Shown here: positions 1 through 54,507 of the stretch, one piece after another | Layout of the letters: every line of letters starts with the position of its first letter | Position numbering within the stretch: the first letter of the stretch is position 1 | Source of the DNA: Alistipes sp. | GTDB lineage: Bacteria; Bacteroidota; Bacteroidia; Bacteroidales; Rikenellaceae | Direction of reading: 5' to 3' | Assembly: GCA_017463615.1 (NCBI GenBank) | Contig: JAFTOU010000008.1 | Coordinates: 1-54,507 of the forward strand | DNA length: 54,507 bases | Made by a program: the position numbers and the translations under genes | Notes under the pieces: model-generated | What the model was told of the DNA's origin: nothing | Database searches by the model: none | The model's input: only the letters and a program-made list of their open reading frames with translations

Positions 1-143
1 AGATTCTCTTTCTTATATGCAAGTCCAGAGCAATTCTGAACAAGATTACCTAATGTCGTCCAACACCAATTATGAGGCAACTCAAATGGAATCCGTTCAT
101 CGATGCACTCCGTTTTGCCATCTATCGTCTCATAATACTTGCT
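1..143 (-). CDS. Type I restriction specificity (HsdS) cassette, partial at window edge
   Basis: This is the N-terminal part of a target recognition domain that runs off the left edge. Read on the minus strand it starts inside the recombination site at 130-150 (residues SKYYETIDGKTECIDERIPF) and continues through the HsdS signature PFELPHNWCWTTLG. That block is the counterpart of PFEIPANWEWVRLG and PFEIPQSWCWTRI in the two neighbouring cassettes. An in-frame TGA lies just upstream, so it has no start of its own here. I infer a silent or recombination-dependent cassette of a shuffling hsdS locus. It overlaps the end of the preceding cassette in a different frame. Confidence 0.6.
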
Positions 144-700
144 ATTACGAATTCAAGATGATTAGATATGCGTATCTGTTCCTTAACAGGTGGTAATGGG
201 AATAATCTGTTAAGTACATAGTCTGTAACGACTCTTTGCTGGCCTGCTGTGCCCTTAAACTTCGCTTCAGAGATAAAGTATTCGCTCTTCAAAAACCACA
301 ATAAATACCTTGTATCTATTGTATTATCGTATGGTCGTAAAACATTAAGCTCTGTTGTACCAGCAGCGAAGCCATTAGGGAGGTTTGCAGCAATAAATGA
401 TTTGCGATTTTGAAAGCACGGCGTAATCTTCGCAAATGCCACATCACCCTCTGCAATATGCGTAAATCCAGACTTAACATCCTTCCAGTAGCGTTGCTCA
501 CATTCAATAGAATTGCCGTATCCTGGTGAGATGTTTGTCATTGGAATAAATCCTACAGACATCTCATCACTAATTGTATTACGAGGGTTTACAATAGTTA
601 CTTTTCCAAGTCTTACCCATTGCCAATTCGATGGTATCTCAAAAGGTATTTCATCGTCAATACAATTGATTTCAGAGCCTACCTTCTCGTAATACTTGCT
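122..700 (-). CDS. HsdS half-gene cassette (one target recognition domain), probably silent
   Basis: About 193 codons encode a single type I restriction specificity domain. It opens in the recombination site with SKYYEKVGSEINCIDDEIPF, has the usual start PFEIPSNWQWVRLG, and ends with the HsdS-type PLPPVKEQIRI before the tail LEFVIASIMRR and stop. The first ATG is at 562, inside the domain, so translation from it would give a truncated domain. The frame is open back to the site but has no proper start. The C-terminal tail is encoded by the next recombination site. HsdS subunits give DNA sequence specificity to HsdM/HsdR complexes. This cassette would need to be moved behind a promoter and the conserved N-terminal segment to function. 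Confidence 0.65.
   Translation of the reverse strand, partial: SKYYEKVGSEINCIDDEIPFEIPSNWQWVRLGKVTIVNPRNTISDEMSVGFIPMTNISPGYGNSIECEQRYWKDVKSGFTHIAEGDVAFAKITPCFQNRKSFIAANLPNGFAAGTTELNVLRPYDNTIDTRYLLWFLKSEYFISEAKFKGTAGQQRVVTDYVLNRLFPLPPVKEQIRISNHLEFVIASIMRR
130..150. repeat. hsdS recombination site, copy 1
   Basis: Inverted 8-bp arms TCATAATA and TATTACGA flank the 5-bp spacer CTTGC (plus strand); one arm pair is mismatched. It is nearly identical to the site at 687-707. It encodes the end of one hsdS cassette and the start of the next in different frames. Inverted arms around a short spacer are the usual core layout for tyrosine recombinases. Confidence 0.65.
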
Positions 701-2019
701 ATTACGAATTCTATTTTATCGACGATTCGTTCCTGTTCTGCAATTGATGGTAATGGCAATAGAAGCCTGTGTAAGGCATTTGATGACAGGCCTTGAATAC
801 CAATTCCCTTGCCACCAATAAGTCCAATGTGCTTATACAAATACAAAGCATAATAGAAAAACAAAGAGCATAGAGGCACATATGGTCTAAGCCTATGAAT
901 ATGGTTTTGAATTCTTATATCATAGTCGAAATTCCATATAGCACTGCGCCCAATATCTCCTCCTTCACATACTAGCAAATCTCCTTTCTTCACGGTGCAT
1001 TTTTCCAATTCTTCATCTGTAAATGGCATCGAACGAAGTTTATCAAGCACAAAGTAATTCCAATACAGATTAGAAGTGGTGATATATTCATACGCCACTC
1101 CCTTCTGATTTGCGCCATTTAAAGCCTTGCCAGTGTTGTGCTGATACAATGTTCCAAGACGAACCCATTCCCAATTTGCTGGTATTTCAAAAGGTATTTC
1201 TTCATCTATACAAGAGACTTGCGAGCCTACCTTCTCGTAATACTTGTTATCATCACCTTTGAAGATAACAGAATCTACCAGGTCCTTCTTCTTTAACTTG
1301 CCCTCCTTGAAGAGTTTAGCCTTCTCTTCTTTGATGCGTTCAAGGAGTACGGATGTTGACTCGTCATTAGGATCTTGCGGTACGAGTCGGCCTTGAATAG
1401 CCTCCTGCAATACAGACTTCTTAAGTTTGTTAAAAATATCAGCATTGAGCTTATCCAAAGCCTCTTGCGACTTCTCGTATTTGTCAGCAATAGGCATTAT
1501 TCCCTCGATTCTTTCAACTATTCTTTGTTGCTCTTCAATAGGTGGTATCGGGACTAAAAACGCATTGAAATTATTCTGTGTTAACTGATTGATTGTAGTA
1601 GTGCCACTAACATCACGCAACTGAGAAAAAAACAAATCAGATTGCAGGAATTGATAGATATATTTATATAATGGAGTCTTACAGATTGCCATAAATGCGC
1701 CAAATGTCATTGGCTCATTAACAGTATCCACAATAGCTGATTTTCCCACTAATCTTTTGCTGCCATTTCGAGCACAAATAATAATATCATTGGGAGCAAC
1801 CCTCAACTTTTCAGGAATTTCTTTGGAAACTCTTACAATATCACACAAGTCAAGTCTGCCATTTTTTATATTCGAAGATCGTAACACTATGGTACCTTGC
1901 GAAGATACCTCTGATGGAGAATACGTCAACCCAATGTACGACTGTGTTATATTGCAAATTCGTGTCCAACACCAACTCTGAGGTATCTCAAAGGGTATCT
2001 CATCATCAATACATTTCAC
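679..2019 (-). CDS. hsdS: Type I restriction specificity subunit HsdS cassette (two recognition domains, no native N-terminus)
   Basis: The 446 residues from GTG 2019 hold two recognition domains. The first starts at CIDDEIPFEIPQSWCW and ends at PPIEEQQRIVERIEG. Next come the central conserved helices (KYEKSQEALDKLNADIF, LQEAIQGRLVPQDPNDE) and a second domain from PFEIPANWEWVRLG to PLPSIAEQERIVDKIEF. The frame is open to 2067 (DSANSHYEKFADGTV) and is then closed by two stops, so the usual N-terminal conserved helix of Bacteroidales HsdS proteins is missing. It ends in IEFVIASITRR, encoded by the recombination site at 687-707, instead of a second helical region. No hsdM or promoter lies upstream; a divergent recombinase gene does. 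I infer a silent storage copy. The family call is firm; expression is doubtful. Confidence 0.8.
   Translation of the reverse strand: MKCIDDEIPFEIPQSWCWTRICNITQSYIGLTYSPSEVSSQGTIVLRSSNIKNGRLDLCDIVRVSKEIPEKLRVAPNDIIICARNGSKRLVGKSAIVDTVNEPMTFGAFMAICKTPLYKYIYQFLQSDLFFSQLRDVSGTTTINQLTQNNFNAFLVPIPPIEEQQRIVERIEGIMPIADKYEKSQEALDKLNADIFNKLKKSVLQEAIQGRLVPQDPNDESTSVLLERIKEEKAKLFKEGKLKKKDLVDSVIFKGDDNKYYEKVGSQVSCIDEEIPFEIPANWEWVRLGTLYQHNTGKALNGANQKGVAYEYITTSNLYWNYFVLDKLRSMPFTDEELEKCTVKKGDLLVCEGGDIGRSAIWNFDYDIRIQNHIHRLRPYVPLCSLFFYYALYLYKHIGLIGGKGIGIQGLSSNALHRLLLPLPSIAEQERIVDKIEFVIASITRR
687..707. repeat. hsdS recombination site, copy 2 (perfect palindrome)
   Basis: Perfect inverted arms TCGTAATA and TATTACGA surround the spacer CTTGC. 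The identity with copy 1 extends rightward into GAATTC (to 711). On the minus strand it ends one cassette (EFVIASITRR then TAG) and, in another frame, begins the next (NSKYYEKVG). It is the best candidate core site for the recombinase at 2121-2924. Confidence 0.7.
1235..1255. repeat. Degenerate hsdS recombination site between the two domains of cassette A
   Basis: The arm TCGTAATA (1235-1242) is intact and is preceded by the same AGCCTACCTTC stretch as at 687. The second arm reads TATCATCA instead of TATTACGA. It falls at the join between the central helical region and the second recognition domain (residues NKYYEKVGSQ). Half the site is degraded, so it may be inactive or used only at low rate. 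Confidence 0.5.
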
Positions 2020-2038
2020 CGTTCCGTCGGCAAACTTC

Positions 2039-2059
2039 TCATAATGGGAATTGGCAGAA
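2039..2059. repeat. Eroded hsdS recombination site at the 5' end of cassette A
   Basis: The arm TCATAATG matches the other sites in 6 of 8 positions and sits at the same place in the protein (NSHYEKF). The second arm is not recognisable. It marks the outer end of the cassette array next to the recombinase gene. Confidence 0.35.
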
Positions 2060-2120
2060 TCAGAGAGTCATCATAATTTATTAAGTGACAACTTTTTGTT
2101 TAACTAAAATGTAATTTATT

Positions 2121-2924
2121 ATGGTGAAGAATTTTGAGCTTTTCCTCCGACAAGAGAATATGTCGGACAACACCATTGCTGCCTATGTGTACGCAGTCAA
2201 TGATTATTATGAGCGTAAGAAGGAGTTGAACAAACGAAACCTTCTTATGTACAAGTCTTATCTGATGGAGACCTTCAAACCCAAAACGGTTAATCTGCGA
2301 ATCCAAGCTCTGAACAAGTATTTGGAGTATATGAACAAGACGAGGTTGCGGCTTAAGTCTGTGAAGGTTCAACAACGCTCTTATTTGGAAAATGTAATTA
2401 GTAATGCAGACTACACATTCCTGAAAAATAAGTTGAAGAGGGAAGAAAATTTGGAATGGTATTTTGTTGTAAGATTCCTGGCTGCAACTGGCGCCCGTGT
2501 TAGCGAATTGGTGCAAATAAAGATTGAGCACGTGAATGTAGGATACTTTGACATCTACACAAAAGGTGGTAAATATCGCAGGCTATTTATTCCCAAGAAA
2601 CTACGAGAAGAAACTATTGAGTGGTTGAGTCATAAGGACCGAACAAGCGGGTATCTTTTCCTCAATCGATTCGGAGAGAGAATTACTACGCGCGGTATAG
2701 CACAGCAGTTGAAGAACTATGCTCTGAAGTACGGGCTTAATGAGAAGGTTGTATATCCACATTCATTCCGCCACAGATTTGCCAAGAACTTTCTTGAGAA
2801 GTACAATGACATCTCATTACTCGCTGATTTGATGGGGCACGAGAGCATAGAAACCACTCGCATATATCTCCGTAGAACTAGCACGGAACAGCAAGCCATC
2901 GTAGACAAGGTGGTTGTATGGTAA
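2121..2924 (+). CDS. Tyrosine recombinase (hsdS shuffling invertase)
   Basis: A 267-residue XerC/D-like site-specific recombinase. An N-terminal SAM-like core-binding domain (about residues 1-95) precedes the catalytic domain. The catalytic residues are visible: Arg in ATGARVSELVQIK, Lys in the beta-hairpin YTKGGKYR, His-x-x-Arg in HSFRHRFAKN, His in LMGHESIETT and the nucleophile Tyr in RIYLRR. It starts at ATG 2121, divergent from the hsdS cassettes, with about 50 bp between it and the end of cassette A. In Bacteroidales such genes beside hsdS arrays invert or swap cassettes to change restriction and methylation specificity. That role is inferred from position and from the palindromic sites. 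Confidence 0.85.
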   Translation: MVKNFELFLRQENMSDNTIAAYVYAVNDYYERKKELNKRNLLMYKSYLMETFKPKTVNLRIQALNKYLEYMNKTRLRLKSVKVQQRSYLENVISNADYTFLKNKLKREENLEWYFVVRFLAATGARVSELVQIKIEHVNVGYFDIYTKGGKYRRLFIPKKLREETIEWLSHKDRTSGYLFLNRFGERITTRGIAQQLKNYALKYGLNEKVVYPHSFRHRFAKNFLEKYNDISLLADLMGHESIETTRIYLRRTSTEQQAIVDKVVVW

Positions 2925-2927
2925 AAG

Positions 2928-2953
2928 TTAAGGGCATCGATTGATGCCCTTAA
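2928..2953. terminator. Bidirectional terminator hairpin
   Basis: A perfect 11-bp inverted repeat (TTAAGGGCATC and GATGCCCTTAA) with loop GATT lies between the stop of the recombinase (2924) and the convergent small gene, whose stop codon is inside the right arm. There is no long T-run. Confidence 0.55.
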
Positions 2954-3165
2954 TCTTGTACTTTGTATAGTGATTTGAGTTCCCCGTTATCCGACTCAAA
3001 TAGGAATCGACCGTTCTTCAAGATGCACTCGTGAGTCTTCTCGTCATTTGTGTCCGTCTTAAGCATCTGGTCTGCTTGCTCTGCTGAGATAATCTGCATC
3101 TCTACACCCTGAATAGTAGCAGTGGTAGCATCTGCCGGGATTGCCAAAAGTTCGTCTAATATCAT
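2950..3165 (-). CDS. Hypothetical small protein
   Basis: A 71-residue acidic protein of no family I recognise. It starts at ATG 3165, a few bases after GGGG, and stops within the terminator shared with the recombinase. It has no signal peptide, membrane segment or cysteine cluster. The charge-balanced composition and clean start make it a credible gene, but it could be a chance frame. Confidence 0.45.
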   Translation of the reverse strand: MILDELLAIPADATTATIQGVEMQIISAEQADQMLKTDTNDEKTHECILKNGRFLFESDNGELKSLYKVQD

Positions 3166-3423
3166 TGCCCCAATTTATTATGTGGCTCAATGTCCCTTTG
3201 AGCACGATATTTGCCAAAACGAAGAGCGTGGGACATAACCTGCTGCACCCATGGCTCTGGTAAACCAAACTCGCAAACAGATTAGCCCACGCAAATCGTG
3301 AGCATTAACTGTTCGCCTTGCGAGTTCATAAATTTTACCAGAATTTAGGGGTGCAAAGCAAAAGCTAACGCTTTCTTCTATAACTATGTGGTGTGTAGTC
3401 CCGCTACACGAATGAGGGAGAGA

Positions 3424-3600
3424 TTAGTTCTTGCCGGCCTCGACAGAAACCTTGCGAAACTCCTTCATCAACTTCTCAAGCTCCAATGAAGCCTTACGAG
3501 CACGAGTTCCGGCAGCCTTGTTACCTTTCTCTACCTGCAACGCAGCATCCTTTGAGAATGCCTCGAATGCCTCATTGATTTTTGCTACCAATTCCTTCAT
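3424..3600 (-). CDS. Histone H1-like protein (Hc1 family)
   Basis: A 58-residue basic helical protein, MKELVAKINEAF to SVEAGKN, matching the small H1-like proteins common in Bacteroidetes (ARKASLELEKLMKEFRK core). They are thought to bind DNA through lysine- and arginine-rich helices. I chose ATG 3600. The longer frame would begin at TTG 3630, which lies inside a TATATTTG promoter box, so the extra 10 residues are not real. It sits between the hsdS locus and the integrase module; homologues are often single genes. The function as a nucleoid protein is family knowledge, not shown here. Confidence 0.75.
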   Translation of the reverse strand: MKELVAKINEAFEAFSKDAALQVEKGNKAAGTRARKASLELEKLMKEFRKVSVEAGKN

Positions 3601-3627
3601 AGTGTCTATTGTTTTAGAATTCAACTG

Positions 3628-3635
3628 CAAATATA
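3628..3635 (-). promoter_or_regulatory. Bacteroidetes -7 promoter element for the H1-like gene
   Basis: TATATTTG on the minus strand, 27 bp before ATG 3600, fits the TAnnTTTG consensus. It rules out the TTG start that overlaps it. Confidence 0.6.
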
Positions 3636-3672
3636 CTTATTTTTAGCCATTAAGGATATTATTGCCTCACTT

Positions 3673-4032
3673 TTATTTTTTCTTGCGAGCGTAAGCTGTC
3701 GCTTGTGAAGCCATCATATCCTCAATATCAGCAAGAGTTGTGTGGTTATCTTCGCGTCTATTTTTATCAAGCCATTCATAGAACTCACTCTCCTTAAAAT
3801 AGACTCTATTCCCTTGTTTTATATGGGGGATGTCTTTCTCGTGTGTCATTCGGTAAATGGTTGACACCGATTTTTTGAGCAACTCACTTACTTCATCCAC
3901 ATCAAGTAGTCTATCATAGTGCTTGATATTATTTTTAATCTCGCTAATACTTGATTCAAGTGATTCTACTTTCTTAAGAAGTATAGCCATCATTTCAGGT
4001 AACTGTTCAAATGTTGTCATTGTCTCTTCCAT
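3673..4032 (-). CDS. Excisionase-type helix-turn-helix DNA-binding protein
   Basis: 119 residues. The N-terminal part (about 10-38) is a predicted coiled coil (LLKKVESLESSISEIKNNI). It is followed by a MerR/excisionase-like HTH at about 42-90: LLDVDEVSELLKKSVSTIYR, then KDIPHIKQGNRVYFKESEFYEWL. The tail is basic (ARKKK). Either ATG 4032 or ATG 4020 could be the start. Such proteins accompany tyrosine integrases in Bacteroidetes mobile elements and bias excision or regulate transfer. Here it lies immediately downstream of the integrase gene, on the same strand with an 84-bp gap. Its HTH resembles the repeated units in the protein at 5229-6296. Confidence 0.75.
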   Translation of the reverse strand: MEETMTTFEQLPEMMAILLKKVESLESSISEIKNNIKHYDRLLDVDEVSELLKKSVSTIYRMTHEKDIPHIKQGNRVYFKESEFYEWLDKNRREDNHTTLADIEDMMASQATAYARKKK

Positions 4033-4116
4033 ATATGATGCTTTTTAGAAAGTATAGGATACCTGAATAATAATGGTTGAAAAGAGGGCTCAACATTTTA
4101 AGTGAGCCCTCAAGAA

Positions 4117-5226
4117 TTACTTCAAACTAATCGCGTTGGCAGATTTTCTCTTTTCCAAATCCATAATGTCAGCGTATATCTGGGTGGTTGAGATAAATCT
4201 GTGAGTTAACATCTTGCTCACGGTGTACAAGTCTGTACCCATTGCTAGTTGCAGTGTCGCAAATGTATGTCTGAAGCAGTGGAATGTTATGTGTTTAGTT
4301 ATCCCAGCTCGTTTCAACCATCGCTGTAAGGGTGCTGTGAGCATTCCACGCGCGAAATCCTCAAACACCTTCCCATCCTTCTTGCGTTTTCCACAATATG
4401 ATAGAGCCTCTTCGCTAATTGGCAATGTTGCTTCAGTCTCCGTCTTCTCGGTACGGATTCGCATACACCAGCCTCCATCCGGGGCTTTTACAATATGCTT
4501 CCACTCCAACTGTATAATATCACTTACGCGCAGGCCGGTGAAGCACGAGAATATTGCTGCCCTGCGTAGCACCGGGATATCACAAGGAGTATCCGCTAAG
4601 CGCTTAAGTTCTTCGAGAGTAAGATATTCTCGTTTTGTCTCTTTGTACTCAATCTTATCAAGGAACTCGTTGATATTCTCCTTTATCAGTTTATCTCTGT
4701 ATGCTCGTTTAAGTACAGCTCTAAAAGTAGAGAAATAGGAAGCCTTTGTGTTGATGTGCATAGGTTGTCCTGGTCTTCTTACCGATGTGGCTGTCATCAG
4801 ATACTCGGAGAACTTCTTGGCAACCTCGACATTCATTTCTTCGAAAGAACACTTACCGTGCATAAACTTCTCAAAGTGCTGGAATGATCCCCACCATTTG
4901 CTGTTAAACTTCTTTTCCAGCGCGAGATTACGATAGTACTCCATAAAGTCGCCCTTCATTGTGGTCTTATCGAGGAAGCTGAACTCATCGTTCAGGATTT
5001 GCTGCACACGAATAGCCCTAATACCCTCAGCTCGCTCCATCATCCTGCGGTTGTACTCTTTGTGCTGATTAGTTTTGGGCTTTTGATACAGATATATATG
5101 AAGATGCTCTTTGTATACACGACGCATTGTCTTCATATCAAGGAGTGCTGGACTGAACTCTAAATAGAGAGAATCACGACCATTCGTGATAGGCTTTTTT
5201 CTAATTGATACTTTTGATACTGACAT
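4117..5226 (-). CDS. Tyrosine-type integrase of a mobile element
   Basis: 369 residues. An N-terminal arm-binding-like region (about 1-95, Bacteroidetes phage-integrase type) leads into a SAM-like core-binding domain (about 98-205). The catalytic domain shows Arg in TGLRVSDIIQLEW, Lys in RTEKTETEATLP, His-x-x-Arg in HCFRHTFATL, His in MLTHRFISTTQ and Tyr in QIYADI. Length and layout match integrases of Bacteroidetes conjugative or mobilizable elements. It begins 2 bp after the stop of the five-HTH gene, so the two are probably co-transcribed and coupled. Its attachment site is probably near 6540-6650, just beyond that gene. It differs from the smaller recombinase at 2121 and is unlikely to act on the hsdS sites. 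Confidence 0.9.
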   Translation of the reverse strand: MSVSKVSIRKKPITNGRDSLYLEFSPALLDMKTMRRVYKEHLHIYLYQKPKTNQHKEYNRRMMERAEGIRAIRVQQILNDEFSFLDKTTMKGDFMEYYRNLALEKKFNSKWWGSFQHFEKFMHGKCSFEEMNVEVAKKFSEYLMTATSVRRPGQPMHINTKASYFSTFRAVLKRAYRDKLIKENINEFLDKIEYKETKREYLTLEELKRLADTPCDIPVLRRAAIFSCFTGLRVSDIIQLEWKHIVKAPDGGWCMRIRTEKTETEATLPISEEALSYCGKRKKDGKVFEDFARGMLTAPLQRWLKRAGITKHITFHCFRHTFATLQLAMGTDLYTVSKMLTHRFISTTQIYADIMDLEKRKSANAISLK

Positions 5227-5228
5227 GA

Positions 5229-6296
5229 TTATTTTGTTCGTTTTTTGTTTGACATAACTAAATCAAGTTCTTGCTTTGCGATTTTCATGCTTCGGCCCTC
5301 TTTGATAGTCGTTACACTATATCTCTTGATGAGTTTGTATAAAGCCTCTCTACCTATATTAAACTGTGATATGGCTTCTTCAACAGTATAGTATTCCGGC
5401 TGAGGAAATTTCTCTCTCATCAGTTGGTCGAAGTGCGTCTTTGAGTAGTAACCTTTGTTTCCCTTTCTCATCTTTGGGATAGGATTCTTATATATGAGTC
5501 CGGAAACATAGTGAGGGGCTAAACCATATATATTGCCGATATCCTCCATTGAATACCATTCCGTGATATTGGGATCTGGCAGTCTATGTTTGAGGACTTC
5601 ATCAATATCTTTCTTAGAATAATAAGTTATTCCCTTATGTCTCATACGCGGAACCATACTATTAGATACACATCCGTGAACGGCCTGTACTGTCATCTCA
5701 TATTTCTTACATACGTCTTCAACAGTATACCACTCAGAGATATCAGGGTCGGGAGTAAATAAAGAGAATCGACTATCAATGTGCTTCTTACTAAAGTAGG
5801 TTTTGTTCCCGTGCTTAACGCGAGGAATATTCCTGGATGAAGCATACTTGAAAATCGTATCTTTACTTACTTTGTACTTCTCTTTAATCTCTTCGACAGA
5901 ATAGTAATCCTCCTTGGGTTTGGCAATAACACGCCTCACCTGATAAGGAACATGGAACTGGAACAGTGCATCTATATCCGCTCTGCGTATGAAAATTTTT
6001 CTATTCATCCTGATACAATTCATCTTACCCGTAACACAATATCTGTAAACTGTTGTGCTGGATATGCCCATAAGCTCGGCTACATCCTCGCATGACAGAT
6101 ATTCCTTTTTAAGGGTAGTGGGGGAAATGTCTGGAAGGTTTTCTTGATGCACAACTTTTTCTAACTTTTGCTCTCGTAGGCGAACCTTGTAGCTTCGCTG
6201 TGAACATTTGTGAGAGCAAAATCGGGTACTCAGTTTATGGGCGATAAATTCTTTGCCGCAAAACTGACAAACTTTTTTAACTTCAATCTTGCTCAT
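5229..6296 (-). CDS. Zinc-ribbon protein with five tandem excisionase-like HTH units
   Basis: 355 residues. An N-terminal zinc finger (CQFCGKEF, then FCSHKC; residues about 11-31) is followed by five repeats of one HTH unit: YLSCEDVAELMGIS (about 66), YYSVEEIKEKYKVS (about 130), WYTVEDVCKKYEMT (about 188), WYSMEDIGNIYGLA (about 247) and YYTVEEAISQFNIG (about 304). Units 1-4 end in an aromatic/basic strand and helix such as YFSKKHIDSRF; unit 5 has a divergent end. Each unit resembles the single HTH protein at 3673-4032. It is coupled to the integrase gene. I infer a multivalent DNA-binding accessory or directionality factor; the iterons upstream of its start are candidate targets. No enzymatic domain is visible. 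Confidence 0.7.
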   Translation of the reverse strand: MSKIEVKKVCQFCGKEFIAHKLSTRFCSHKCSQRSYKVRLREQKLEKVVHQENLPDISPTTLKKEYLSCEDVAELMGISSTTVYRYCVTGKMNCIRMNRKIFIRRADIDALFQFHVPYQVRRVIAKPKEDYYSVEEIKEKYKVSKDTIFKYASSRNIPRVKHGNKTYFSKKHIDSRFSLFTPDPDISEWYTVEDVCKKYEMTVQAVHGCVSNSMVPRMRHKGITYYSKKDIDEVLKHRLPDPNITEWYSMEDIGNIYGLAPHYVSGLIYKNPIPKMRKGNKGYYSKTHFDQLMREKFPQPEYYTVEEAISQFNIGREALYKLIKRYSVTTIKEGRSMKIAKQELDLVMSNKKRTK

Positions 6297-6594
6297 ATTA
6301 GCGATATTTGGGAGGTGTCCACAACCTAGGCGAAATAACCGGCGAAATTTTCACTAACGATGTCCTAGGAGGGATAAATGTTACTTTCTTGTAGAATGTA
6401 GAATTTATTTCGCCATTTCATTGCAGCTCATTGCACTCCATTGCACCTCATTGCATTTCACCCCAAAATCCGCTCAATCAAGCACTTAAAATTTTCTTGA
6501 ATGATGACATTGGACATTGGGGGTGAAATAGGGCGAAGAAATATTGCGTAACGATGATAAACAGTAATAAATGGTTTTATCACCAAGAACAAAA
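6297..6594. other. Repeat-rich regulatory or attachment region at the element's right end
   Basis: This gene-free stretch holds two CCTAGG palindromes (6325-6330, 6364-6369), GGCGAAAT twice (6329-6336, 6341-6348) and once inverted (6407-6414), the CATTGCA iterons (listed separately), an inverted pair ATTTCACCCC / GGGGTGAAAT (6454-6463, 6520-6529) and AACGATGATAAA at 6550-6561. The last is repeated directly at 6624-6635 beside mnmE. This density of short repeats next to an integrase operon fits an attachment or control region; the exact crossover point cannot be read from one end. Confidence 0.45.
6419..6458. repeat. Four CATTGCA iterons with exact 10-bp period
   Basis: CATTGCA occurs at 6419, 6429, 6439 and 6449, followed by GCT, CTC, CCT and TTT. 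One helical turn per unit places the motif on one face of the DNA, as in binding arrays for recombination accessory proteins or autoregulators. It lies 123 bp upstream of the five-HTH gene. Confidence 0.7.
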
Positions 6595-6617
6595 AAAGCG
6601 CTCAAAATGAGCGCTTT
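6595..6617 (-). terminator. Intrinsic terminator of the mnmE operon
   Basis: Stem AAAGCGCTC / GAGCGCTTT with loop AAAAT. On the minus strand it is followed by a run of seven T. It lies about 43 bp after the mnmE stop codon. Confidence 0.8.
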
Positions 6618-6627
6618 GCGATAAACG

Positions 6628-6647
6628 ATGATAAATCATTTTATCAT
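6628..6647. repeat. Palindrome between mnmE and its terminator
   Basis: ATGATAAA and TTTATCAT arms with a TCAT spacer. A weaker relative (AATAAATGGTTTTATCACC) lies about 60 bp away at 6567-6585. Inverted 8-bp arms around a short spacer could be an integrase core site at the end of mnmE. This is a suggestion only. Confidence 0.3.
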
Positions 6648-6659
6648 TGGTATGTAAAT

Positions 6660-7988
6660 TTACTTGCCGATGCAGAACGAGGAGAAGATGCTCTGGAGGA
6701 TGGTGTCGGAGGTGATGGCGCCGGTGATTTCGCCGATGTGGTTGATGGCCAGGCGGATATCCTCGGCAAGGAGTTCGGAGGCGATGTTGTTGGCAAGGGC
6801 CGTTTGGGCGGCTGTGAGGGCCGTATAGGCGGCCGATAGGGCCTCGTAGTGGCGGAGGTTGGAGACCACAGCCTCGCCGCGGTAGAGGGCGGTAGTATCT
6901 ACCGTATTGCGCAGGGCGGTGCGCAGGGCGTCAATGCCCTGATTCTCGCGGGCGGAGATATAGAGGGCATCTGTAGCAGTGCGGTCGGAGGTGGTGTCTG
7001 CCTTATTGACTACGCGGATAACGGTCTGATTATCAGTGGTATCAAGCTGCTCAAATGCTCCGTCAGGCTCTGCCATGCTGATGATAATCTGAGCCTTAGC
7101 GACGGCGGCCAAAGTACGCTCAATGCCCATACGCTCAAGTGTGTCGTCGGTAGTGCGGATGCCGGCGGTGTCAATAAATCGGAAGCGGATATCGTCTATA
7201 ACGATGCTCTCCTCAATAGTGTCGCGCGTAGTGCCAGCGATATCCGAAACCATAGCGCGCTGCTCGCCCACAAGGCGGTTGAGCAGGGTGCTCTTGCCCA
7301 CATTTGGAGCACCAACGATAGCCACGCCAACGCCATTGCGGATAGCGTTTCCCGTATGGAACGACTCCCTGAGGCGAAGTACTACATCGGAGGTGGTGCG
7401 GAGCATAGACTCCAGTCGCGTGCGGTCGGCAAACTCAACATCCTCCTCGCCAAAGTCAAGCTCTAACTCCAGTAGTGAAGTGAGCTCTATGAGTTTATCC
7501 CTCAGCGTGTTAAGCGTATCGGAGTAGCCTCCGCGCATCTGTGTGGCGGCAACAGCGTGTGCGGCGCCAGAGTCGGCGGCGATAATGTCGGCGACAGCCT
7601 CGGCCTGCGAGAGGTCTATACGACCAGCGGCGAAGGCGCGAGCGGAGAACTCGCCCGGCTCGGCAAGGCGTGCACCGAGGCTACAGAGTAGCTTTATGAT
7701 TGTGCTGACGATATAGCGCGAGCCGTGGGTGGAAATCTCTACGCTCTGTTCTCCAGTATATGAGTACGGCGAGCGAAATAGGGCAACGACAACATCGTCT
7801 ATAACGCGGCCCTCATCCACAATATTGCCGTAGTGGATAGTATGCGTAGCTGTCTCAGCGAGGGGCTTGCGACCGCGGAAAACCTTGTCGCAGAGCGCGA
7901 TAGAGCCCTCGCCACTAACTCTGATAACGGCGATAGCGCCACCTATGGCGGTGGCTGGAGCGACGATGATTCCCTGACTGAAGAGCAT
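6660..7988 (-). CDS. mnmE: tRNA modification GTPase MnmE (TrmE)
   Basis: 442 residues. With MnmG it installs the carboxymethylaminomethyl group on wobble uridine 34 of certain tRNAs. The N-terminal folate-binding domain (IIVAPATAIGGAIAVIRVSG) and helical domain are followed by a G domain. The G domain shows GAPNVGKST (G1), IAGTTRD (G2), DTAGI (G3) and NKAD (G4). The protein ends in the conserved Cys-containing C-terminus FCIGK. Length is normal. It is the last gene of the parA-parB-DUF5683-mltD-mnmE series, 14 bp after mltD, and is closed by the terminator at 6595-6617. A mobile module begins just beyond it. Confidence 0.97.
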   Translation of the reverse strand: MLFSQGIIVAPATAIGGAIAVIRVSGEGSIALCDKVFRGRKPLAETATHTIHYGNIVDEGRVIDDVVVALFRSPYSYTGEQSVEISTHGSRYIVSTIIKLLCSLGARLAEPGEFSARAFAAGRIDLSQAEAVADIIAADSGAAHAVAATQMRGGYSDTLNTLRDKLIELTSLLELELDFGEEDVEFADRTRLESMLRTTSDVVLRLRESFHTGNAIRNGVGVAIVGAPNVGKSTLLNRLVGEQRAMVSDIAGTTRDTIEESIVIDDIRFRFIDTAGIRTTDDTLERMGIERTLAAVAKAQIIISMAEPDGAFEQLDTTDNQTVIRVVNKADTTSDRTATDALYISARENQGIDALRTALRNTVDTTALYRGEAVVSNLRHYEALSAAYTALTAAQTALANNIASELLAEDIRLAINHIGEITGAITSDTILQSIFSSFCIGK

Positions 7989-8002
7989 ATGATTATTAGT
8001 TT

Positions 8003-9373
8003 TTAAGCCCTTGGCTTCGGCTTGTTAATTCTCAGTTTCTGTCCTGGGCGGATGGTTGTGCTCTTGAGCTTATTCCAGCGCATAATATCCTTGACGGTAC
8101 AGCGGTTGCGCTTGGCGATAAGTCCCAGATTGTCGCCACTGCGGACGGTGTAGGTGTAGCCCAGACCCTCGGCACGCTTTTTATCAAGGTTGGCAGGGTT
8201 GAGGTACTCCTTCAGGTAGAGCGAGTCCTTGGAGTAGATGCTATCCTGCTGCGAGATAAACTCGGCAATATATCGTGTTGGCAGGCGCAGGGTATATGGC
8301 TTGCGCGCTGCAGGGACGATATCTATCTTATACTGCGGGTTGAGCATCTTGAGCGTCTCCATAGGGATGTCAAGCGTAGAGGCTACCTGCCCCAAGTGCA
8401 TTGTGCGGTTGATGACAACAGTATCGGTAGAGATACACTCAGGCGTCTTCTCGGGGGTGATGTTGTGCTGCTGATGGTAGGCGTAGGCATACGAGGCAGC
8501 GATAAACTTAGGTACATAGCCGCGAGTCTCGGCGTTCAGGTCGTCGTAGATGTCCCAGTAGGTCTTGGCGTTACCTGCGCGGGCGAGGGCACGACTTACG
8601 CGACCAGGACCTGCATTGTAGGCAGCCAGAGCCAAGGCCCAGTCGCCGAAGGTGTCGTAGAGATACTTCAGGTAGCTGCATGCTGCGCGGGTGGAGAGAA
8701 TTAGGTCGCTACGCTCGTCTACCAGCGAATTTACCTCCAGACCTAAGTTCTTGCCGGTGCTTGGCATAAACTGCCACAAGCCCACCGCACCAGCGCGTGA
8801 GCCGGCGGTAGGGGAGAGGTTGGACTCAACGATAGCCAGCACGCGAAGCTCTATAGGTAGTCCTGCGCGAACAAGCTCCTGCTCAAAGATTGGGAAGTAG
8901 TACTTTGACAGGGCAATTACGCGGCTGAGAGGACTCCAGCGATTCTCAAGATAGTAGTCTATATAGTGGCGCACAACGCTGTTGTAGGGCAGATGTACGG
9001 GCGATACCATATCCTGCAGACGCTGCTTGTAGAGGCTGTCTTTTGGAAGGTTGCACTCCTCGTCCATGGGGGCAGAGTACTGAGCGAAGTACTGCTGCTG
9101 GCTCTGCTCAATGCTCATGGTGTGCCAGATGTCAAGCAGCGAGTCTATCTGCTGAGGGGTGTGGGTAATCTGCAGCGTATCTATGCGGGCAGAGGGCTTT
9201 GCCTCCACGATAACCGTGTCGGTGACAACCACGCGCACGGTGTCGTAGATAGTCACGATATTCTGCTGCTTGGGGGTCTTCTTGTTCTTGTTAAATATAT
9301 TAAGACGAATCGGTCCTGCAAGGGCGCTACCAAAGCATAGCAGTGCCAGCAGGAGGGATAGGGTTCTGCGCAT
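8003..9373 (-). CDS. mltD: Membrane-bound lytic murein transglycosylase D with LysM domain
   Basis: 456 residues with an N-terminal signal peptide (MRRTLSLLLALLCFGSALAG). The GH23 lytic transglycosylase domain (about 155-290) shows the catalytic Glu in VLAIVESNLSP and the motifs GAVGLWQFMPSTG and ALAAYNAGPGRV. A LysM peptidoglycan-binding domain lies near the C-terminus (YTVRSGDNLGLIAKRN, about 405-450); the middle segment may hold a weaker LysM. It cleaves peptidoglycan glycan strands to 1,6-anhydro ends in the periplasm. In many Bacteroidetes it sits in this same cluster with parA, parB and the DUF5683 gene, linking wall remodelling to the division and segregation genes. Confidence 0.93.
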   Translation of the reverse strand: MRRTLSLLLALLCFGSALAGPIRLNIFNKNKKTPKQQNIVTIYDTVRVVVTDTVIVEAKPSARIDTLQITHTPQQIDSLLDIWHTMSIEQSQQQYFAQYSAPMDEECNLPKDSLYKQRLQDMVSPVHLPYNSVVRHYIDYYLENRWSPLSRVIALSKYYFPIFEQELVRAGLPIELRVLAIVESNLSPTAGSRAGAVGLWQFMPSTGKNLGLEVNSLVDERSDLILSTRAACSYLKYLYDTFGDWALALAAYNAGPGRVSRALARAGNAKTYWDIYDDLNAETRGYVPKFIAASYAYAYHQQHNITPEKTPECISTDTVVINRTMHLGQVASTLDIPMETLKMLNPQYKIDIVPAARKPYTLRLPTRYIAEFISQQDSIYSKDSLYLKEYLNPANLDKKRAEGLGYTYTVRSGDNLGLIAKRNRCTVKDIMRWNKLKSTTIRPGQKLRINKPKPRA

Positions 9374-9382
9374 ATCTAAAAA

Positions 9383-10585
9383 TTAAAATTTGAAACAAAA
9401 GTTCATACCCATGGTGGCGGTGTTGCCCATGCCAGGGTAGTAAGAGTAGTCAATTACAGGGGTTATATCTACGCTCAGGTCGTCGGATATGTCGTAGTCG
9501 CGAAGATGCGCATCTACGTGAGCATCAACGATTTGCAGGATGTAGATGCCCGCCGTGAGGATGATACATAGGTCTCGATTTCGGCGATAGCTGTTGCGCA
9601 GATTCTTAAGGAACGAGGAGGCATAGCGACCGCCAAACTCATCCTGCGAGCCGTTAGGGTATAGCTCGGGGTTGGTGTCGTAGTCGGCACGCAGACGATA
9701 TGCCTTCTTGAAGCGCTGGTAGCCTCGGTTGTTCCAGTCAATACAGTATATTGTTGTGGCGAAACCACCCACAACAAGCGGCACACGCCAGTAGCTCTTG
9801 TTGTATATCTGACCAGCTCCCGGGCAGATGGTGGCGAGGGTCGTTGCACGCGATACCTGCGAGACATCGTTGGTGGCATAGCACACCGCCGCATCGCCGA
9901 TAAAGTAGATGTACGACGCCAGGGTGGTGAACATAAAGGTCTGCTTGAGCGTGTTGTGCTTAATCATCTCGCGCTGCAGGGCGTTCATCTCCTCTGTACG
10001 CTTAAGGCCCTGGTCGGTAAGTGCCTCAAACTGGTTCTTGAGTGGCTTGTACTTGCTCTGCTGATGTGCCCACATACCTATAGATGTGCCGAGTGTTCCG
10101 TAGAGTATCGGCAGCTTCCAGTACTGCTTGTTGTATATCTGTCCGAAGCCTGGGAGTATGGCAGAGACCATGCTCATCTTGCGCAGAGACATAGAGTCGC
10201 TGATAAATGGCTCCTTGCCCTCACGACGCTCGGCACGACGACGCGCCTTGTCTGCCTTGGCAAGTGAGTCGCGCAGCGAGGTAACCTCCTTGGTGTTGAA
10301 GATGGCGTTGCGCAACGAGTCTGGCAGTGCCATACGCAGCGAGTCGGAGACCACGACAAGCGAATCCTTAGGCAGCGTGCGCAGCGAGTCGGCAAGGCGA
10401 CTGATGCGGATAGAGTCGCGGCGTGCTACGGCTGCGGAGTCTACCTTCTCAAACTGTCCACTGCGAACAATGGTCTTAGGGCCGCGCAGGGTGCGTGTGT
10501 AGGGGTTTATCTGACCATAGCAGAGCGTTGTGACAAAGAGTGCTGCCACAAGTGTAAGGAGTATTTTAAGTCCTCTGCCTGCCAT
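9383..10585 (-). CDS. DUF5683 domain protein
   Basis: 400 residues. A signal peptide (ends about CYGQ) is followed by a charged, serine- and arginine-rich stretch with DSLR repeats (about 45-135). The DUF5683 region then carries two copies of a glycine/aromatic motif: LPGFGQIYNKQYWKLPILYG (about 147) and CPGAGQIYNKSYWRVPLVVG (about 252), each leading into a hydrophobic segment. The function is unknown. The family is regularly found next to parB and mltD in Bacteroidetes. The gene starts 1 bp after the parB stop, so it is probably co-expressed with the partition genes. An envelope protein is likely from the export signal and hydrophobic helices. Confidence 0.8.
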   Translation of the reverse strand: MAGRGLKILLTLVAALFVTTLCYGQINPYTRTLRGPKTIVRSGQFEKVDSAAVARRDSIRISRLADSLRTLPKDSLVVVSDSLRMALPDSLRNAIFNTKEVTSLRDSLAKADKARRRAERREGKEPFISDSMSLRKMSMVSAILPGFGQIYNKQYWKLPILYGTLGTSIGMWAHQQSKYKPLKNQFEALTDQGLKRTEEMNALQREMIKHNTLKQTFMFTTLASYIYFIGDAAVCYATNDVSQVSRATTLATICPGAGQIYNKSYWRVPLVVGGFATTIYCIDWNNRGYQRFKKAYRLRADYDTNPELYPNGSQDEFGGRYASSFLKNLRNSYRRNRDLCIILTAGIYILQIVDAHVDAHLRDYDISDDLSVDITPVIDYSYYPGMGNTATMGMNFCFKF

Positions 10586-10586
10586 A

Positions 10587-11453
10587 CTAATGCTTAGAAA
10601 AACGCTCTATAAAACGGTCAATGTCGCTGTCGTTGTCAAAGCCGATGGTAATCTTACCACCGCCACTCTTGGTGCGCTTGATAGAGATATTCTGCGAGAA
10701 AAACTGCTCCAAGTACTCCACAAGGCGGGTGTAGCTCTCTGGATACTCCTCGTCTACTGTAGGTGTAGCCTTGCTCTTGCTCTCCATCAGACTGCGAACA
10801 TAATCCTCCGTCTGGCGAACAGAGAGTGACGCTTTGATAATCTTCTTGAGTACTGCCACCTGCTGCTTCAGATTCTCTACAGAAGCCAAAGCCTTGGCGT
10901 GCCCCATGGAGATAACGCCCTCCTTTACAGCCAGCTGTACAGGCTCTGCAAGGCGGAGCAGACGCATATAGTTTGCCACCGTAGAGCGGCGCTTGCCCAC
11001 CTTCTCGGCAAGGGCATCCTGCGTAAGACCGCACTCCTCAATAAGGCGCTGCATACCGAGGGCAATCTCTATGGCATTCAGGTCCTGACGCTGGATATTC
11101 TCCACCAGCGCCATGGCGTGCAGATTCTCGTCGTCCACATTGCGAATATATGCCGGCAGAGTCTCAAGCCCTGCAAGCTGCGCTGCTCGCCAACGACGCT
11201 CACCGCTGATAATCAGATACTTGTCGCCCTGCTTGCGGACTGTTATCGGCTGTATAAGACCCAATGTGCGCAGTGAGTCAGCCAACTCCTCCAGTGCCAC
11301 CTCGTCAAATGTGCGGCGTGGCTGCGTAGGGTTGGGGGTACACTCCGCAACCTTAATCTCTGCCATCTCAGACATCGGCTTTGCCTTTATATCCAATGTC
11401 TCGCTTCCGAAAATCGCGCCTAATCCGCGACCTAAACCCTTCTGTTTTGTCAT
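10587..11453 (-). CDS. parB: Chromosome partitioning protein ParB
   Basis: 288 residues. The N-terminus GLGRGLGAIFG is typical. The ParB/Srx CTPase domain carries TPNPTQPRRTFDE and the GERRWRAAQLAGL box (about 40-110). The HTH region (LTQDALAEKVGKRRSTVANYMRLL, about 145-170) binds parS. A C-terminal dimerization segment (about 235-288) follows. It loads at parS sites near the origin and works with ParA. It lies 6 bp after parA. No clear parS palindrome (TGTTTCACGTGAAACA-like) was noticed in the window. Confidence 0.96.
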   Translation of the reverse strand: MTKQKGLGRGLGAIFGSETLDIKAKPMSEMAEIKVAECTPNPTQPRRTFDEVALEELADSLRTLGLIQPITVRKQGDKYLIISGERRWRAAQLAGLETLPAYIRNVDDENLHAMALVENIQRQDLNAIEIALGMQRLIEECGLTQDALAEKVGKRRSTVANYMRLLRLAEPVQLAVKEGVISMGHAKALASVENLKQQVAVLKKIIKASLSVRQTEDYVRSLMESKSKATPTVDEEYPESYTRLVEYLEQFFSQNISIKRTKSGGGKITIGFDNDSDIDRFIERFSKH

Positions 11454-11459
11454 ATATTT

Positions 11460-12233
11460 TTACTTCTTAATCTTCTTGCGGTTTCTCTTCAAAAACTCCT
11501 TCGCTAAGCTCAGGTACGCCACCGAACCCACTGCCGAGGCATCGTAGAGCATCACTGGCTTACCGTGCGATGGCGCCTCGCCAAGGCGGACATTACGCTG
11601 TATGATGGTGTCGTATGCCAGCTCGCCAAAGTACTCGCGCACCTCGGTAACTACCTGATTGTTAAGGCGGTTGCGCATATACATCGTCATCACAAAGCCC
11701 TCAATCTCAAGGTTTGGATTAAGTCCGCTCTTCACACGATTGTATGTATTGAGCAGCTTGCTCAGACCCTCCAATGCCAAGTACTCGCACTGCACAGGGA
11801 TAAGTATTGAGTCGGCAGCCGTGAGGATATTCACCGTCGTGAAGCCCAGCGATGGCGAGCAGTCTATAAATATATAGTCATACTTCTCGCGCACCGAGTC
11901 GATGATATTCTTCACTATGTAGTGGCTATTCTCCATTGTCGGAAGCTCCGTCTCCGCCGCTACAAGCTCAATGCTTGAGGGGAGTACCCACAGATTCTTC
12001 ACATCCTCGCTGCGGAGGATAACCTCCTCGGCGCTGCACTGACCAGTGATACACTCGTAGATGCCCTTCAGGTTGATATCAAAACCCAAGCCCGAGGTGG
12101 CATTTGCCTGCGGGTCGGCATCAAGGAGCAACACCTTCTTGCCCAGTAGGGCTATGGAGGCTGCCAGATTTATCGCTGTGGTGGTCTTTCCTACGCCACC
12201 CTTTTGGTTTGCTAACGCTATAACTTTTCCCAT
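11460..12233 (-). CDS. parA: Chromosome partitioning ATPase ParA (Soj)
   Basis: 257 residues from ATG 12233. The longer frame would start at TTG 12254 and adds seven residues before the conserved [18 protein letters not shown]. The deviant Walker A is KGGVGKTT; further motifs are [12 protein letters not shown] (A') and [14 protein letters not shown] (Walker B). This is a short-type ParA without an N-terminal HTH, as for chromosomal Soj. It forms ATP-dependent DNA-bound dimers that move ParB-parS complexes. It is the first gene of the operon running to mnmE. Confidence 0.96.
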
Positions 12234-12273
12234 ATAAGGACTCTCTGTAAACAATAATTGCTAAAATATCGGG

Positions 12274-12281
12274 CAAATTTA
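12274..12281 (-). promoter_or_regulatory. Possible -7 element of the parA operon promoter
   Basis: TAAATTTG on the minus strand, about 40 bp upstream of ATG 12233, fits TAnnTTTG. No well-spaced -33 TTG was seen. Confidence 0.4.
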
Positions 12282-12323
12282 ATAAAATTAAATTGAAACG
12301 CCATACAAATTCGCAAAATTGAT

Positions 12324-12331
12324 TACCTTTG
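12324..12331 (+). promoter_or_regulatory. -7 element of the CPBP protease promoter
   Basis: TACCTTTG, 17 bp before ATG 12349, fits TAnnTTTG. It lies inside the longer TTG-started frame, so the ATG is preferred. Confidence 0.55.
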
Positions 12332-12348
12332 TAGTCAAATTGAAGCGT

Positions 12349-13230
12349 ATGATTGAGCAGGATAACTATAACGGTTTTGCCGAGGGCGACGATAACCCCC
12401 TTGAAAACCACGGCTTTGAGCGCGTTCCACATTGTGGCGACTTCCCAACAATGCCCGACCTTGTGGCTATGCTGCTCATCATCCTCCTTACGCAGGTCGT
12501 CGTCTCTCTCGCCTGCGTCGCGCTCGGTGTGCCAAAACCGCAAATGCTTAGTGGCGATGCGGTTGATATAGAGCAGTTTATAGGCTCTAAAGTCATTATC
12601 GGTCAAACTTACGCCATAATCTATCCAATCTCTATGATTTTGGTCTTTGTGGCGCTCTATTTTTATATCCGTTTTCGCGATGGAAAGGGTCGTGTTGCTC
12701 GCGCCTCCACTCGCGGTTTTAGCCCCAACGCAATCCTCGGCGGACTGGTCTGGCTTATCGCTGTGCAAATCGTGGTAGAGCCTGTCACTCAGCTACTTCC
12801 GCACGCGGAGCAGAATACGGGTCAGGGCTTCTGGGCCATCGTTACGGCTGTGATTTTCGCCCCCGTTTTTGAGGAGCTTATCTTCCGCGGTCTGGTGCTT
12901 GAGGCGCTGCTCCGCCGCCACCGTAGATTAGTCTGCGTGGTGGTCAGTTCCGCCATTTTTGCCCTCGTCCATTTTCAGCCCGATGTTATGCTCACCGCCT
13001 TCGTCTCGGGACTGGTTCTGGGCACTATCTACTTGCATACAAATTCGGTATTTTCAACCATCATCTTGCACTCTATCAATAACGCTATCGCATACTCTCT
13101 CATAACCCTTGATCTCCAGGATTTCTCCTACTCCCAAATCCTCGGAGGCTCCTATGTTTATTACGGCGTCTACGCCCTGAGTCTAATTTTTTGCGGGTTG
13201 GCTCTCTACCAAACCTGGCGCAAGAGGTAA
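12349..13230 (+). CDS. CPBP family intramembrane metalloprotease (CAAX protease-like)
   Basis: 293 residues from ATG 12349. The TTG at 12319 would place the promoter box inside the gene. It has an acidic, soluble N-terminus (about 40 residues), then several membrane helices. The ABI/CPBP signatures are the EELIFRG motif (about 174-180), the ALVHFQPD histidine motif (about 207) and the HSINNAIAYS motif near the end. The family includes type II CAAX proteases and bacterial membrane proteases of mostly unknown substrate. The gene is divergent from parA and monocistronic. A nested hairpin element begins at its stop codon. Confidence 0.88.
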   Translation: MIEQDNYNGFAEGDDNPLENHGFERVPHCGDFPTMPDLVAMLLIILLTQVVVSLACVALGVPKPQMLSGDAVDIEQFIGSKVIIGQTYAIIYPISMILVFVALYFYIRFRDGKGRVARASTRGFSPNAILGGLVWLIAVQIVVEPVTQLLPHAEQNTGQGFWAIVTAVIFAPVFEELIFRGLVLEALLRRHRRLVCVVVSSAIFALVHFQPDVMLTAFVSGLVLGTIYLHTNSVFSTIILHSINNAIAYSLITLDLQDFSYSQILGGSYVYYGVYALSLIFCGLALYQTWRKR

Positions 13231-13358
13231 TTTAGCGTGAAAAGGGGCATACCTGCCGCCGCTAACAAAAAGTACCCGCAATGGGCAGTACGCCTTAGTA
13301 CAGCCCATCGCGGGTATTTTTGCCGAGCGTTGCATCTAACCCCTTTTGACGCTAAATT
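13229..13358 (+). repeat. Nested hairpin element, copy A
   Basis: The outer arms AATTTAGCGTGAAAAGGGG (13229-13247) and CCCCTTTTGACGCTAAATT (13340-13358) pair with one mismatch. The first two bases are part of the CPBP stop codon TAA. Inside is a second stem, 13274-13315: ACCCGC, ATGGGC and GTAC pair with GTAC, GCCCAT and GCGGGT. A closely related element with compensating base changes lies at 22471-22599, and a fragment at 37588. It may act as a terminator or mRNA 3'-end structure, or be a structured repeat. Confidence 0.75.
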
Positions 13359-13381
13359 GTCTCGTGGCGGCAGGTTGTGCA
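13342..13381 (+). repeat. 40-bp direct repeat, unit 1
   Basis: CCTTTTGACGCTAAATTGTC and what follows, ending GCGGCAGGTTGTGCA, recurs at 13409-13448 with three differences. The first unit is also the right outer arm of nested element A, so the second looks like a stray right end. Confidence 0.7.
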
Positions 13382-13408
13382 ATTTGCCAACAAAACGGGA
13401 GTGCAGCG

Positions 13409-13448
13409 CCTTTTGACGCTAAATTGTCTCGCAGCGGCAGGTAGTGCA
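13409..13448 (+). repeat. 40-bp direct repeat, unit 2
   Basis: Second copy of the 13342-13381 unit. It could have formed by duplication of the element's end. It has no left partner arm nearby. Confidence 0.7.
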
Positions 13449-13744
13449 CTCTGACGATAAAATTGTGCAAATAGGTAGCGATGGTGCTGTCCGGATGGCG
13501 CAATAGTTAGGAAATTTAAGGATAGCGCGTTCCAGTCTTGAGTACTGCGTGGCAACTCTAAACACCCCTAAACACTATCGCGTAGCGATACCTCTGAAAA
13601 GCTAACCGACGCTGCGGAGCGAGAGCAGAGGGAGCTTGCTCACTATGCCGAGCCGCGAGGAGGAAGGGTCGTCGCAGACGAGCCAATAGCCAAAAGCCAA
13701 CGGCCAAAAGCTAAAAAAATGCAATATTATTACGAAGTAATACG
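13449..13744. other. Intergenic mosaic of short modules, no gene seen
   Basis: It holds ACTGCGTGGC at 13544 (a relative occurs in three other intergenic regions), AAACACTATCGCGTAGCGATACCT with the hairpin TATCGC-GTA-GCGATA (recurs near 37764), and GAGGAGGAAGGGTC (recurs near 22725). A degenerate AGCCAAAAGCCA repeat (13680-13715) is shared with 18760-18793 and 37796-37822. The palindrome TATTAC-GAA-GTAATA (13728-13742) lies just upstream of the next promoter. No open frame here looks real. Confidence 0.5.
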
Positions 13745-13773
13745 TTGTATTCCAGTTAAAAATTGTATATTTG
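13745..13773 (+). promoter_or_regulatory. Promoter of the foldase/OstA operon
   Basis: TTG at 13745-13747 and TATATTTG at 13766-13773 are 18 bp apart, close to the -33/-7 spacing of Bacteroidetes promoters. ATG 13784 is only 10 bp beyond the -7 box, so the leader must be very short. Confidence 0.6.
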
Positions 13774-13783
13774 CAGGTTGAAT

Positions 13784-14656
13784 ATGAGATTTTGGAATTA
13801 CATACTGGTTTTATTGGCGGTTTTGACGGCGGTGTCGTGTCGCGAGGCGTCTACTTTTTTTGGCTATGATGTGGCTGCGAAGGTGGGACGCAATGTGCTG
13901 ACTAACACCGAGATAGCTGCTGCTGTACCGAAGGGCTTATCGGGTGCAGATTCGTTAGGTTATGTAGATTCGTACATAGACAAGTGGGTTATTCGTCAGC
14001 TCAAGTTGCAGGAGGCAGAGCTTATCTTCTCCTCTTCCGAGGCGGATATAGACCGTATGGTTGAGGAGTATCGTCAGTCGTTGCTCATCCGCAAGATTGA
14101 GCAGTACTACCTTGACAAGGATGCCGATTTTCAGATTACCGATGCCGACATAGAGTCCTACTACAACGCTCACAAGGGCGATTTCCGCCTCTCAGCGCCT
14201 GTGGTTAAGGGTTATGTGGTCTCCTTCCCCGACAAGTATCGCCGTCGCGAGTATCTGTTGCAGATGCTTCGCTCGCCAAAGGCGGAGAAGTTTGCCGAGG
14301 CGGAGCAGGTGTGTATGAAGAATAACTTTCGTATGACCAAGTACGAGGAGTGGGTAGACTATGCCGAGTATCTTGCCTGCTTGCCGTTGCTCCGCTCTGC
14401 CAATAACGACAAGTTGCTTGCCGAGCGCGACCTGCAGCAGATACACTACAACGCCACCTACTACTACTTCCGCGTGACGGATATGCTCAAGGCTGGCGAG
14501 CCGATGCCGCTATTTATGGCAAAGGACAAGATTGTGCGCATACTTACAAACCGTCGTCAGGGCGAGGTTATCCGCAGCAACGAGGAGCGCATTCGCCAGA
14601 ATGCCGACCAGAACGGTGTGGTAAAGATTTACAGAGATACAGTGAATATAAACTAA
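13784..14656 (+). CDS. SurA-like periplasmic foldase lipoprotein
   Basis: 290 residues from ATG 13784; the TTG 13763 frame overlaps the promoter. A lipoprotein signal with lipobox AVSC (Cys about 19) is followed by a SurA/PpiD-type helical chaperone domain (DSYIDKWVIRQLKLQEAEL, then ITDADIESYYNAHKGDF). I see no clear parvulin active-site region, so it may be a chaperone without isomerase activity. It is the first gene of an operon with a SurA-like isomerase 9 bp downstream and an OstA-like gene after that, which suggests a role in outer membrane protein or LPS transport assembly. Confidence 0.75.
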   Translation: MRFWNYILVLLAVLTAVSCREASTFFGYDVAAKVGRNVLTNTEIAAAVPKGLSGADSLGYVDSYIDKWVIRQLKLQEAELIFSSSEADIDRMVEEYRQSLLIRKIEQYYLDKDADFQITDADIESYYNAHKGDFRLSAPVVKGYVVSFPDKYRRREYLLQMLRSPKAEKFAEAEQVCMKNNFRMTKYEEWVDYAEYLACLPLLRSANNDKLLAERDLQQIHYNATYYYFRVTDMLKAGEPMPLFMAKDKIVRILTNRRQGEVIRSNEERIRQNADQNGVVKIYRDTVNIN

Positions 14657-14665
14657 ATTGAAGAT

Positions 14666-16099
14666 ATGAAAAAAGTACTATTGACAGCAGTAGCTGTAGT
14701 TTTGGCAGGAGCAGGACTCTATGCAGACAAGCGATTTGTTATGCTTGACAAGGTTGTGGCTGTTGTCGGAAATTCATCTATCATGTACTCGGAGGTTGAG
14801 CAGACCGCTAAGCAGCTTGTTGAGGCTCGCCGTGCCGAGGGTTACACCTCAGACCGCGACCCTAAGAGCGAGGCGTTGGAACAGCTGATGATGCAGAAGT
14901 TGCTCTACAATCAGGCGCTTATAGACTCTGTGGATGTAAGCACGGGCGATATCGTTCAGCGCGTGGAGATGCAGGTGCAGAATATGACCGCTGAGGCTGG
15001 CTCAGTAACGGAGCTGGAGCGTAAGAGCCACATGCCTATCTACCACATCCGCGAGCTTGTACGCCGTCAGGTGGAGGAGCAGGCATACGCTCAGGCTATG
15101 CAGCAGGATGTTATCAGCAAGGTTAAGGTTGTACCTGGCGAGGTGGAGCGATTCTACAACACCACGACCAAGGAGGATCTGCCAATTATCGCCGAGCAGT
15201 ATATGTACGCCCACATCACCAAGTACCCGAAGGGTATGGAGGCGGCTAAGCGTCGTACTCGTGAGCGCCTGCTTGATATGCGCGAGCGTATCGTTACGGG
15301 CAAGGCTCAGTTCTCAACTCTGGCGCGTATGTACTCTGTAGATGGTGCTGCTATCCGCGGTGGCGAGCTGGAGCCTACAACGCTGAACGGTTGGGTGAAG
15401 CCTTTTGCCGATGCTGTTGAGGAGCTTAAGCCGGGTCAGGTGTCAGAGGTTGTGGAGACTCAGTTTGGTCTGCACATCATCCAGATGATTGACAAGCGCG
15501 GCAACCTCTACCACTGCCGTCACATCGTTCTGCGTCCGACATATACCTCGGACGAGATTATCGCTCCGCTGCTGGAGCTGGACTCTATTGCCAACCTTAT
15601 CCGCAAGGACTCACTCACCTTTGAGGCTGCGGCGCTGGCTCACTCGGACGATAAGCACTCTAAGCAGAATGGCGGTATTGTTACCAACCACGACCTGCTG
15701 GAGCACTACTCGGCATTTGATGCTAAGCTGACGGCTACTAAGTTCCTCAAGGAGGACTTCGGCGTAGGTGGTGGCAAGAGTATTGACGACTATAACACCC
15801 TGCGCTATATGAGCAAGGGCGATGTCTCTACCGCCTTCCGTACCTCGGATATGAACGGTAATGAGATGTGTAAGATTATCAAGCTGGTGGATGTTATCCC
15901 TGCCCACACTGCAACCCTTGACGAGGACTACCTCCGTCTGGAGCAGATTGCCCTGCAGGATAAGCAGCAGAAGGTCTTTCAGCAGTGGCTTGATAGCAAG
16001 ATTGAGACTATGTATGTCTACATCAGCCCAGAGTTCCGCACTGGCGAGTTCGTCAATAAGAGCTGGGTTAAGAAGGATATGGATAAAAAGGTAATGTAG
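14666..16099 (+). CDS. Peptidylprolyl isomerase, SurA-like
   Basis: 477 residues. A signal peptide (ends about LYA) precedes a SurA N-terminal chaperone domain (DKVVAVVGNSSIMYSEVEQ, about 28-165). A parvulin domain follows at about 177-273, with AQFSTLARMYSVDGAAIRGG and QFGLHIIQM. A second, weaker parvulin-like domain (YHCRHIVLRPTYTSDEI, about 280-385) has lost parts of the motif. It catalyses prolyl isomerization and chaperones outer membrane proteins in the periplasm. It lies in an operon between the foldase lipoprotein and the OstA-like gene, and its stop overlaps the next start by one base (TAGTG). Confidence 0.88.
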   Translation: MKKVLLTAVAVVLAGAGLYADKRFVMLDKVVAVVGNSSIMYSEVEQTAKQLVEARRAEGYTSDRDPKSEALEQLMMQKLLYNQALIDSVDVSTGDIVQRVEMQVQNMTAEAGSVTELERKSHMPIYHIRELVRRQVEEQAYAQAMQQDVISKVKVVPGEVERFYNTTTKEDLPIIAEQYMYAHITKYPKGMEAAKRRTRERLLDMRERIVTGKAQFSTLARMYSVDGAAIRGGELEPTTLNGWVKPFADAVEELKPGQVSEVVETQFGLHIIQMIDKRGNLYHCRHIVLRPTYTSDEIIAPLLELDSIANLIRKDSLTFEAAALAHSDDKHSKQNGGIVTNHDLLEHYSAFDAKLTATKFLKEDFGVGGGKSIDDYNTLRYMSKGDVSTAFRTSDMNGNEMCKIIKLVDVIPAHTATLDEDYLRLEQIALQDKQQKVFQQWLDSKIETMYVYISPEFRTGEFVNKSWVKKDMDKKVM

Positions 16100-18708
16100 T
16101 GCGTAAGTTTTTAGTCACAATATCGGCGCTTGTTCTTGCTGCTGCCTCCATAGTCTTTGCGGGCAGCACGGGTATGCCACGCCTGCCTGAGCGTAGTGAG
16201 CGTGAGCCTCAGAGCCTGCAGAGCGAGAAGAAGTCCGACAAATATGTGGATATGCGCTCCGATGCGGGACGCCAGACGCAGATGGGTGGTCGTAAGATAC
16301 TCATCGCCGTGGGTAACTTCGCTGCACACCACAATGGTACTGTCATCACTTGTGATAGTACTGTTCGTTATTCCGACTCCCACCTTGAGTGCTTCGGTAA
16401 TGTGCTGATAAACAAGGGTACAACATTCATTTATGGCGACCGCGCCGAGTACGATGGCGACCGCAATGAGGCTCGTATCTACTCCGATATTATCAAGGTT
16501 GTGGATGGCACGGCGACGATGTATACCTACAACTTCACATTCAACACCAAGAGCAATATCGGTACCTTTACGGGTGGCGGTGTGGTTGTGGACGAGAAGA
16601 ATCGCCTTGAGGCTGACCGCGGCTACTACAATGCCGACACTAAGGATATCATCTGCGTGGAGCGCGTGGAGATGCGCGACGATAAGTACCAGATGAAGGG
16701 CGACTCGGTAATATATAATATGGATACCAACAACGCCCGCTTCTTCCGCAATACCAATATCTGGAATCAGGAGGAGGGCGAGTATCTCTATGCCGATGCT
16801 GGCGAGTTCTACGAGGCGGAGGACCTCTATCGCCTTACCGAGAATGGCTATATCCTTACCGAGGAGCAGGAGCTGTGGAGCGATAGCCTTGACTACTACC
16901 GCGAGCGTGGCTATGCACACCTGCGCCACAATATCCAGATAGACGATACCAAGAATAAAATCATAGCCTTTGGCGACTGGGGCGAGTACTGGAAAGAGCC
17001 GGGCAACGCCTTCCTTACCGACGACGCCGTTATGGTGAGCTACGATGCCGAGCAGGGCGATAGCCTCTTTATCCGCTCGGACTCTATGTATATGTTCACT
17101 AAGGACCCTGTCGCTGAGCGCCTTGAGCGTGAGCGTATCGCTCGCCAGCGTGCCGACTCTATCGCTCTGGCAGATAGCCTTGACCGTGTGGCTAAGGAGC
17201 AGAAGCAGGCAGAGATGAGGCAGCGCGCCGAGGCAAATAGACAGCGTATGGAGCAGCAGGAGAGCGCTCCGCAGGAGGATGGCGAGCAACCACGCCAATC
17301 ACTCTCGGCACAGCAGCAGCGCGAGCAGGCACTTGCCTCGCTCAATAAGGCTAAGGATAACCGCAAGGCCCGTGAGCAGCGTGGCAATAAGGGTGGCGAT
17401 GCGGAGCAGACAGCAGCCTCGCAGAGTACAACCCCTGCCGATAGCCTCGCTACGGATAGCCTTCGCAGGGACTCTCTTGCCGTAGACTCTCTGTTGGCAG
17501 ATAGCCTGCGAAATGGACTTGACACCCTGACCCTCAAGGAGCGTAAGGCATTGGAGAAGGCGGCAGCTAAGGCTCTTAAGCAGCAGATACGCGACTCTAT
17601 AAAGAGGGTTAAGGCGGATAGCCTGCGCGTTAAACTGGACTCTATCGCTGCTCGTCGTCAGGCGAAGCGTACGGCATACTATAAGAGACTGGAGCGTCAG
17701 GACTCAATCTTCAAGGCTAAGGCTCGCGAGCGTGCCGATAAGCAGCTGCGCCGTCGTGTGGCTCGTCTGGAGCGTCGCGGTATTACCATCAAGCCTGTGC
17801 ACGACTCCGTATGGCGAACTATAGACTCTATTATCTACGCCGACTCCGTTCCGCACGACTCGTTGGTACGCCATAGGCTTGACTCTATGATTGCAATCTA
17901 CTTCCCTCGCAAGGAGATGGTAGATACTACGGCAGTGGCTACCGATACGGTGACTGTAGACTCAACCTACAAGCTCATCTACGCCGTTCGTAATGTGCGT
18001 ATGTTCCGCAGCGATGCTCAGATGGTCTGCGACTCGCTCGTTCTGCGTAGTACCGACTCGGTTATCCACCTCTATAAGCTGCCGGTGCTCTGGAGCGAGG
18101 AGAATCAGATTACGGCAGATAGTATGCACATCTATAACACCGAGGGACGACTCACTAAGGCTCTGTTTGAGGGTCACCCGATGACCGTTGCTCAGATAGA
18201 TACGGCACACTACAATCAGGTGGCGGGCAAGGAGATGATTGCTTACTTTAACGATAATAACGAGCTCTACCGCAACGATGTGAATGGCAATGTGCAGACC
18301 ATATACTATATGCAGGAGGAGAACTCGCCAGAGATTACCATGATGGCATATATTGAGAGTGGCGATATGACCGCCTACCTTGAGAATCGCCAGCTTAAGG
18401 GCATCACCTACCGCACAAACCCTACCTACTTCTTCTATCCTATAGACAAGGTGCCAGAGGATAGGGAGACTCGCCTTAAGGGCTTTAAGTGGGAGGAGGC
18501 TCGCCGACCAAACCGCGATAGCGTTATGACTCGCACTATCCGTCCTACGGAGCGTGAGCAGCGAGATAAACTACCAAGGCCAAACTTCCCTATAGAGCGT
18601 GCCATGACCCTGCGCAAGCAGCGTCTTTTGGAGCAGGGTAGTTGGAAAGACCGCACAGACACCCTCTCCATTGAGACCATTGAGTGGGTAGAGTCAGTGA
18701 GGTACTAG
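16099..18708 (+). CDS. OstA-like protein (LPS transport family) with long charged insert
   Basis: 869 residues from GTG 16099, overlapping the previous stop by one base. A signal peptide (ends about VFAG) is followed by repeated OstA/LptA-type beta-jellyroll strands (about 65-330): TVITCDSTVRYSDSHLECFG, IYGDRAEYDGDRNEARIYSD and LEADRGYYNADTKD. A low-complexity stretch of Arg, Lys, Asp, Ser and Ala with many DSL units fills about 337-577. More OstA-like strands follow (RMFRSDAQMVCDSLVLRSTD, about 630-790). In Bacteroidetes this family is thought to take part in LPS transport across the periplasm. The insert is unusual and probably disordered or helical. Confidence 0.82.
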   Translation: MRKFLVTISALVLAAASIVFAGSTGMPRLPERSEREPQSLQSEKKSDKYVDMRSDAGRQTQMGGRKILIAVGNFAAHHNGTVITCDSTVRYSDSHLECFGNVLINKGTTFIYGDRAEYDGDRNEARIYSDIIKVVDGTATMYTYNFTFNTKSNIGTFTGGGVVVDEKNRLEADRGYYNADTKDIICVERVEMRDDKYQMKGDSVIYNMDTNNARFFRNTNIWNQEEGEYLYADAGEFYEAEDLYRLTENGYILTEEQELWSDSLDYYRERGYAHLRHNIQIDDTKNKIIAFGDWGEYWKEPGNAFLTDDAVMVSYDAEQGDSLFIRSDSMYMFTKDPVAERLERERIARQRADSIALADSLDRVAKEQKQAEMRQRAEANRQRMEQQESAPQEDGEQPRQSLSAQQQREQALASLNKAKDNRKAREQRGNKGGDAEQTAASQSTTPADSLATDSLRRDSLAVDSLLADSLRNGLDTLTLKERKALEKAAAKALKQQIRDSIKRVKADSLRVKLDSIAARRQAKRTAYYKRLERQDSIFKAKARERADKQLRRRVARLERRGITIKPVHDSVWRTIDSIIYADSVPHDSLVRHRLDSMIAIYFPRKEMVDTTAVATDTVTVDSTYKLIYAVRNVRMFRSDAQMVCDSLVLRSTDSVIHLYKLPVLWSEENQITADSMHIYNTEGRLTKALFEGHPMTVAQIDTAHYNQVAGKEMIAYFNDNNELYRNDVNGNVQTIYYMQEENSPEITMMAYIESGDMTAYLENRQLKGITYRTNPTYFFYPIDKVPEDRETRLKGFKWEEARRPNRDSVMTRTIRPTEREQRDKLPRPNFPIERAMTLRKQRLLEQGSWKDRTDTLSIETIEWVESVRY

Positions 18709-18793
18709 CCGTTAGCTACTTAGCTTAGATAAAATTTGTGTTATTATAAAAATAGCCAATGGCTAATGACCAATGGCTAAAAGCCAGAAAACT
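18709..18793. repeat. TAGCCA/TGGCTA degenerate repeat before metY
   Basis: TAGCCAATGGCTA, then ACCAATGGCTAAAAGCC, form overlapping near-palindromes. The same words occur at 13680-13715 and 37796-37822. An ATG inside (18773) opens a longer metY frame, but this is repeat DNA and not a likely start. Confidence 0.5.
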
Positions 18794-20083
18794 ATGTTGG
18801 ATAAGAAAAATCTTCGTTTTGAGACTCGCCAGATTCATGGCGGTTATAGTGTAGATGCTACAGGCTCTCGCGGTATTGCAATCTATCCTACTGCGGCATA
18901 CCACTTCAAGAGTTGCGAGTATGCAGCCAACCTCTTTGAACTCAGCGAGCCGGGAAATATATACACCCGCCTGCATAACCCAACCACAGCAGCCTATGAG
19001 CAGCGTATAGCCTCGCTCTACAATGCTGTCGGCGCACTTGCTGTATCGTCGGGCATGGCGGCTATCTTTATCACCGTAACCTCGCTCTGCCAGGCGGGCG
19101 ATAATATCGTTGCAGCACCGTTCCTCTATGGCGGTACCTACAACCAGTTCCGCGTATCGCTGCGTAAGCTGGGTATTGAAGTTCGCATTGCCGCTTCGGA
19201 GCATCCTGAGGATTTTGAGCAGCTCATTGACGAGCACACCCGTATGATATATGTAGAGAGTATGGGTAACCCAACCTGTGATGTGCCCGATTTGGAGGCT
19301 CTCGGTCGCCTTGCTACGGTCTACGATGTGCCATTTGTTGTTGATAACACCTTCGGCGCAGCGGGCTTCCTCTGCAACCCATTTGACTGGGGCGCAAATA
19401 TCGTCGTAGACTCGGCTACCAAGTGGATAAACGGCCACGGCACGGCTATGGGCGGCATTATCGTTGATGGCGGAAATTACAACTGGGGCAATGGCAAGTT
19501 CCCGCAGATTGATGGCCCTTCGGAGGGCTACCACGGTCTGAATATCTACGAGACCTTCGGCAATCAGGCCTTTATCGTTAAGTGCCGCGTAGATGGTCTG
19601 CGCGACTTCGGCTGCTCGCCATCGCCATTTGATAGCTACCTGATGATGTTGGGCCTTGAGACCCTCTCGCTCCGCGTGGCGCATCAGGTGGAGAGCTGCC
19701 GCACCCTTGCCGAGTACTGCCTTGAGCATCCAAAGGTTGCCCGCGTAAGCTATGTGGGCTTTGAGAACCACCCAGGCTATAAGAATGCGCAGAAGTACTA
19801 CCGCTTTGGTGCTTCGGCGGTGATGAATATTGAACTTTGTGGTACGCTGGAGAGTACCGTTCGCTTTGTGGAGTCACTGAGCCTTATGGGCAATATGACC
19901 ATGATTGGCGACAGCATCAGCGTAGTTACCCACCCAGCCTCTACAACCCACAAGCAGCTCTCGGACGAGGATATGGCCGCTGCGGGCGTAACACCTACAC
20001 TGCTGCGTATATCGCTCGGACTGGAGAATGTAGAGGATATTATTGACGACTTTGAACAGGCTTTTGAGAGTATAGATGAGTAG
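18794..20083 (+). CDS. metY: O-acetylhomoserine sulfhydrylase (MetY)
   Basis: 429 residues from ATG 18794 (MLDKKNLRFETRQIHGGY). The ATG 18773 lies in a repeat and would add an atypical leader. It is a PLP-dependent Cys/Met metabolism enzyme. The Schiff-base lysine is in VDSATKWINGHGTAMGG (about 210). GGTYNQFRVSLRKLGIE and GAVGALAVSSGMAAIFITV contribute to cofactor binding. It makes homocysteine (or methionine with methanethiol) from O-acetylhomoserine and sulfide in the cytosol. Its 3' end overlaps metX by 8 bp, so its acceptor substrate is made by the next gene. Confidence 0.95.
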   Translation: MLDKKNLRFETRQIHGGYSVDATGSRGIAIYPTAAYHFKSCEYAANLFELSEPGNIYTRLHNPTTAAYEQRIASLYNAVGALAVSSGMAAIFITVTSLCQAGDNIVAAPFLYGGTYNQFRVSLRKLGIEVRIAASEHPEDFEQLIDEHTRMIYVESMGNPTCDVPDLEALGRLATVYDVPFVVDNTFGAAGFLCNPFDWGANIVVDSATKWINGHGTAMGGIIVDGGNYNWGNGKFPQIDGPSEGYHGLNIYETFGNQAFIVKCRVDGLRDFGCSPSPFDSYLMMLGLETLSLRVAHQVESCRTLAEYCLEHPKVARVSYVGFENHPGYKNAQKYYRFGASAVMNIELCGTLESTVRFVESLSLMGNMTMIGDSISVVTHPASTTHKQLSDEDMAAAGVTPTLLRISLGLENVEDIIDDFEQAFESIDE

Positions 20084-21101
20084 AGTATATCACTATTCCA
20101 AACCATTTACCACCGAGGGCGGCTATACATTCCCGTCGCTTGATATTGCTTACGATACCTACGGCACAATGAATGCCGAGCGTAGCAATGTCATCTGGGT
20201 ATGCCACGCCCTTACAGCAAACTCGGATGTGGCAGATTGGTGGCCTCATACCGTGGAGGAGGGTTGTTTCCTTGACCCTGCAAAGTACTTTACCGTCTGC
20301 GCCAACTTCCTCGGCTCGCACTATGGCACCACAGGACCACTCTCGGTAAACCCCGCTACGGGCGAGAAGTGGTATGGCGACTTTCCGCTTATCACCGTCC
20401 GCGATATGGTGCGTGTGCACCAGCTGCTGGCGGAGTACCTGGGTATCAGCCGCGTAAAGCTGCTTATCGGTAGCTCTATTGGTGGCTTCCAGTGCCTTGA
20501 GTGGGCGGTTATGCAGCCCGACTTTGCCGAGCGCGCAGCCTTTATCGCCACAACCCCTCGCACGCAGGCGTGGGCTTCGGGCTTCAACGAGTCCCAGCGT
20601 ATGGCTATTGAGTGCGACCCTACATACGGCGAGCGGAGTGACGAGGCGGGACTTACGGGTATGGCGGTTGCTCGCAGTATCGCTCTGCTGAGCTACCGTG
20701 GCGGTATTGCCTATAACCTCTCGCAGGAGGATGCCGACCCCGATAATGCCTCCTTTGAGCGTCGCGTGCTGAGCTACCAGCGCTATCAGGGCGAGAAGCT
20801 GCGCCGTCGCTTCAATGCCTACTCATACTATCGCCTCTCGCAGGCTGTAGATTCGCACAATCTGGGTCGTGGCCGTGGCACTGTGGCGGATGTGCTGAAG
20901 GGTATTCGGGCAAAGAGCCTTGTGGTGGCAATCACCTCGGATATCATCTTCCCACCTGCCGACCACGATATTTTGGTGCAGAATATCCCCGATGTGACCT
21001 ATCGCACTATAGACTCAGTCTTTGGTCACGATGGCTTTTTGGTAGAACACAAACTGTTGAATGAGATAATTTTAGACTTTATGGTAGGTTCTATAAATTA
21101 G
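20076..21101 (+). CDS. metX: Homoserine O-acetyltransferase (MetX)
   Basis: 341 residues, alpha/beta-hydrolase fold. The nucleophile Ser is in LIGSSIGGFQCLEW (about 133), the Asp in VAITSDIIFPP (about 290) and the His in VFGHDGFLVEH (about 318). It acetylates homoserine using acetyl-CoA, feeding MetY. Bacteroidetes homologues near this length lack the CBS domains of archaeal forms. The start overlaps metY by 8 bp. The last five codons and the stop (GGT TCT ATA AAT TAG, with GTA before) lie inside the terminal inverted repeat of the element at 21083-21275, so insertion apparently set the C-terminus. Confidence 0.95.
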   Translation: MSRVYHYSKPFTTEGGYTFPSLDIAYDTYGTMNAERSNVIWVCHALTANSDVADWWPHTVEEGCFLDPAKYFTVCANFLGSHYGTTGPLSVNPATGEKWYGDFPLITVRDMVRVHQLLAEYLGISRVKLLIGSSIGGFQCLEWAVMQPDFAERAAFIATTPRTQAWASGFNESQRMAIECDPTYGERSDEAGLTGMAVARSIALLSYRGGIAYNLSQEDADPDNASFERRVLSYQRYQGEKLRRRFNAYSYYRLSQAVDSHNLGRGRGTVADVLKGIRAKSLVVAITSDIIFPPADHDILVQNIPDVTYRTIDSVFGHDGFLVEHKLLNEIILDFMVGSIN

Positions 21102-21275
21102 GGCGAGGCAATTTGGAAGGTTATTTTGAGCAGGTTTTTCTGCTCTTTTGAGGGAGTAATAGCCTATTATAACCGAGAAAAGCAGGAAAAGATGCCAAAA
21201 TAAACCCCAAAGTGACCGCAATAGAATCTACTAAAACTAAGAATATTAACTAATTACTAATTTATAGAACATACC
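21083..21275 (+). repeat. MITE-like element, copy 1
   Basis: The ends GGTAGGTTCTATAAATTAG and (inverted) GGTATGTTCTATAAATTAG match in 18 of 19 positions. The body up to 21232 folds end to end as a long imperfect hairpin; an inner ATAGAATCTACT also pairs with the left end. A second copy (41923-42113) aligns without gaps to base 42072. No open frame is inside, so any mobility would need a transposase elsewhere. It lies between metX and hom. Confidence 0.8.
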
Positions 21276-21282
21276 TTAAAAG

Positions 21283-22473
21283 ATGAATAGTAAGAAATTA
21301 CAGATTGGACTCTTCGGCTTTGGTACTGTTGGTAAGGGTCTGTATGATGTGCTGGAGCGTATCGGCTCTCAGAATGTTGAGATTCGCCGTATCTGCGTGC
21401 GTGATATTAACAAGCCCCGCTCTGTGGAGGCTAAGTTTACCGATAATCCAGACGATATCTTCTCTGACCCAGAGGTAAACTTCGTCGTAGAGCTTATTGA
21501 CGACGCCGAAGCAGCTTATACCATCGTTAAGACCGCTCTGATGAAGCGCCTGCCGGTGGTTTCGGGCAATAAGAAGATGCTCGCATACCATATTGAGGAG
21601 CTTATAGAGCTGCAGCAGCAGTATAACACCGCTCTGCTCTATGACGCATCGGCTTGTGGCTCTATCCCTGTTATCCGCAACCTTGAGGAGTACTACGATA
21701 ACGACCTGCTTACATCGGTTAAGGGTATCCTCAATGGCTCGTCAAACTTTATCCTGAGCAAGATTTTCAACGAGAAGATGTCCTATCCAGATGCCCTCAA
21801 GCTGGCGCAGGACTTGGGCTTTGCCGAGAGTAACCCTTCACTCGATATTGACGGCTGGGACTCGCTCTTCAAGCTCATCATCATCACCGTTCACGCCTTC
21901 GGACTCTATGTGGCTCCAGAGCGCATCTTTACCTACGGTATCAGCAATATGAACGATGCCGATATCCGCTTCGCAACTGAGAAGGAGCGCCGCTTTAAGC
22001 TGGTTGCCCATGTTGAGAAGATTGCCGATAATCGCCTCATTATGAGCGTTATGCCACAGCTTATCTCTCGCAATAAGTATATCTATAGCGTTGAGGACGA
22101 GTTCAATGGCGTGGTTATTAAGGGACTATTCTATGACAAGCAGTTTATGTTCGGCCGTGGCGCGGGTGGCTATCCTACAGGCTCGGCAGTGCTTAGCGAT
22201 ATCACCGCTTGCCTCTATAACTATAAGTATGAGTATAAGAAGCGCAACGACTCAGCACTTCCAACCTACACCACCGACCACTCCTTCCGCGTCTACTACC
22301 GCTACTCCGACGCTGAGGACCTGGCCCTGCTCCACTTTGACTCCGTCTCAGAGAAGTATATCTCCGACGACTATAAGTATGTCGTAGGCCGCATCTCCCT
22401 CTCGGAGTTGCATCGCGTTCAGGAGGAGTTGCGTAGGCGTAATGTATTTATTGCCGCCTACCCTCGCGACTAA
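21283..22473 (+). CDS. hom: Homoserine dehydrogenase
   Basis: 396 residues. The N-terminal NAD(P) fold shows LQIGLFGFGTVGKGLYDVL. The catalytic/substrate region includes LLYDASACGSIPVIR, GILNGSSNFILSKI and the lysine in AQDLGFAESNPSLDIDGWDS. A C-terminal region (about 320-396) may be a small regulatory domain. It reduces aspartate semialdehyde to homoserine, the substrate of MetX just upstream, so metY-metX-hom form a methionine branch. It starts 7 bp after the MITE-like element, which may separate or modulate its expression. The nested hairpin element starts at its stop codon. Confidence 0.94.
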   Translation: MNSKKLQIGLFGFGTVGKGLYDVLERIGSQNVEIRRICVRDINKPRSVEAKFTDNPDDIFSDPEVNFVVELIDDAEAAYTIVKTALMKRLPVVSGNKKMLAYHIEELIELQQQYNTALLYDASACGSIPVIRNLEEYYDNDLLTSVKGILNGSSNFILSKIFNEKMSYPDALKLAQDLGFAESNPSLDIDGWDSLFKLIIITVHAFGLYVAPERIFTYGISNMNDADIRFATEKERRFKLVAHVEKIADNRLIMSVMPQLISRNKYIYSVEDEFNGVVIKGLFYDKQFMFGRGAGGYPTGSAVLSDITACLYNYKYEYKKRNDSALPTYTTDHSFRVYYRYSDAEDLALLHFDSVSEKYISDDYKYVVGRISLSELHRVQEELRRRNVFIAAYPRD

Positions 22474-22599
22474 TTTGGCGTGAAAAGGCGGCATTAGCTG
22501 CACATCCCTCATATCCCCGAATGGGAAATACGCTTTAGTATGTCCCATCCGGGGATATTTCACGATGCCCATCTACTACCACCTTTTGATGCCAAATTA
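22471..22599 (+). repeat. Nested hairpin element, copy B
   Basis: Outer arms TAATTTGGCGTGAAAAGG (22471-22488, beginning with the stop codon of hom) and CCTTTTGATGCCAAATTA (22582-22599). The inner stem at 22515-22554 pairs CCCCG, ATGGGA and ATAC with GTAT, TCCCAT and CGGGG. The loop CGCTTTA matches CGCCTTA in copy A. Several pairs differ from copy A on both sides at once. Confidence 0.75.
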
Positions 22600-22670
22600 G
22601 GTGCGAGGGGAGGGGGATAAAATCGTGCAAAGAATAATCGGCGCTGCAAGCCGTAATTGTACCCTCGTTT

Positions 22671-22838
22671 CTGCGTAGCGCTGTAGTGCGTTAGCCAGGT
22701 GCCGCCCAGTATTCGCGCACCCGGAGGAGGAAGGGTCAGATTTATCTGACCGTTTCTACGACAAAGTCCCCCTTTGCCAAAGGGGGATTTAGGGGGAATG
22801 TAAATATTTTTTTTAAGTTTAGTAGGACGCATTTTATT
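22671..22838. repeat. Composite intergenic repeat, copy 1 (left part)
   Basis: This stretch, from CTGCGTAGC through GCGTTAGCCAGG, ATTCGCGCAC and a GGTCAGAT-TTATCTGACC hairpin to the GTCCCCCTTT / AAAGGGGGA palindrome, is colinear with 31076-31245. The two share most bases. CCCCCTTT-AAAGGGGG sequences of this kind occur as dispersed repeats in many bacteria. No gene is in it. Confidence 0.75.
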
Positions 22839-22951
22839 CGGAAATAGTCTGTATCCGGAGGATACTAAAAGAATATAGAGATACTCGCTCAAACTTGTTT
22901 GGAAGCGAAGTATCTCTATATTCTTGTTGTCGTAGACAACGACTATTTCCG
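22839..22951. repeat. Four-way-junction structured element, copy 1
   Basis: The outer stem is CGGAAATAGTC (22839-22849) with GACTATTTCCG (22941-22951). Packed inside are the hairpin GTATCC-GGA-GGATAC (22851-22865), a long 57-nt hairpin with 16-bp arms (22869-22884 with 22910-22925) and the hairpin GTTGTC-GTA-GACAAC (22926-22940). The architecture matches 31246-31350, but the stem sequences do not. It lies 8 bp from the stop codon of the minus-strand transporter gene, so its RNA would be a 3' UTR structure. Confidence 0.8.
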
Positions 22952-22958
22952 CAGAGCC

Positions 22959-24635
22959 CTACGATAATGCTATCAGCGCGAGGATTTGGGCGGTAAAGAT
23001 TCTGAGGAACATCGTCAGCGGGTAGACTGTAGCGTATGCCACTGCGGAGCGGTCGTTAGACGATACCGAGTTGGCGTATGCCAGTGCTGGAGGGTCGGTC
23101 ATAGCGCCAGCCATAAGACCCATTATTGAGAAGTAGTCCAGCTTGCAGGCTGTGCGGGCGATTATGCCGACGATAAGCAGCGGGAGCATAGTTATTGCTG
23201 CACCGTAGAGTATCCACCAGTATCCGCCGTCCATAATTGCCGACACGAAGCCTTCGCCTGCGCCCAGACCCACGGCAGCGAGGAAGAGTGAGATACCTAT
23301 CTCGCGAATCATCATATTTGCGCTGTTGGTTGTAAATGTCACCAGCTTGTAGTTCGGGCCATAGCGAGCCATAAGAATCGCCACGATAAGTGGACCGCCG
23401 GCAAGACCGAGCTTTACTGGCAGAGGCACACCTGGGAACATAATCGGAATAGAGCCGAGCAGCACGCCGAGGAAGATACCTATAAATATAGGCAGCAGGT
23501 TCGGGTGGTCAAGGCGGTGCACGGAGTTACCGAGGATAGCTGCCACCTGGTCAAGGTCGTTCTTGCGACCCACGACCACAACCACATCGCCCATCTGCAG
23601 GCGCAGGTCGTATGTTGCCACCAGCTCAATACCAGCACGCACTACGCGGGTGATGGTCACATTGTAGCTCTCGCGGATATGCAAATCACCGATATGCTTG
23701 CCGTTGATGCCCGACTTGGTTACAAGGATGCGGCGCTTCTCAAGGTGTGAGGCAGATGTCTGCCACTCCTTGTCGTCAATCTGTATGCTCTCGCCCACGA
23801 GCGACTGTATCAGCTCCACATCGCGGTTGCTTATCACCACACGCAGAATATCGCCCTCGCGCAGCTCTGTGTCGCCTGCAGCTATGAGCTGCTTGTTGTC
23901 GCGAATCATACGGCTCACGACAAACTTGCTGCGTGTAAGCTGTGCAATCTCCTCTATGCGCTTGCCGATGATTCCCTTGTTAGATACCTTGAGGTCTATG
24001 CGGATGGTCTTAGGAGCGTTGCTACGCTCAGAGAGCACCTTCTCGCGGTCTAACTTTATGCGGAAGAAGTAGCGGACAAGTAGCATCACAAGGATAATAC
24101 CCACCACGCCGAGTGGATATGCTACGGCGTATGCCGACGCCAGACGGTTTGTTGTCTCGGCAGCAAAGGCGCTGCTCGCCATAGAGTCGGTTATCGTCTG
24201 CTGTGCCGCACCAAGACCCGGGGTGTTTGTCACCGCGCCCGAGAGCACACCAATCATCGTGGTCAACTCCTCACCCGTAAGTAGGTGTATGCCGTAGCAG
24301 GTCACACAACCCAGCAGGATAATCAGCACCGCCAACGAGTTGAGCGTAAGACCGCCCTCCTTGAGCGATGAGAAGAAACCGGGACCCACCTGCAAACCTA
24401 TGGAGTAGACAAATAGAATAAGTCCAAACTCCTTTACAAAGTGGCAAATCTCCGAATCAATGCCCAAGCCGAAGTGCGAGAGCACAATGCCGACAAAGAG
24501 CACCCAGGTAATACCAAGCGATACCGAGCCAAACTTAATGCGCCCCAGCAGCAGACCGACAGCAATAGTCAGTCCGAGAATCAGCACCGCGTGCGCAATA
24601 GAATTTGCCGTAAATAGATTTATCAACCAATCCAT
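22959..24635 (-). CDS. Putative transporter, AspT/YidE/YbjL family
   Basis: 558 residues. Two membrane halves (about 5-185 and 375-558), each with glycine-rich segments (GLQVGPGFFSSLKEGG; AVGLGAGEGFVSAIMDGG), flank two cytosolic TrkA-C (RCK_C-like) domains at about 205-370. This is the layout of the aspartate:alanine exchanger superfamily. The paired motifs GAVTNTPGLGAAQQ and GAMTDPPALAYAN are characteristic. The substrate is unknown. The gene is transcribed alone, with a promoter at about 24690 and the four-way-junction element directly after its stop. Confidence 0.88.
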   Translation of the reverse strand: MDWLINLFTANSIAHAVLILGLTIAVGLLLGRIKFGSVSLGITWVLFVGIVLSHFGLGIDSEICHFVKEFGLILFVYSIGLQVGPGFFSSLKEGGLTLNSLAVLIILLGCVTCYGIHLLTGEELTTMIGVLSGAVTNTPGLGAAQQTITDSMASSAFAAETTNRLASAYAVAYPLGVVGIILVMLLVRYFFRIKLDREKVLSERSNAPKTIRIDLKVSNKGIIGKRIEEIAQLTRSKFVVSRMIRDNKQLIAAGDTELREGDILRVVISNRDVELIQSLVGESIQIDDKEWQTSASHLEKRRILVTKSGINGKHIGDLHIRESYNVTITRVVRAGIELVATYDLRLQMGDVVVVVGRKNDLDQVAAILGNSVHRLDHPNLLPIFIGIFLGVLLGSIPIMFPGVPLPVKLGLAGGPLIVAILMARYGPNYKLVTFTTNSANMMIREIGISLFLAAVGLGAGEGFVSAIMDGGYWWILYGAAITMLPLLIVGIIARTACKLDYFSIMGLMAGAMTDPPALAYANSVSSNDRSAVAYATVYPLTMFLRIFTAQILALIALS

Positions 24636-24686
24636 ACAGTACTCAATTAAAAAATACTAAACCTAACATCTTAACCAAAACTGCCG

Positions 24687-24717
24687 CAAAGGTACTATTT
24701 TATGTTGGATTATTCAA
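24687..24717 (-). promoter_or_regulatory. Promoter of the AspT-type transporter gene
   Basis: Minus strand: TTG at 24717-24715 and TACCTTTG at 24694-24687 with a 20-bp gap, matching the Bacteroidetes -33/-7 pattern. The leader would be about 45 nt. Confidence 0.6.
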
Positions 24718-24738
24718 GCATTTTGGTACTATAAAAAT

Positions 24739-24764
24739 AGGCGTGTACCCGTAGATACACGCCT
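24739..24764 (-). terminator. Terminator of the nuclease/phosphodiesterase operon
   Basis: Stem AGGCGTGTA / TACACGCCT with an 8-nt loop. On the minus strand it is followed by ATTTTTATAG. It lies 20 bp after the last gene of the six-gene operon. Confidence 0.75.
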
Positions 24765-24783
24765 TAATTAGCTTTTTTATCTT

Positions 24784-25959
24784 TTACTCCACATCAAGGG
24801 TCACCTTTGGGTGGAGCATATCGCCGCAGAGCATGCTTGTGACGGTGAGGTTGAGCTTCTTATCTTTGGCTACGCTCAGCTGCAGGCTCTGGAATGGCTG
24901 CAGGGTCACAGGGTTTGCGTTCTTTGAGGTCTTGAACTGGTAAGGCAGCGAGCAGTTGTTCATAATGCGAACGGTGCGGGTGCCCTTCTTGTCTGTAGCT
25001 ACGACCTTATACTCGATAGAGGCGAGGAAGAGGTCCTTGAGCAGCTGCTCGTCGCCCGATACATAGCCGCCTGAGAGTGCGAGGGTGCGCTTTGCCTCTA
25101 AAGCCTCGCGCAGAGACTCAAGGGTGCGCTCCTTAGCGAAGATGAGGGTCATATTACGCATCTGGCCCTTGAGGCGGTAGTACTCGGCAGTGGTAGGGTG
25201 GATGTCGGTATTTGCAGCCACGAAGAGGTTATCCTCCTTAGCGCGTGCGATGATTGGCAGGTAGAGCGAACCACCATTTGCCACCTCAATACCGTCAATA
25301 AGCCCCTCGGCGTAAGCCTTCTTCTCAAACTCGGTCTTATCGCAAGAGGTACGACGCCAGCCTGGGTGGTTGTGCTGGATAAGTGCACCCTGAGCGCGAG
25401 CATTCTTAAGGCTCTGGAGCGGATCTGGGTCGTAGAGGGCGTTGTTATCCTTGGTAAAGAGGGCGTTGAAGTGACCGATAGCCACCGGCTCGCGGGTAAT
25501 CTCAGCACCCTTGATAACCAGCACATCGTACTTCTTAGACTCCTTGATAGCCTCGTCTACAGGGTAGTTGAGGTCTGCAAGGATGCCCTTCTCGTCTGCA
25601 GGCTTGCGGATAAGGTCGTAGTTCTGAGCCTTGAGAGCCTTGCCGTCGGTGTAACCCTTGACAAACTTGAGCATCTTGCCCTCAATGCGGCGATACTCAA
25701 TATGCTCGGTAATAGCGATAGCATCCAGACCGTCAAAGTAAGCCTCGCGCACACGGAAGGCAGGGGTAACCTCGCCGTCGGAGTAGATGGAGTGGGTGTG
25801 CAGGTCGGCCTTGTAGATGTTGTAGCCATTAACAACGGGCAGGATAAGCTCTACGCGCTGTGCAGGCTGAGCTACAGGTGTGCGCAGAATCTCTGGGTTG
25901 TACTGCGCAGTGGCACAAAGCGGAAGCAGTGCCAAGATTGATACAAGAATCTTTTTCAT
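24784..25959 (-). CDS. PHP-domain phosphoesterase (Sb-PDE-like), secreted
   Basis: 391 residues with a signal peptide (ends about ATAQ). The PHP metal-binding motifs are DLHTHSIYSDG (about 52), AITEHIEY, KGAEITRE, QHNHPGW and ANTDIH. The C-terminal 90 residues form a probable beta domain. PHP proteins hydrolyse phosphate esters with two or three metal ions; Sb-PDE-type members are phosphodiesterases. It is the last gene of an operon of five S1/P1 nuclease genes, 24 bp after the nearest. It may release phosphate or process nucleotides outside the cytoplasm. The substrate is inferred from context only. Confidence 0.8.
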   Translation of the reverse strand: MKKILVSILALLPLCATAQYNPEILRTPVAQPAQRVELILPVVNGYNIYKADLHTHSIYSDGEVTPAFRVREAYFDGLDAIAITEHIEYRRIEGKMLKFVKGYTDGKALKAQNYDLIRKPADEKGILADLNYPVDEAIKESKKYDVLVIKGAEITREPVAIGHFNALFTKDNNALYDPDPLQSLKNARAQGALIQHNHPGWRRTSCDKTEFEKKAYAEGLIDGIEVANGGSLYLPIIARAKEDNLFVAANTDIHPTTAEYYRLKGQMRNMTLIFAKERTLESLREALEAKRTLALSGGYVSGDEQLLKDLFLASIEYKVVATDKKGTRTVRIMNNCSLPYQFKTSKNANPVTLQPFQSLQLSVAKDKKLNLTVTSMLCGDMLHPKVTLDVE

Positions 25960-25983
25960 TTTAAGGTTTCGGTATTAGTTTAA

Positions 25984-26790
25984 TTATTTTCCAAAAATTG
26001 TGTTCAGCGCCTTAGCCAAGCGGTAGCCGGCATTCTGCATCTGAGTCTCGGCAAGCGGACCGCACTTGTTTACAAAGTCCATATCAAGCGTCTCAATGGT
26101 CTTGCCGTCGTTTACAACCCAGTAGATTATCGGGCGTACATTACGGCTGCTGTGCTCAAACCACTCCTGCGCCCAACCCTTGGTGATGGCTTTTATCTGC
26201 TTGCCACTCAAGGTGTTGAGGTGGTTAGCATAGTCTGTGAACGACCAACCCTTGTGGTAAGCCTCCACAATGCCTGTGTCCCATACAGCGTGGTAGTCCC
26301 AGCGATTGCCGAGGAATGTAACGGGGTACTTACCCTCGTTGTGAAGGTCTACATAGCGCATGTGGGTAGGGCAGTGGAAGTCGGCAACGATATGCACGAT
26401 ACACTTTATGGCCGTCAGCACCGCCGAGTCGGGCATATTGCTGTACTCCTTCAGACTCTCGCGGAAATCCTCCATAGCCGTTACGCCGTCGCGACCATTG
26501 CGATAGCGGTTGCGGATAATCTTTGGGCTTGTGCAGTCTACATCGGTGATAGATGCGTGCCAACCCGCCAAGGCCTTGTCGTACGGAGGTTTTGCAACAA
26601 CAAAGTCCATCCAGAGCGAGTACTCGTGCAGCGGAGTGCCACCAGTGTAGCGCTCAATGTTGGCCTTAGCCTTAGGTGTGAGGTTGCGCTCGGCAATCTC
26701 GGCAATAGCCTTATGCCCGATATATCCCCACGCCATAGCCATCTGTGGCAGGGCGAGGGCAAGGATAAGCAGTAGGGTGCTCTTCTTCAT
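25984..26790 (-). CDS. S1/P1 nuclease, paralog 1
   Basis: 268 residues. The signal peptide ends MAMA, so the mature N-terminus would be Trp-Gly-Tyr, as needed for the family's N-terminal Trp zinc ligand. Zinc-binding motifs present: GHKAIAEIAERNL, LWMDFV, GWHASITDVD, HIVADFHCPTH and YHAVWDTG. S1/P1 enzymes are secreted zinc endonucleases that cut single-stranded DNA and RNA to 5'-nucleotides. It is very similar to paralog 2 upstream (6-bp gap), which points to recent duplication. All expected ligands look intact, so it should be active. Confidence 0.9.
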   Translation of the reverse strand: MKKSTLLLILALALPQMAMAWGYIGHKAIAEIAERNLTPKAKANIERYTGGTPLHEYSLWMDFVVAKPPYDKALAGWHASITDVDCTSPKIIRNRYRNGRDGVTAMEDFRESLKEYSNMPDSAVLTAIKCIVHIVADFHCPTHMRYVDLHNEGKYPVTFLGNRWDYHAVWDTGIVEAYHKGWSFTDYANHLNTLSGKQIKAITKGWAQEWFEHSSRNVRPIIYWVVNDGKTIETLDMDFVNKCGPLAETQMQNAGYRLAKALNTIFGK

Positions 26791-26796
26791 AGTCTA

Positions 26797-27594
26797 TTAC
26801 TTGAAAATCTCGTTTAACGCCTTAGCTAATCGGTAGCCAGCTCTCTGCATCTGCAGCTCGCCAAGTGGTCCCATCTTAGCCATCTTAGCCTCGTCAATGG
26901 TCTCAACCTTGCGGTCGTCTGTCCAGTAGATTACAGGGCGGCACTGCACAGCAGCATCCTCAAACCACTCCTGCGCCCAACCCTTGGTAATCTTCTTTAT
27001 CTCCTTCTTAGTCAGGGTGTTGAGGTGGTCGGCATACTCCTTCTGCTTCCAACCCTTGTGGTAGGTGGTAATGATGCCCGTATCCCACGCCTTGTGCATA
27101 TCGGTTATCTTGCCGTTGAGCTTTACTGCAAAGCGACCCTTGTTCTCAGCATCTACATAACGCAGGTGCGAAGGGCAGTGGAAGTCGCCCACGATGTGAA
27201 TCATACACTTAAGTGCAACAAGCACTGCTGAGTCGGGCATATTGCGGTAGTCCTTGAGCTGATTGCGGAAGTCGTACATTGCCGTTACACCATCCTTGCC
27301 GTCGCGGTAGCGGTTGCGAACCACCTGCGGCGAGGTGTTGTCGCTGTCGGCTATAGATGCGTGCCAGCCCTCTGTAGCGGTCTTGTATGGCTCGTCGTTG
27401 CGCACCTCGTCCATCCAGAGTGATAGTGTGTGTAGTGGCGCGCCACCGGTGTAACGCTCAATGTTTGCTTTAGCCTTAGGTGTGAGGTTGCGCTCGGCAA
27501 TCTCGGCAATGGTTCTGTGACCAACTCGTCCCCAACCCATTGCCAGCTGTGGCAGCAGCAGGGCAAGGGCGGCAAGAAGTGAAATGCGTCTCAT
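26797..27594 (-). CDS. S1/P1 nuclease, paralog 2
   Basis: 265 residues. The signal peptide ends LAMG, giving mature Trp-Gly-Arg. Metal motifs: GHRTIAEIAERNL, LWMDEV, GWHASIADSD, HIVGDFHCPSH and MHKAWDTG, all complete. Its ATG overlaps the stop of paralog 3 by one base (TAATG), so translation is probably coupled. It is closest to paralog 1, for example in the shared TPKAKANIERYTGG segment. Confidence 0.9.
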   Translation of the reverse strand: MRRISLLAALALLLPQLAMGWGRVGHRTIAEIAERNLTPKAKANIERYTGGAPLHTLSLWMDEVRNDEPYKTATEGWHASIADSDNTSPQVVRNRYRDGKDGVTAMYDFRNQLKDYRNMPDSAVLVALKCMIHIVGDFHCPSHLRYVDAENKGRFAVKLNGKITDMHKAWDTGIITTYHKGWKQKEYADHLNTLTKKEIKKITKGWAQEWFEDAAVQCRPVIYWTDDRKVETIDEAKMAKMGPLGELQMQRAGYRLAKALNEIFK

Positions 27595-28427
27595 TACTCT
27601 CCAAATATTTCGTTAATAATCTTAGCCATGCGCAGTCCGCCGATAAGCAGCTGCTCGGCTGCAAACTCGCCAAACTCGTTCATCTTCTGACGGTCTACAA
27701 CAGAGAGCTCGCTCTCCGCTGCACCCTTATCCTTCTTAGGCACACCCTCAAAGATGTTGTACTGCTTGTGTGTGCGTGTAGCTACATCGTGCAGCCAATC
27801 CTCCCAAGTGCCAGCCGTTACGCTGTCAATATACTCCTGTGGCACAGAGCTGTCCAGCGCGTGTCCCCAGTCCATATAACCCCAGTCTGGGTGGTTCTGC
27901 TGGATGATGCCGCCATCCCAGAGCTTGTGGTAGTCAAATACGGTCTTCTTGGTCTTCAGATAGATGTCGTAGCTGGAGGTGTGCACCTTCTTAGGTTTCT
28001 CGCCCGTGCAGTCGTAGAGAGCCACATGGCCAGGGCAGTGGTAGTCGCCAAAGGAGTGTACGAAGTGGTAGATTGTAACCTTGAGGGCAGAGTCTGGCAG
28101 CTCGCGGTAGTTCTTTAGCTTCTTGAGCGTAGACTTCATATAGCTGCGTGGCTTGCCGATAGCCCTCAGGGTGTTGATGTCGTAGTGACATACATGGCTC
28201 AGCTTGCCCCACGACTTATGCTCTGCGCGGTGGTTGTCCAGCCACGAGGCGTAGTAGACGATAGAGTGACCGTCAATACACTTCTCAATATTCTCTTTAG
28301 CCTTCGGGGTTAGGTGTCGCTCGGCGATGTAGGCTATCGTTGCGTGACCCTCGCGTCCCCAGGCAAAACACTCTGTATTGACACCTGCGATAAGCAGAGC
28401 TGCCAAAAGTATGATAAATCTCTTCAT
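27594..28427 (-). CDS. S1/P1 nuclease, paralog 3
   Basis: 277 residues. The signal peptide ends CFA, then Trp-Gly-Arg. Motifs GHATIAYIAERHL, SWLDNH, LSHVCHYDI, HSFGDYHCPGH and YHKLWDGG retain the histidine and aspartate pattern. It is more divergent from paralogs 1 and 2, with an extra Lys-rich stretch around KKVHTSSYDIYLKTKK. Stop overlaps the start of paralog 2. Confidence 0.88.
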   Translation of the reverse strand: MKRFIILLAALLIAGVNTECFAWGREGHATIAYIAERHLTPKAKENIEKCIDGHSIVYYASWLDNHRAEHKSWGKLSHVCHYDINTLRAIGKPRSYMKSTLKKLKNYRELPDSALKVTIYHFVHSFGDYHCPGHVALYDCTGEKPKKVHTSSYDIYLKTKKTVFDYHKLWDGGIIQQNHPDWGYMDWGHALDSSVPQEYIDSVTAGTWEDWLHDVATRTHKQYNIFEGVPKKDKGAAESELSVVDRQKMNEFGEFAAEQLLIGGLRMAKIINEIFGE

Positions 28428-28436
28428 AGTAGTCGG

Positions 28437-29267
28437 TTATTTGATTTTTACATTTTCTACAGAGCTGTCAAAAAGTCCGTTGAGGATAGCTGCAAGACGG
28501 TATCCCGCAATAGCAACCTGCTCGGTAGAGATAGGGTAGATGTTGTTCTGCCATAGACGCATCGTCTTGCGGTCAAAGCGGCTGCCGCTCTCTAAGAGGT
28601 CGTAGATGCCGCGATAGGTAGGTACATTGCCCACAATCCAGTCGGTGATAGAGCCCTTGGTAATCTGTGCTACCTGCTCAGGGGTCTTGCGGCTGAGCTG
28701 GTGTACATACTCGTCGGTGCGCCAGCTGAAGGTGCCCCTTACGGCGTTGTTCTCCCAGTAGCTTACATAGGAGTACTTCTTGTCGTTGTAGTAGTAGAAC
28801 GCCTTGCGCTGTGGAAGCATATCGGTGAAGATGTAGTGGGTAGGGCAGTGCAAATCACCCACGATAGTTACTATGTAGCGGATGTTGTCTGCCAGCTGCT
28901 GCTCAGTCAGATTTCCGCCCTCAATAGCCTTTACCGCTGCAATTAGCGCCTCTAAGCCCTGCGCACGATTGACAATATCCTCGCTGTGCTTGGCAATCTT
29001 CTTGCCCGAGATGAGCTTGCTCTTGTTGAAGGCTACGCTGCGCCAATTTTTTGTATGTGTGTAACCCTCGCTATCGGCTACATCGTACATCCACTGGGCG
29101 TAGTAGGTTATGGTATGACCACCTAAAGCCTTGCTAATCTCCGACTTAGCCTGCTCGGTGAGGTTGTCATCAGCAATGGCTGCAATCGCGCTGTGTATGG
29201 CGCGAGACCACGCAGAGGCACTCTCAATAGAGAGCGCTGCTAATAAAATTATGATAAATCGTCTCAT
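28437..29267 (-). CDS. S1/P1 nuclease-like protein with degraded zinc site, paralog 4
   Basis: 276 residues. The signal peptide ends ASA, then Trp-Ser-Arg. It keeps the early IHSAIAAIADDNL and the core GDLHCPTH. Several positions that carry metal ligands in its four neighbours have changed: WMYDV for WMD, KNWRSVAF where others have a His, YIVTIVGD (Thr) for HxxGD, and YVSYWENN for HxxWDxG. At least three ligand positions are lost. I infer a catalytically weak or dead paralog, perhaps binding nucleic acid. The frame is intact and it lies mid-operon (9- and 11-bp gaps), so it is probably expressed. Confidence 0.8.
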   Translation of the reverse strand: MRRFIIILLAALSIESASAWSRAIHSAIAAIADDNLTEQAKSEISKALGGHTITYYAQWMYDVADSEGYTHTKNWRSVAFNKSKLISGKKIAKHSEDIVNRAQGLEALIAAVKAIEGGNLTEQQLADNIRYIVTIVGDLHCPTHYIFTDMLPQRKAFYYYNDKKYSYVSYWENNAVRGTFSWRTDEYVHQLSRKTPEQVAQITKGSITDWIVGNVPTYRGIYDLLESGSRFDRKTMRLWQNNIYPISTEQVAIAGYRLAAILNGLFDSSVENVKIK

Positions 29268-29278
29268 CTGTGCTCTGT

Positions 29279-30055
29279 TTATTTGTCAAAAATAGCGTTA
29301 AGGATGGCAGCCAAACGGTATCCTGCCACGGTGATTCTATCCTCAGCGATGGCGATAGCCTTGTTGAAGTAGTTGTCGTAGGTGAGCTTCTTGCTCTCCG
29401 GAATCATCGCAATAGCCTGCTTTGAGGCGGCTACGGTCTCTACATACCAGTCGTCCGGCGTGCCACTCTGCGCAGCAGCAATCTGCTCTGGGGTGTAGAT
29501 GTCAAGGTTGTTCGCCAGCAGACGCGGAGAGGTGTTGTTGTGCTTCAGGTCAATAACCTTTCCGTCCCACATAGCGTGCACCTTTACCGTCTCCTTGCCA
29601 ATCTTCACACGCATAGGACGCGATGTCGGGAAGTTGATGTGCACAGGACAGTGCATATCGCCCACAAGGTGAACAAGATACTTGATGTTGATGTTTACCA
29701 GCGAGTCGCTCAGCGAGCGGAAGTCGTCCATCTCGGAGATTATACGCTTAATCTGACTTACAGAGTTTGGCGGCAGTGGGTTGCCGTTGCTGTCGGTACG
29801 CTCGGCATCGGTCCAGTAGTCCACATGCCAGTTGTTTGTCACATCAAATGGAGGGTCTGTGCGGTTGAAGTCCATCCACGAGGCGTAGTAGACAATAGAG
29901 CGGCCAGAGATGTAACTCTCAATGTTGGCCTTTGCGCGCTTTGTAAGATGCTTCTCGGCAATGTAGGCGATGGCGGAGTGTCCGCGACTATCCCACGCCA
30001 TAGCACTGCTGCAGCATAGTAGCGCAAGTAGTGTTGCAATAATAGTTCTTTTCAT
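29279..30055 (-). CDS. S1/P1 nuclease, paralog 5 (first gene of operon)
   Basis: 258 residues. The signal peptide ends AMA, then Trp-Asp-Ser. Motifs GHSAIAYIAEKHL, SWMDFN, NNWHVDYW, HLVGDMHCPVH and VHAMWDGK are complete. It is the promoter-proximal gene, about 40 bp after a TATCTTTG box. It should be a secreted single-strand-specific nuclease like paralogs 1-3, with some divergence in the C-terminal third. Confidence 0.9.
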   Translation of the reverse strand: MKRTIIATLLALLCCSSAMAWDSRGHSAIAYIAEKHLTKRAKANIESYISGRSIVYYASWMDFNRTDPPFDVTNNWHVDYWTDAERTDSNGNPLPPNSVSQIKRIISEMDDFRSLSDSLVNINIKYLVHLVGDMHCPVHINFPTSRPMRVKIGKETVKVHAMWDGKVIDLKHNNTSPRLLANNLDIYTPEQIAAAQSGTPDDWYVETVAASKQAIAMIPESKKLTYDNYFNKAIAIAEDRITVAGYRLAAILNAIFDK

Positions 30056-30093
30056 TGGTTATTTATTTAGGTTATTTGTTTGCATAGTTGCTA

Positions 30094-30101
30094 CAAAGAT
30101 A
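30094..30101 (-). promoter_or_regulatory. -7 element of the nuclease operon promoter
   Basis: TATCTTTG on the minus strand, 38 bp before ATG 30055, directly after the terminator at 30112-30141. Confidence 0.6.
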
Positions 30102-30111
30102 ATAAAATAAG

Positions 30112-30141
30112 AAAAGCACTCCAATTTTTTGGGGTGCTTTT
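30112..30141. terminator. Terminator after rplU-rpmA
   Basis: A 13-bp stem AAAAGCACTCCAA / TTGGGGTGCTTTT (one T-G pair) with loop TTTT. It lies about 185 bp beyond the rpmA stop; the stretch 30142-30326 between them shows no gene or structure I recognise. Confidence 0.7.
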
Positions 30142-30326
30142 TTCTTAAAAAACTCTTGCAGGAGCTGCTTTTGAGTCTGTTTGTGAAGTTATTTGATATT
30201 AGTTTGTGGCTATCTCTTATTGTAATTTGAGGCGCATAGGAAAACCTATGTAACGAAAATTAAGAGAAGAGAGAGTCGTAAATAATATTAAAGAACAATG
30301 CAAATAGATTCAAAACAGCGACCAAC

Positions 30327-30584
30327 TTATGAAAGTGGGGTAACACTTACATAGCTCTTGCCAGAAGCCTTCTTAGTGAAGACAACTACACCATTTACCA
30401 GAGCAAAGAGGGTGTGATCCTTACCCATACCCACATTCTCGCCTGGATTGTGAACAGTACCGCGCTGACGAACGATGATGTTGCCTGCCTTTGCTACCTG
30501 ACCACCATAAAGCTTAACGCCAAGTCGTTTGCTCTCTGACTCACGACCGTTCTTGGAACTACCAACACCTTTTTTGTGTGCCAT
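30327..30584 (-). CDS. rpmA: 50S ribosomal protein L27
   Basis: 85 residues, full length. [20 protein letters not shown], then LGVKLYGGQ and [19 protein letters not shown] are family hallmarks. The N-terminal tail begins directly with AHKKG, so no Firmicutes-type N-terminal extension has to be cleaved. It follows rplU by 21 bp in the usual L21-L27 operon. Confidence 0.98.
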
Positions 30585-30605
30585 ACTTCTTAACGATTTT
30601 TAGGG

Positions 30606-30917
30606 TTATGCAACAATCTCTTCAATTAAAATCTGCGACAGATACTGACGGTGACCGTTGCACTTCTGATAACCGGTTCTGCGCTTCTTCTTGAACACGA
30701 GGACCTTGTCGTCCTTCAGGTGCTTAAGAATCTTTGCCTTTACTGAGGCGCCTTTCACAACAGGTGCGCCCACCTTAACCTGACCGCCGTTCTCCACGAG
30801 CAGGACCTTGTCGAAACTCAGGGTAGAGTCAACCTCACCCTCAAGACGGTGTACATAGAGTTTTCGACCTTTCTCAGCCTTGAACTGCTGACCTGCAATC
30901 TCTACAATTACAAACAT
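30606..30917 (-). CDS. rplU: 50S ribosomal protein L21
   Basis: 103 residues. [20 protein letters not shown] start and the [20 protein letters not shown] segment with GHRQ identify L21, which binds 23S rRNA. It is first in the operon with rpmA; the promoter is at 30968-30998. Confidence 0.98.
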
Positions 30918-30967
30918 TATTGTTTAATTATTTTTTGTTTATTGTGCACTTTACTACAAAATGCTCG

Positions 30968-30998
30968 CAAAGATAAGCATTATTTTTTGACTGTGCAA
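30968..30998 (-). promoter_or_regulatory. Promoter of rplU-rpmA
   Basis: Minus strand TTG at 30998-30996 and TATCTTTG at 30975-30968, 20 bp apart, give a leader of about 45 nt. Confidence 0.65.
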
Positions 30999-31075
30999 GC
31001 CTACCCGCAAATTTTTCTCAAAAAAAGAGGTCGTTTCTCTATTTCCCCTCCTCCCTGCACCTATATTATAATATA

Positions 31076-31245
31076 CTGCGTAGCATTGTATTGCGTTAGC
31101 CAGGCACCGCCACATATTCGCGCACTCGGAGCAGGGACGGTCAGATTTCTCCGACCGTTCCTGCGACCAAGTCCCCCTTTTAAAAAGGGGGATTTAGGGG
31201 GAATGTCAATATTTTTTATAGTTTAGGAGGTCGGTTATCCGACTT
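31076..31245. repeat. Composite intergenic repeat, copy 2 (left part)
   Basis: Colinear with 22671-22838: CTGCGTAGC, GCGTTAGCCAGG, ATTCGCGCAC, a GGTCAGAT / CCGACC hairpin, then GTCCCCCTTTTAAAAAGGGG and GATTTAGGGGGAATGT. It lies between the rplU promoter and the M3 peptidase gene. No gene is in it. Confidence 0.75.
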
Positions 31246-31350
31246 AACTTTCAGAGTCTCCGTAGGAGGTGATATAAAAAGAACCTGACCGCAAACTGGT
31301 TTGCTTGGTCAAGGCTCTTTTTATATCAACAGCTATGCTGTCTGAAAGTT
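31246..31350. repeat. Four-way-junction structured element, copy 2
   Basis: The outer stem is AACTTTCAGA (31246-31255) with TCTGAAAGTT (31341-31350). Inside lie the hairpin CTCC-GTA-GGAG (31258-31268), a long 57-nt hairpin (31271-31327: GATATAAAAAGA pairs with TCTTTTTATATC, tip GCAAAC-TG-GTTTGC) and the hairpin CAGC-TAT-GCTG (31330-31340). Order, spacing and the 57-nt length equal copy 1, with different stem sequences. It ends 6 bp from the stop codon of the minus-strand peptidase. Confidence 0.8.
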
Positions 31351-31356
31351 GCTATA

Positions 31357-33477
31357 CTACTTCTTCAGGTTCATCTGGTCGATCAGGGCCTTGGTTTGAG
31401 GCTTGTGGCCGCGGAACTCTACATAGAGGTCCATAGGGTGTACCTGGCCGCCTGAGGAGAGGAGCTTGCGGAAGGCTGTGGCGGTCTTGGTGTCAAAGAT
31501 GCCGTTCTGCTGGAAGAGCGAGAAGCCGTCAGCAGCCAGAACCTCTGCCCACTTATAGCCGTAGTAGCCAGCAGCGTAGCCACCAGAGAAGATGTGGCCG
31601 AAGGCTGTTGCCATAGCTGTGCCCTCAATTGCAGGGACAACCTTTGTAGACTCCATAGATGCCTTCTCAAATGCCTCCACATCGCCGGTATAAGGCTCGG
31701 TGAGGGTATGCCATGCCATATCGGTAAGGCCGAATGAGAGCTGGCGAACATTTGAGTATGCAGCCAGGTAGTTCTTTGCAGCGACAATCTTCTCAATCAG
31801 CTCTGCAGGCATAGTCTCGCCACTCTGGTAGTGCTTAGCCCACAGGTCAAGGTACTGCTTCTCATAAGCCCAGTTCTCCATAATCTGCGATGGAAGCTCT
31901 ACGAAGTCGCGGTATACGCTTGTGCCGTTGAGGCTCTCGTACTTACCCTTTGCAAGCATACCGTGCAGTGAGTGACCAAACTCGTGGAGGAAGGTTGTCA
32001 GCTCGTCAAATGTGAGCAGCGATGGGGTGGTCTCTGTAGGCTTTGTGAAGTTCATCACAAGCGATACGAGTGGGCGCACCTCCTTGCCATTCTCAACGCA
32101 TGTGCCGCGGAACTCGGTCATCCAAGCGCCTGAGCGCTTGCTCTCGCGTGGGAAGAAGTCAAGGTAGAGAACTGCAAGGTGCTCGCCGTTGTTATCCTTA
32201 ACCTCGTATGCGGTAACATCTGGGTGGTATACTGCGATATTCTCGGCAGGGGTGAAGGTAAGGCCATAGAGGCGCGATGCGAGCATAAATACAGCGTCAA
32301 TAACATTGTCCAACTTGAGGTAAGGCTTTACCAGCTCGTCGCTTACGGCATACTTCTCGTTCTTGTACTTCTCGCTGTAGTAGCCGAAGTCCCAAGGCAT
32401 CAGCTCGCCCTCAAGACCGAGGCTTGCTGCGTATGCTGCAATATCTGCAACATCCTTTGCTGCATACTCAATAGTCTCTGCGCGAAGCTCCTCAAGGAAT
32501 GAGAGCACGGTAGGGGTGTTCTGTGCCATACGGTTATCCAGAACATAGTCTGCATAGCAGTTGTAGCCCAGCAGGTTGGCAATCTTGAGGCGCAGAGCGG
32601 TAATCTGGCGGATGTTGTCCGAGTTGTCAAACTCGCCACCCAGTGCGCGAGAGTTGTATGCCTTCCAGAGCTTCTCCTTGATGTCGCGCTGTGAAGAGTA
32701 GGTCATAAATGGACCATAGCTTGGCGCCTTGAGGGTCACTGTCCAGCCCTTCTGTCCGCGAGCCTTAGCCTCCATAGCCAGACCCTCCTGAACGAATGAT
32801 GGCAGCTCGGCAACCAACTTAGCGTCGGTGATGTTGTAGCTAAATGCGTTTGTTGCAGCTAGAGAGTTCTGGCCGAACTTGAGTGTCAGACCGCTCAGCT
32901 CGCCAGTGTACTGACGATAGAGCTCCTTGTCCTCCTCCGAGAGGTTTGCACCGCCGCGCACGAAGCTCTTGTAGGTATCCTCAAGCAGCTTCTTATCCTC
33001 CTTAGAGAGGAACAGACCTGGATTCTCGTATACATACTTAACACGCTTGAAGAGCTCTGGGTTGAGCGATACATCGTTGCTCAGCGCGGTGAGCTTAGGC
33101 TGAATCTCAATGGCAATCTTCTGCAGCTCGTCGGAGGTATCTGCCTCGTTGAGGTTGAAGAATACGCCACCGATGCGGTCAAGCAGCGAGCCCTGAAGCT
33201 CCAGCGCGAGGATAGTATTTGCAAAGGTAGGCTTTGCAGGGTTGTTTACAATAGCATCCACCTCGGCACGAGATACGGCGATAGCGGTCTCAAATGCTGG
33301 CATATAGTGCTCCAGCTTGATGCTCTCAAATGGAGGTGTCTGGTGAGGTGTGTTCCACTCTGCAAGCAGAGGATTTGTGGTGTCAATCTCTGGCATTACT
33401 ACGGTAGGCATAGCCTCGCCACCGCAACCAGAAAGAAGCAGTGATGCTGACATAAGTGTAAATAGTGTTTTTCTCAT
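31357..33477 (-). CDS. M3 family metallopeptidase lipoprotein (Dcp-like)
   Basis: 706 residues. A lipoprotein signal with lipobox LSGC (about 18) anchors it, probably to the outer membrane. The M3 catalytic motif is FLHEFGHSLHGML; further conserved parts are DFVELPSQIMENWAYE, FSGGYAAGYYGYKWAEVLA and FRKLLSSGGQVHPMDLY. The sequence resembles peptidyl-dipeptidase Dcp, which removes dipeptides from C-termini. It follows a second M3 gene by 8 bp. A lipoprotein form suggests periplasmic or surface peptide breakdown. Its stop is followed by the four-way-junction element. Confidence 0.92.
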   Translation of the reverse strand: MRKTLFTLMSASLLLSGCGGEAMPTVVMPEIDTTNPLLAEWNTPHQTPPFESIKLEHYMPAFETAIAVSRAEVDAIVNNPAKPTFANTILALELQGSLLDRIGGVFFNLNEADTSDELQKIAIEIQPKLTALSNDVSLNPELFKRVKYVYENPGLFLSKEDKKLLEDTYKSFVRGGANLSEEDKELYRQYTGELSGLTLKFGQNSLAATNAFSYNITDAKLVAELPSFVQEGLAMEAKARGQKGWTVTLKAPSYGPFMTYSSQRDIKEKLWKAYNSRALGGEFDNSDNIRQITALRLKIANLLGYNCYADYVLDNRMAQNTPTVLSFLEELRAETIEYAAKDVADIAAYAASLGLEGELMPWDFGYYSEKYKNEKYAVSDELVKPYLKLDNVIDAVFMLASRLYGLTFTPAENIAVYHPDVTAYEVKDNNGEHLAVLYLDFFPRESKRSGAWMTEFRGTCVENGKEVRPLVSLVMNFTKPTETTPSLLTFDELTTFLHEFGHSLHGMLAKGKYESLNGTSVYRDFVELPSQIMENWAYEKQYLDLWAKHYQSGETMPAELIEKIVAAKNYLAAYSNVRQLSFGLTDMAWHTLTEPYTGDVEAFEKASMESTKVVPAIEGTAMATAFGHIFSGGYAAGYYGYKWAEVLAADGFSLFQQNGIFDTKTATAFRKLLSSGGQVHPMDLYVEFRGHKPQTKALIDQMNLKK

Positions 33478-33485
33478 AATTGTAA

Positions 33486-35666
33486 TTATTTAGTTTTCTT
33501 CATTTTTAGCATTTCGGCAACGGAGAGCTCCTTGATGGTAACTGTGCTGTCTACCACAGGCTCTTTCCACAGTCCGCGCGCCTTGAGCATAGCGGTCTTG
33601 TCTGGGTTCTTGCCACGGAAGGCGTTGTAGAGGCTCATGCCATCCTTAGAGCCACCTGCGGAGAGTATCTCGCGGCGCAGAGCATCGGCAGTGCGGCGGT
33701 CAAAGAGGTCGCCACTCTCGCGGAACGCCTCAAAGGCATCCTTATCCAGCACCTCTGCCCAGATGTAGAAGTAGTAGCCCGCCGAGTAACCCCCTGCAAA
33801 GATGTGTGCAAAGTAGGTGTAGTGGTAGCGAGGCTCAATCTGCGGAATCATACCGCGCTTCTCATAGAGGGCGTTGTACTCATAGCCGTCTACATCTATA
33901 GGCTTGTACTCCGTAGTTGAGTGGATGTCAAGGTCGCTGAGCGCTGAGGCTACAAGCTCAGTGGTGTTGAAACCCTGATTGAAGAGGGCACTGTGCTGTA
34001 TGCGGGAGATAAACTGGTCGCGGATAACCTCGCCCGTGCGGTAGTGGGTAGCGTAACTGCGAAGCATCTCCGGTGTGAGTGCCCAGTTCTCCATAATCTG
34101 CGATGGAAGCTCCACGAAGTCGCCCTCTACGCCGATAAGGCCGTTGTAGCGAACATTGGTAAAGAGGAAGTGGAGTGCGTGACCAAACTCGTGGAATAGG
34201 GTAGTAACCTCGTCAAGGGTGAGCAGTGACGGGGTGCTCTCTGTAGGGCGTGTGAAGTTGCAGACAATGCCTACCACTGGCGCTGTGCGTGTGCCGTCAG
34301 CCTCATAACGCTGCTCGCGGTAGTAGCCGCACCATGCACCCTGACCCTTGCCTGCGCGTGGGTGGAAGTCAAAGTAGAGAATACCCAGATGGCTCTCGTC
34401 CTTGTCCAACACCTCGTATGCCGATACCTCCTTGTGGTATACTGGCACATTCACAGGGCGGAAGGTGATACCAAAGAGGCGATTTGCAAGGTTGAAGATA
34501 CCCTGACGGGTGTTATCCAACGAGAAGTAGCTGCGGATAACCTCCTCGTTGAGGGCATACTTCTCGCCACGCACCTTCTCGGCATAGAACCACCAGTCCC
34601 ATGCCTCAAACTTATCCTCAGCGTCGGTGTGGGTGTTCTTAAACATACGCTCCATCTCGGCAAGCTCCGCCTTGGCGCTCTCTACGGCTGGAGTCCAAAT
34701 CTCGTCCAGCAGGGCATATACAGCCTTAGGGTCGCCCGCCATCTGGTCGGAGATTACATAGTGCGCGTAGGAGTCGTAGCCCAACATGTGAGCCTTCTCG
34801 GTGCGCAGACGAATCATATCGTCAATAATCTGCTTGTTGTCGTACTCGTTGTTGTTATTGCAACGGTTGATATATGCACGATAGAGCTGCTCGCGAGCCT
34901 TGCGGTCTGGCGAGAAGGTGAGGAACGGTATCAGGCTCGGCTTGTGGAGAGTGAAGGCATACTTGCCCTCCTCGCCCAGCTCCTTAGCCTTCAGGCGCGC
35001 TGCATCCTTGATAGAGGCTGGCAGTGGCGCTACATCCTTGTCCTCAAGGTACATAACATAGTTGTTGTTCTCGGCAAGCACATTGCTGCCAAAGCGTACA
35101 GAGAGGGCAGAGAGCTCCTCGTTAATCTGCTTAAGACGTGCCTTCTTGTCGGCATCCAATAGCGCACCGCTACGAACAAAGTCGTCGTAAGTCTTCTCTG
35201 TCAGGCGAATCTGGTCGGCGTCAAGGTCGTGGCTCAGGCGAGTGTCGTAGACAGCCTTCACGCGAGCAAAGAGAGGCTCGTTCATCAGTATCGCATCGCT
35301 GTGGGCTGAGAGCATTGGCATAATCTCGCCCTCAAGAGCCTGTAGGGTGTCGTTTGTCTCGGCGGCACAAATCATACCGAAGACATTTGATACATCCGAG
35401 AGCATACGGCCGCTGCGGTCCATTGCCGCAATGGTATTCTCAAATGTAGGCTCCTCAGCGTTCTCAACGATGGAGGCAATCTCATCGTTATGCAGGGAGA
35501 TAGCACGCTCAAAGGCGGGCAGGTAGTGGTAGTCCTTGATACTCTCAAATGGCGGAACACCATACGGAGTGTTCCAACTCTCAAAGAATGGATTTGGCAG
35601 CTGCTCTGCCTCCTTGTTGCAACCAATCATAGCTATTGCCAATAATATAACTGCTAAACGTTTCAT
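33486..35666 (-). CDS. M3 family metallopeptidase lipoprotein, second paralog
   Basis: 726 residues from ATG 35666 (MKRLAVILLAIAMIGC, lipobox MIGC). The longer frame to 35741 adds 25 residues before a perfect lipoprotein signal and is rejected. The catalytic motif is LFHEFGHALHFLF, with DFVELPSQIMENWAL and FAGGYSAGYYFYIWAEVLD. The C-terminus is about 30 residues longer than its partner (KEPVVDSTVTIKELSVAEM). It is a tandem duplicate of 31357-33477 but clearly diverged, so it may differ in peptide preference. Confidence 0.92.
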   Translation of the reverse strand: MKRLAVILLAIAMIGCNKEAEQLPNPFFESWNTPYGVPPFESIKDYHYLPAFERAISLHNDEIASIVENAEEPTFENTIAAMDRSGRMLSDVSNVFGMICAAETNDTLQALEGEIMPMLSAHSDAILMNEPLFARVKAVYDTRLSHDLDADQIRLTEKTYDDFVRSGALLDADKKARLKQINEELSALSVRFGSNVLAENNNYVMYLEDKDVAPLPASIKDAARLKAKELGEEGKYAFTLHKPSLIPFLTFSPDRKAREQLYRAYINRCNNNNEYDNKQIIDDMIRLRTEKAHMLGYDSYAHYVISDQMAGDPKAVYALLDEIWTPAVESAKAELAEMERMFKNTHTDAEDKFEAWDWWFYAEKVRGEKYALNEEVIRSYFSLDNTRQGIFNLANRLFGITFRPVNVPVYHKEVSAYEVLDKDESHLGILYFDFHPRAGKGQGAWCGYYREQRYEADGTRTAPVVGIVCNFTRPTESTPSLLTLDEVTTLFHEFGHALHFLFTNVRYNGLIGVEGDFVELPSQIMENWALTPEMLRSYATHYRTGEVIRDQFISRIQHSALFNQGFNTTELVASALSDLDIHSTTEYKPIDVDGYEYNALYEKRGMIPQIEPRYHYTYFAHIFAGGYSAGYYFYIWAEVLDKDAFEAFRESGDLFDRRTADALRREILSAGGSKDGMSLYNAFRGKNPDKTAMLKARGLWKEPVVDSTVTIKELSVAEMLKMKKTK

Positions 35667-35761
35667 ATCTAAGAAACTGCTTAAAATTTTAATAAAAAAG
35701 TTATTTTCTGAACACTGTTTGAATCTCAAAATAAAATTCAAGCAGTTTCTAAAAAAATTGT

Positions 35762-35769
35762 TATCTTTG
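35762..35769 (+). promoter_or_regulatory. -7 element of the rsmE promoter
   Basis: TATCTTTG, 31 bp before ATG 35801. It lies back to back with the minus-strand box at 35776-35783. Confidence 0.6.
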
Positions 35770-35775
35770 TAGCTA

Positions 35776-35806
35776 CAAAAGTAGTAAAAATTTTTAGGCT
35801 ATGCAA
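35776..35806 (-). promoter_or_regulatory. Promoter of the M3 peptidase pair
   Basis: Minus strand TTG at 35806-35804 and TACTTTTG at 35783-35776, 20 bp apart. The leader would be about 105 nt. It overlaps the rsmE leader and start, so the two promoters face away from each other within 50 bp. Confidence 0.5.
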
Positions 35807-36511
35807 CTATTTTACGCTCCGCAGATAACACTGCCCCAATATACCCTCTCTGAGGAGGAGTCTCGCCACGCTATAAAGGTGCTCCGTTTGGGCGTTGGTG
35901 ATAGGCTTCATATTACCGATGGCGCAGGAAATCTGCACCTGTGCGAGGTGGTGTCGGATAGCGCCAAGCACTGCACTGTGAATGTTGTTCAGAGCATTAG
36001 CGAGTTTGAGAAGCGACCATACCGCCTCACTATGGCTGTCGCTCCGACAAAGAATATTGACCGCTACGAGTGGTTCCTGGAGAAGGCTACCGAGGTGGGT
36101 GTAGACCACTTTGTGGCCTTGGAGAGTGACCACTCCGAGCGCCGCGTGGTAAAGCCCGAGCGCGAGATGAAGGTTATCACCGCCGCCGTGAAGCAGTCGC
36201 TCAAGGCATACCATCCAACCTTTGAGGATATGACCCCGTTCCGCAGCTTCGTCGCTCGCCCATTTGAGGGCCGCAAGTTTATCGCCCATTGTGGCGATGC
36301 GGTGGTGGGCAAGAGCTACCTCGCCTCTACGCTCAAGGCGGGCGAGGATGCCGTTGTGCTTATCGGGCCTGAGGGTGACTTCTCGCCCGAGGAGGTGCGC
36401 CTTGCTGTTGAGAATGGCTTTGAGGAGATTACCCTCGGCACTCAGCGCCTGCGTACTGAGACCGCTGCCGTTGTGGCGGTGACTATGGTTGCAATCGTAA
36501 ACGCGTTGTAG
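35801..36511 (+). CDS. rsmE: 16S rRNA m3U1498 methyltransferase RsmE
   Basis: 236 residues, SPOUT class. The N-terminal PUA-like domain has HAIKVLRLGVGDRLHITDGAG. The C-terminal knot carries VALIGPEGDF-type VVLIGPEGDFSPEEV and ITLGTQRLRTETAAV. It methylates N3 of uridine 1498 in 16S rRNA. The next gene, a chromate transporter half, starts one base after its stop. Confidence 0.95.
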   Translation: MQLFYAPQITLPQYTLSEEESRHAIKVLRLGVGDRLHITDGAGNLHLCEVVSDSAKHCTVNVVQSISEFEKRPYRLTMAVAPTKNIDRYEWFLEKATEVGVDHFVALESDHSERRVVKPEREMKVITAAVKQSLKAYHPTFEDMTPFRSFVARPFEGRKFIAHCGDAVVGKSYLASTLKAGEDAVVLIGPEGDFSPEEVRLAVENGFEEITLGTQRLRTETAAVVAVTMVAIVNAL

Positions 36512-36512
36512 G

Positions 36513-37052
36513 ATGTTGTGGCAGTTGTTCATATCCTTCCTTAAGATCGGAGCCTTCACCTTCGGTGGCGGATATGCTATGGTGCCGCTTATTGAGCGCG
36601 AGGTTATAGACAACCGCGGCTGGGTGGCAAGGGAGGACTTTTTGGACCTGCTAACCATTGCCCAGTCTGCCCCAGGGCCTATTGCCCTTAATACGGCGGT
36701 CTTTGTCGGCTACCGCATCGCAGGGCTGGGGGGCGCACTTACGGCTGTTGCGGGGATAGTACTGCCAGCCTTTACGATAATTCTGCTGGTGGCAATCTTC
36801 TTTGCCGATATACGCGATAACGCTATTGTAGATGCAGCTTTCAAGGCTATGCGCCCAGCAGTTGTGGCGCTTATCGTTGCGCCTATAGTCGGTCTGTCTA
36901 AGGGTATGCCAGCCTATCTGCTTGCCGTCTCGGCAGCCGTTGCCGTTGTGGTGTGGTGGTTTGGCTTCTCGCCAATATATGTGCTGCTTGCAGGTGCTGC
37001 CGCAGGACTTATGTGGACTATTTATAGGGTCAGAAAGGAGGGCAAGCGATGA
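36513..37052 (+). CDS. Chromate transporter half (ChrA-type), subunit 1
   Basis: 179 residues. The CHR motif LKIGAFTFGGGYAMVPLIER is at the N-terminus, then AQSAPGPIALNTAVFVGYR and about five membrane helices. This is the short, single-domain CHR form that pairs with a second one. Members export chromate or may carry other oxyanions; actual substrate is untested. It overlaps its partner by 4 bp (ATGA). Confidence 0.9.
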   Translation: MLWQLFISFLKIGAFTFGGGYAMVPLIEREVIDNRGWVAREDFLDLLTIAQSAPGPIALNTAVFVGYRIAGLGGALTAVAGIVLPAFTIILLVAIFFADIRDNAIVDAAFKAMRPAVVALIVAPIVGLSKGMPAYLLAVSAAVAVVVWWFGFSPIYVLLAGAAAGLMWTIYRVRKEGKR

Positions 37053-37594
37053 TATACCTGCAGCTGTTTATATCCTATCTCAAGATTGGCTTCTTCGGCT
37101 TCGGTGGTGGTTATGCTATGCTCTCGCTTATCCAGAACGAGATTGTTGAGCAGCGCGGCTGGATAACCGCCTCGCAGTTTGCTGATATTGTCGCTATCTC
37201 GCAGATGACCCCGGGTCCTATCGCCATCAACTCGGCAACATATATCGGCTATACCGTCGGAGGCTTCTGGGGCTCCGCTGTAGCTACACTTGCCGTCTGC
37301 CTGCCCGCACTTACCGTTATGCTGGCACTCACTAAGTTCTTCCTCAAACTCAAGGATAACCGCTATGTGGCGGGCGTGCTTATGGGTATGCGCCCCGTCG
37401 TTATCGGTATGATTGCCGCTGCCGCCCTGCTGCTCATCTTCCCCAAGCAGAGCACCGACAATAGCTTCATAGACCCCTGGAGTTGGATACTCTTTGGTGT
37501 GACGCTCTACGCCAGCTATAAGAAGGTGAATCCGATACTGCTGATAGTTATTTCGGCAGTGGTGGGCATTATTATTTATGGAGTTTTGCCGTGA
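37049..37594 (+). CDS. Chromate transporter half (ChrA-type), subunit 2
   Basis: 181 residues with the matching CHR motif LKIGFFGFGGGYAMLSLIQN and SQMTPGPIAINSATYIGY. Presumed to form a heteromer with the preceding half. The last codons and stop (TTG CCG TGA) overlap a fragment of the nested hairpin family (TTTTGCCGTGAAAA). Confidence 0.9.
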   Translation: MIYLQLFISYLKIGFFGFGGGYAMLSLIQNEIVEQRGWITASQFADIVAISQMTPGPIAINSATYIGYTVGGFWGSAVATLAVCLPALTVMLALTKFFLKLKDNRYVAGVLMGMRPVVIGMIAAAALLLIFPKQSTDNSFIDPWSWILFGVTLYASYKKVNPILLIVISAVVGIIIYGVLP

Positions 37595-37827
37595 AAATAC
37601 GGCATTAGCTGCACACCCCTCAGCGATATATTAAAGGCTATTAAGGGATGCGCAAACATTTTGTACTGCGTAGCGTCGCGGAACGCGACCATTAGTATCC
37701 CTTAATACTCTTTAATGCCCCTTAATAAAAAAACTCTAAAAGCCGACGATGTAAATCACACCCTATAAACACTATCGCGCAGCGATACCTTGATATAGCC
37801 AATAGCCAATGGCTAAAAGCCAAAAGC
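37588..37827 (+). repeat. Intergenic mosaic, fragment of nested hairpin family plus own hairpin
   Basis: CCGTGAAAATACGGCATTAG and CTGCACACCCCTC match 22478-22510 closely, but the right outer arm is absent. A separate imperfect stem ATTAAAGGCTATTAAGGGAT (37630-37649) with ATCCCTTAATACTCTTTAAT (37697-37716) encloses GTCGCG-GAA-CGCGAC (37675-37689). Further on are ACTGCGTAGCG, AAACACTATCGCGCAGCGATACCT and the TAGCCAATGGCTA words, all shared with other intergenic regions. No gene seen. Confidence 0.6.
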
Positions 37828-37857
37828 AAAAAAGTGGAGCAATCGCTCCACTTTTTT
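37828..37857. terminator. Strong bidirectional terminator, serS side
   Basis: Perfect stem AAAAAAGTGGAGC / GCTCCACTTTTTT with loop AATC. The A and T tracts allow termination in both directions. It overlaps the serS stop codon (37856-37858). Confidence 0.9.
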
Positions 37858-39127
37858 AGTCAATCATCTCAAAGCCTGTGTAAGGAACAAGCACCTCTGG
37901 GATGCGGATGCCCTCTGGGGTTTGGTTGTTCTCAAGCAGTGCCGCAACGATGCGTGGCAGGGCGAGGGAAGAGCCGTTGAGGGTGTGAGCCAGCTGGGTC
38001 TTCTTCTTATCGTCCTTATAGCGGAGCTTGAGGCGGTTTGCCTGGAAAGACTCAAAGTTTGATACAGAAGATACCTCCAACCAGCGCTGCTGAGCCTCAG
38101 AGTAGACCTCAAAGTCGTAGGTCAGAGCCGAGGTGAACGACATATCGCCACCGCAGAGGCGCAGGATACGATATGGCAGGCCGAGCGACTTTACCAGACC
38201 CTCCACATGAGCTACCATACCATCCAAAGCCTCGTAAGAGTTCTCTGGTAGGGCGAGCTGCACGATCTCAACCTTATCAAACTGGTGCAGGCGGTTAAGA
38301 CCACGAACATCCTTACCATACGAGCCAGCCTCACGACGGAAGCAAGGGGTGTAAGCAGTGAGCTTTACAGGAAACTCCTTATGGTCAAGGATAACATCGC
38401 GGTAGATATTTGTTACCGGAACCTCGGCAGTAGGTACGAGGTAGAAGTTGTCGGCAGTGGCGTGGTACATCTGACCCTCCTTATCTGGCAGCTGACCAGT
38501 ACCGAAGCCTGAAGCCTCGTTTACCATCACTGGTGGCTCAATCTCGCGGTAGCCAGCAGCGGTGTTGTAGTCAAGGAAGTAGTTAATCAGCGCACGCTGC
38601 AGGCGAGCACCCTTGCCCTTATATACAGGGAAACCTGCGCCAGTGAGCTTCACGCCAAGGTCAAAGTCGATGATGTCGTACTTGCGAGCAAGCTCCCAGT
38701 GTGGCAGTGGGTTCTCTGGCAGGGTAGAGTAGTTCTCGTCAATCTTGACAACCACATTATCCTCTGCAGTGCGACCCTCGGGAACGATGTCGGCAGGGAA
38801 GTTTGGCAGCAGGACAATCTGAGCATTCAGCTCTGCTGTAGCCTGCTCGTGCTCTACGCTCAGCTCTGCCGAACGAGCCTTGAGAGCCGCTACCTGAGCC
38901 TTGCGCTGCTCAGCCTCCTCTCTGCGACCCTGACCCATCAGTGCGCCAATCTCCTTGGCAGCCTTATTCTGCTCGGCAAGGCAAGCGTCAAGCTCCGCCT
39001 GCAGAGCCTTACGACGGTCGTCCAGCTCCTCAATCTTTGCAATAATAGGTGCTGCGTCTACACCCTTCTTGGCGAGCTTGGCAATGGCTGCCTGCTTGTC
39101 GCCACGCAACTGTTGTAATGTAAGCAT
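37856..39127 (-). CDS. serS: Seryl-tRNA synthetase
   Basis: 423 residues. An N-terminal coiled-coil arm (about 25-105, rich in Glu, Ala and Lys) grips tRNA-Ser. The class II core shows motif 2 in FRREAGSYGKDVRGLNRLHQ and motif 3 near LNGSSLALPRIVAALLEN. Serine-pocket residues are in TAEVPVTN. It charges tRNA-Ser in the cytosol. Monocistronic, with a TAATTTTG box upstream and a strong terminator at the stop. Confidence 0.97.
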   Translation of the reverse strand: MLTLQQLRGDKQAAIAKLAKKGVDAAPIIAKIEELDDRRKALQAELDACLAEQNKAAKEIGALMGQGRREEAEQRKAQVAALKARSAELSVEHEQATAELNAQIVLLPNFPADIVPEGRTAEDNVVVKIDENYSTLPENPLPHWELARKYDIIDFDLGVKLTGAGFPVYKGKGARLQRALINYFLDYNTAAGYREIEPPVMVNEASGFGTGQLPDKEGQMYHATADNFYLVPTAEVPVTNIYRDVILDHKEFPVKLTAYTPCFRREAGSYGKDVRGLNRLHQFDKVEIVQLALPENSYEALDGMVAHVEGLVKSLGLPYRILRLCGGDMSFTSALTYDFEVYSEAQQRWLEVSSVSNFESFQANRLKLRYKDDKKKTQLAHTLNGSSLALPRIVAALLENNQTPEGIRIPEVLVPYTGFEMID

Positions 39128-39162
39128 ATAGTGTTCTTTTTGAATTTTGTCCTAATAATCTG

Positions 39163-39170
39163 CAAAATTA
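39163..39170 (-). promoter_or_regulatory. -7 element of the serS promoter
   Basis: TAATTTTG on the minus strand, 35 bp upstream of ATG 39127. A TTG at 39195-39193 is 22 bp further upstream. Confidence 0.5.
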
Positions 39171-39213
39171 ACAAAAAATTGTGTGAATGTGCCAAATCAA
39201 GCCAATAAATTAG

Positions 39214-39221
39214 TAACTTTG
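39214..39221 (+). promoter_or_regulatory. -7 element of the U32 gene promoter
   Basis: TAACTTTG, only 6 bp before ATG 39228. Transcription should start at or next to the start codon, so the mRNA may be leaderless. Confidence 0.55.
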
Positions 39222-39227
39222 TCGCAA

Positions 39228-41042
39228 ATGGGCGAAAAGAGGCGATATATTGAGTTGCTTGCACCTGCAAAAGATCTGCAATCGGCAGTGGATGCCATAG
39301 ATTGCGGAGCTGATGCTGTATATATCGGTGCGGCGAAGTTTGGCGCTCGCTATGCGGCAACAAATAGCGTTGATGATATCGCTGAGGCTGTGCACTACGC
39401 CCATCGTTATGGCGCAAAGGTCTATGCCACGCTCAACACCCTGATTTTTGACGACGAGCTTGAGGATGCCAAGGCTCAGGCTGAGGCTCTGGTCGCTGCG
39501 GGTGTGGATGCGCTCATAGTGCAGGATATGGCATACTGCCGTATGGGTCTGGGTGTTCCACTGCACGCCTCTACGCAGACCTCTTGCTCTACGGTGGAGC
39601 AGGTGCGCTTCTTTGAGCAGACGGGCTTTGCGCGTGCAATTCTGGAACGTAACCTCTCGGGAGCTCAGATTGAGAGTATCGGCAGGGGTGTGGATATAGA
39701 GCTTGAGGCATTTATCCACGGCGCGATATGCGTCTGCCATAGTGGTCGCTGCGCCCTCTCGCGCTCAATGAGTGGGCGAAGTGGTAACCGCGGAGAGTGT
39801 AGCCAGCCCTGCCGCCTGCCTTATGACCTGACGGACGGCGAGGGGACTATATATATAAAAGGTAAGCACCTGCTCTCGGTCTGCGACCTTGACCTTACGG
39901 GGCGCATTGGTCAGATGATAGATGCGGGCGTAAACTCGTTCAAAATTGAGGGACGATTGAAGGATAGGGTCTACCTACGCAATATTGTGAGCCACTACCG
40001 CCGCATATTGGACCGCGAGATTGACCTGCGTGCAGAGTGCGCTCGTGCCTCGGTGGGTCGCTCTGTTGTGGAGTTTGAGCCAAACCCTGCCAAGAGCTTT
40101 ACTCGCGGAGGCTCTCTATACCTCTTTGACGGCAAGCGTAATGGCGTGGCGTCGTTTGATACCCCAAAGGCTCTGGGTGAGCGATTGGGTCGCGTGGCGA
40201 GGGTTGCAGGTAGCAGGTTTATGATAGATAGCGCGGCTCAGGTCGCTACGGGCGATGGAATATGCTTTATCAGTGATGGCGAGGCTGTAGGTACGGCAGT
40301 AAATGGCGTAGATGGTGTGTGGATAACCCCAAATCGTATGGATGGCATCCGCGTGGGTACGGAGATATATAGGAACTACGACCGCCTATTCTCCCTTGCT
40401 GTTGAGCGTAGCCGTAATCGCCGACAGGTGGATGCAACGGTCGCTGTTCGCTTTGCGGAGCAGAGTATAACCGCCACAGCAACAGACTGCACAGGCATGA
40501 GCGCTACGGTTACGGTGGAGTACGCCTCGGAGGTGGCTCAGGGTGTGGCTAAGATGGAGAATACAGTTCGCACCCAGCTCTCAAAGAGTGGGCAGACGAT
40601 GTTCGCCGTTGTGGATGTGCGGGTGGAGGATGTTCGCTTTGCCCCTGCATCGGTGCTCACACAGCTGCGTCGCGACCTGCTTGAGGCGCTGGAGCAGCGT
40701 AGGGTAGAGAGCCATAGGCGCGGTGCTCCATTTGCGGAAAACCTCTCGGCTCGCTTCCATAAGAGCGCGATTACCGAGCAGGAGAATGTCACCAACGCCC
40801 TTGCGCGTAGCTTCTATGCCGACCATGGCGTGCAGAGCATTGCCGAGGGTATAGATTTGCAGCAGAGCACGGCGGGCTGTCGGGTGATGGTTACCGACTA
40901 CTGCATACGCCGCGAGATAGGACAGTGCCTATTGAAAAATCCGACAATCAGGGGCGAGATATACCTTGAGCGCGGACGAAAGAAGTACAAACTTTCATTT
41001 GACTGCAAACGCTGTCAGATGTCACTTATAGATACACTATGA
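39228..41042 (+). CDS. Peptidase U32 family protein (RlhA/TrhP-like RNA hydroxylation factor)
   Basis: 604 residues from ATG 39228 (MGEKRRYIELLAPAKDL). The frame to 39183 runs through the promoter and is rejected. The U32 domain (about 1-300) has the TIM-barrel motifs GADAVYIGAAKFGAR and TLNTLIFDDE and the cysteines CVCHSGRCALSRSMSGRSGN and GECSQPC. A DUF3656-type region follows (about 310-500), and the tail has DCKRCQMS. Members with this layout (RlhA) take part in hydroxylation of a cytidine in 23S rRNA, and TrhP in tRNA uridine hydroxylation; which applies here cannot be decided. It overlaps an rRNA methyltransferase gene by 4 bp, which supports an RNA-modification role. Confidence 0.85.
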   Translation: MGEKRRYIELLAPAKDLQSAVDAIDCGADAVYIGAAKFGARYAATNSVDDIAEAVHYAHRYGAKVYATLNTLIFDDELEDAKAQAEALVAAGVDALIVQDMAYCRMGLGVPLHASTQTSCSTVEQVRFFEQTGFARAILERNLSGAQIESIGRGVDIELEAFIHGAICVCHSGRCALSRSMSGRSGNRGECSQPCRLPYDLTDGEGTIYIKGKHLLSVCDLDLTGRIGQMIDAGVNSFKIEGRLKDRVYLRNIVSHYRRILDREIDLRAECARASVGRSVVEFEPNPAKSFTRGGSLYLFDGKRNGVASFDTPKALGERLGRVARVAGSRFMIDSAAQVATGDGICFISDGEAVGTAVNGVDGVWITPNRMDGIRVGTEIYRNYDRLFSLAVERSRNRRQVDATVAVRFAEQSITATATDCTGMSATVTVEYASEVAQGVAKMENTVRTQLSKSGQTMFAVVDVRVEDVRFAPASVLTQLRRDLLEALEQRRVESHRRGAPFAENLSARFHKSAITEQENVTNALARSFYADHGVQSIAEGIDLQQSTAGCRVMVTDYCIRREIGQCLLKNPTIRGEIYLERGRKKYKLSFDCKRCQMSLIDTL

Positions 41043-41905
41043 ATATAAAGACTATTTTCCCAGATTATACGCTCATAGATACGGGCGATGGCGAGAAGCT
41101 GGAGCGCTTTGGTGGCTACACACTCCGCCGTCCTGAGCCGCAGGCTATCTGGCGCAAGACGCTTACGGAGCAGCAGTGGGCAAGCGCTGCCGATGCCTCG
41201 TTTATGCGCGATGCTAAGAGCGAGGAGCGTGGCGAGTGGCGACTCAAGCCCAATATGCCTTCGCGCTGGAGCGTTAAGTACGACTATAAGGATATGCACC
41301 TGAGTATGCGCCTGGGACTTACATCCTTCAAGCATGTGGGTATCTTCCCCGAGCAGGCTGCAAACTGGAACTTTATATACGACACCTGCCGCGAGATAGG
41401 CAGCGCTAAGGTGCTCAACCTCTTTGCCTATACGGGTGGTGCTACCCTCGCTGCACGCGCTGCAGGGGCAGAGGTTACCCATGTGGACTCGGTGAAGCAG
41501 GTGGTCACTTGGTCGCGCGAGAATATGGAGTCAAGTGGCCTTGAGGGCGTGCGCTGGATTGTTGAGGATGCGCTGAAGTTTGTGCAGCGCGAGGTGCGCC
41601 GCGGAAATCGCTATAACGGCATTATCCTTGACCCGCCAGCATACGGCCGCGGTGCTAATGGCGAGAAGTGGGTGCTTGAGGAGCATATCACCCAGATGCT
41701 TGAGTGCTGCGCCGAGCTACTGGAGCGAAAAAATGCCTTCCTTGTGCTCAACCTATACTCTATGGGACTATCCTCTACTCTCGCCCGTACGGCAGTGCGC
41801 CAGTGCTTCGGCGCCCCGAAAATGGAGGAGTGCGGCGAGCTCTACTTTGAGGATAATGCCGCAAAACAGCTTCCGCTGGGCACTTACTACCGCTTCAAAC
41901 GATAA
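41039..41905 (+). CDS. Class I SAM-dependent rRNA methyltransferase (RlmI/RlmK-like)
   Basis: 288 residues. The Rossmann core begins at VLNLFAYTGGATLAARAAGA (motif I, about 123). VTHVDSVKQVVTWSREN binds the ribose of SAM, and LDPPAYGRG is the catalytic NPP-like motif. The N-terminal 110 residues match the central part of 23S rRNA cytosine-5 or guanine-7 methyltransferases, without a PUA domain. Co-transcribed with the U32 gene (ATGA overlap). The exact nucleotide is not predictable. A MITE-like element follows its stop. Confidence 0.85.
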   Translation: MNIKTIFPDYTLIDTGDGEKLERFGGYTLRRPEPQAIWRKTLTEQQWASAADASFMRDAKSEERGEWRLKPNMPSRWSVKYDYKDMHLSMRLGLTSFKHVGIFPEQAANWNFIYDTCREIGSAKVLNLFAYTGGATLAARAAGAEVTHVDSVKQVVTWSRENMESSGLEGVRWIVEDALKFVQREVRRGNRYNGIILDPPAYGRGANGEKWVLEEHITQMLECCAELLERKNAFLVLNLYSMGLSSTLARTAVRQCFGAPKMEECGELYFEDNAAKQLPLGTYYRFKR

Positions 41906-41922
41906 AAATTATAGATTCAAGA

Positions 41923-42113
41923 GGTAGGTTCTATAAATTAGGGCGAGGTGATTTTGGAGGTTATTTCGGATAGGTTTCGCCACTCTTTTGAGGGCGTAAT
42001 CGCCGATTATAACCGAGAAAAGCGGCAAAAGATGCCGAAATAAGTCCAAAAGCGACCGCAATAGAATCTACTCAAAAGCAAAAATTACATTTTACTAATT
42101 TATAGAACATACC
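41923..42113 (+). repeat. MITE-like element, copy 2
   Basis: Same element as 21083-21275. The ends GGTAGGTTCTATAAATTAG and (inverted) GGTATGTTCTATAAATTAG are identical to copy 1. The body aligns to copy 1 with a constant offset of 20840 and no gaps to 42072. Base changes between the copies tend to preserve pairing. It lies between the methyltransferase and a small membrane protein gene whose ATG is 4 bp beyond its end. Confidence 0.8.
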
Positions 42114-42117
42114 TCAT

Positions 42118-42384
42118 ATGGTACTTAGTTTATTGATTTTCGGACTTCTGACCGGCTCACTCTGGGCCGTAGTTGTGGGACTTTTTGGAGCAAGTCGTAA
42201 GATTGGCTTCGGCTGGGCATTTGTCCTCTCGCTGCTCCTTACACCTATCGGCGGACTTATCTGCACCCTGCTCTCTGACCCCCTCCCCGCAGGCGAACGC
42301 CGCTGGGGCTGCATCGCCAACCTAATCCTCATCGGCGCAGTAGCAACCCTCGTTCTCTTCGTCCTCGCGCTGTTGGGACTGTAA
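42118..42384 (+). CDS. Small membrane protein, function unknown
   Basis: 88 residues with three hydrophobic segments (about 2-22, 29-50, 67-88) separated by short polar loops (GASRKIGFG, LLSDPLPAGERRWG). Not a family I can name with certainty; small proteins of this kind with a PIGGLICTLL-like segment occur widely in Bacteroidetes. ATG 42118 follows the MITE-like element so closely that its promoter or ribosome site must lie in or before that element. A terminator closes it. Confidence 0.65.
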   Translation: MVLSLLIFGLLTGSLWAVVVGLFGASRKIGFGWAFVLSLLLTPIGGLICTLLSDPLPAGERRWGCIANLILIGAVATLVLFVLALLGL

Positions 42385-42391
42385 AAAAAAC

Positions 42392-42421
42392 AAGCCGTCA
42401 AAAACTGACGGCTTATTTTTT
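42392..42421 (+). terminator. Intrinsic terminator
   Basis: Stem AAGCCGTCA / TGACGGCTT, loop AAAAC, then ATTTTTTT. It ends the transcript of the small membrane protein and, in reverse, may also serve the gene at 42436. Confidence 0.85.
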
Positions 42422-42435
42422 TGTATTAAGCAAAG

Positions 42436-42819
42436 TTACTTCTTGGCCTCGAGGATGGGGAGGTTGGCCTCGGTTGGGATGTAGACAACTTTGTCGGGGA
42501 TGTTGTTCTGCTGGCGGACCCAGAGGTACTGGATGTAGGTGGTGGTGAGAGAGCCGTTCTCAATGCGGATGGCCTCGGCGGCACCCTTGGCGCGCTCAAT
42601 CTCTGCCTGGGCGTTGAGCTTCTCTGCCTCAAGGTTTGCCTTTGCCTCCTCAATCTTAATCTGGCGATTCTGCTCCGCCTTTGCAAGCTCTGCGCGGCCG
42701 CTCATCTCCTGCTGCCATACATTGTACATCGGGATACCGAACATCAGTCCGAGGATAACTGCCAGGGCGATAAGTGAGAGGGTTACCAGGCCCCAGATGG
42801 TCTTTGCTGTGTCTGTCAT
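42436..42819 (-). CDS. Small SPFH/prohibitin-like membrane protein
   Basis: 127 residues. A single N-terminal transmembrane helix (about 9-31) is followed by a long charged coiled coil (about 40-90, AELAKAEQNRQIKIEEAKAN) and a C-terminal VVYIPTEANLPI segment. The second half resembles the C-terminal part of band-7/SPFH proteins (TTTYIQYLWVRQQNN), but the SPFH domain itself is missing. It may be a short membrane scaffold. The start is ATG 42819. Function unknown. Confidence 0.7.
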   Translation of the reverse strand: MTDTAKTIWGLVTLSLIALAVILGLMFGIPMYNVWQQEMSGRAELAKAEQNRQIKIEEAKANLEAEKLNAQAEIERAKGAAEAIRIENGSLTTTYIQYLWVRQQNNIPDKVVYIPTEANLPILEAKK

Positions 42820-42900
42820 AATTATAAAAGTTTAAGTTGTATTTTATACAATAACGAAGCGGGGTGGAGAATATTGTGTGCCTCCCCGCTGAAATAAAAA

Positions 42901-42922
42901 AGGACTATCAAACGATAGTCCT
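42901..42922 (-). terminator. Terminator of rpsU
   Basis: Stem AGGACTATC / GATAGTCCT with loop AAAC; on the minus strand followed by TTTTTTATTTC. A second inverted pair, AGCGGGG / CCCCGCT (42858-42890), lies further along. Confidence 0.8.
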
Positions 42923-42933
42923 CGGTATTGCTA

Positions 42934-43128
42934 CTACTCTGCCTCCTCGCGGTGAAGCTTCTCAACGTAGATAGCGTGTGCCATTCTCTCGCGCTTTGCA
43001 ATTGAAGGCTTTGTGAAGTACTGACGAGCGCGAAGCTCCTTCAGAACACCTGTACGCTCATACTTACGCTTAAACTTCTTGAGGGCACGCTCGATATTCT
43101 CGCCCTCCTTAACTGGCATAATAATCAT
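42934..43128 (-). CDS. rpsU: 30S ribosomal protein S21
   Basis: 64 residues. PVKEGENIERALKKFKRKYE and LKELRARQYFTKPS mark S21 of the Bacteroidetes type. In this phylum S21 is part of the 30S group that sequesters the anti-Shine-Dalgarno sequence. Single gene with its own terminator. Confidence 0.96.
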   Translation of the reverse strand: MIIMPVKEGENIERALKKFKRKYERTGVLKELRARQYFTKPSIAKRERMAHAIYVEKLHREEAE

Positions 43129-43226
43129 AATATTTTCTCTTTTTTAGTTGTTAAATTCTCTTTTGCTTTTGCAGGATTGATTTCAGCGTAGTCCACTACC
43201 TTACTCTGACGACCTGCGGCGTGTTG

Positions 43227-44321
43227 CTATTTATTCTCAAAGAAATCTAAAGGAATAGTGCCGAAGTGAAGATACGGCGCAAGCGATGCAGCCTGCTCCT
43301 TAGTAAATATGTCATCATTTACAATCTCCTCAAACGACTTCCAGCCTCCTTTCGATTTGCGTAGTTGAATAATTCGGTTTATAGCCTTCCGAGTCATATA
43401 TGGATGTAGCTCCAACTCAGAAGCGGGTGCAAAGTTAATATCAATTTTTGAAAAAACACAACTATCGCAGCAAATTTCTTTAGAAAATAGTGCAAAATTT
43501 TCGCTTGTTACGCATCTAAGCTCCGAAATTTGCTCTATTGAGACATATCCACCCAATAATTTGCGGTACATCACAATAGCTGCAGCGGTCTTTGGACCTA
43601 TGCCTCTGAGCTTTACAAGGGTTGCGCTGTCGGCAGAGTTTATCTCAACCTTGCCACCGTATGGCTTCGGCTCGGGGAAGATAACATACCGCGCTAACGA
43701 GTCTGCCATCTGCGGAGTTACCGCCCAGCAGTCTGCCAGCTCCGCCATGCAACGGATACCCTCCACGCCATCCTCGCGGTAGTTGATAACACCCTCCGCC
43801 TGGCGATATGTAAAGCCGATGCTCTGCAGGTAGGCGATACCTACAGTATCTATACGGAAGGGTTCAAAAGGAAATCGCTCGCGTTGTGCACGCTTTGCCT
43901 CCCACTGCTTGCGACGCAGCTGCTTGGTGCTATCTACGGGGTAGCTCTGGCGAGGCTTGGGACGATACTGCTCGCCGATGGTGATATAGGGGCGCAGGGC
44001 GGCAAACATAGAGTCTGTAACGCCATAGCAGAGCGCCACCTCCTCGGCAATCTCAAAGACCTTGCCGCGTGCGCGATACTTGAGAAACGATACGGCGGTA
44101 TGCTTGTCAAACCCCAGTGCGAGAAGCTGCTCGTAGCTCACCGTATTGGGGTCAAAAGCGAAGAGTGAGTCGGGCTTAGATAGCTCTACAGCGTGGTGCG
44201 AGATTACAGCACGCTCAACCTCACCGCTCTTATTGCGGTCGGCGAGGATGATGATGGCCGTAATGGCGAGAATCATCGCAATGAGCACCACTGCTCCCGT
44301 AGCCTGCTGCTTATCTATCAT
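43227..44321 (-). CDS. Helix-hairpin-helix (ComEA-like) membrane-anchored protein
   Basis: 364 residues from ATG 44321. Two GTG codons upstream (44327, 44324) are alternatives. The ATG overlaps the UbiD stop by one base (TGATG). One N-terminal transmembrane helix (about 10-30) is followed by three HhH-like regions: NTVSYEQLLALGFDKHTA, the best match VEINSADSATLVKLRGIGPK (about 225-285), and INFAPASELELHPYMTRKAI. HhH modules bind DNA non-specifically; ComEA relatives act in DNA uptake, but no other competence gene is here. The role is therefore open. Confidence 0.8.
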   Translation of the reverse strand: MIDKQQATGAVVLIAMILAITAIIILADRNKSGEVERAVISHHAVELSKPDSLFAFDPNTVSYEQLLALGFDKHTAVSFLKYRARGKVFEIAEEVALCYGVTDSMFAALRPYITIGEQYRPKPRQSYPVDSTKQLRRKQWEAKRAQRERFPFEPFRIDTVGIAYLQSIGFTYRQAEGVINYREDGVEGIRCMAELADCWAVTPQMADSLARYVIFPEPKPYGGKVEINSADSATLVKLRGIGPKTAAAIVMYRKLLGGYVSIEQISELRCVTSENFALFSKEICCDSCVFSKIDINFAPASELELHPYMTRKAINRIIQLRKSKGGWKSFEEIVNDDIFTKEQAASLAPYLHFGTIPLDFFENK

Positions 44322-46150
44322 CACCACTGAGCTTTATCGGAGAGTAACAACTTGCGGTACTTGAGCGATGGGGATGGGATAAACTCGCCAATGCCGTACT
44401 CGTTCCAGCGACTATCTACCAAGTCTATAACATCGGGCGTAGAGGTCACCACATTCGGGAATCGTGCAGGGTTGCCCTCAGCGCCAGGAACTTTAGCCCT
44501 CGCATCTACGGTAATAACTCCGCCATGGAGCATAACATCGCGGCGTGGGTCGGTATTGGCAGCTGCTATCCAGAGTAAATCTTCGGCGTCAAAGCCCTCG
44601 GCACGACTATCAAAGAGTGCTATGCAGTTGCACTTAACGCCCTGCTGTGAGGCTATAGCTGCAAGCTCTACATCCTGGTCGTTGTCGGCAAAGAGTAGCA
44701 GAGTGCTCCAGCGCTCAACAAGGGAGTAGTCAGCTGTAACACCCTCAGGTAGAGAGAGATTGGTGACAGTAGGCACGGTGGCGTTATTCACATCTACAGT
44801 CGTGAGGTCCAAGGCAATCTTGCCACCATAGCCATTTGTTGCCGTTGCGTGGTCAAGCACATCGTAGATACCCTCGCCACGGATAATAGCCTCGGCAGGG
44901 TTGCATCCGCGGATAAGGGCGGAGAGCTGCTCGCTGCTACGCACATCGGTAGTGGCAGGGGTGAGGACAAGGTACTTGTTGAACATCATCTGCCCAGCGC
45001 TCCACATACCCTGCGTAACCTTTGTCGCCTGACCTGCATAGCGGCTATGGATAGATAGCACCGCGATATTGTGCGATGTGCCCGCTGTAGGCATAGTCAT
45101 ATCTACAATCTCGGGCTGCATAACAAGGCGTATAGGCGCAAGGAAGATACGCTCGGTAGCGATAGATATATAGGCATCCTCCTGCGGAGGTACACCCACG
45201 ACAGTTGCAGGATAGACGGCATCCTTGCGGTGCGTAATGGCTGTGACATGGAGGCGAGGGTAGAGGTCGGTGAGCGAGTAGAAACCCGTATGGTCGCCAA
45301 AATCGCCCTCCACGGCCAGCGGCTCGGAGGTATCTACATAGCCCTCAATAACGAAATCGCAGTCGTCGGGAACATAGATGTCGTTTGTGATACACTTGAC
45401 CAGCTTAACGGGTCTCTTGCGCAGAAAACCCGCCAGCAGATACTCGTCCAGATTGTCGGGCATAGGGGCAGTAGCGGCGTAGGTATAGGCCGGGTCGCCA
45501 CCGATAGCCACCGATACGGGCATAGGCTTGCCCAATGCTTTATAGCCCTCGTAGTGGCGTGCGCCAGTCTTATGGCGGTGCCAGTGCATACCCGTAGTGT
45601 GGTTGTCAAAGACCTGCATACGGTACATGCCGACATTGCGAACACCTGTATATGGGTCAAGGGTGTTCACCATCGGCAGTGTGACGAATCGTCCACCGTC
45701 GCAGCCCCAGCTCTTGAGTATGGGCAGTATATCCAACGAGGCATCATCGCCCTTGAGCACTACCTGCTGGCACTCTCCTCGGCGCTTAAGTTTCTTTGGA
45801 AACCACTTGGCAACCTCCGTAAGCAGGGGGAGCATCTTCAGCTTATCGTAGATGCTATCCTTAGGCGTTGTTACCTGACGCAGCAGAGAGTCTATGCTAC
45901 GGGTAATATCCTCGGGTCGCTCCACGCCAAGGGCGAGGGATATACGACGCTCGGAGCCCATCATATTTGTCAGCACCGCAAAGCCCTTATCGGTATTCTC
46001 AAAGAGCAGAGCCTTACCGCCACCGGGCTGCTTGACCTGACGGTCGGTAATCTCGGCAATCTCGTAAATGGATGAAACCGGAGTGCCGATGCGAATCAAC
46101 TCACCGGCACTCTGTAGTGTTTCAATATAGTCTCTTAAGTTTTTGTACAT
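44321..46150 (-). CDS. UbiD family decarboxylase (menaquinone biosynthesis type)
   Basis: 609 residues, the long UbiD form. The N-terminus MYKNLRDYIETLQSAGELIR is followed by GKALLFEN and GGDPAYTYAATAPMP. Active-site elements for prenylated FMN include VEGDFGDHTGFYS with the conserved Asp/Glu. UbiD enzymes decarboxylate aromatic or enoic acids. In Bacteroidetes this form is usually annotated for menaquinone precursor decarboxylation. No UbiX partner is in the window. It lies 3 bp after the GlpT-like gene. Confidence 0.88.
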   Translation of the reverse strand: MYKNLRDYIETLQSAGELIRIGTPVSSIYEIAEITDRQVKQPGGGKALLFENTDKGFAVLTNMMGSERRISLALGVERPEDITRSIDSLLRQVTTPKDSIYDKLKMLPLLTEVAKWFPKKLKRRGECQQVVLKGDDASLDILPILKSWGCDGGRFVTLPMVNTLDPYTGVRNVGMYRMQVFDNHTTGMHWHRHKTGARHYEGYKALGKPMPVSVAIGGDPAYTYAATAPMPDNLDEYLLAGFLRKRPVKLVKCITNDIYVPDDCDFVIEGYVDTSEPLAVEGDFGDHTGFYSLTDLYPRLHVTAITHRKDAVYPATVVGVPPQEDAYISIATERIFLAPIRLVMQPEIVDMTMPTAGTSHNIAVLSIHSRYAGQATKVTQGMWSAGQMMFNKYLVLTPATTDVRSSEQLSALIRGCNPAEAIIRGEGIYDVLDHATATNGYGGKIALDLTTVDVNNATVPTVTNLSLPEGVTADYSLVERWSTLLLFADNDQDVELAAIASQQGVKCNCIALFDSRAEGFDAEDLLWIAAANTDPRRDVMLHGGVITVDARAKVPGAEGNPARFPNVVTSTPDVIDLVDSRWNEYGIGEFIPSPSLKYRKLLLSDKAQW

Positions 46151-46153
46151 ACT

Positions 46154-47587
46154 TTACTTTGTTGCTGCAGCGATACGCTCCTCCATCATACGCTTCTCCT
46201 TATTCCAAGAGATTGCGCAGATTACAGCTGCCAGAAGTGCACCGCCAACAAATACCCAGAATGTAGCGTTCCAGCCCCAAGAACTCTCGGCAACATATCC
46301 GAGGACAATCTTAGAGAGTACTGCATCGCCGAGCAGGTAGCCCCAGAGGCTCAAGAAACCAGCTACAGTACCTGCTGCATTCTTCGGTACGATAGCAAGA
46401 CCCTGAATGCCAATCATCGCCACAGGAGCATAGATAGCACCACCGATAAGCGCCAGTGAGCCATAGATGAGCCAAGTGATAGGGATGTTGGTAAACTCTG
46501 CAACAGCGCCTGCCTGCCAGTATACCAAGATACCGATAGCTACGGCGATAAGGAAGATAACATTTACTGGAGCGCAACGGCCATTGAAGAACTTAGACGA
46601 TATCCAACCTCCGAGGATAGTACCTGGGATGCCGGCATACTCGCGAATAGCGTATGCAAGCGATGCGTCGTCCTTGCTCCACTCGTACACCTCTGTGAGG
46701 TATGTAGGTGACCAGTCGGCAATACCGTAGCGGATAAGGTAAATGAATACATTTGCGCAAGCGATAAGCCAGAGCAGCTTGTTCTTGAAGATGTAGTCCA
46801 CAAACAGGCGGCGGAACGGAATCTTATCCTCCTCGCCCTTAGCTGCCTTTGCACCAGAGTAGTCGTTACGGTACTTCTCAATCTCCGGAAGGCCACAAGA
46901 GCCTGGTGTATCGCGGATAGCCCACCAGCAGAACAGTGCAATAAGCAGAGCCACAGCAGCAGGAACAACAAAGGCTGCACGCCAAGTCTCAGCAATGCCC
47001 AGAGTGCCGAAAATCAGCACGCCCATAGGGATAAGCAGACCCAGAGTGCCGTTACCCACATTGTGAGCCGTGTTCCAAACAGACATCTTGAAGCTGCGCT
47101 CGTTGGTAGAGAACCAGTGTGCCAGTACGCGGCCGCATGGAGGCCAACCCATACCCGACAGCCAACCTGCCAGCAGCATAAATACGAACATAAGACCAAC
47201 GGTTACCGAGTAGTTGCCATTAACGCCTGTAGGGTAAGGCAGAATACCCGCTACAATCATCACTAACGACGAAAGAATAAGACCGATAGTCATAAACTTG
47301 CGGGCGTCAGAGCGGTCCGAGAGGCTACCCATCAAAAACTTACTGAATGCGTAGGCAATCGGAATACCCGACATTGCAAGACCAGCACCAGCCTTGTCAA
47401 TAAGGCCGTCCTCAATCATACCTGGAGCTGCAAGGGAGAGGTTCTTACGAACCAAGTAGTAGGCTGCATAGCCCAAGAAGATGCCCAGAAAGACCTTGAG
47501 TCGCATACGCTTGTACTCGGGGTCAATCTTCTCCTGTGGAAGTAGCGGCTTATGTGCCGGCGGTTTCATAAAGTCTAAGAATCCCAT
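46154..47587 (-). CDS. MFS transporter, glycerol-3-phosphate/hexose-phosphate (GlpT/UhpT) family
   Basis: 477 residues with 12 predicted membrane helices. The organophosphate:phosphate antiporter signatures are present: YAAYYLVRKNLSLAAPGMIE, GSLSDRSDARKFM, WLSGMGWPPCGRVLAHWFS, and NTAHNVGNGTLGLL. A charged central loop (about 220-255) separates the halves. It probably exchanges glycerol-3-phosphate or a similar phosphate ester for inorganic phosphate at the inner membrane. The substrate within the family is uncertain. Confidence 0.9.
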   Translation of the reverse strand: MGFLDFMKPPAHKPLLPQEKIDPEYKRMRLKVFLGIFLGYAAYYLVRKNLSLAAPGMIEDGLIDKAGAGLAMSGIPIAYAFSKFLMGSLSDRSDARKFMTIGLILSSLVMIVAGILPYPTGVNGNYSVTVGLMFVFMLLAGWLSGMGWPPCGRVLAHWFSTNERSFKMSVWNTAHNVGNGTLGLLIPMGVLIFGTLGIAETWRAAFVVPAAVALLIALFCWWAIRDTPGSCGLPEIEKYRNDYSGAKAAKGEEDKIPFRRLFVDYIFKNKLLWLIACANVFIYLIRYGIADWSPTYLTEVYEWSKDDASLAYAIREYAGIPGTILGGWISSKFFNGRCAPVNVIFLIAVAIGILVYWQAGAVAEFTNIPITWLIYGSLALIGGAIYAPVAMIGIQGLAIVPKNAAGTVAGFLSLWGYLLGDAVLSKIVLGYVAESSWGWNATFWVFVGGALLAAVICAISWNKEKRMMEERIAAATK

Positions 47588-47628
47588 TTTTTTGGTTTTT
47601 TAGTTTGGTTTATAATTAGGTTAATTAG

Positions 47629-48588
47629 TTACAGTTTGATGTCGTAAATCTGTATTACGCCAACAAGGTGCTTCTGCTTATCTACAACAAGCAGCGAGTT
47701 AATCTTATGGCGGGTCATCATCTTCTCAGCCTCAATGAGCTTCTCCTCGGGATGAATCATCTTTGGCGAAGGAGAGGCAATATCCATCGGACGGATGTTG
47801 AAGAACTCCGCCTGACGGCTCTCCATAGCACGACGAACATCTCCGTCGGTAACAATACCCAGAATCTCCTCGCCACGGCAGATGACAATAAGTCCCAGAC
47901 CACCCTGCGAGATGCGCTGAATCATCTCTGTTGCCGAGCAGTCCTCGTCAACAACAGGTAGCTCCGTGCGGTGCATAACATTGCCCACGGTCATCAGCAG
48001 TCGGCGACCCAAGCTGCCACCTGGGTGCAGGCGTGCGTAGTCCATAGAGGTGAAGTTGCGCACCTTCATCAGCGAGCAGGCAAGGGCATCGCCCATAGCC
48101 AGCTGTGCCGTAGTGGAGGTCGTCGGTGCAAGGTGCAGGATGCAGGCCTCGCGCTCAACCTTGACATCAAGGTGGATGTCGGAGTTCTTAGCCAGCGAGG
48201 AGTTGCTATTGCCAGTCATAGAGATTAGGAAGTTGCCATTGTCGTGGATGAATGGCACGATTTTCAGCACCTCGTCGGTCTCGCCCGAGTAGGAGAGGGC
48301 AATGACTATATCGCCCTTGGAAATCATACCCAAATCGCCATGGAATGCCTCGCCTGGGTGCATATAGAAGCTCGGAGTACCAGTACTTGCAAGGGTCGCA
48401 GCAATCTTCTTTGCCACCAAGCCACTCTTGCCCATACCGGTCATAATAACCTTGCCGTTACACTCTAAAATAGTCTCAACTGCGCGCACAAACTCGTCGC
48501 CAAGGTCGCGCTTTATTCTCAGCAGTGCATCTGCCTCTGTTTGCAGCGCATCTTTAGCGATATCAAGTATCAGTTGTTTAGTATTCAT
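47629..48588 (-). CDS. kdsD: Arabinose-5-phosphate isomerase (KpsF/GutQ/KdsD)
   Basis: 319 residues from ATG 48588 (MNTKQLILDIAKDA); the TTG 48606 frame is not needed. The SIS domain (about 25-170) has VIMTGMGKSGLVAKKIAATL and DIVIALSYSGETDE. Two CBS motifs fill the C-terminal half (LPVVDEDCSATEM; INSLLVVDKQKHLVGVIQ). It converts ribulose-5-phosphate to arabinose-5-phosphate, the first step to KDO of lipid A core. It follows kdsA in the same direction by 38 bp. Confidence 0.94.
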   Translation of the reverse strand: MNTKQLILDIAKDALQTEADALLRIKRDLGDEFVRAVETILECNGKVIMTGMGKSGLVAKKIAATLASTGTPSFYMHPGEAFHGDLGMISKGDIVIALSYSGETDEVLKIVPFIHDNGNFLISMTGNSNSSLAKNSDIHLDVKVEREACILHLAPTTSTTAQLAMGDALACSLMKVRNFTSMDYARLHPGGSLGRRLLMTVGNVMHRTELPVVDEDCSATEMIQRISQGGLGLIVICRGEEILGIVTDGDVRRAMESRQAEFFNIRPMDIASPSPKMIHPEEKLIEAEKMMTRHKINSLLVVDKQKHLVGVIQIYDIKL

Positions 48589-48626
48589 AGTTTTACAAAA
48601 AAGCAATTTTAGGGGGTGAATAATAC

Positions 48627-49379
48627 TTATAATAGTGATTTAATAACATTCTCAAGGTTGTCCAGGCAGAGCATATTAGGTCCGTCGCTCAGTGCATTGT
48701 CTGGGTCGGGGTGTACCTCAAAGAAGTAGCCCGTAGCGCCGAAAGCCTTGGCTGCCAATGCCATAGCGGGCACATACTCGCGATTGCCACCCGTCTTGCC
48801 TCCTGCAGCACCTGGGCGTTGCACGGAGTGTGTGCAGTCCATAATCACACGCGGAGCAATGGCAAGCATATCGGGGATGTTGCGGAAATCAACCACAAGG
48901 TTGTTGTACCCAAAGCTGTTTCCGCGCTCGGTGAGCCACACCTCCTTAGCGCCCGACTCAATAGCCTTCTGGTATGGATAGACCATATCCACACCAGAGA
49001 GGAACTGAGCTTTCTTGATATTTACCACCTTGCCCGTCTTTGCAGCGGCAACCAGCAGGTCGGTCTGTCGGCAGAGGAAAGCGGGTATCTGCAACACATC
49101 CACCGCTTGAGCGGCAACATCTGCCTGCCAAGCCTCGTGAATATCGGTAAGCAGTCTCAGCCCCCACTTGCTCTTCACATCGGAGAGCATCTGCAGTCCG
49201 CGCTCTATGCCCACACCGCGGTAGGAGGAGATAGAGGTACGGTTTGCCTTGTCAAAGGAGGCCTTGAAGATAACCTCCACGCCCAATCGCTTGTTTATCT
49301 CTACAATACGCTCGGCAACCGCATCAAGCACCTCAGCACTCTCAATGACGCACGGCCCGGCAATAAATATTGGTTTCAT
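48627..49379 (-). CDS. kdsA: 3-deoxy-D-manno-octulosonate 8-phosphate synthase
   Basis: 250 residues. IFIAGPCVIESAEVLDAVAE, FKASFDKANRTSISSYRGVG and VIMDCTHSVQRPGAAGGKTGG identify KdsA. It condenses arabinose-5-phosphate with phosphoenolpyruvate. Slightly short at the N-terminus relative to the enterobacterial enzyme but complete in the barrel. Follows the GH2 gene by 14 bp. Confidence 0.96.
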   Translation of the reverse strand: MKPIFIAGPCVIESAEVLDAVAERIVEINKRLGVEVIFKASFDKANRTSISSYRGVGIERGLQMLSDVKSKWGLRLLTDIHEAWQADVAAQAVDVLQIPAFLCRQTDLLVAAAKTGKVVNIKKAQFLSGVDMVYPYQKAIESGAKEVWLTERGNSFGYNNLVVDFRNIPDMLAIAPRVIMDCTHSVQRPGAAGGKTGGNREYVPAMALAAKAFGATGYFFEVHPDPDNALSDGPNMLCLDNLENVIKSLL

Positions 49380-49393
49380 TGTCTATTTTTATA

Positions 49394-51220
49394 TTACTTC
49401 AGCAGATTGATAATCTCGGTGTTGATGGCATTGACCTTTGCCTTGTCCATCTTGAGGACCTTGCGGTCGTAGGTTACAAAGCCGTTTACCTCACCCTCAA
49501 CATCGGTGGTCTGGGTGTAGATAGCAGCTGCCATACCCTGAGGGATGTAGTCCTTGAGCATATTTGCGTACTTGATATACTCCTCGGTAACCTCGTCGGT
49601 GTTGTTGAACTGGATGTAGCCCCAGTTGCGCTTGTTCCACCACAGGTGGTCCTTGATAGGGTAGCCGATACCGCCATACTCGCCCAGAACCACTACATAG
49701 TCAGAGCGGTGGAATGGCATATCTGGAGCAGGGTAGTTGTGGATATCCAGGATATCGCCGCACAGGCGCAGGTTACCACCACTGGCTGCATTGATAAGGC
49801 GGGTGTTGTCATACGCTGCGGTCCACTCGGCAACCTTCTCGGTGTCAAACTGAGCCCAAGCCTCGTTAAATGGTACCCATACGCCGATAGATGGGAAGAA
49901 GCGCAGGGCGTCCATAATCTCTGCCCACTCTTTGTAGTAGTTGTTCTTCTCCTCGCGGGTTGCAGGGGAGTCGCTACCGCCACCGATATGGTTACGAGCC
50001 CACATACCGCCACGGCTGGTGTTGCCCTTATAGAGTGCAAGGCAAGGCATATCCTGCCATACGATGATACCCTCGCGGTCGCAGTGGTAGTACCAGCGTG
50101 CTGGCTCAACCTTGATATGCTTGCGGATGGTATTGAAGCCCAGCTCCTTAGTAAGCACTACATCGTAGAGCAGAGCCTCGTCGGTAGGTGCAGTGTAGAG
50201 ACCGTCTGGCCACCAACCCTGATCCAGCGGACCATACATAAATATAGGTGCGCCATTGAGGGTCATACGCAGGTGACCCAGCTCGTCGCGCTCCTTGCCG
50301 AACTTACGCATTGCTGCGTAGGAGTTTACGCTATCCACAACCTTGCCATTCTCGGTAAGGGTGATGTTCAGGTCGTAGAGGTGTGGGGAGTTAGGGCTCC
50401 AGAGCTTCGCGTCCTTGATAGGAAGTACGGCGCGAGTGCCGCAGAGGACATTTGCCTTGCAGACCAGTGCCTGTCCATCCTTAACCTCAATGGTCAGTGT
50501 GCCATTGTCGTTTGCGCAAGCGGTGTCAATATAGAGCAGGCCGCGAGTAAGGTCGCAGTCGGTAAGTACGCTCTCAATGTGGTTGCTCTTAGCCACTGGC
50601 TCCAACCATACGGTCTGCCAGATGCCAGAAACAGCGGTGTACCAGATACCCTCTGGGTTAAGGCGCTGCTTGCCCACTGGGTTGTGAACAGTGTCTGATG
50701 GGTCCCATACGCGGACAGAGAGCTTGTTCTCGCCCTTCTTCAGAGCCTTGGTAACATCAAAAGAGAATGGGGTGAAACCACCTGAGTGGCTACCCACAAG
50801 GATGTCGTTTACATAGACATCGGCACTCCAATCTACAGCACCGAAGTTGAGCATAACGCGCTGTGAAGCCCACTTTGAAGGGAGGGTGAAACTACGCTCG
50901 TACCACAGAATATCCTCTGGACGGAGGGTCTTCTGAACGCCTGAGAGTGCAGACTCAATAGGGTAAGGGACAAGTATCTGACCCTCAAAAGCCGCTGGCT
51001 TAGCATCTGTAAGAGCCGTTACGGCATAGTTCCACAGACCGTTGAGGTTGAGCCACTCGCTACGCTCAAGCTGTGGGCGAGGGTACTCTGGCAGTACATT
51101 GTTAGGGTCTACCTGCTCTGCCCAGGTACTCTTAATCTTGTCACCTGCAATTTTCCACTGTGCACTTGCTGTTGCGCACATCATCACTGCTGCAAGCAGT
51201 ACTAAAAAGGTCTTTCTCAT
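49394..51220 (-). CDS. Glycoside hydrolase family 2 protein, secreted
   Basis: 608 residues with a signal peptide (ends about ASAQ). The GH2 sugar-binding jelly roll (about 40-215: LNLNGLWNYAV, WYERSFTLP, VYVNDILVGSHSGGFTPFSF) and Ig-like domain (about 220-320) lead to a TIM barrel. The acid/base Glu is in VWVPFNEAWAQFD (about 453) and the probable nucleophile Glu in VVLGEYGGIGYP (about 513). Beta-galactosidase, glucuronidase or mannosidase specificity cannot be read. It sits between kdsB (2-bp gap) and kdsA, an odd place for a secreted hydrolase. Confidence 0.88.
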   Translation of the reverse strand: MRKTFLVLLAAVMMCATASAQWKIAGDKIKSTWAEQVDPNNVLPEYPRPQLERSEWLNLNGLWNYAVTALTDAKPAAFEGQILVPYPIESALSGVQKTLRPEDILWYERSFTLPSKWASQRVMLNFGAVDWSADVYVNDILVGSHSGGFTPFSFDVTKALKKGENKLSVRVWDPSDTVHNPVGKQRLNPEGIWYTAVSGIWQTVWLEPVAKSNHIESVLTDCDLTRGLLYIDTACANDNGTLTIEVKDGQALVCKANVLCGTRAVLPIKDAKLWSPNSPHLYDLNITLTENGKVVDSVNSYAAMRKFGKERDELGHLRMTLNGAPIFMYGPLDQGWWPDGLYTAPTDEALLYDVVLTKELGFNTIRKHIKVEPARWYYHCDREGIIVWQDMPCLALYKGNTSRGGMWARNHIGGGSDSPATREEKNNYYKEWAEIMDALRFFPSIGVWVPFNEAWAQFDTEKVAEWTAAYDNTRLINAASGGNLRLCGDILDIHNYPAPDMPFHRSDYVVVLGEYGGIGYPIKDHLWWNKRNWGYIQFNNTDEVTEEYIKYANMLKDYIPQGMAAAIYTQTTDVEGEVNGFVTYDRKVLKMDKAKVNAINTEIINLLK

Positions 51221-51222
51221 AA

Positions 51223-51981
51223 CTATTTGGTTTTTAGGCTTTTCAAAAACTCCTCGGCACGGGCAAGGTCCTCGGGGGTGTCAATGCCTATGGTCTCCAC
51301 ATCGGATATGCCTACGCCAATCTGGTAGCCATTCTCCAGCCAGCGCAGCTGCTCAAGCGACTCTGCAACCTCCAGCGACGACTGCGGCAGGGCGGTCACA
51401 GCACGGAGCACATCCGTACGGAAGCCGTAGATGCCGATATGCTTGTAGAAGGTGTGACGCTTAAGCCACTCGCTACGATCCACACCACGCAGGTACGGGA
51501 TAACCGAGCGGGAGAAGTAGAGCGCACGCATAGTGCTGTCTACCACCACCTTAGGAGAGTTGGGGTTCTCCAAAGCGGCAAAGCCATCCTCCGCAGAGAA
51601 TGGCTTTACCAGTGTTGCTATATCTATATTGGGGTTGTCAAAGCAAGCCTTCAGAGCATTGAGCTGTGACGGCTGTATGAAGGGCTCGTCGCCCTGCACA
51701 TTTATCACCACATCCGCCTCGGTGCCCTGCTTGCAGTACGCCTCCCAGCAGCGGTCTGTGCCACTGCGGTGGGAGGTAGAGGTCATCTCCACCTTACCAC
51801 CAAATGCCCGTACGGCATCGTATATGCGGCTGTCGTCCGTCGCCACAACAGCATCGTCAATCGCCGAGGACACCTGCTCGTAGACGCGCTCAATTACGAG
51901 TTTACCACCGAGCTTAGCAAGGGGTTTTGCAGGAAAGCGAGTACTGGCATACCTCGCGGGAATAATCGCTATAAACTTCAT
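51223..51981 (-). CDS. kdsB: 3-deoxy-manno-octulosonate cytidylyltransferase
   Basis: 252 residues. IIPARYASTRFPAKPLAKLGGK is the nucleotide-binding start; ATDDSRIYDAV, TSTSHRSGTDRCWEA and VINVQGDEPFIQP are family motifs. It activates KDO as CMP-KDO for lipid A glycosylation. Lies 23 bp after lon and 2 bp before the GH2 gene. Confidence 0.96.
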   Translation of the reverse strand: MKFIAIIPARYASTRFPAKPLAKLGGKLVIERVYEQVSSAIDDAVVATDDSRIYDAVRAFGGKVEMTSTSHRSGTDRCWEAYCKQGTEADVVINVQGDEPFIQPSQLNALKACFDNPNIDIATLVKPFSAEDGFAALENPNSPKVVVDSTMRALYFSRSVIPYLRGVDRSEWLKRHTFYKHIGIYGFRTDVLRAVTALPQSSLEVAESLEQLRWLENGYQIGVGISDVETIGIDTPEDLARAEEFLKSLKTK

Positions 51982-52004
51982 ATTCTTAGGTTTAGTTCTC
52001 TGTT

Positions 52005-54431
52005 CTACGCCTCAAGTGCCAACTCAAGTACCTGCTCGTTTGTGCGGACATAGTGGAAGGTCATACCCTCAAGGTACTCGGGCTTAATCTCCTCCACATC
52101 CTTGCGGTTATCCTCTGGGATGAGGATGGTGTGGATGCCGGCACGCTTAGCGGCCAGTACCTTCTCCTTAACGCCACCGATAGGGGTTACGCGACCGCGG
52201 AGCGTGGTCTCGCCAGTCATAGCGATACGCTCGCGCACCTTACGACCCGTATATGTTGAAACGATAGAGGTAATCATCGTAATACCCGCACTTGGGCCAT
52301 CCTTAGGCACTGCGCCCTCGGGAACATGGATGTTGAGGTCGTGCTTCTCAAAGGTTGCAGGGTCAATGCCCAGCTCGGCGTGGTGAGCCATAACCCACTC
52401 GTAGGCGATAGTTGCCGACTCCTTCATTACATCGCCCAGGTTGCCCGTCAGCGAGAGCTTGCCCTTGCCCGGAGTGAGCAGGGACTCAATGTAGAGGATG
52501 TCGCCACCCACAGAGGTCCACGCAAGACCCGTAACTACGCCCACCATATCCTTAATCTCGTACTGGTCGTTCAGGTACTTAGGCTTGCCGAGGATACTCT
52601 CCACATCGGCAGCAGATACGGCTGGGGTATACTCCTCCTCAAAGGCGATATTCTTAGCGCGGTGGCGGGCAATCTTTGCCAGCGACTTGTCCAACGAACG
52701 AACGCCAGACTCGCGGGTGTACTCGGAGATAATCTTTGTTAGCACCTCGTTAGTAAGGGTCATATCGCCCGTCTTGAGTCCGTGAGCCTCGCTCTGCTTT
52801 GCGATAAGGTGGTTCTGAGCAATCTGCAGCTTATCCTCAAGGATGTAGCCAGAGATATTTATCAGCTCCATACGGTCGCGCAGGGCTGGGTTTATGGCGC
52901 TAATATCGTTTGCCGTAGCGATGAAGAGCACCTTAGACAGGTCGTACTCCACATCCAGGTAGTTGTCGTGGAAGGTGGTATTCTGCTCAGGGTCAAGCAC
53001 CTCAAGCAGCGCCGAGGATGGGTCGCCGTGGTTGGAGACGGTCATCTTGTCCACCTCGTCAAGGATGATTACCGGGTTGGACGAGCCGCAGCGCTTGATG
53101 GTCTCAATTACGCGACCAGGCATAGCGCCGATATATGTGCGGCGGTGACCACGAATCTCGCTCTCGTCGTGCAGACCTCCGAGGGCTATACGGCCGAACT
53201 TACGACCAAGGGCGGTAGCTACGCTCTTGCCCAGCGATGTCTTACCCACTCCTGGAGGGCCATAGAGGCAGATGATTGGCGACTTCAAATCGCCCTTGAG
53301 CTTGATAACGGCCAGATGCTCAAGGATGCGGTCCTTAACCTCCTCAAGTCCGAAGTGGTCGGCATCCAACTGCTCGCGGGCACACTTGAGGTCAAGGTTA
53401 TCGGTGGTGACCTCGTCCCACGGCAGGTCGAGCATCAGGTTGAGGTAGGTAATCTGTATAGAGTACTCGGCAATGGCTGGGTTGAGGCGCTCTAACTTAG
53501 CAACCTCCTTCTCAAAGATGGCAGCCACCTCAGCCTTCCAAACCTTCTTCTTGGCAGCCTCGCGCAGACGCTCTACATCGCCATTTACATCGTCGCCAAG
53601 CTCCTCCTGTATGGTGCGCATCTGCTGCTGCAGGTAGTAGTCGCGCTGCTGCTTGTCAATCTCGGTCTTTACCTTCTCCTGAATCTCCTGCTTGAGCTCC
53701 AGCAGCTGCTGCTCGCGGATAAGTATCTCCAGCAACTTGCGAGAACGGGCAAGCAAGCCTGGTGCCTCCAGCAACGCCTGACGGTCGTCGTCCGAGAACT
53801 CAAGGTTGGAGCAGATGAAGTTTATCGTGCCGCGGTGCGAGTCAATATTCTTGATTGCAAAGCTCGCCTCCTTGGGAAGGTTAGGGGAGATGTTTATGAT
53901 TCTGAGCGCCGTGTCGCGTGCAGCCTCCACCAGGGCGTTGAACTCGGGGTTGTTCTTCTCTGGCGCAGAGTCCAGCAGGGTGGTAACCCTCGCGCGGAAG
54001 AATGGCTCGGTAGAGATATACTCGCCCACCTCAATCTTCTCCAGACCCGAGAGTATCACGGTAAGGTTGCCATTTGGCATCTCCAGTATCTTGAGAATGC
54101 GCGCAGCAGTACCTATGCGGTACATATCGTCTGGCGTAGGGGTCTCAATCTCGGGGTTGCGCTGCAGCACAGCACCCAGCAGACCATCCCCCGCATTTAC
54201 AGCACGCACAAGGGCGATGCTCTTCTCACGACCTACAGTGATAGGCGTAACAGCACCGGGGAAGAGTACGGAGTTTCGGAGCGTAAGAATAGGCAACACC
54301 TCGGGTAGGTTTACCTCCTCAATGGTGTCATCGTCCAGCGATACAATCGGTATGGCCTGAATTTTTCGGTCTGCCAGCTCCTTGGTCAGACCCGCCTCGT
54401 CAAATAAAATATCGTTATCCTCTTTCTTCAT
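52005..54431 (-). CDS. lon: ATP-dependent protease Lon
   Basis: 808 residues, LonA type. The N-terminal substrate-binding domain (about 40-245) is followed by a coiled coil (EQQLLELKQEIQEKVKTEI). The AAA+ module shows Walker A LYGPPGVGKTSLGKS (about 384) and Walker B PVIILDEVDKM. The protease domain has catalytic Ser in PKDGPSAGITM (about 712) and Lys in GGVKEKVLAAKRAG (about 755). It degrades damaged and regulatory proteins in the cytosol. It is preceded by a TATCTTTG promoter box near the window end. Confidence 0.97.
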   Translation of the reverse strand: MKKEDNDILFDEAGLTKELADRKIQAIPIVSLDDDTIEEVNLPEVLPILTLRNSVLFPGAVTPITVGREKSIALVRAVNAGDGLLGAVLQRNPEIETPTPDDMYRIGTAARILKILEMPNGNLTVILSGLEKIEVGEYISTEPFFRARVTTLLDSAPEKNNPEFNALVEAARDTALRIINISPNLPKEASFAIKNIDSHRGTINFICSNLEFSDDDRQALLEAPGLLARSRKLLEILIREQQLLELKQEIQEKVKTEIDKQQRDYYLQQQMRTIQEELGDDVNGDVERLREAAKKKVWKAEVAAIFEKEVAKLERLNPAIAEYSIQITYLNLMLDLPWDEVTTDNLDLKCAREQLDADHFGLEEVKDRILEHLAVIKLKGDLKSPIICLYGPPGVGKTSLGKSVATALGRKFGRIALGGLHDESEIRGHRRTYIGAMPGRVIETIKRCGSSNPVIILDEVDKMTVSNHGDPSSALLEVLDPEQNTTFHDNYLDVEYDLSKVLFIATANDISAINPALRDRMELINISGYILEDKLQIAQNHLIAKQSEAHGLKTGDMTLTNEVLTKIISEYTRESGVRSLDKSLAKIARHRAKNIAFEEEYTPAVSAADVESILGKPKYLNDQYEIKDMVGVVTGLAWTSVGGDILYIESLLTPGKGKLSLTGNLGDVMKESATIAYEWVMAHHAELGIDPATFEKHDLNIHVPEGAVPKDGPSAGITMITSIVSTYTGRKVRERIAMTGETTLRGRVTPIGGVKEKVLAAKRAGIHTILIPEDNRKDVEEIKPEYLEGMTFHYVRTNEQVLELALEA

Positions 54432-54481
54432 AATGTTCTACAAATCTTTAGCTTTAGCTAAAATGTACAGTTACAATCGTA

Positions 54482-54489
54482 CAAAGATA
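54482..54489 (-). promoter_or_regulatory. -7 element of the lon promoter
   Basis: TATCTTTG on the minus strand, 50 bp before ATG 54431. The -33 region would fall at or beyond the window edge, so it cannot be assessed. No heat-shock operator such as CIRCE is visible. Confidence 0.5.
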
Positions 54490-54507
54490 ATACTTTTTCT
54501 TGGTTTA

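Follow-up and report, generated by a model that had tools for sequence, protein, structure and literature searches.

The window (the whole stretch of 54,507 nucleotides analysed here, from an Alistipes genome designated G000) carries two intergenic elements, copy 1 and copy 2, in each of which an outer stem surrounds a short hairpin (H1), a long hairpin (H2) and a second short hairpin (H3). Each lies just behind the stop codon of a minus-strand gene, and each follows the same composite repeat, as the earlier note had reported. Throughout, "plus strand" denotes the strand that reads from the composite repeat into the junction, which is the plus strand of the window for both copies. The features are as follows:

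22671..22815, plus strand: composite repeat before copy 1, 85% identical to 31076-31220
22839..22849, plus strand: copy 1, 5' strand of the outer stem, CGGAAATAGTC, from the fold
22851..22865, plus strand: copy 1, H1, triloop GGA with a C-G closing pair, from the fold
22869..22925, plus strand: copy 1, H2, the long hairpin (57 nt), with an AT-rich base lacking a strict A/T tract
22926..22940, plus strand: copy 1, H3, triloop GTA, from the fold
22941..22951, plus strand: copy 1, 3' strand of the outer stem, from the fold
22959..24635, minus strand: Asp-Al_Ex/TrkA_C permease gene, its stop codon adjoining copy 1
31076..31220, plus strand: composite repeat before copy 2, 145 bp, 85% identical to 22671-22815
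31245..31254, plus strand: copy 2, 5' strand of the outer stem, TAACTTTCAG, from the fold
31257..31269, plus strand: copy 2, H1, triloop GTA with a C-G closing pair, from the fold
31270..31328, plus strand: copy 2, H2, the long hairpin, with an A-tract, a GC-richer stem and a T-tract, the anatomy of a bidirectional terminator
31329..31341, plus strand: copy 2, H3, triloop TAT, from the fold
31342..31351, plus strand: copy 2, 3' strand of the outer stem, from the fold
31357..33477, minus strand: M3 peptidase gene, its stop codon adjoining copy 2

The gap to the minus-strand ORF is 7 bp for copy 1 and 5 bp for copy 2 (6 bp by the end point used earlier). The left neighbour of copy 2 is rplU, on the minus strand, where the ORF caller had assigned a plus-strand ORF instead. 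Elsewhere in the window, a MITE-like repeat occurs in two copies (21078-21280 and 41921-42115; 85% identical over 154 nt) with inverted ends GGTAGGTTCTATAAATTAG and CTAATTTATAGAACATACC, and similar ends are found beside other loci of the genome. A further intergenic repeat (22474-22511 and 37585-37622; 89% identical over 38 nt), with a large palindrome after its first copy, belongs to the same mosaic intergenic landscape. The stretch 31357-35741 holds a tandem pair of M3 peptidase genes; a second match, at about 42% identity, also lies beside the first in many of the genus genomes.

The observation of a four-way junction at both sites is confirmed by the folds (z from about -6 to -11). The minimum free energy (MFE) of copy 1 is -56.2 kcal/mol on the plus strand and -56.8 kcal/mol on the minus strand (z -9.4 and -11.3), that of copy 2 is -46.3 and -49.5 kcal/mol (z -6.1 and -10.1), and in each of the four copy-strand cases none of 200 dinucleotide shuffles folded as well. 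The long hairpin, earlier described as exactly 57 nt in both copies, has that length in copy 1; in copy 2 it measures 59 nt in the MFE fold, and across the family it ranges from 47 to 66 nt (95 copies). When the plus strand of the window was scanned loosely for this architecture, with no sequence requirement, copies 1 and 2 were the only matches; the same scan on 200 shuffles gave a mean of 0.225 matches, with at least two matches in 4/200, so the architecture by itself is weak evidence, and the reality of the element is settled instead by the existence of further copies. Aligning copies 1 and 2 by themselves with MAFFT gave nothing usable, and Rfam models gave 0 matches in the window at gathering score.

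These further copies were reached through both the composite repeat and covariance models. A 168-base query of the composite repeat returned 32 matches in the genome. Among the 30 loci retrieved, 20 have a junction to their right, representing 17 distinct places; six (L008, L011, L013, L016, L020 and L021) carry a single long hairpin where the junction would be, one (L018) has neither, and three (L015, L022 and L030) lie at contig ends. Away from contig ends, a single long hairpin thus takes the place of the junction in six of the seven loci without one. A covariance model built from 16 type-A copies (R1) found 17 strong type-A places in G000, although two of them lie at contig ends, have the same sequence and could be a single place; run over 41 genomes, it matched five, all of one genus. 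Its weaker matches led to other junction types, which were named by their outer stems:

Type A outer stem: AACTTTCA
Type B outer stem: CGGATTTAGG
Type C outer stem: GGAAATAGTC, including window copy 1
Type D outer stem: GCAGCCTTTTG

Copy 2, behind the M3 peptidase of G000, is a type A junction, so the two window copies seem unrelated because they represent different sequence types of the same family. Model R3, covering types B and C, scores window copy 1 at 74.5 bits and adds 28 type-B/C places in G000 (counted from the match list), for a total of about 45 with type A. Under strict filters, and with G000 included in both counts, R3 matched 47 of 180 Alistipes genus genomes and the type D model (R2) 22 of 180, so that the covariance-model scan extends the pair first noticed to many loci and to other genomes of the genus. 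In 246 further genomes of the same order, R3 found no junction and gave one partial match (G387, L263), which was rejected as just an H2-like hairpin without a junction; that search used the R3 model only. The hairpin itself, which shares the apex and bulge of H2, comes from another family's genome (L263, about 1495-1645) and lies behind a tRNA gene. Relatives of the M3 peptidase at 89-94% identity are labelled Rikenellaceae or Alistipes, three of five with sheep, cattle or goat gut as their source. The elements are members of a large dispersed family of non-coding DNA repeats in gut Alistipes.

The master set assembled for the family-wide counts comprises 111 copies, 110 of them distinct, and is a sample, with part of the matches from the R2 and R3 genome scans included. 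Duplicates (L034, equal to L033; L061, equal to L104; L109, equal to L055; L052, equal to L124), matches that were fragmentary or odd (L056, L059, L070, L071, L100 and L101) and opposite-strand matches were excluded. One candidate that scored as a junction, at L006 635-746, proved to be a different element, resembling a four-way junction, in which two opposed terminator hairpins have their T- and A-tracts paired together. In G005, locus L113 carries junction pairs arranged head-to-head (27-358 and 5987-6439), the second pair lying between two facing gene ends.

Structure prediction over this set shows a four-way junction fold made of an outer stem, a short H1, a long H2 and a short H3, with the helices mostly abutting. 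The MFE structure has three branches in 95 of the 110 distinct copies and is not the junction in the other 15; under a strand-symmetric fold the junction is obtained in 107/110. Among 95 copies, H1 adjoins H2 without a linker in 79, H3 adjoins the outer stem in 79, and both hold in 66; the outer stem has at least 7 pairs (median 11). At the apex of H2, CAAG or a covarying variant mostly faces its complement across a 4-nt loop, and the first break below the apex is a bulge confined to the 3' side, of 2 nt in 65 copies and 1 nt in 14 (95 copies). H1 is not an inverted repeat of H3: its mean score is 0.27 against its own H3 and 0.28 against the H3 of other copies (best 0.53; 95 copies). Its plus-strand loops (n = 107) are GNA in 71 and GNNA in 4, with 32 others and no TNC. 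As d(GNA) triloops closed by C-G are also stable in DNA, with loop contacts resembling those of RNA GNRA loops (PMC5815330), these loops do not decide between DNA and RNA.

The earlier reading, which our analysis partly supports, missed a further property: in most copies H2 usually looks, by its anatomy, like a bidirectional intrinsic terminator. Its 5' arm has an A-tract (at least 5 of 6) in 71/95 copies and a T-tract in 0/95, its 3' arm has a T-tract in 73/95 and an A-tract in 0/95, and the upper arm is GC-richer. An A- or T-tract is present in 76 of 95 copies (type A 7/15, types B/C 45/49, type D 24/31); the strict tract is absent from 19, window copy 1 among them, and present in copy 2. 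A strict intrinsic-terminator rule, which recognised 23/118 control gene ends, 3/43 with a junction within 45 nt and 2/41 with a junction at 46-170 nt, was set aside because it missed long stems. A relaxed finder gave 23/43 and 7/41 for the same two distance classes and 3/10 (window), 27/75 and 46/80 for controls; about 19 of the 23 hairpins found were as long as H2, and this finder served only as a lead to the tract count.

Neighbouring genes were taken from mechanical ORF calls, some of which are wrong. A right neighbour was assigned to 95 of the 110 copies, and it presents its 3' end to the junction in 77 and its start in 18, so the position behind a stop codon seen in the window is the prevailing one in the family. 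Tracts are commoner in copies facing a 3' end (64/76) than in those facing a start (10/17; p=0.04), and by these same mechanical calls five copies apparently lie between divergent genes. At the M3 peptidase locus, the stop codon is followed directly by a type A junction in G000 and by a type B junction in G186; in G152, G062, G063, G080 and G005 a plain terminator-like hairpin stands there instead (judged by eye), and in G109 a hairpin is followed further on by a type B junction.

Wobble pairs in the junction favour one strand. These pairs, counted on the plus strand in the strand-symmetric fold, are 131 G.T against 39 A.C over 110 copies, and 80 against 24 when one copy is taken per k-mer cluster (68 clusters, of which 36 lean to G.T, 11 to A.C and 21 are ties); distinct wobble contexts number 93 against 31. 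By helix, the G.T:A.C ratio is 22:3 in the outer stem, 10:1 in H1 and 88:26 in H2, with no strand bias in H3 (5:4); over 43 coarser clusters it is 12:2, 6:0, 24:9 and 3:2, respectively. The covariance models that supplied types B-D could slightly favour wobble pairs; type A, for which 16 of 17 copies were found by DNA similarity, has 20 distinct G.T contexts against 2 A.C. By the orientation of the neighbours, the ratio is 13:2 where both are on the plus strand, 45:16 where they converge and 15:10 where both are on the minus strand; the contrasts between orientations are not significant (p 0.15 and 0.49), and the minus-minus bias, which is not reversed, is itself not significant. The bias therefore tracks the element more than neighbouring transcription, an effect of transcription also being possible.

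These patterns bear on an RNA-level explanation, in which H2 would act as a terminator while H1, H3 and the outer stem protect RNA ends or block read-through into the convergent gene; the earlier note had similarly offered an RNA 3'-UTR structure as one of two readings. The terminator anatomy of H2, the prevalence of facing gene 3' ends, the concentration of tracts in those copies and the peak of wobble bias with both neighbours on the plus strand are all in its favour. Yet the strand favoured by the wobble pairs is antisense to the adjoining gene, which makes a simple 3'-UTR RNA less than the best interpretation, and the 18 copies that face a gene start speak against it too. The central terminator should end most transcripts before the outer stem closes, yet the outer stem, which spans that terminator, is biased as well; the absence of reversal in minus-minus contexts and the five copies apparently between divergent genes also count against an RNA element. 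We consider this explanation unlikely.

Junction pairing has been retained while the sequence diverged, as the earlier note had inferred from its two copies. In an MAFFT alignment of 16 type-A sequences, 94.1% of cells pair and 16 of 36 pairs show changes on both sides; none of 500 shuffles reached any of five covariation measures, and slid structures pair at 35-50%. The shuffle control should not be read as a probability, since a single member supplied the structure and the sequences are not independent but related. Between tpiA and queA, the spacer of G000, G062 and G152 measures 409-431 nt (to the queA N-terminal motif) and contains a junction; between G000 and G062/G152 the outer stem, H1 and H3 are nearly alike and H2 differs, one of its T-A pairs having become G-C through changes in both partners (by eye). 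The same locus has a plain hairpin in spacers of 94 and 107 nt in G128 and G178, respectively, and in G005 a junction with very different inner hairpins within conserved flanks (L094 versus L118). In another orthologous pair (L090 versus L106), the inner hairpins have likewise been swapped wholesale, flanks and outer stem being retained in both pairs; of further orthologues, L064 and L083 are nearly identical and L150 is decaying. Exchange on this scale suggests conversion or re-insertion, and part of the divergence is therefore not point change.

Such exchange, which is conversion-like, and the near-identical copies found within genomes are what would be expected if the junction as such were under no selection, being a terminator flanked by inverted repeats whose palindromy is kept up as the arms switch templates and the copies convert one another. 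That process, however, predicts equal numbers of G.T and A.C pairs, against the 80:24 seen, and loss of the H2-apex bulge, whereas a 3'-side-only bulge of 1-2 nt is the first interruption in 79/95 copies; it also leaves the one-sided GNA loops unexplained. Neutral upkeep of this kind is, in our judgement, rather improbable.

Within G109, G086 and G063, junction cores are 93-100% identical in 7/7 pairs while their outer flanks are 56-61% identical, and near-identical copies at unrelated loci indicate recent spread. In the compared pairs, the shared sequence breaks off at, or close to, one junction edge: in the type-A pair and a type-B pair of G086 it spans the composite repeat and extends no further than the right edge of the junction, and in the G063 and G109 type-B pairs it begins at the left edge or a little ahead of it and continues for about 70 bp through small hairpins. 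A search for the REP transposase Y1_Tnp (PF01797) gave no match in 20 carriers or in 16 genus genomes, with a positive E. coli control; the carrier genomes are all drafts, some 58-85% complete, so loss in assembly is possible. Reverse transcriptase (RVT_1, PF00078) was dropped as a candidate mobiliser, being found in 4/14 carriers and 6/12 genomes without a listed match, likewise drafts, which is no association. Orientation by replication strand was likewise dropped, given that the copies at C40:224433 and 226718, separated by only about 2 kb of the same contig, face opposite directions.

That the element belongs to a known system, either an integron attC site, which keeps structure over sequence and sits behind ORFs, or a REPIN moved by a RAYT transposase, REPINs being dispersed, carrying compensatory changes and drawable as a clover (PMC3116915), is very improbable given that Y1_Tnp was not found in those 20 carriers and 16 genus genomes, that H1 is no closer to its own H3 than to others' H3, and that the outer ends of types B-D, compared by eye, are without attC motifs.

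The reading we prefer, at a probability of roughly one half, is a REPIN- or MITE-like mosaic repeat that is constrained to fold as single-stranded DNA and carries a terminator. The junction is the core of this dispersed mosaic repeat, recurring at many loci. The repeat would spread as non-autonomous mobile DNA, its plus strand having to fold as a single strand for recognition, as proposed for REPINs, and would settle mainly at gene 3' ends, where H2 could serve the flanking units as a terminator. Since H2 would be able to replace terminator function, insertion there would be tolerated, and the terminator may be cargo that makes insertion at a gene end harmless or useful. Selection on the full junction is more readily placed on single-stranded DNA because most transcripts, from whichever direction, should terminate within it: despite the central terminator, the outer stem is conserved, covarying and strand-biased, which favours a single-strand-DNA constraint. 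Folded plus-strand DNA would account for the outer stem without read-through; rare read-through RNA would do so too, and the tolerance of G.T pairs and the GNA loops suit RNA as well. We infer the DNA step, the mobilising enzyme and the benefit of the cargo from these patterns. The second reading of the earlier note, cruciform DNA spread by an enzyme, fits better than a 3'-UTR RNA; searches for its enzyme among Y1 transposases and reverse transcriptases gave no candidate. More tentatively, and with more doubt than confidence, the element could represent a new type of mobile DNA, one whose moving form is a single strand folded into a characteristic four-way junction, which uses an enzyme outside the Y1 transposases and brings its own two-way terminator, able to replace terminators genome-wide.

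Retention of one structure across unrelated sequences in more than 100 examined copies makes this a tractable case, in which selection on DNA and selection on RNA give differing, testable predictions. It also suggests that a spreading repeat can replace terminators, and it points to a mobilising enzyme in common gut bacteria.

No description of the Alistipes junction element was found in a search of mainly open-access PMC literature. Integron attC sites conserve structure over sequence, favour one strand and lie behind ORFs, and their outer motifs are RYYYAAC/GTTRRRY. The Alistipes element resembles them in all three respects and differs in being a genome-dispersed four-way junction; by eye, some type A ends fit these motifs and those of types B-D do not. 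BIME, ERIC, RUP and BOX elements are hairpin mosaics or single units in intergenic DNA, often at gene ends. They share with the element their intergenic palindromic hairpin units and this location; unlike them, the junction core keeps one architecture over four outer-stem types that differ in sequence. Bidirectional intrinsic terminators between convergent genes have the same A-tract, GC-richer stem and T-tract, whereas H2 is wrapped in two hairpins and an outer stem and is relocated around the genome. Like MITEs, the element has terminal inverted repeats, in the form of its outer stem, but its moved unit can extend past one side of that stem. The closest known system is the REPIN/REP-RAYT system. 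REPs are reported to carry a GTAG or CGTC tag (PMC3733652). The Alistipes element differs in that no Y1 transposase was found in 20/20 carriers, in lacking two inverted copies of one REP (H1 and H3 being mutually unrelated) and in possessing a central terminator anatomy. With REPINs it shares its short, extragenic, multi-copy nature, a putative folded single strand and compensatory changes, a clover fold having been considered for them as well (PMC3116915).
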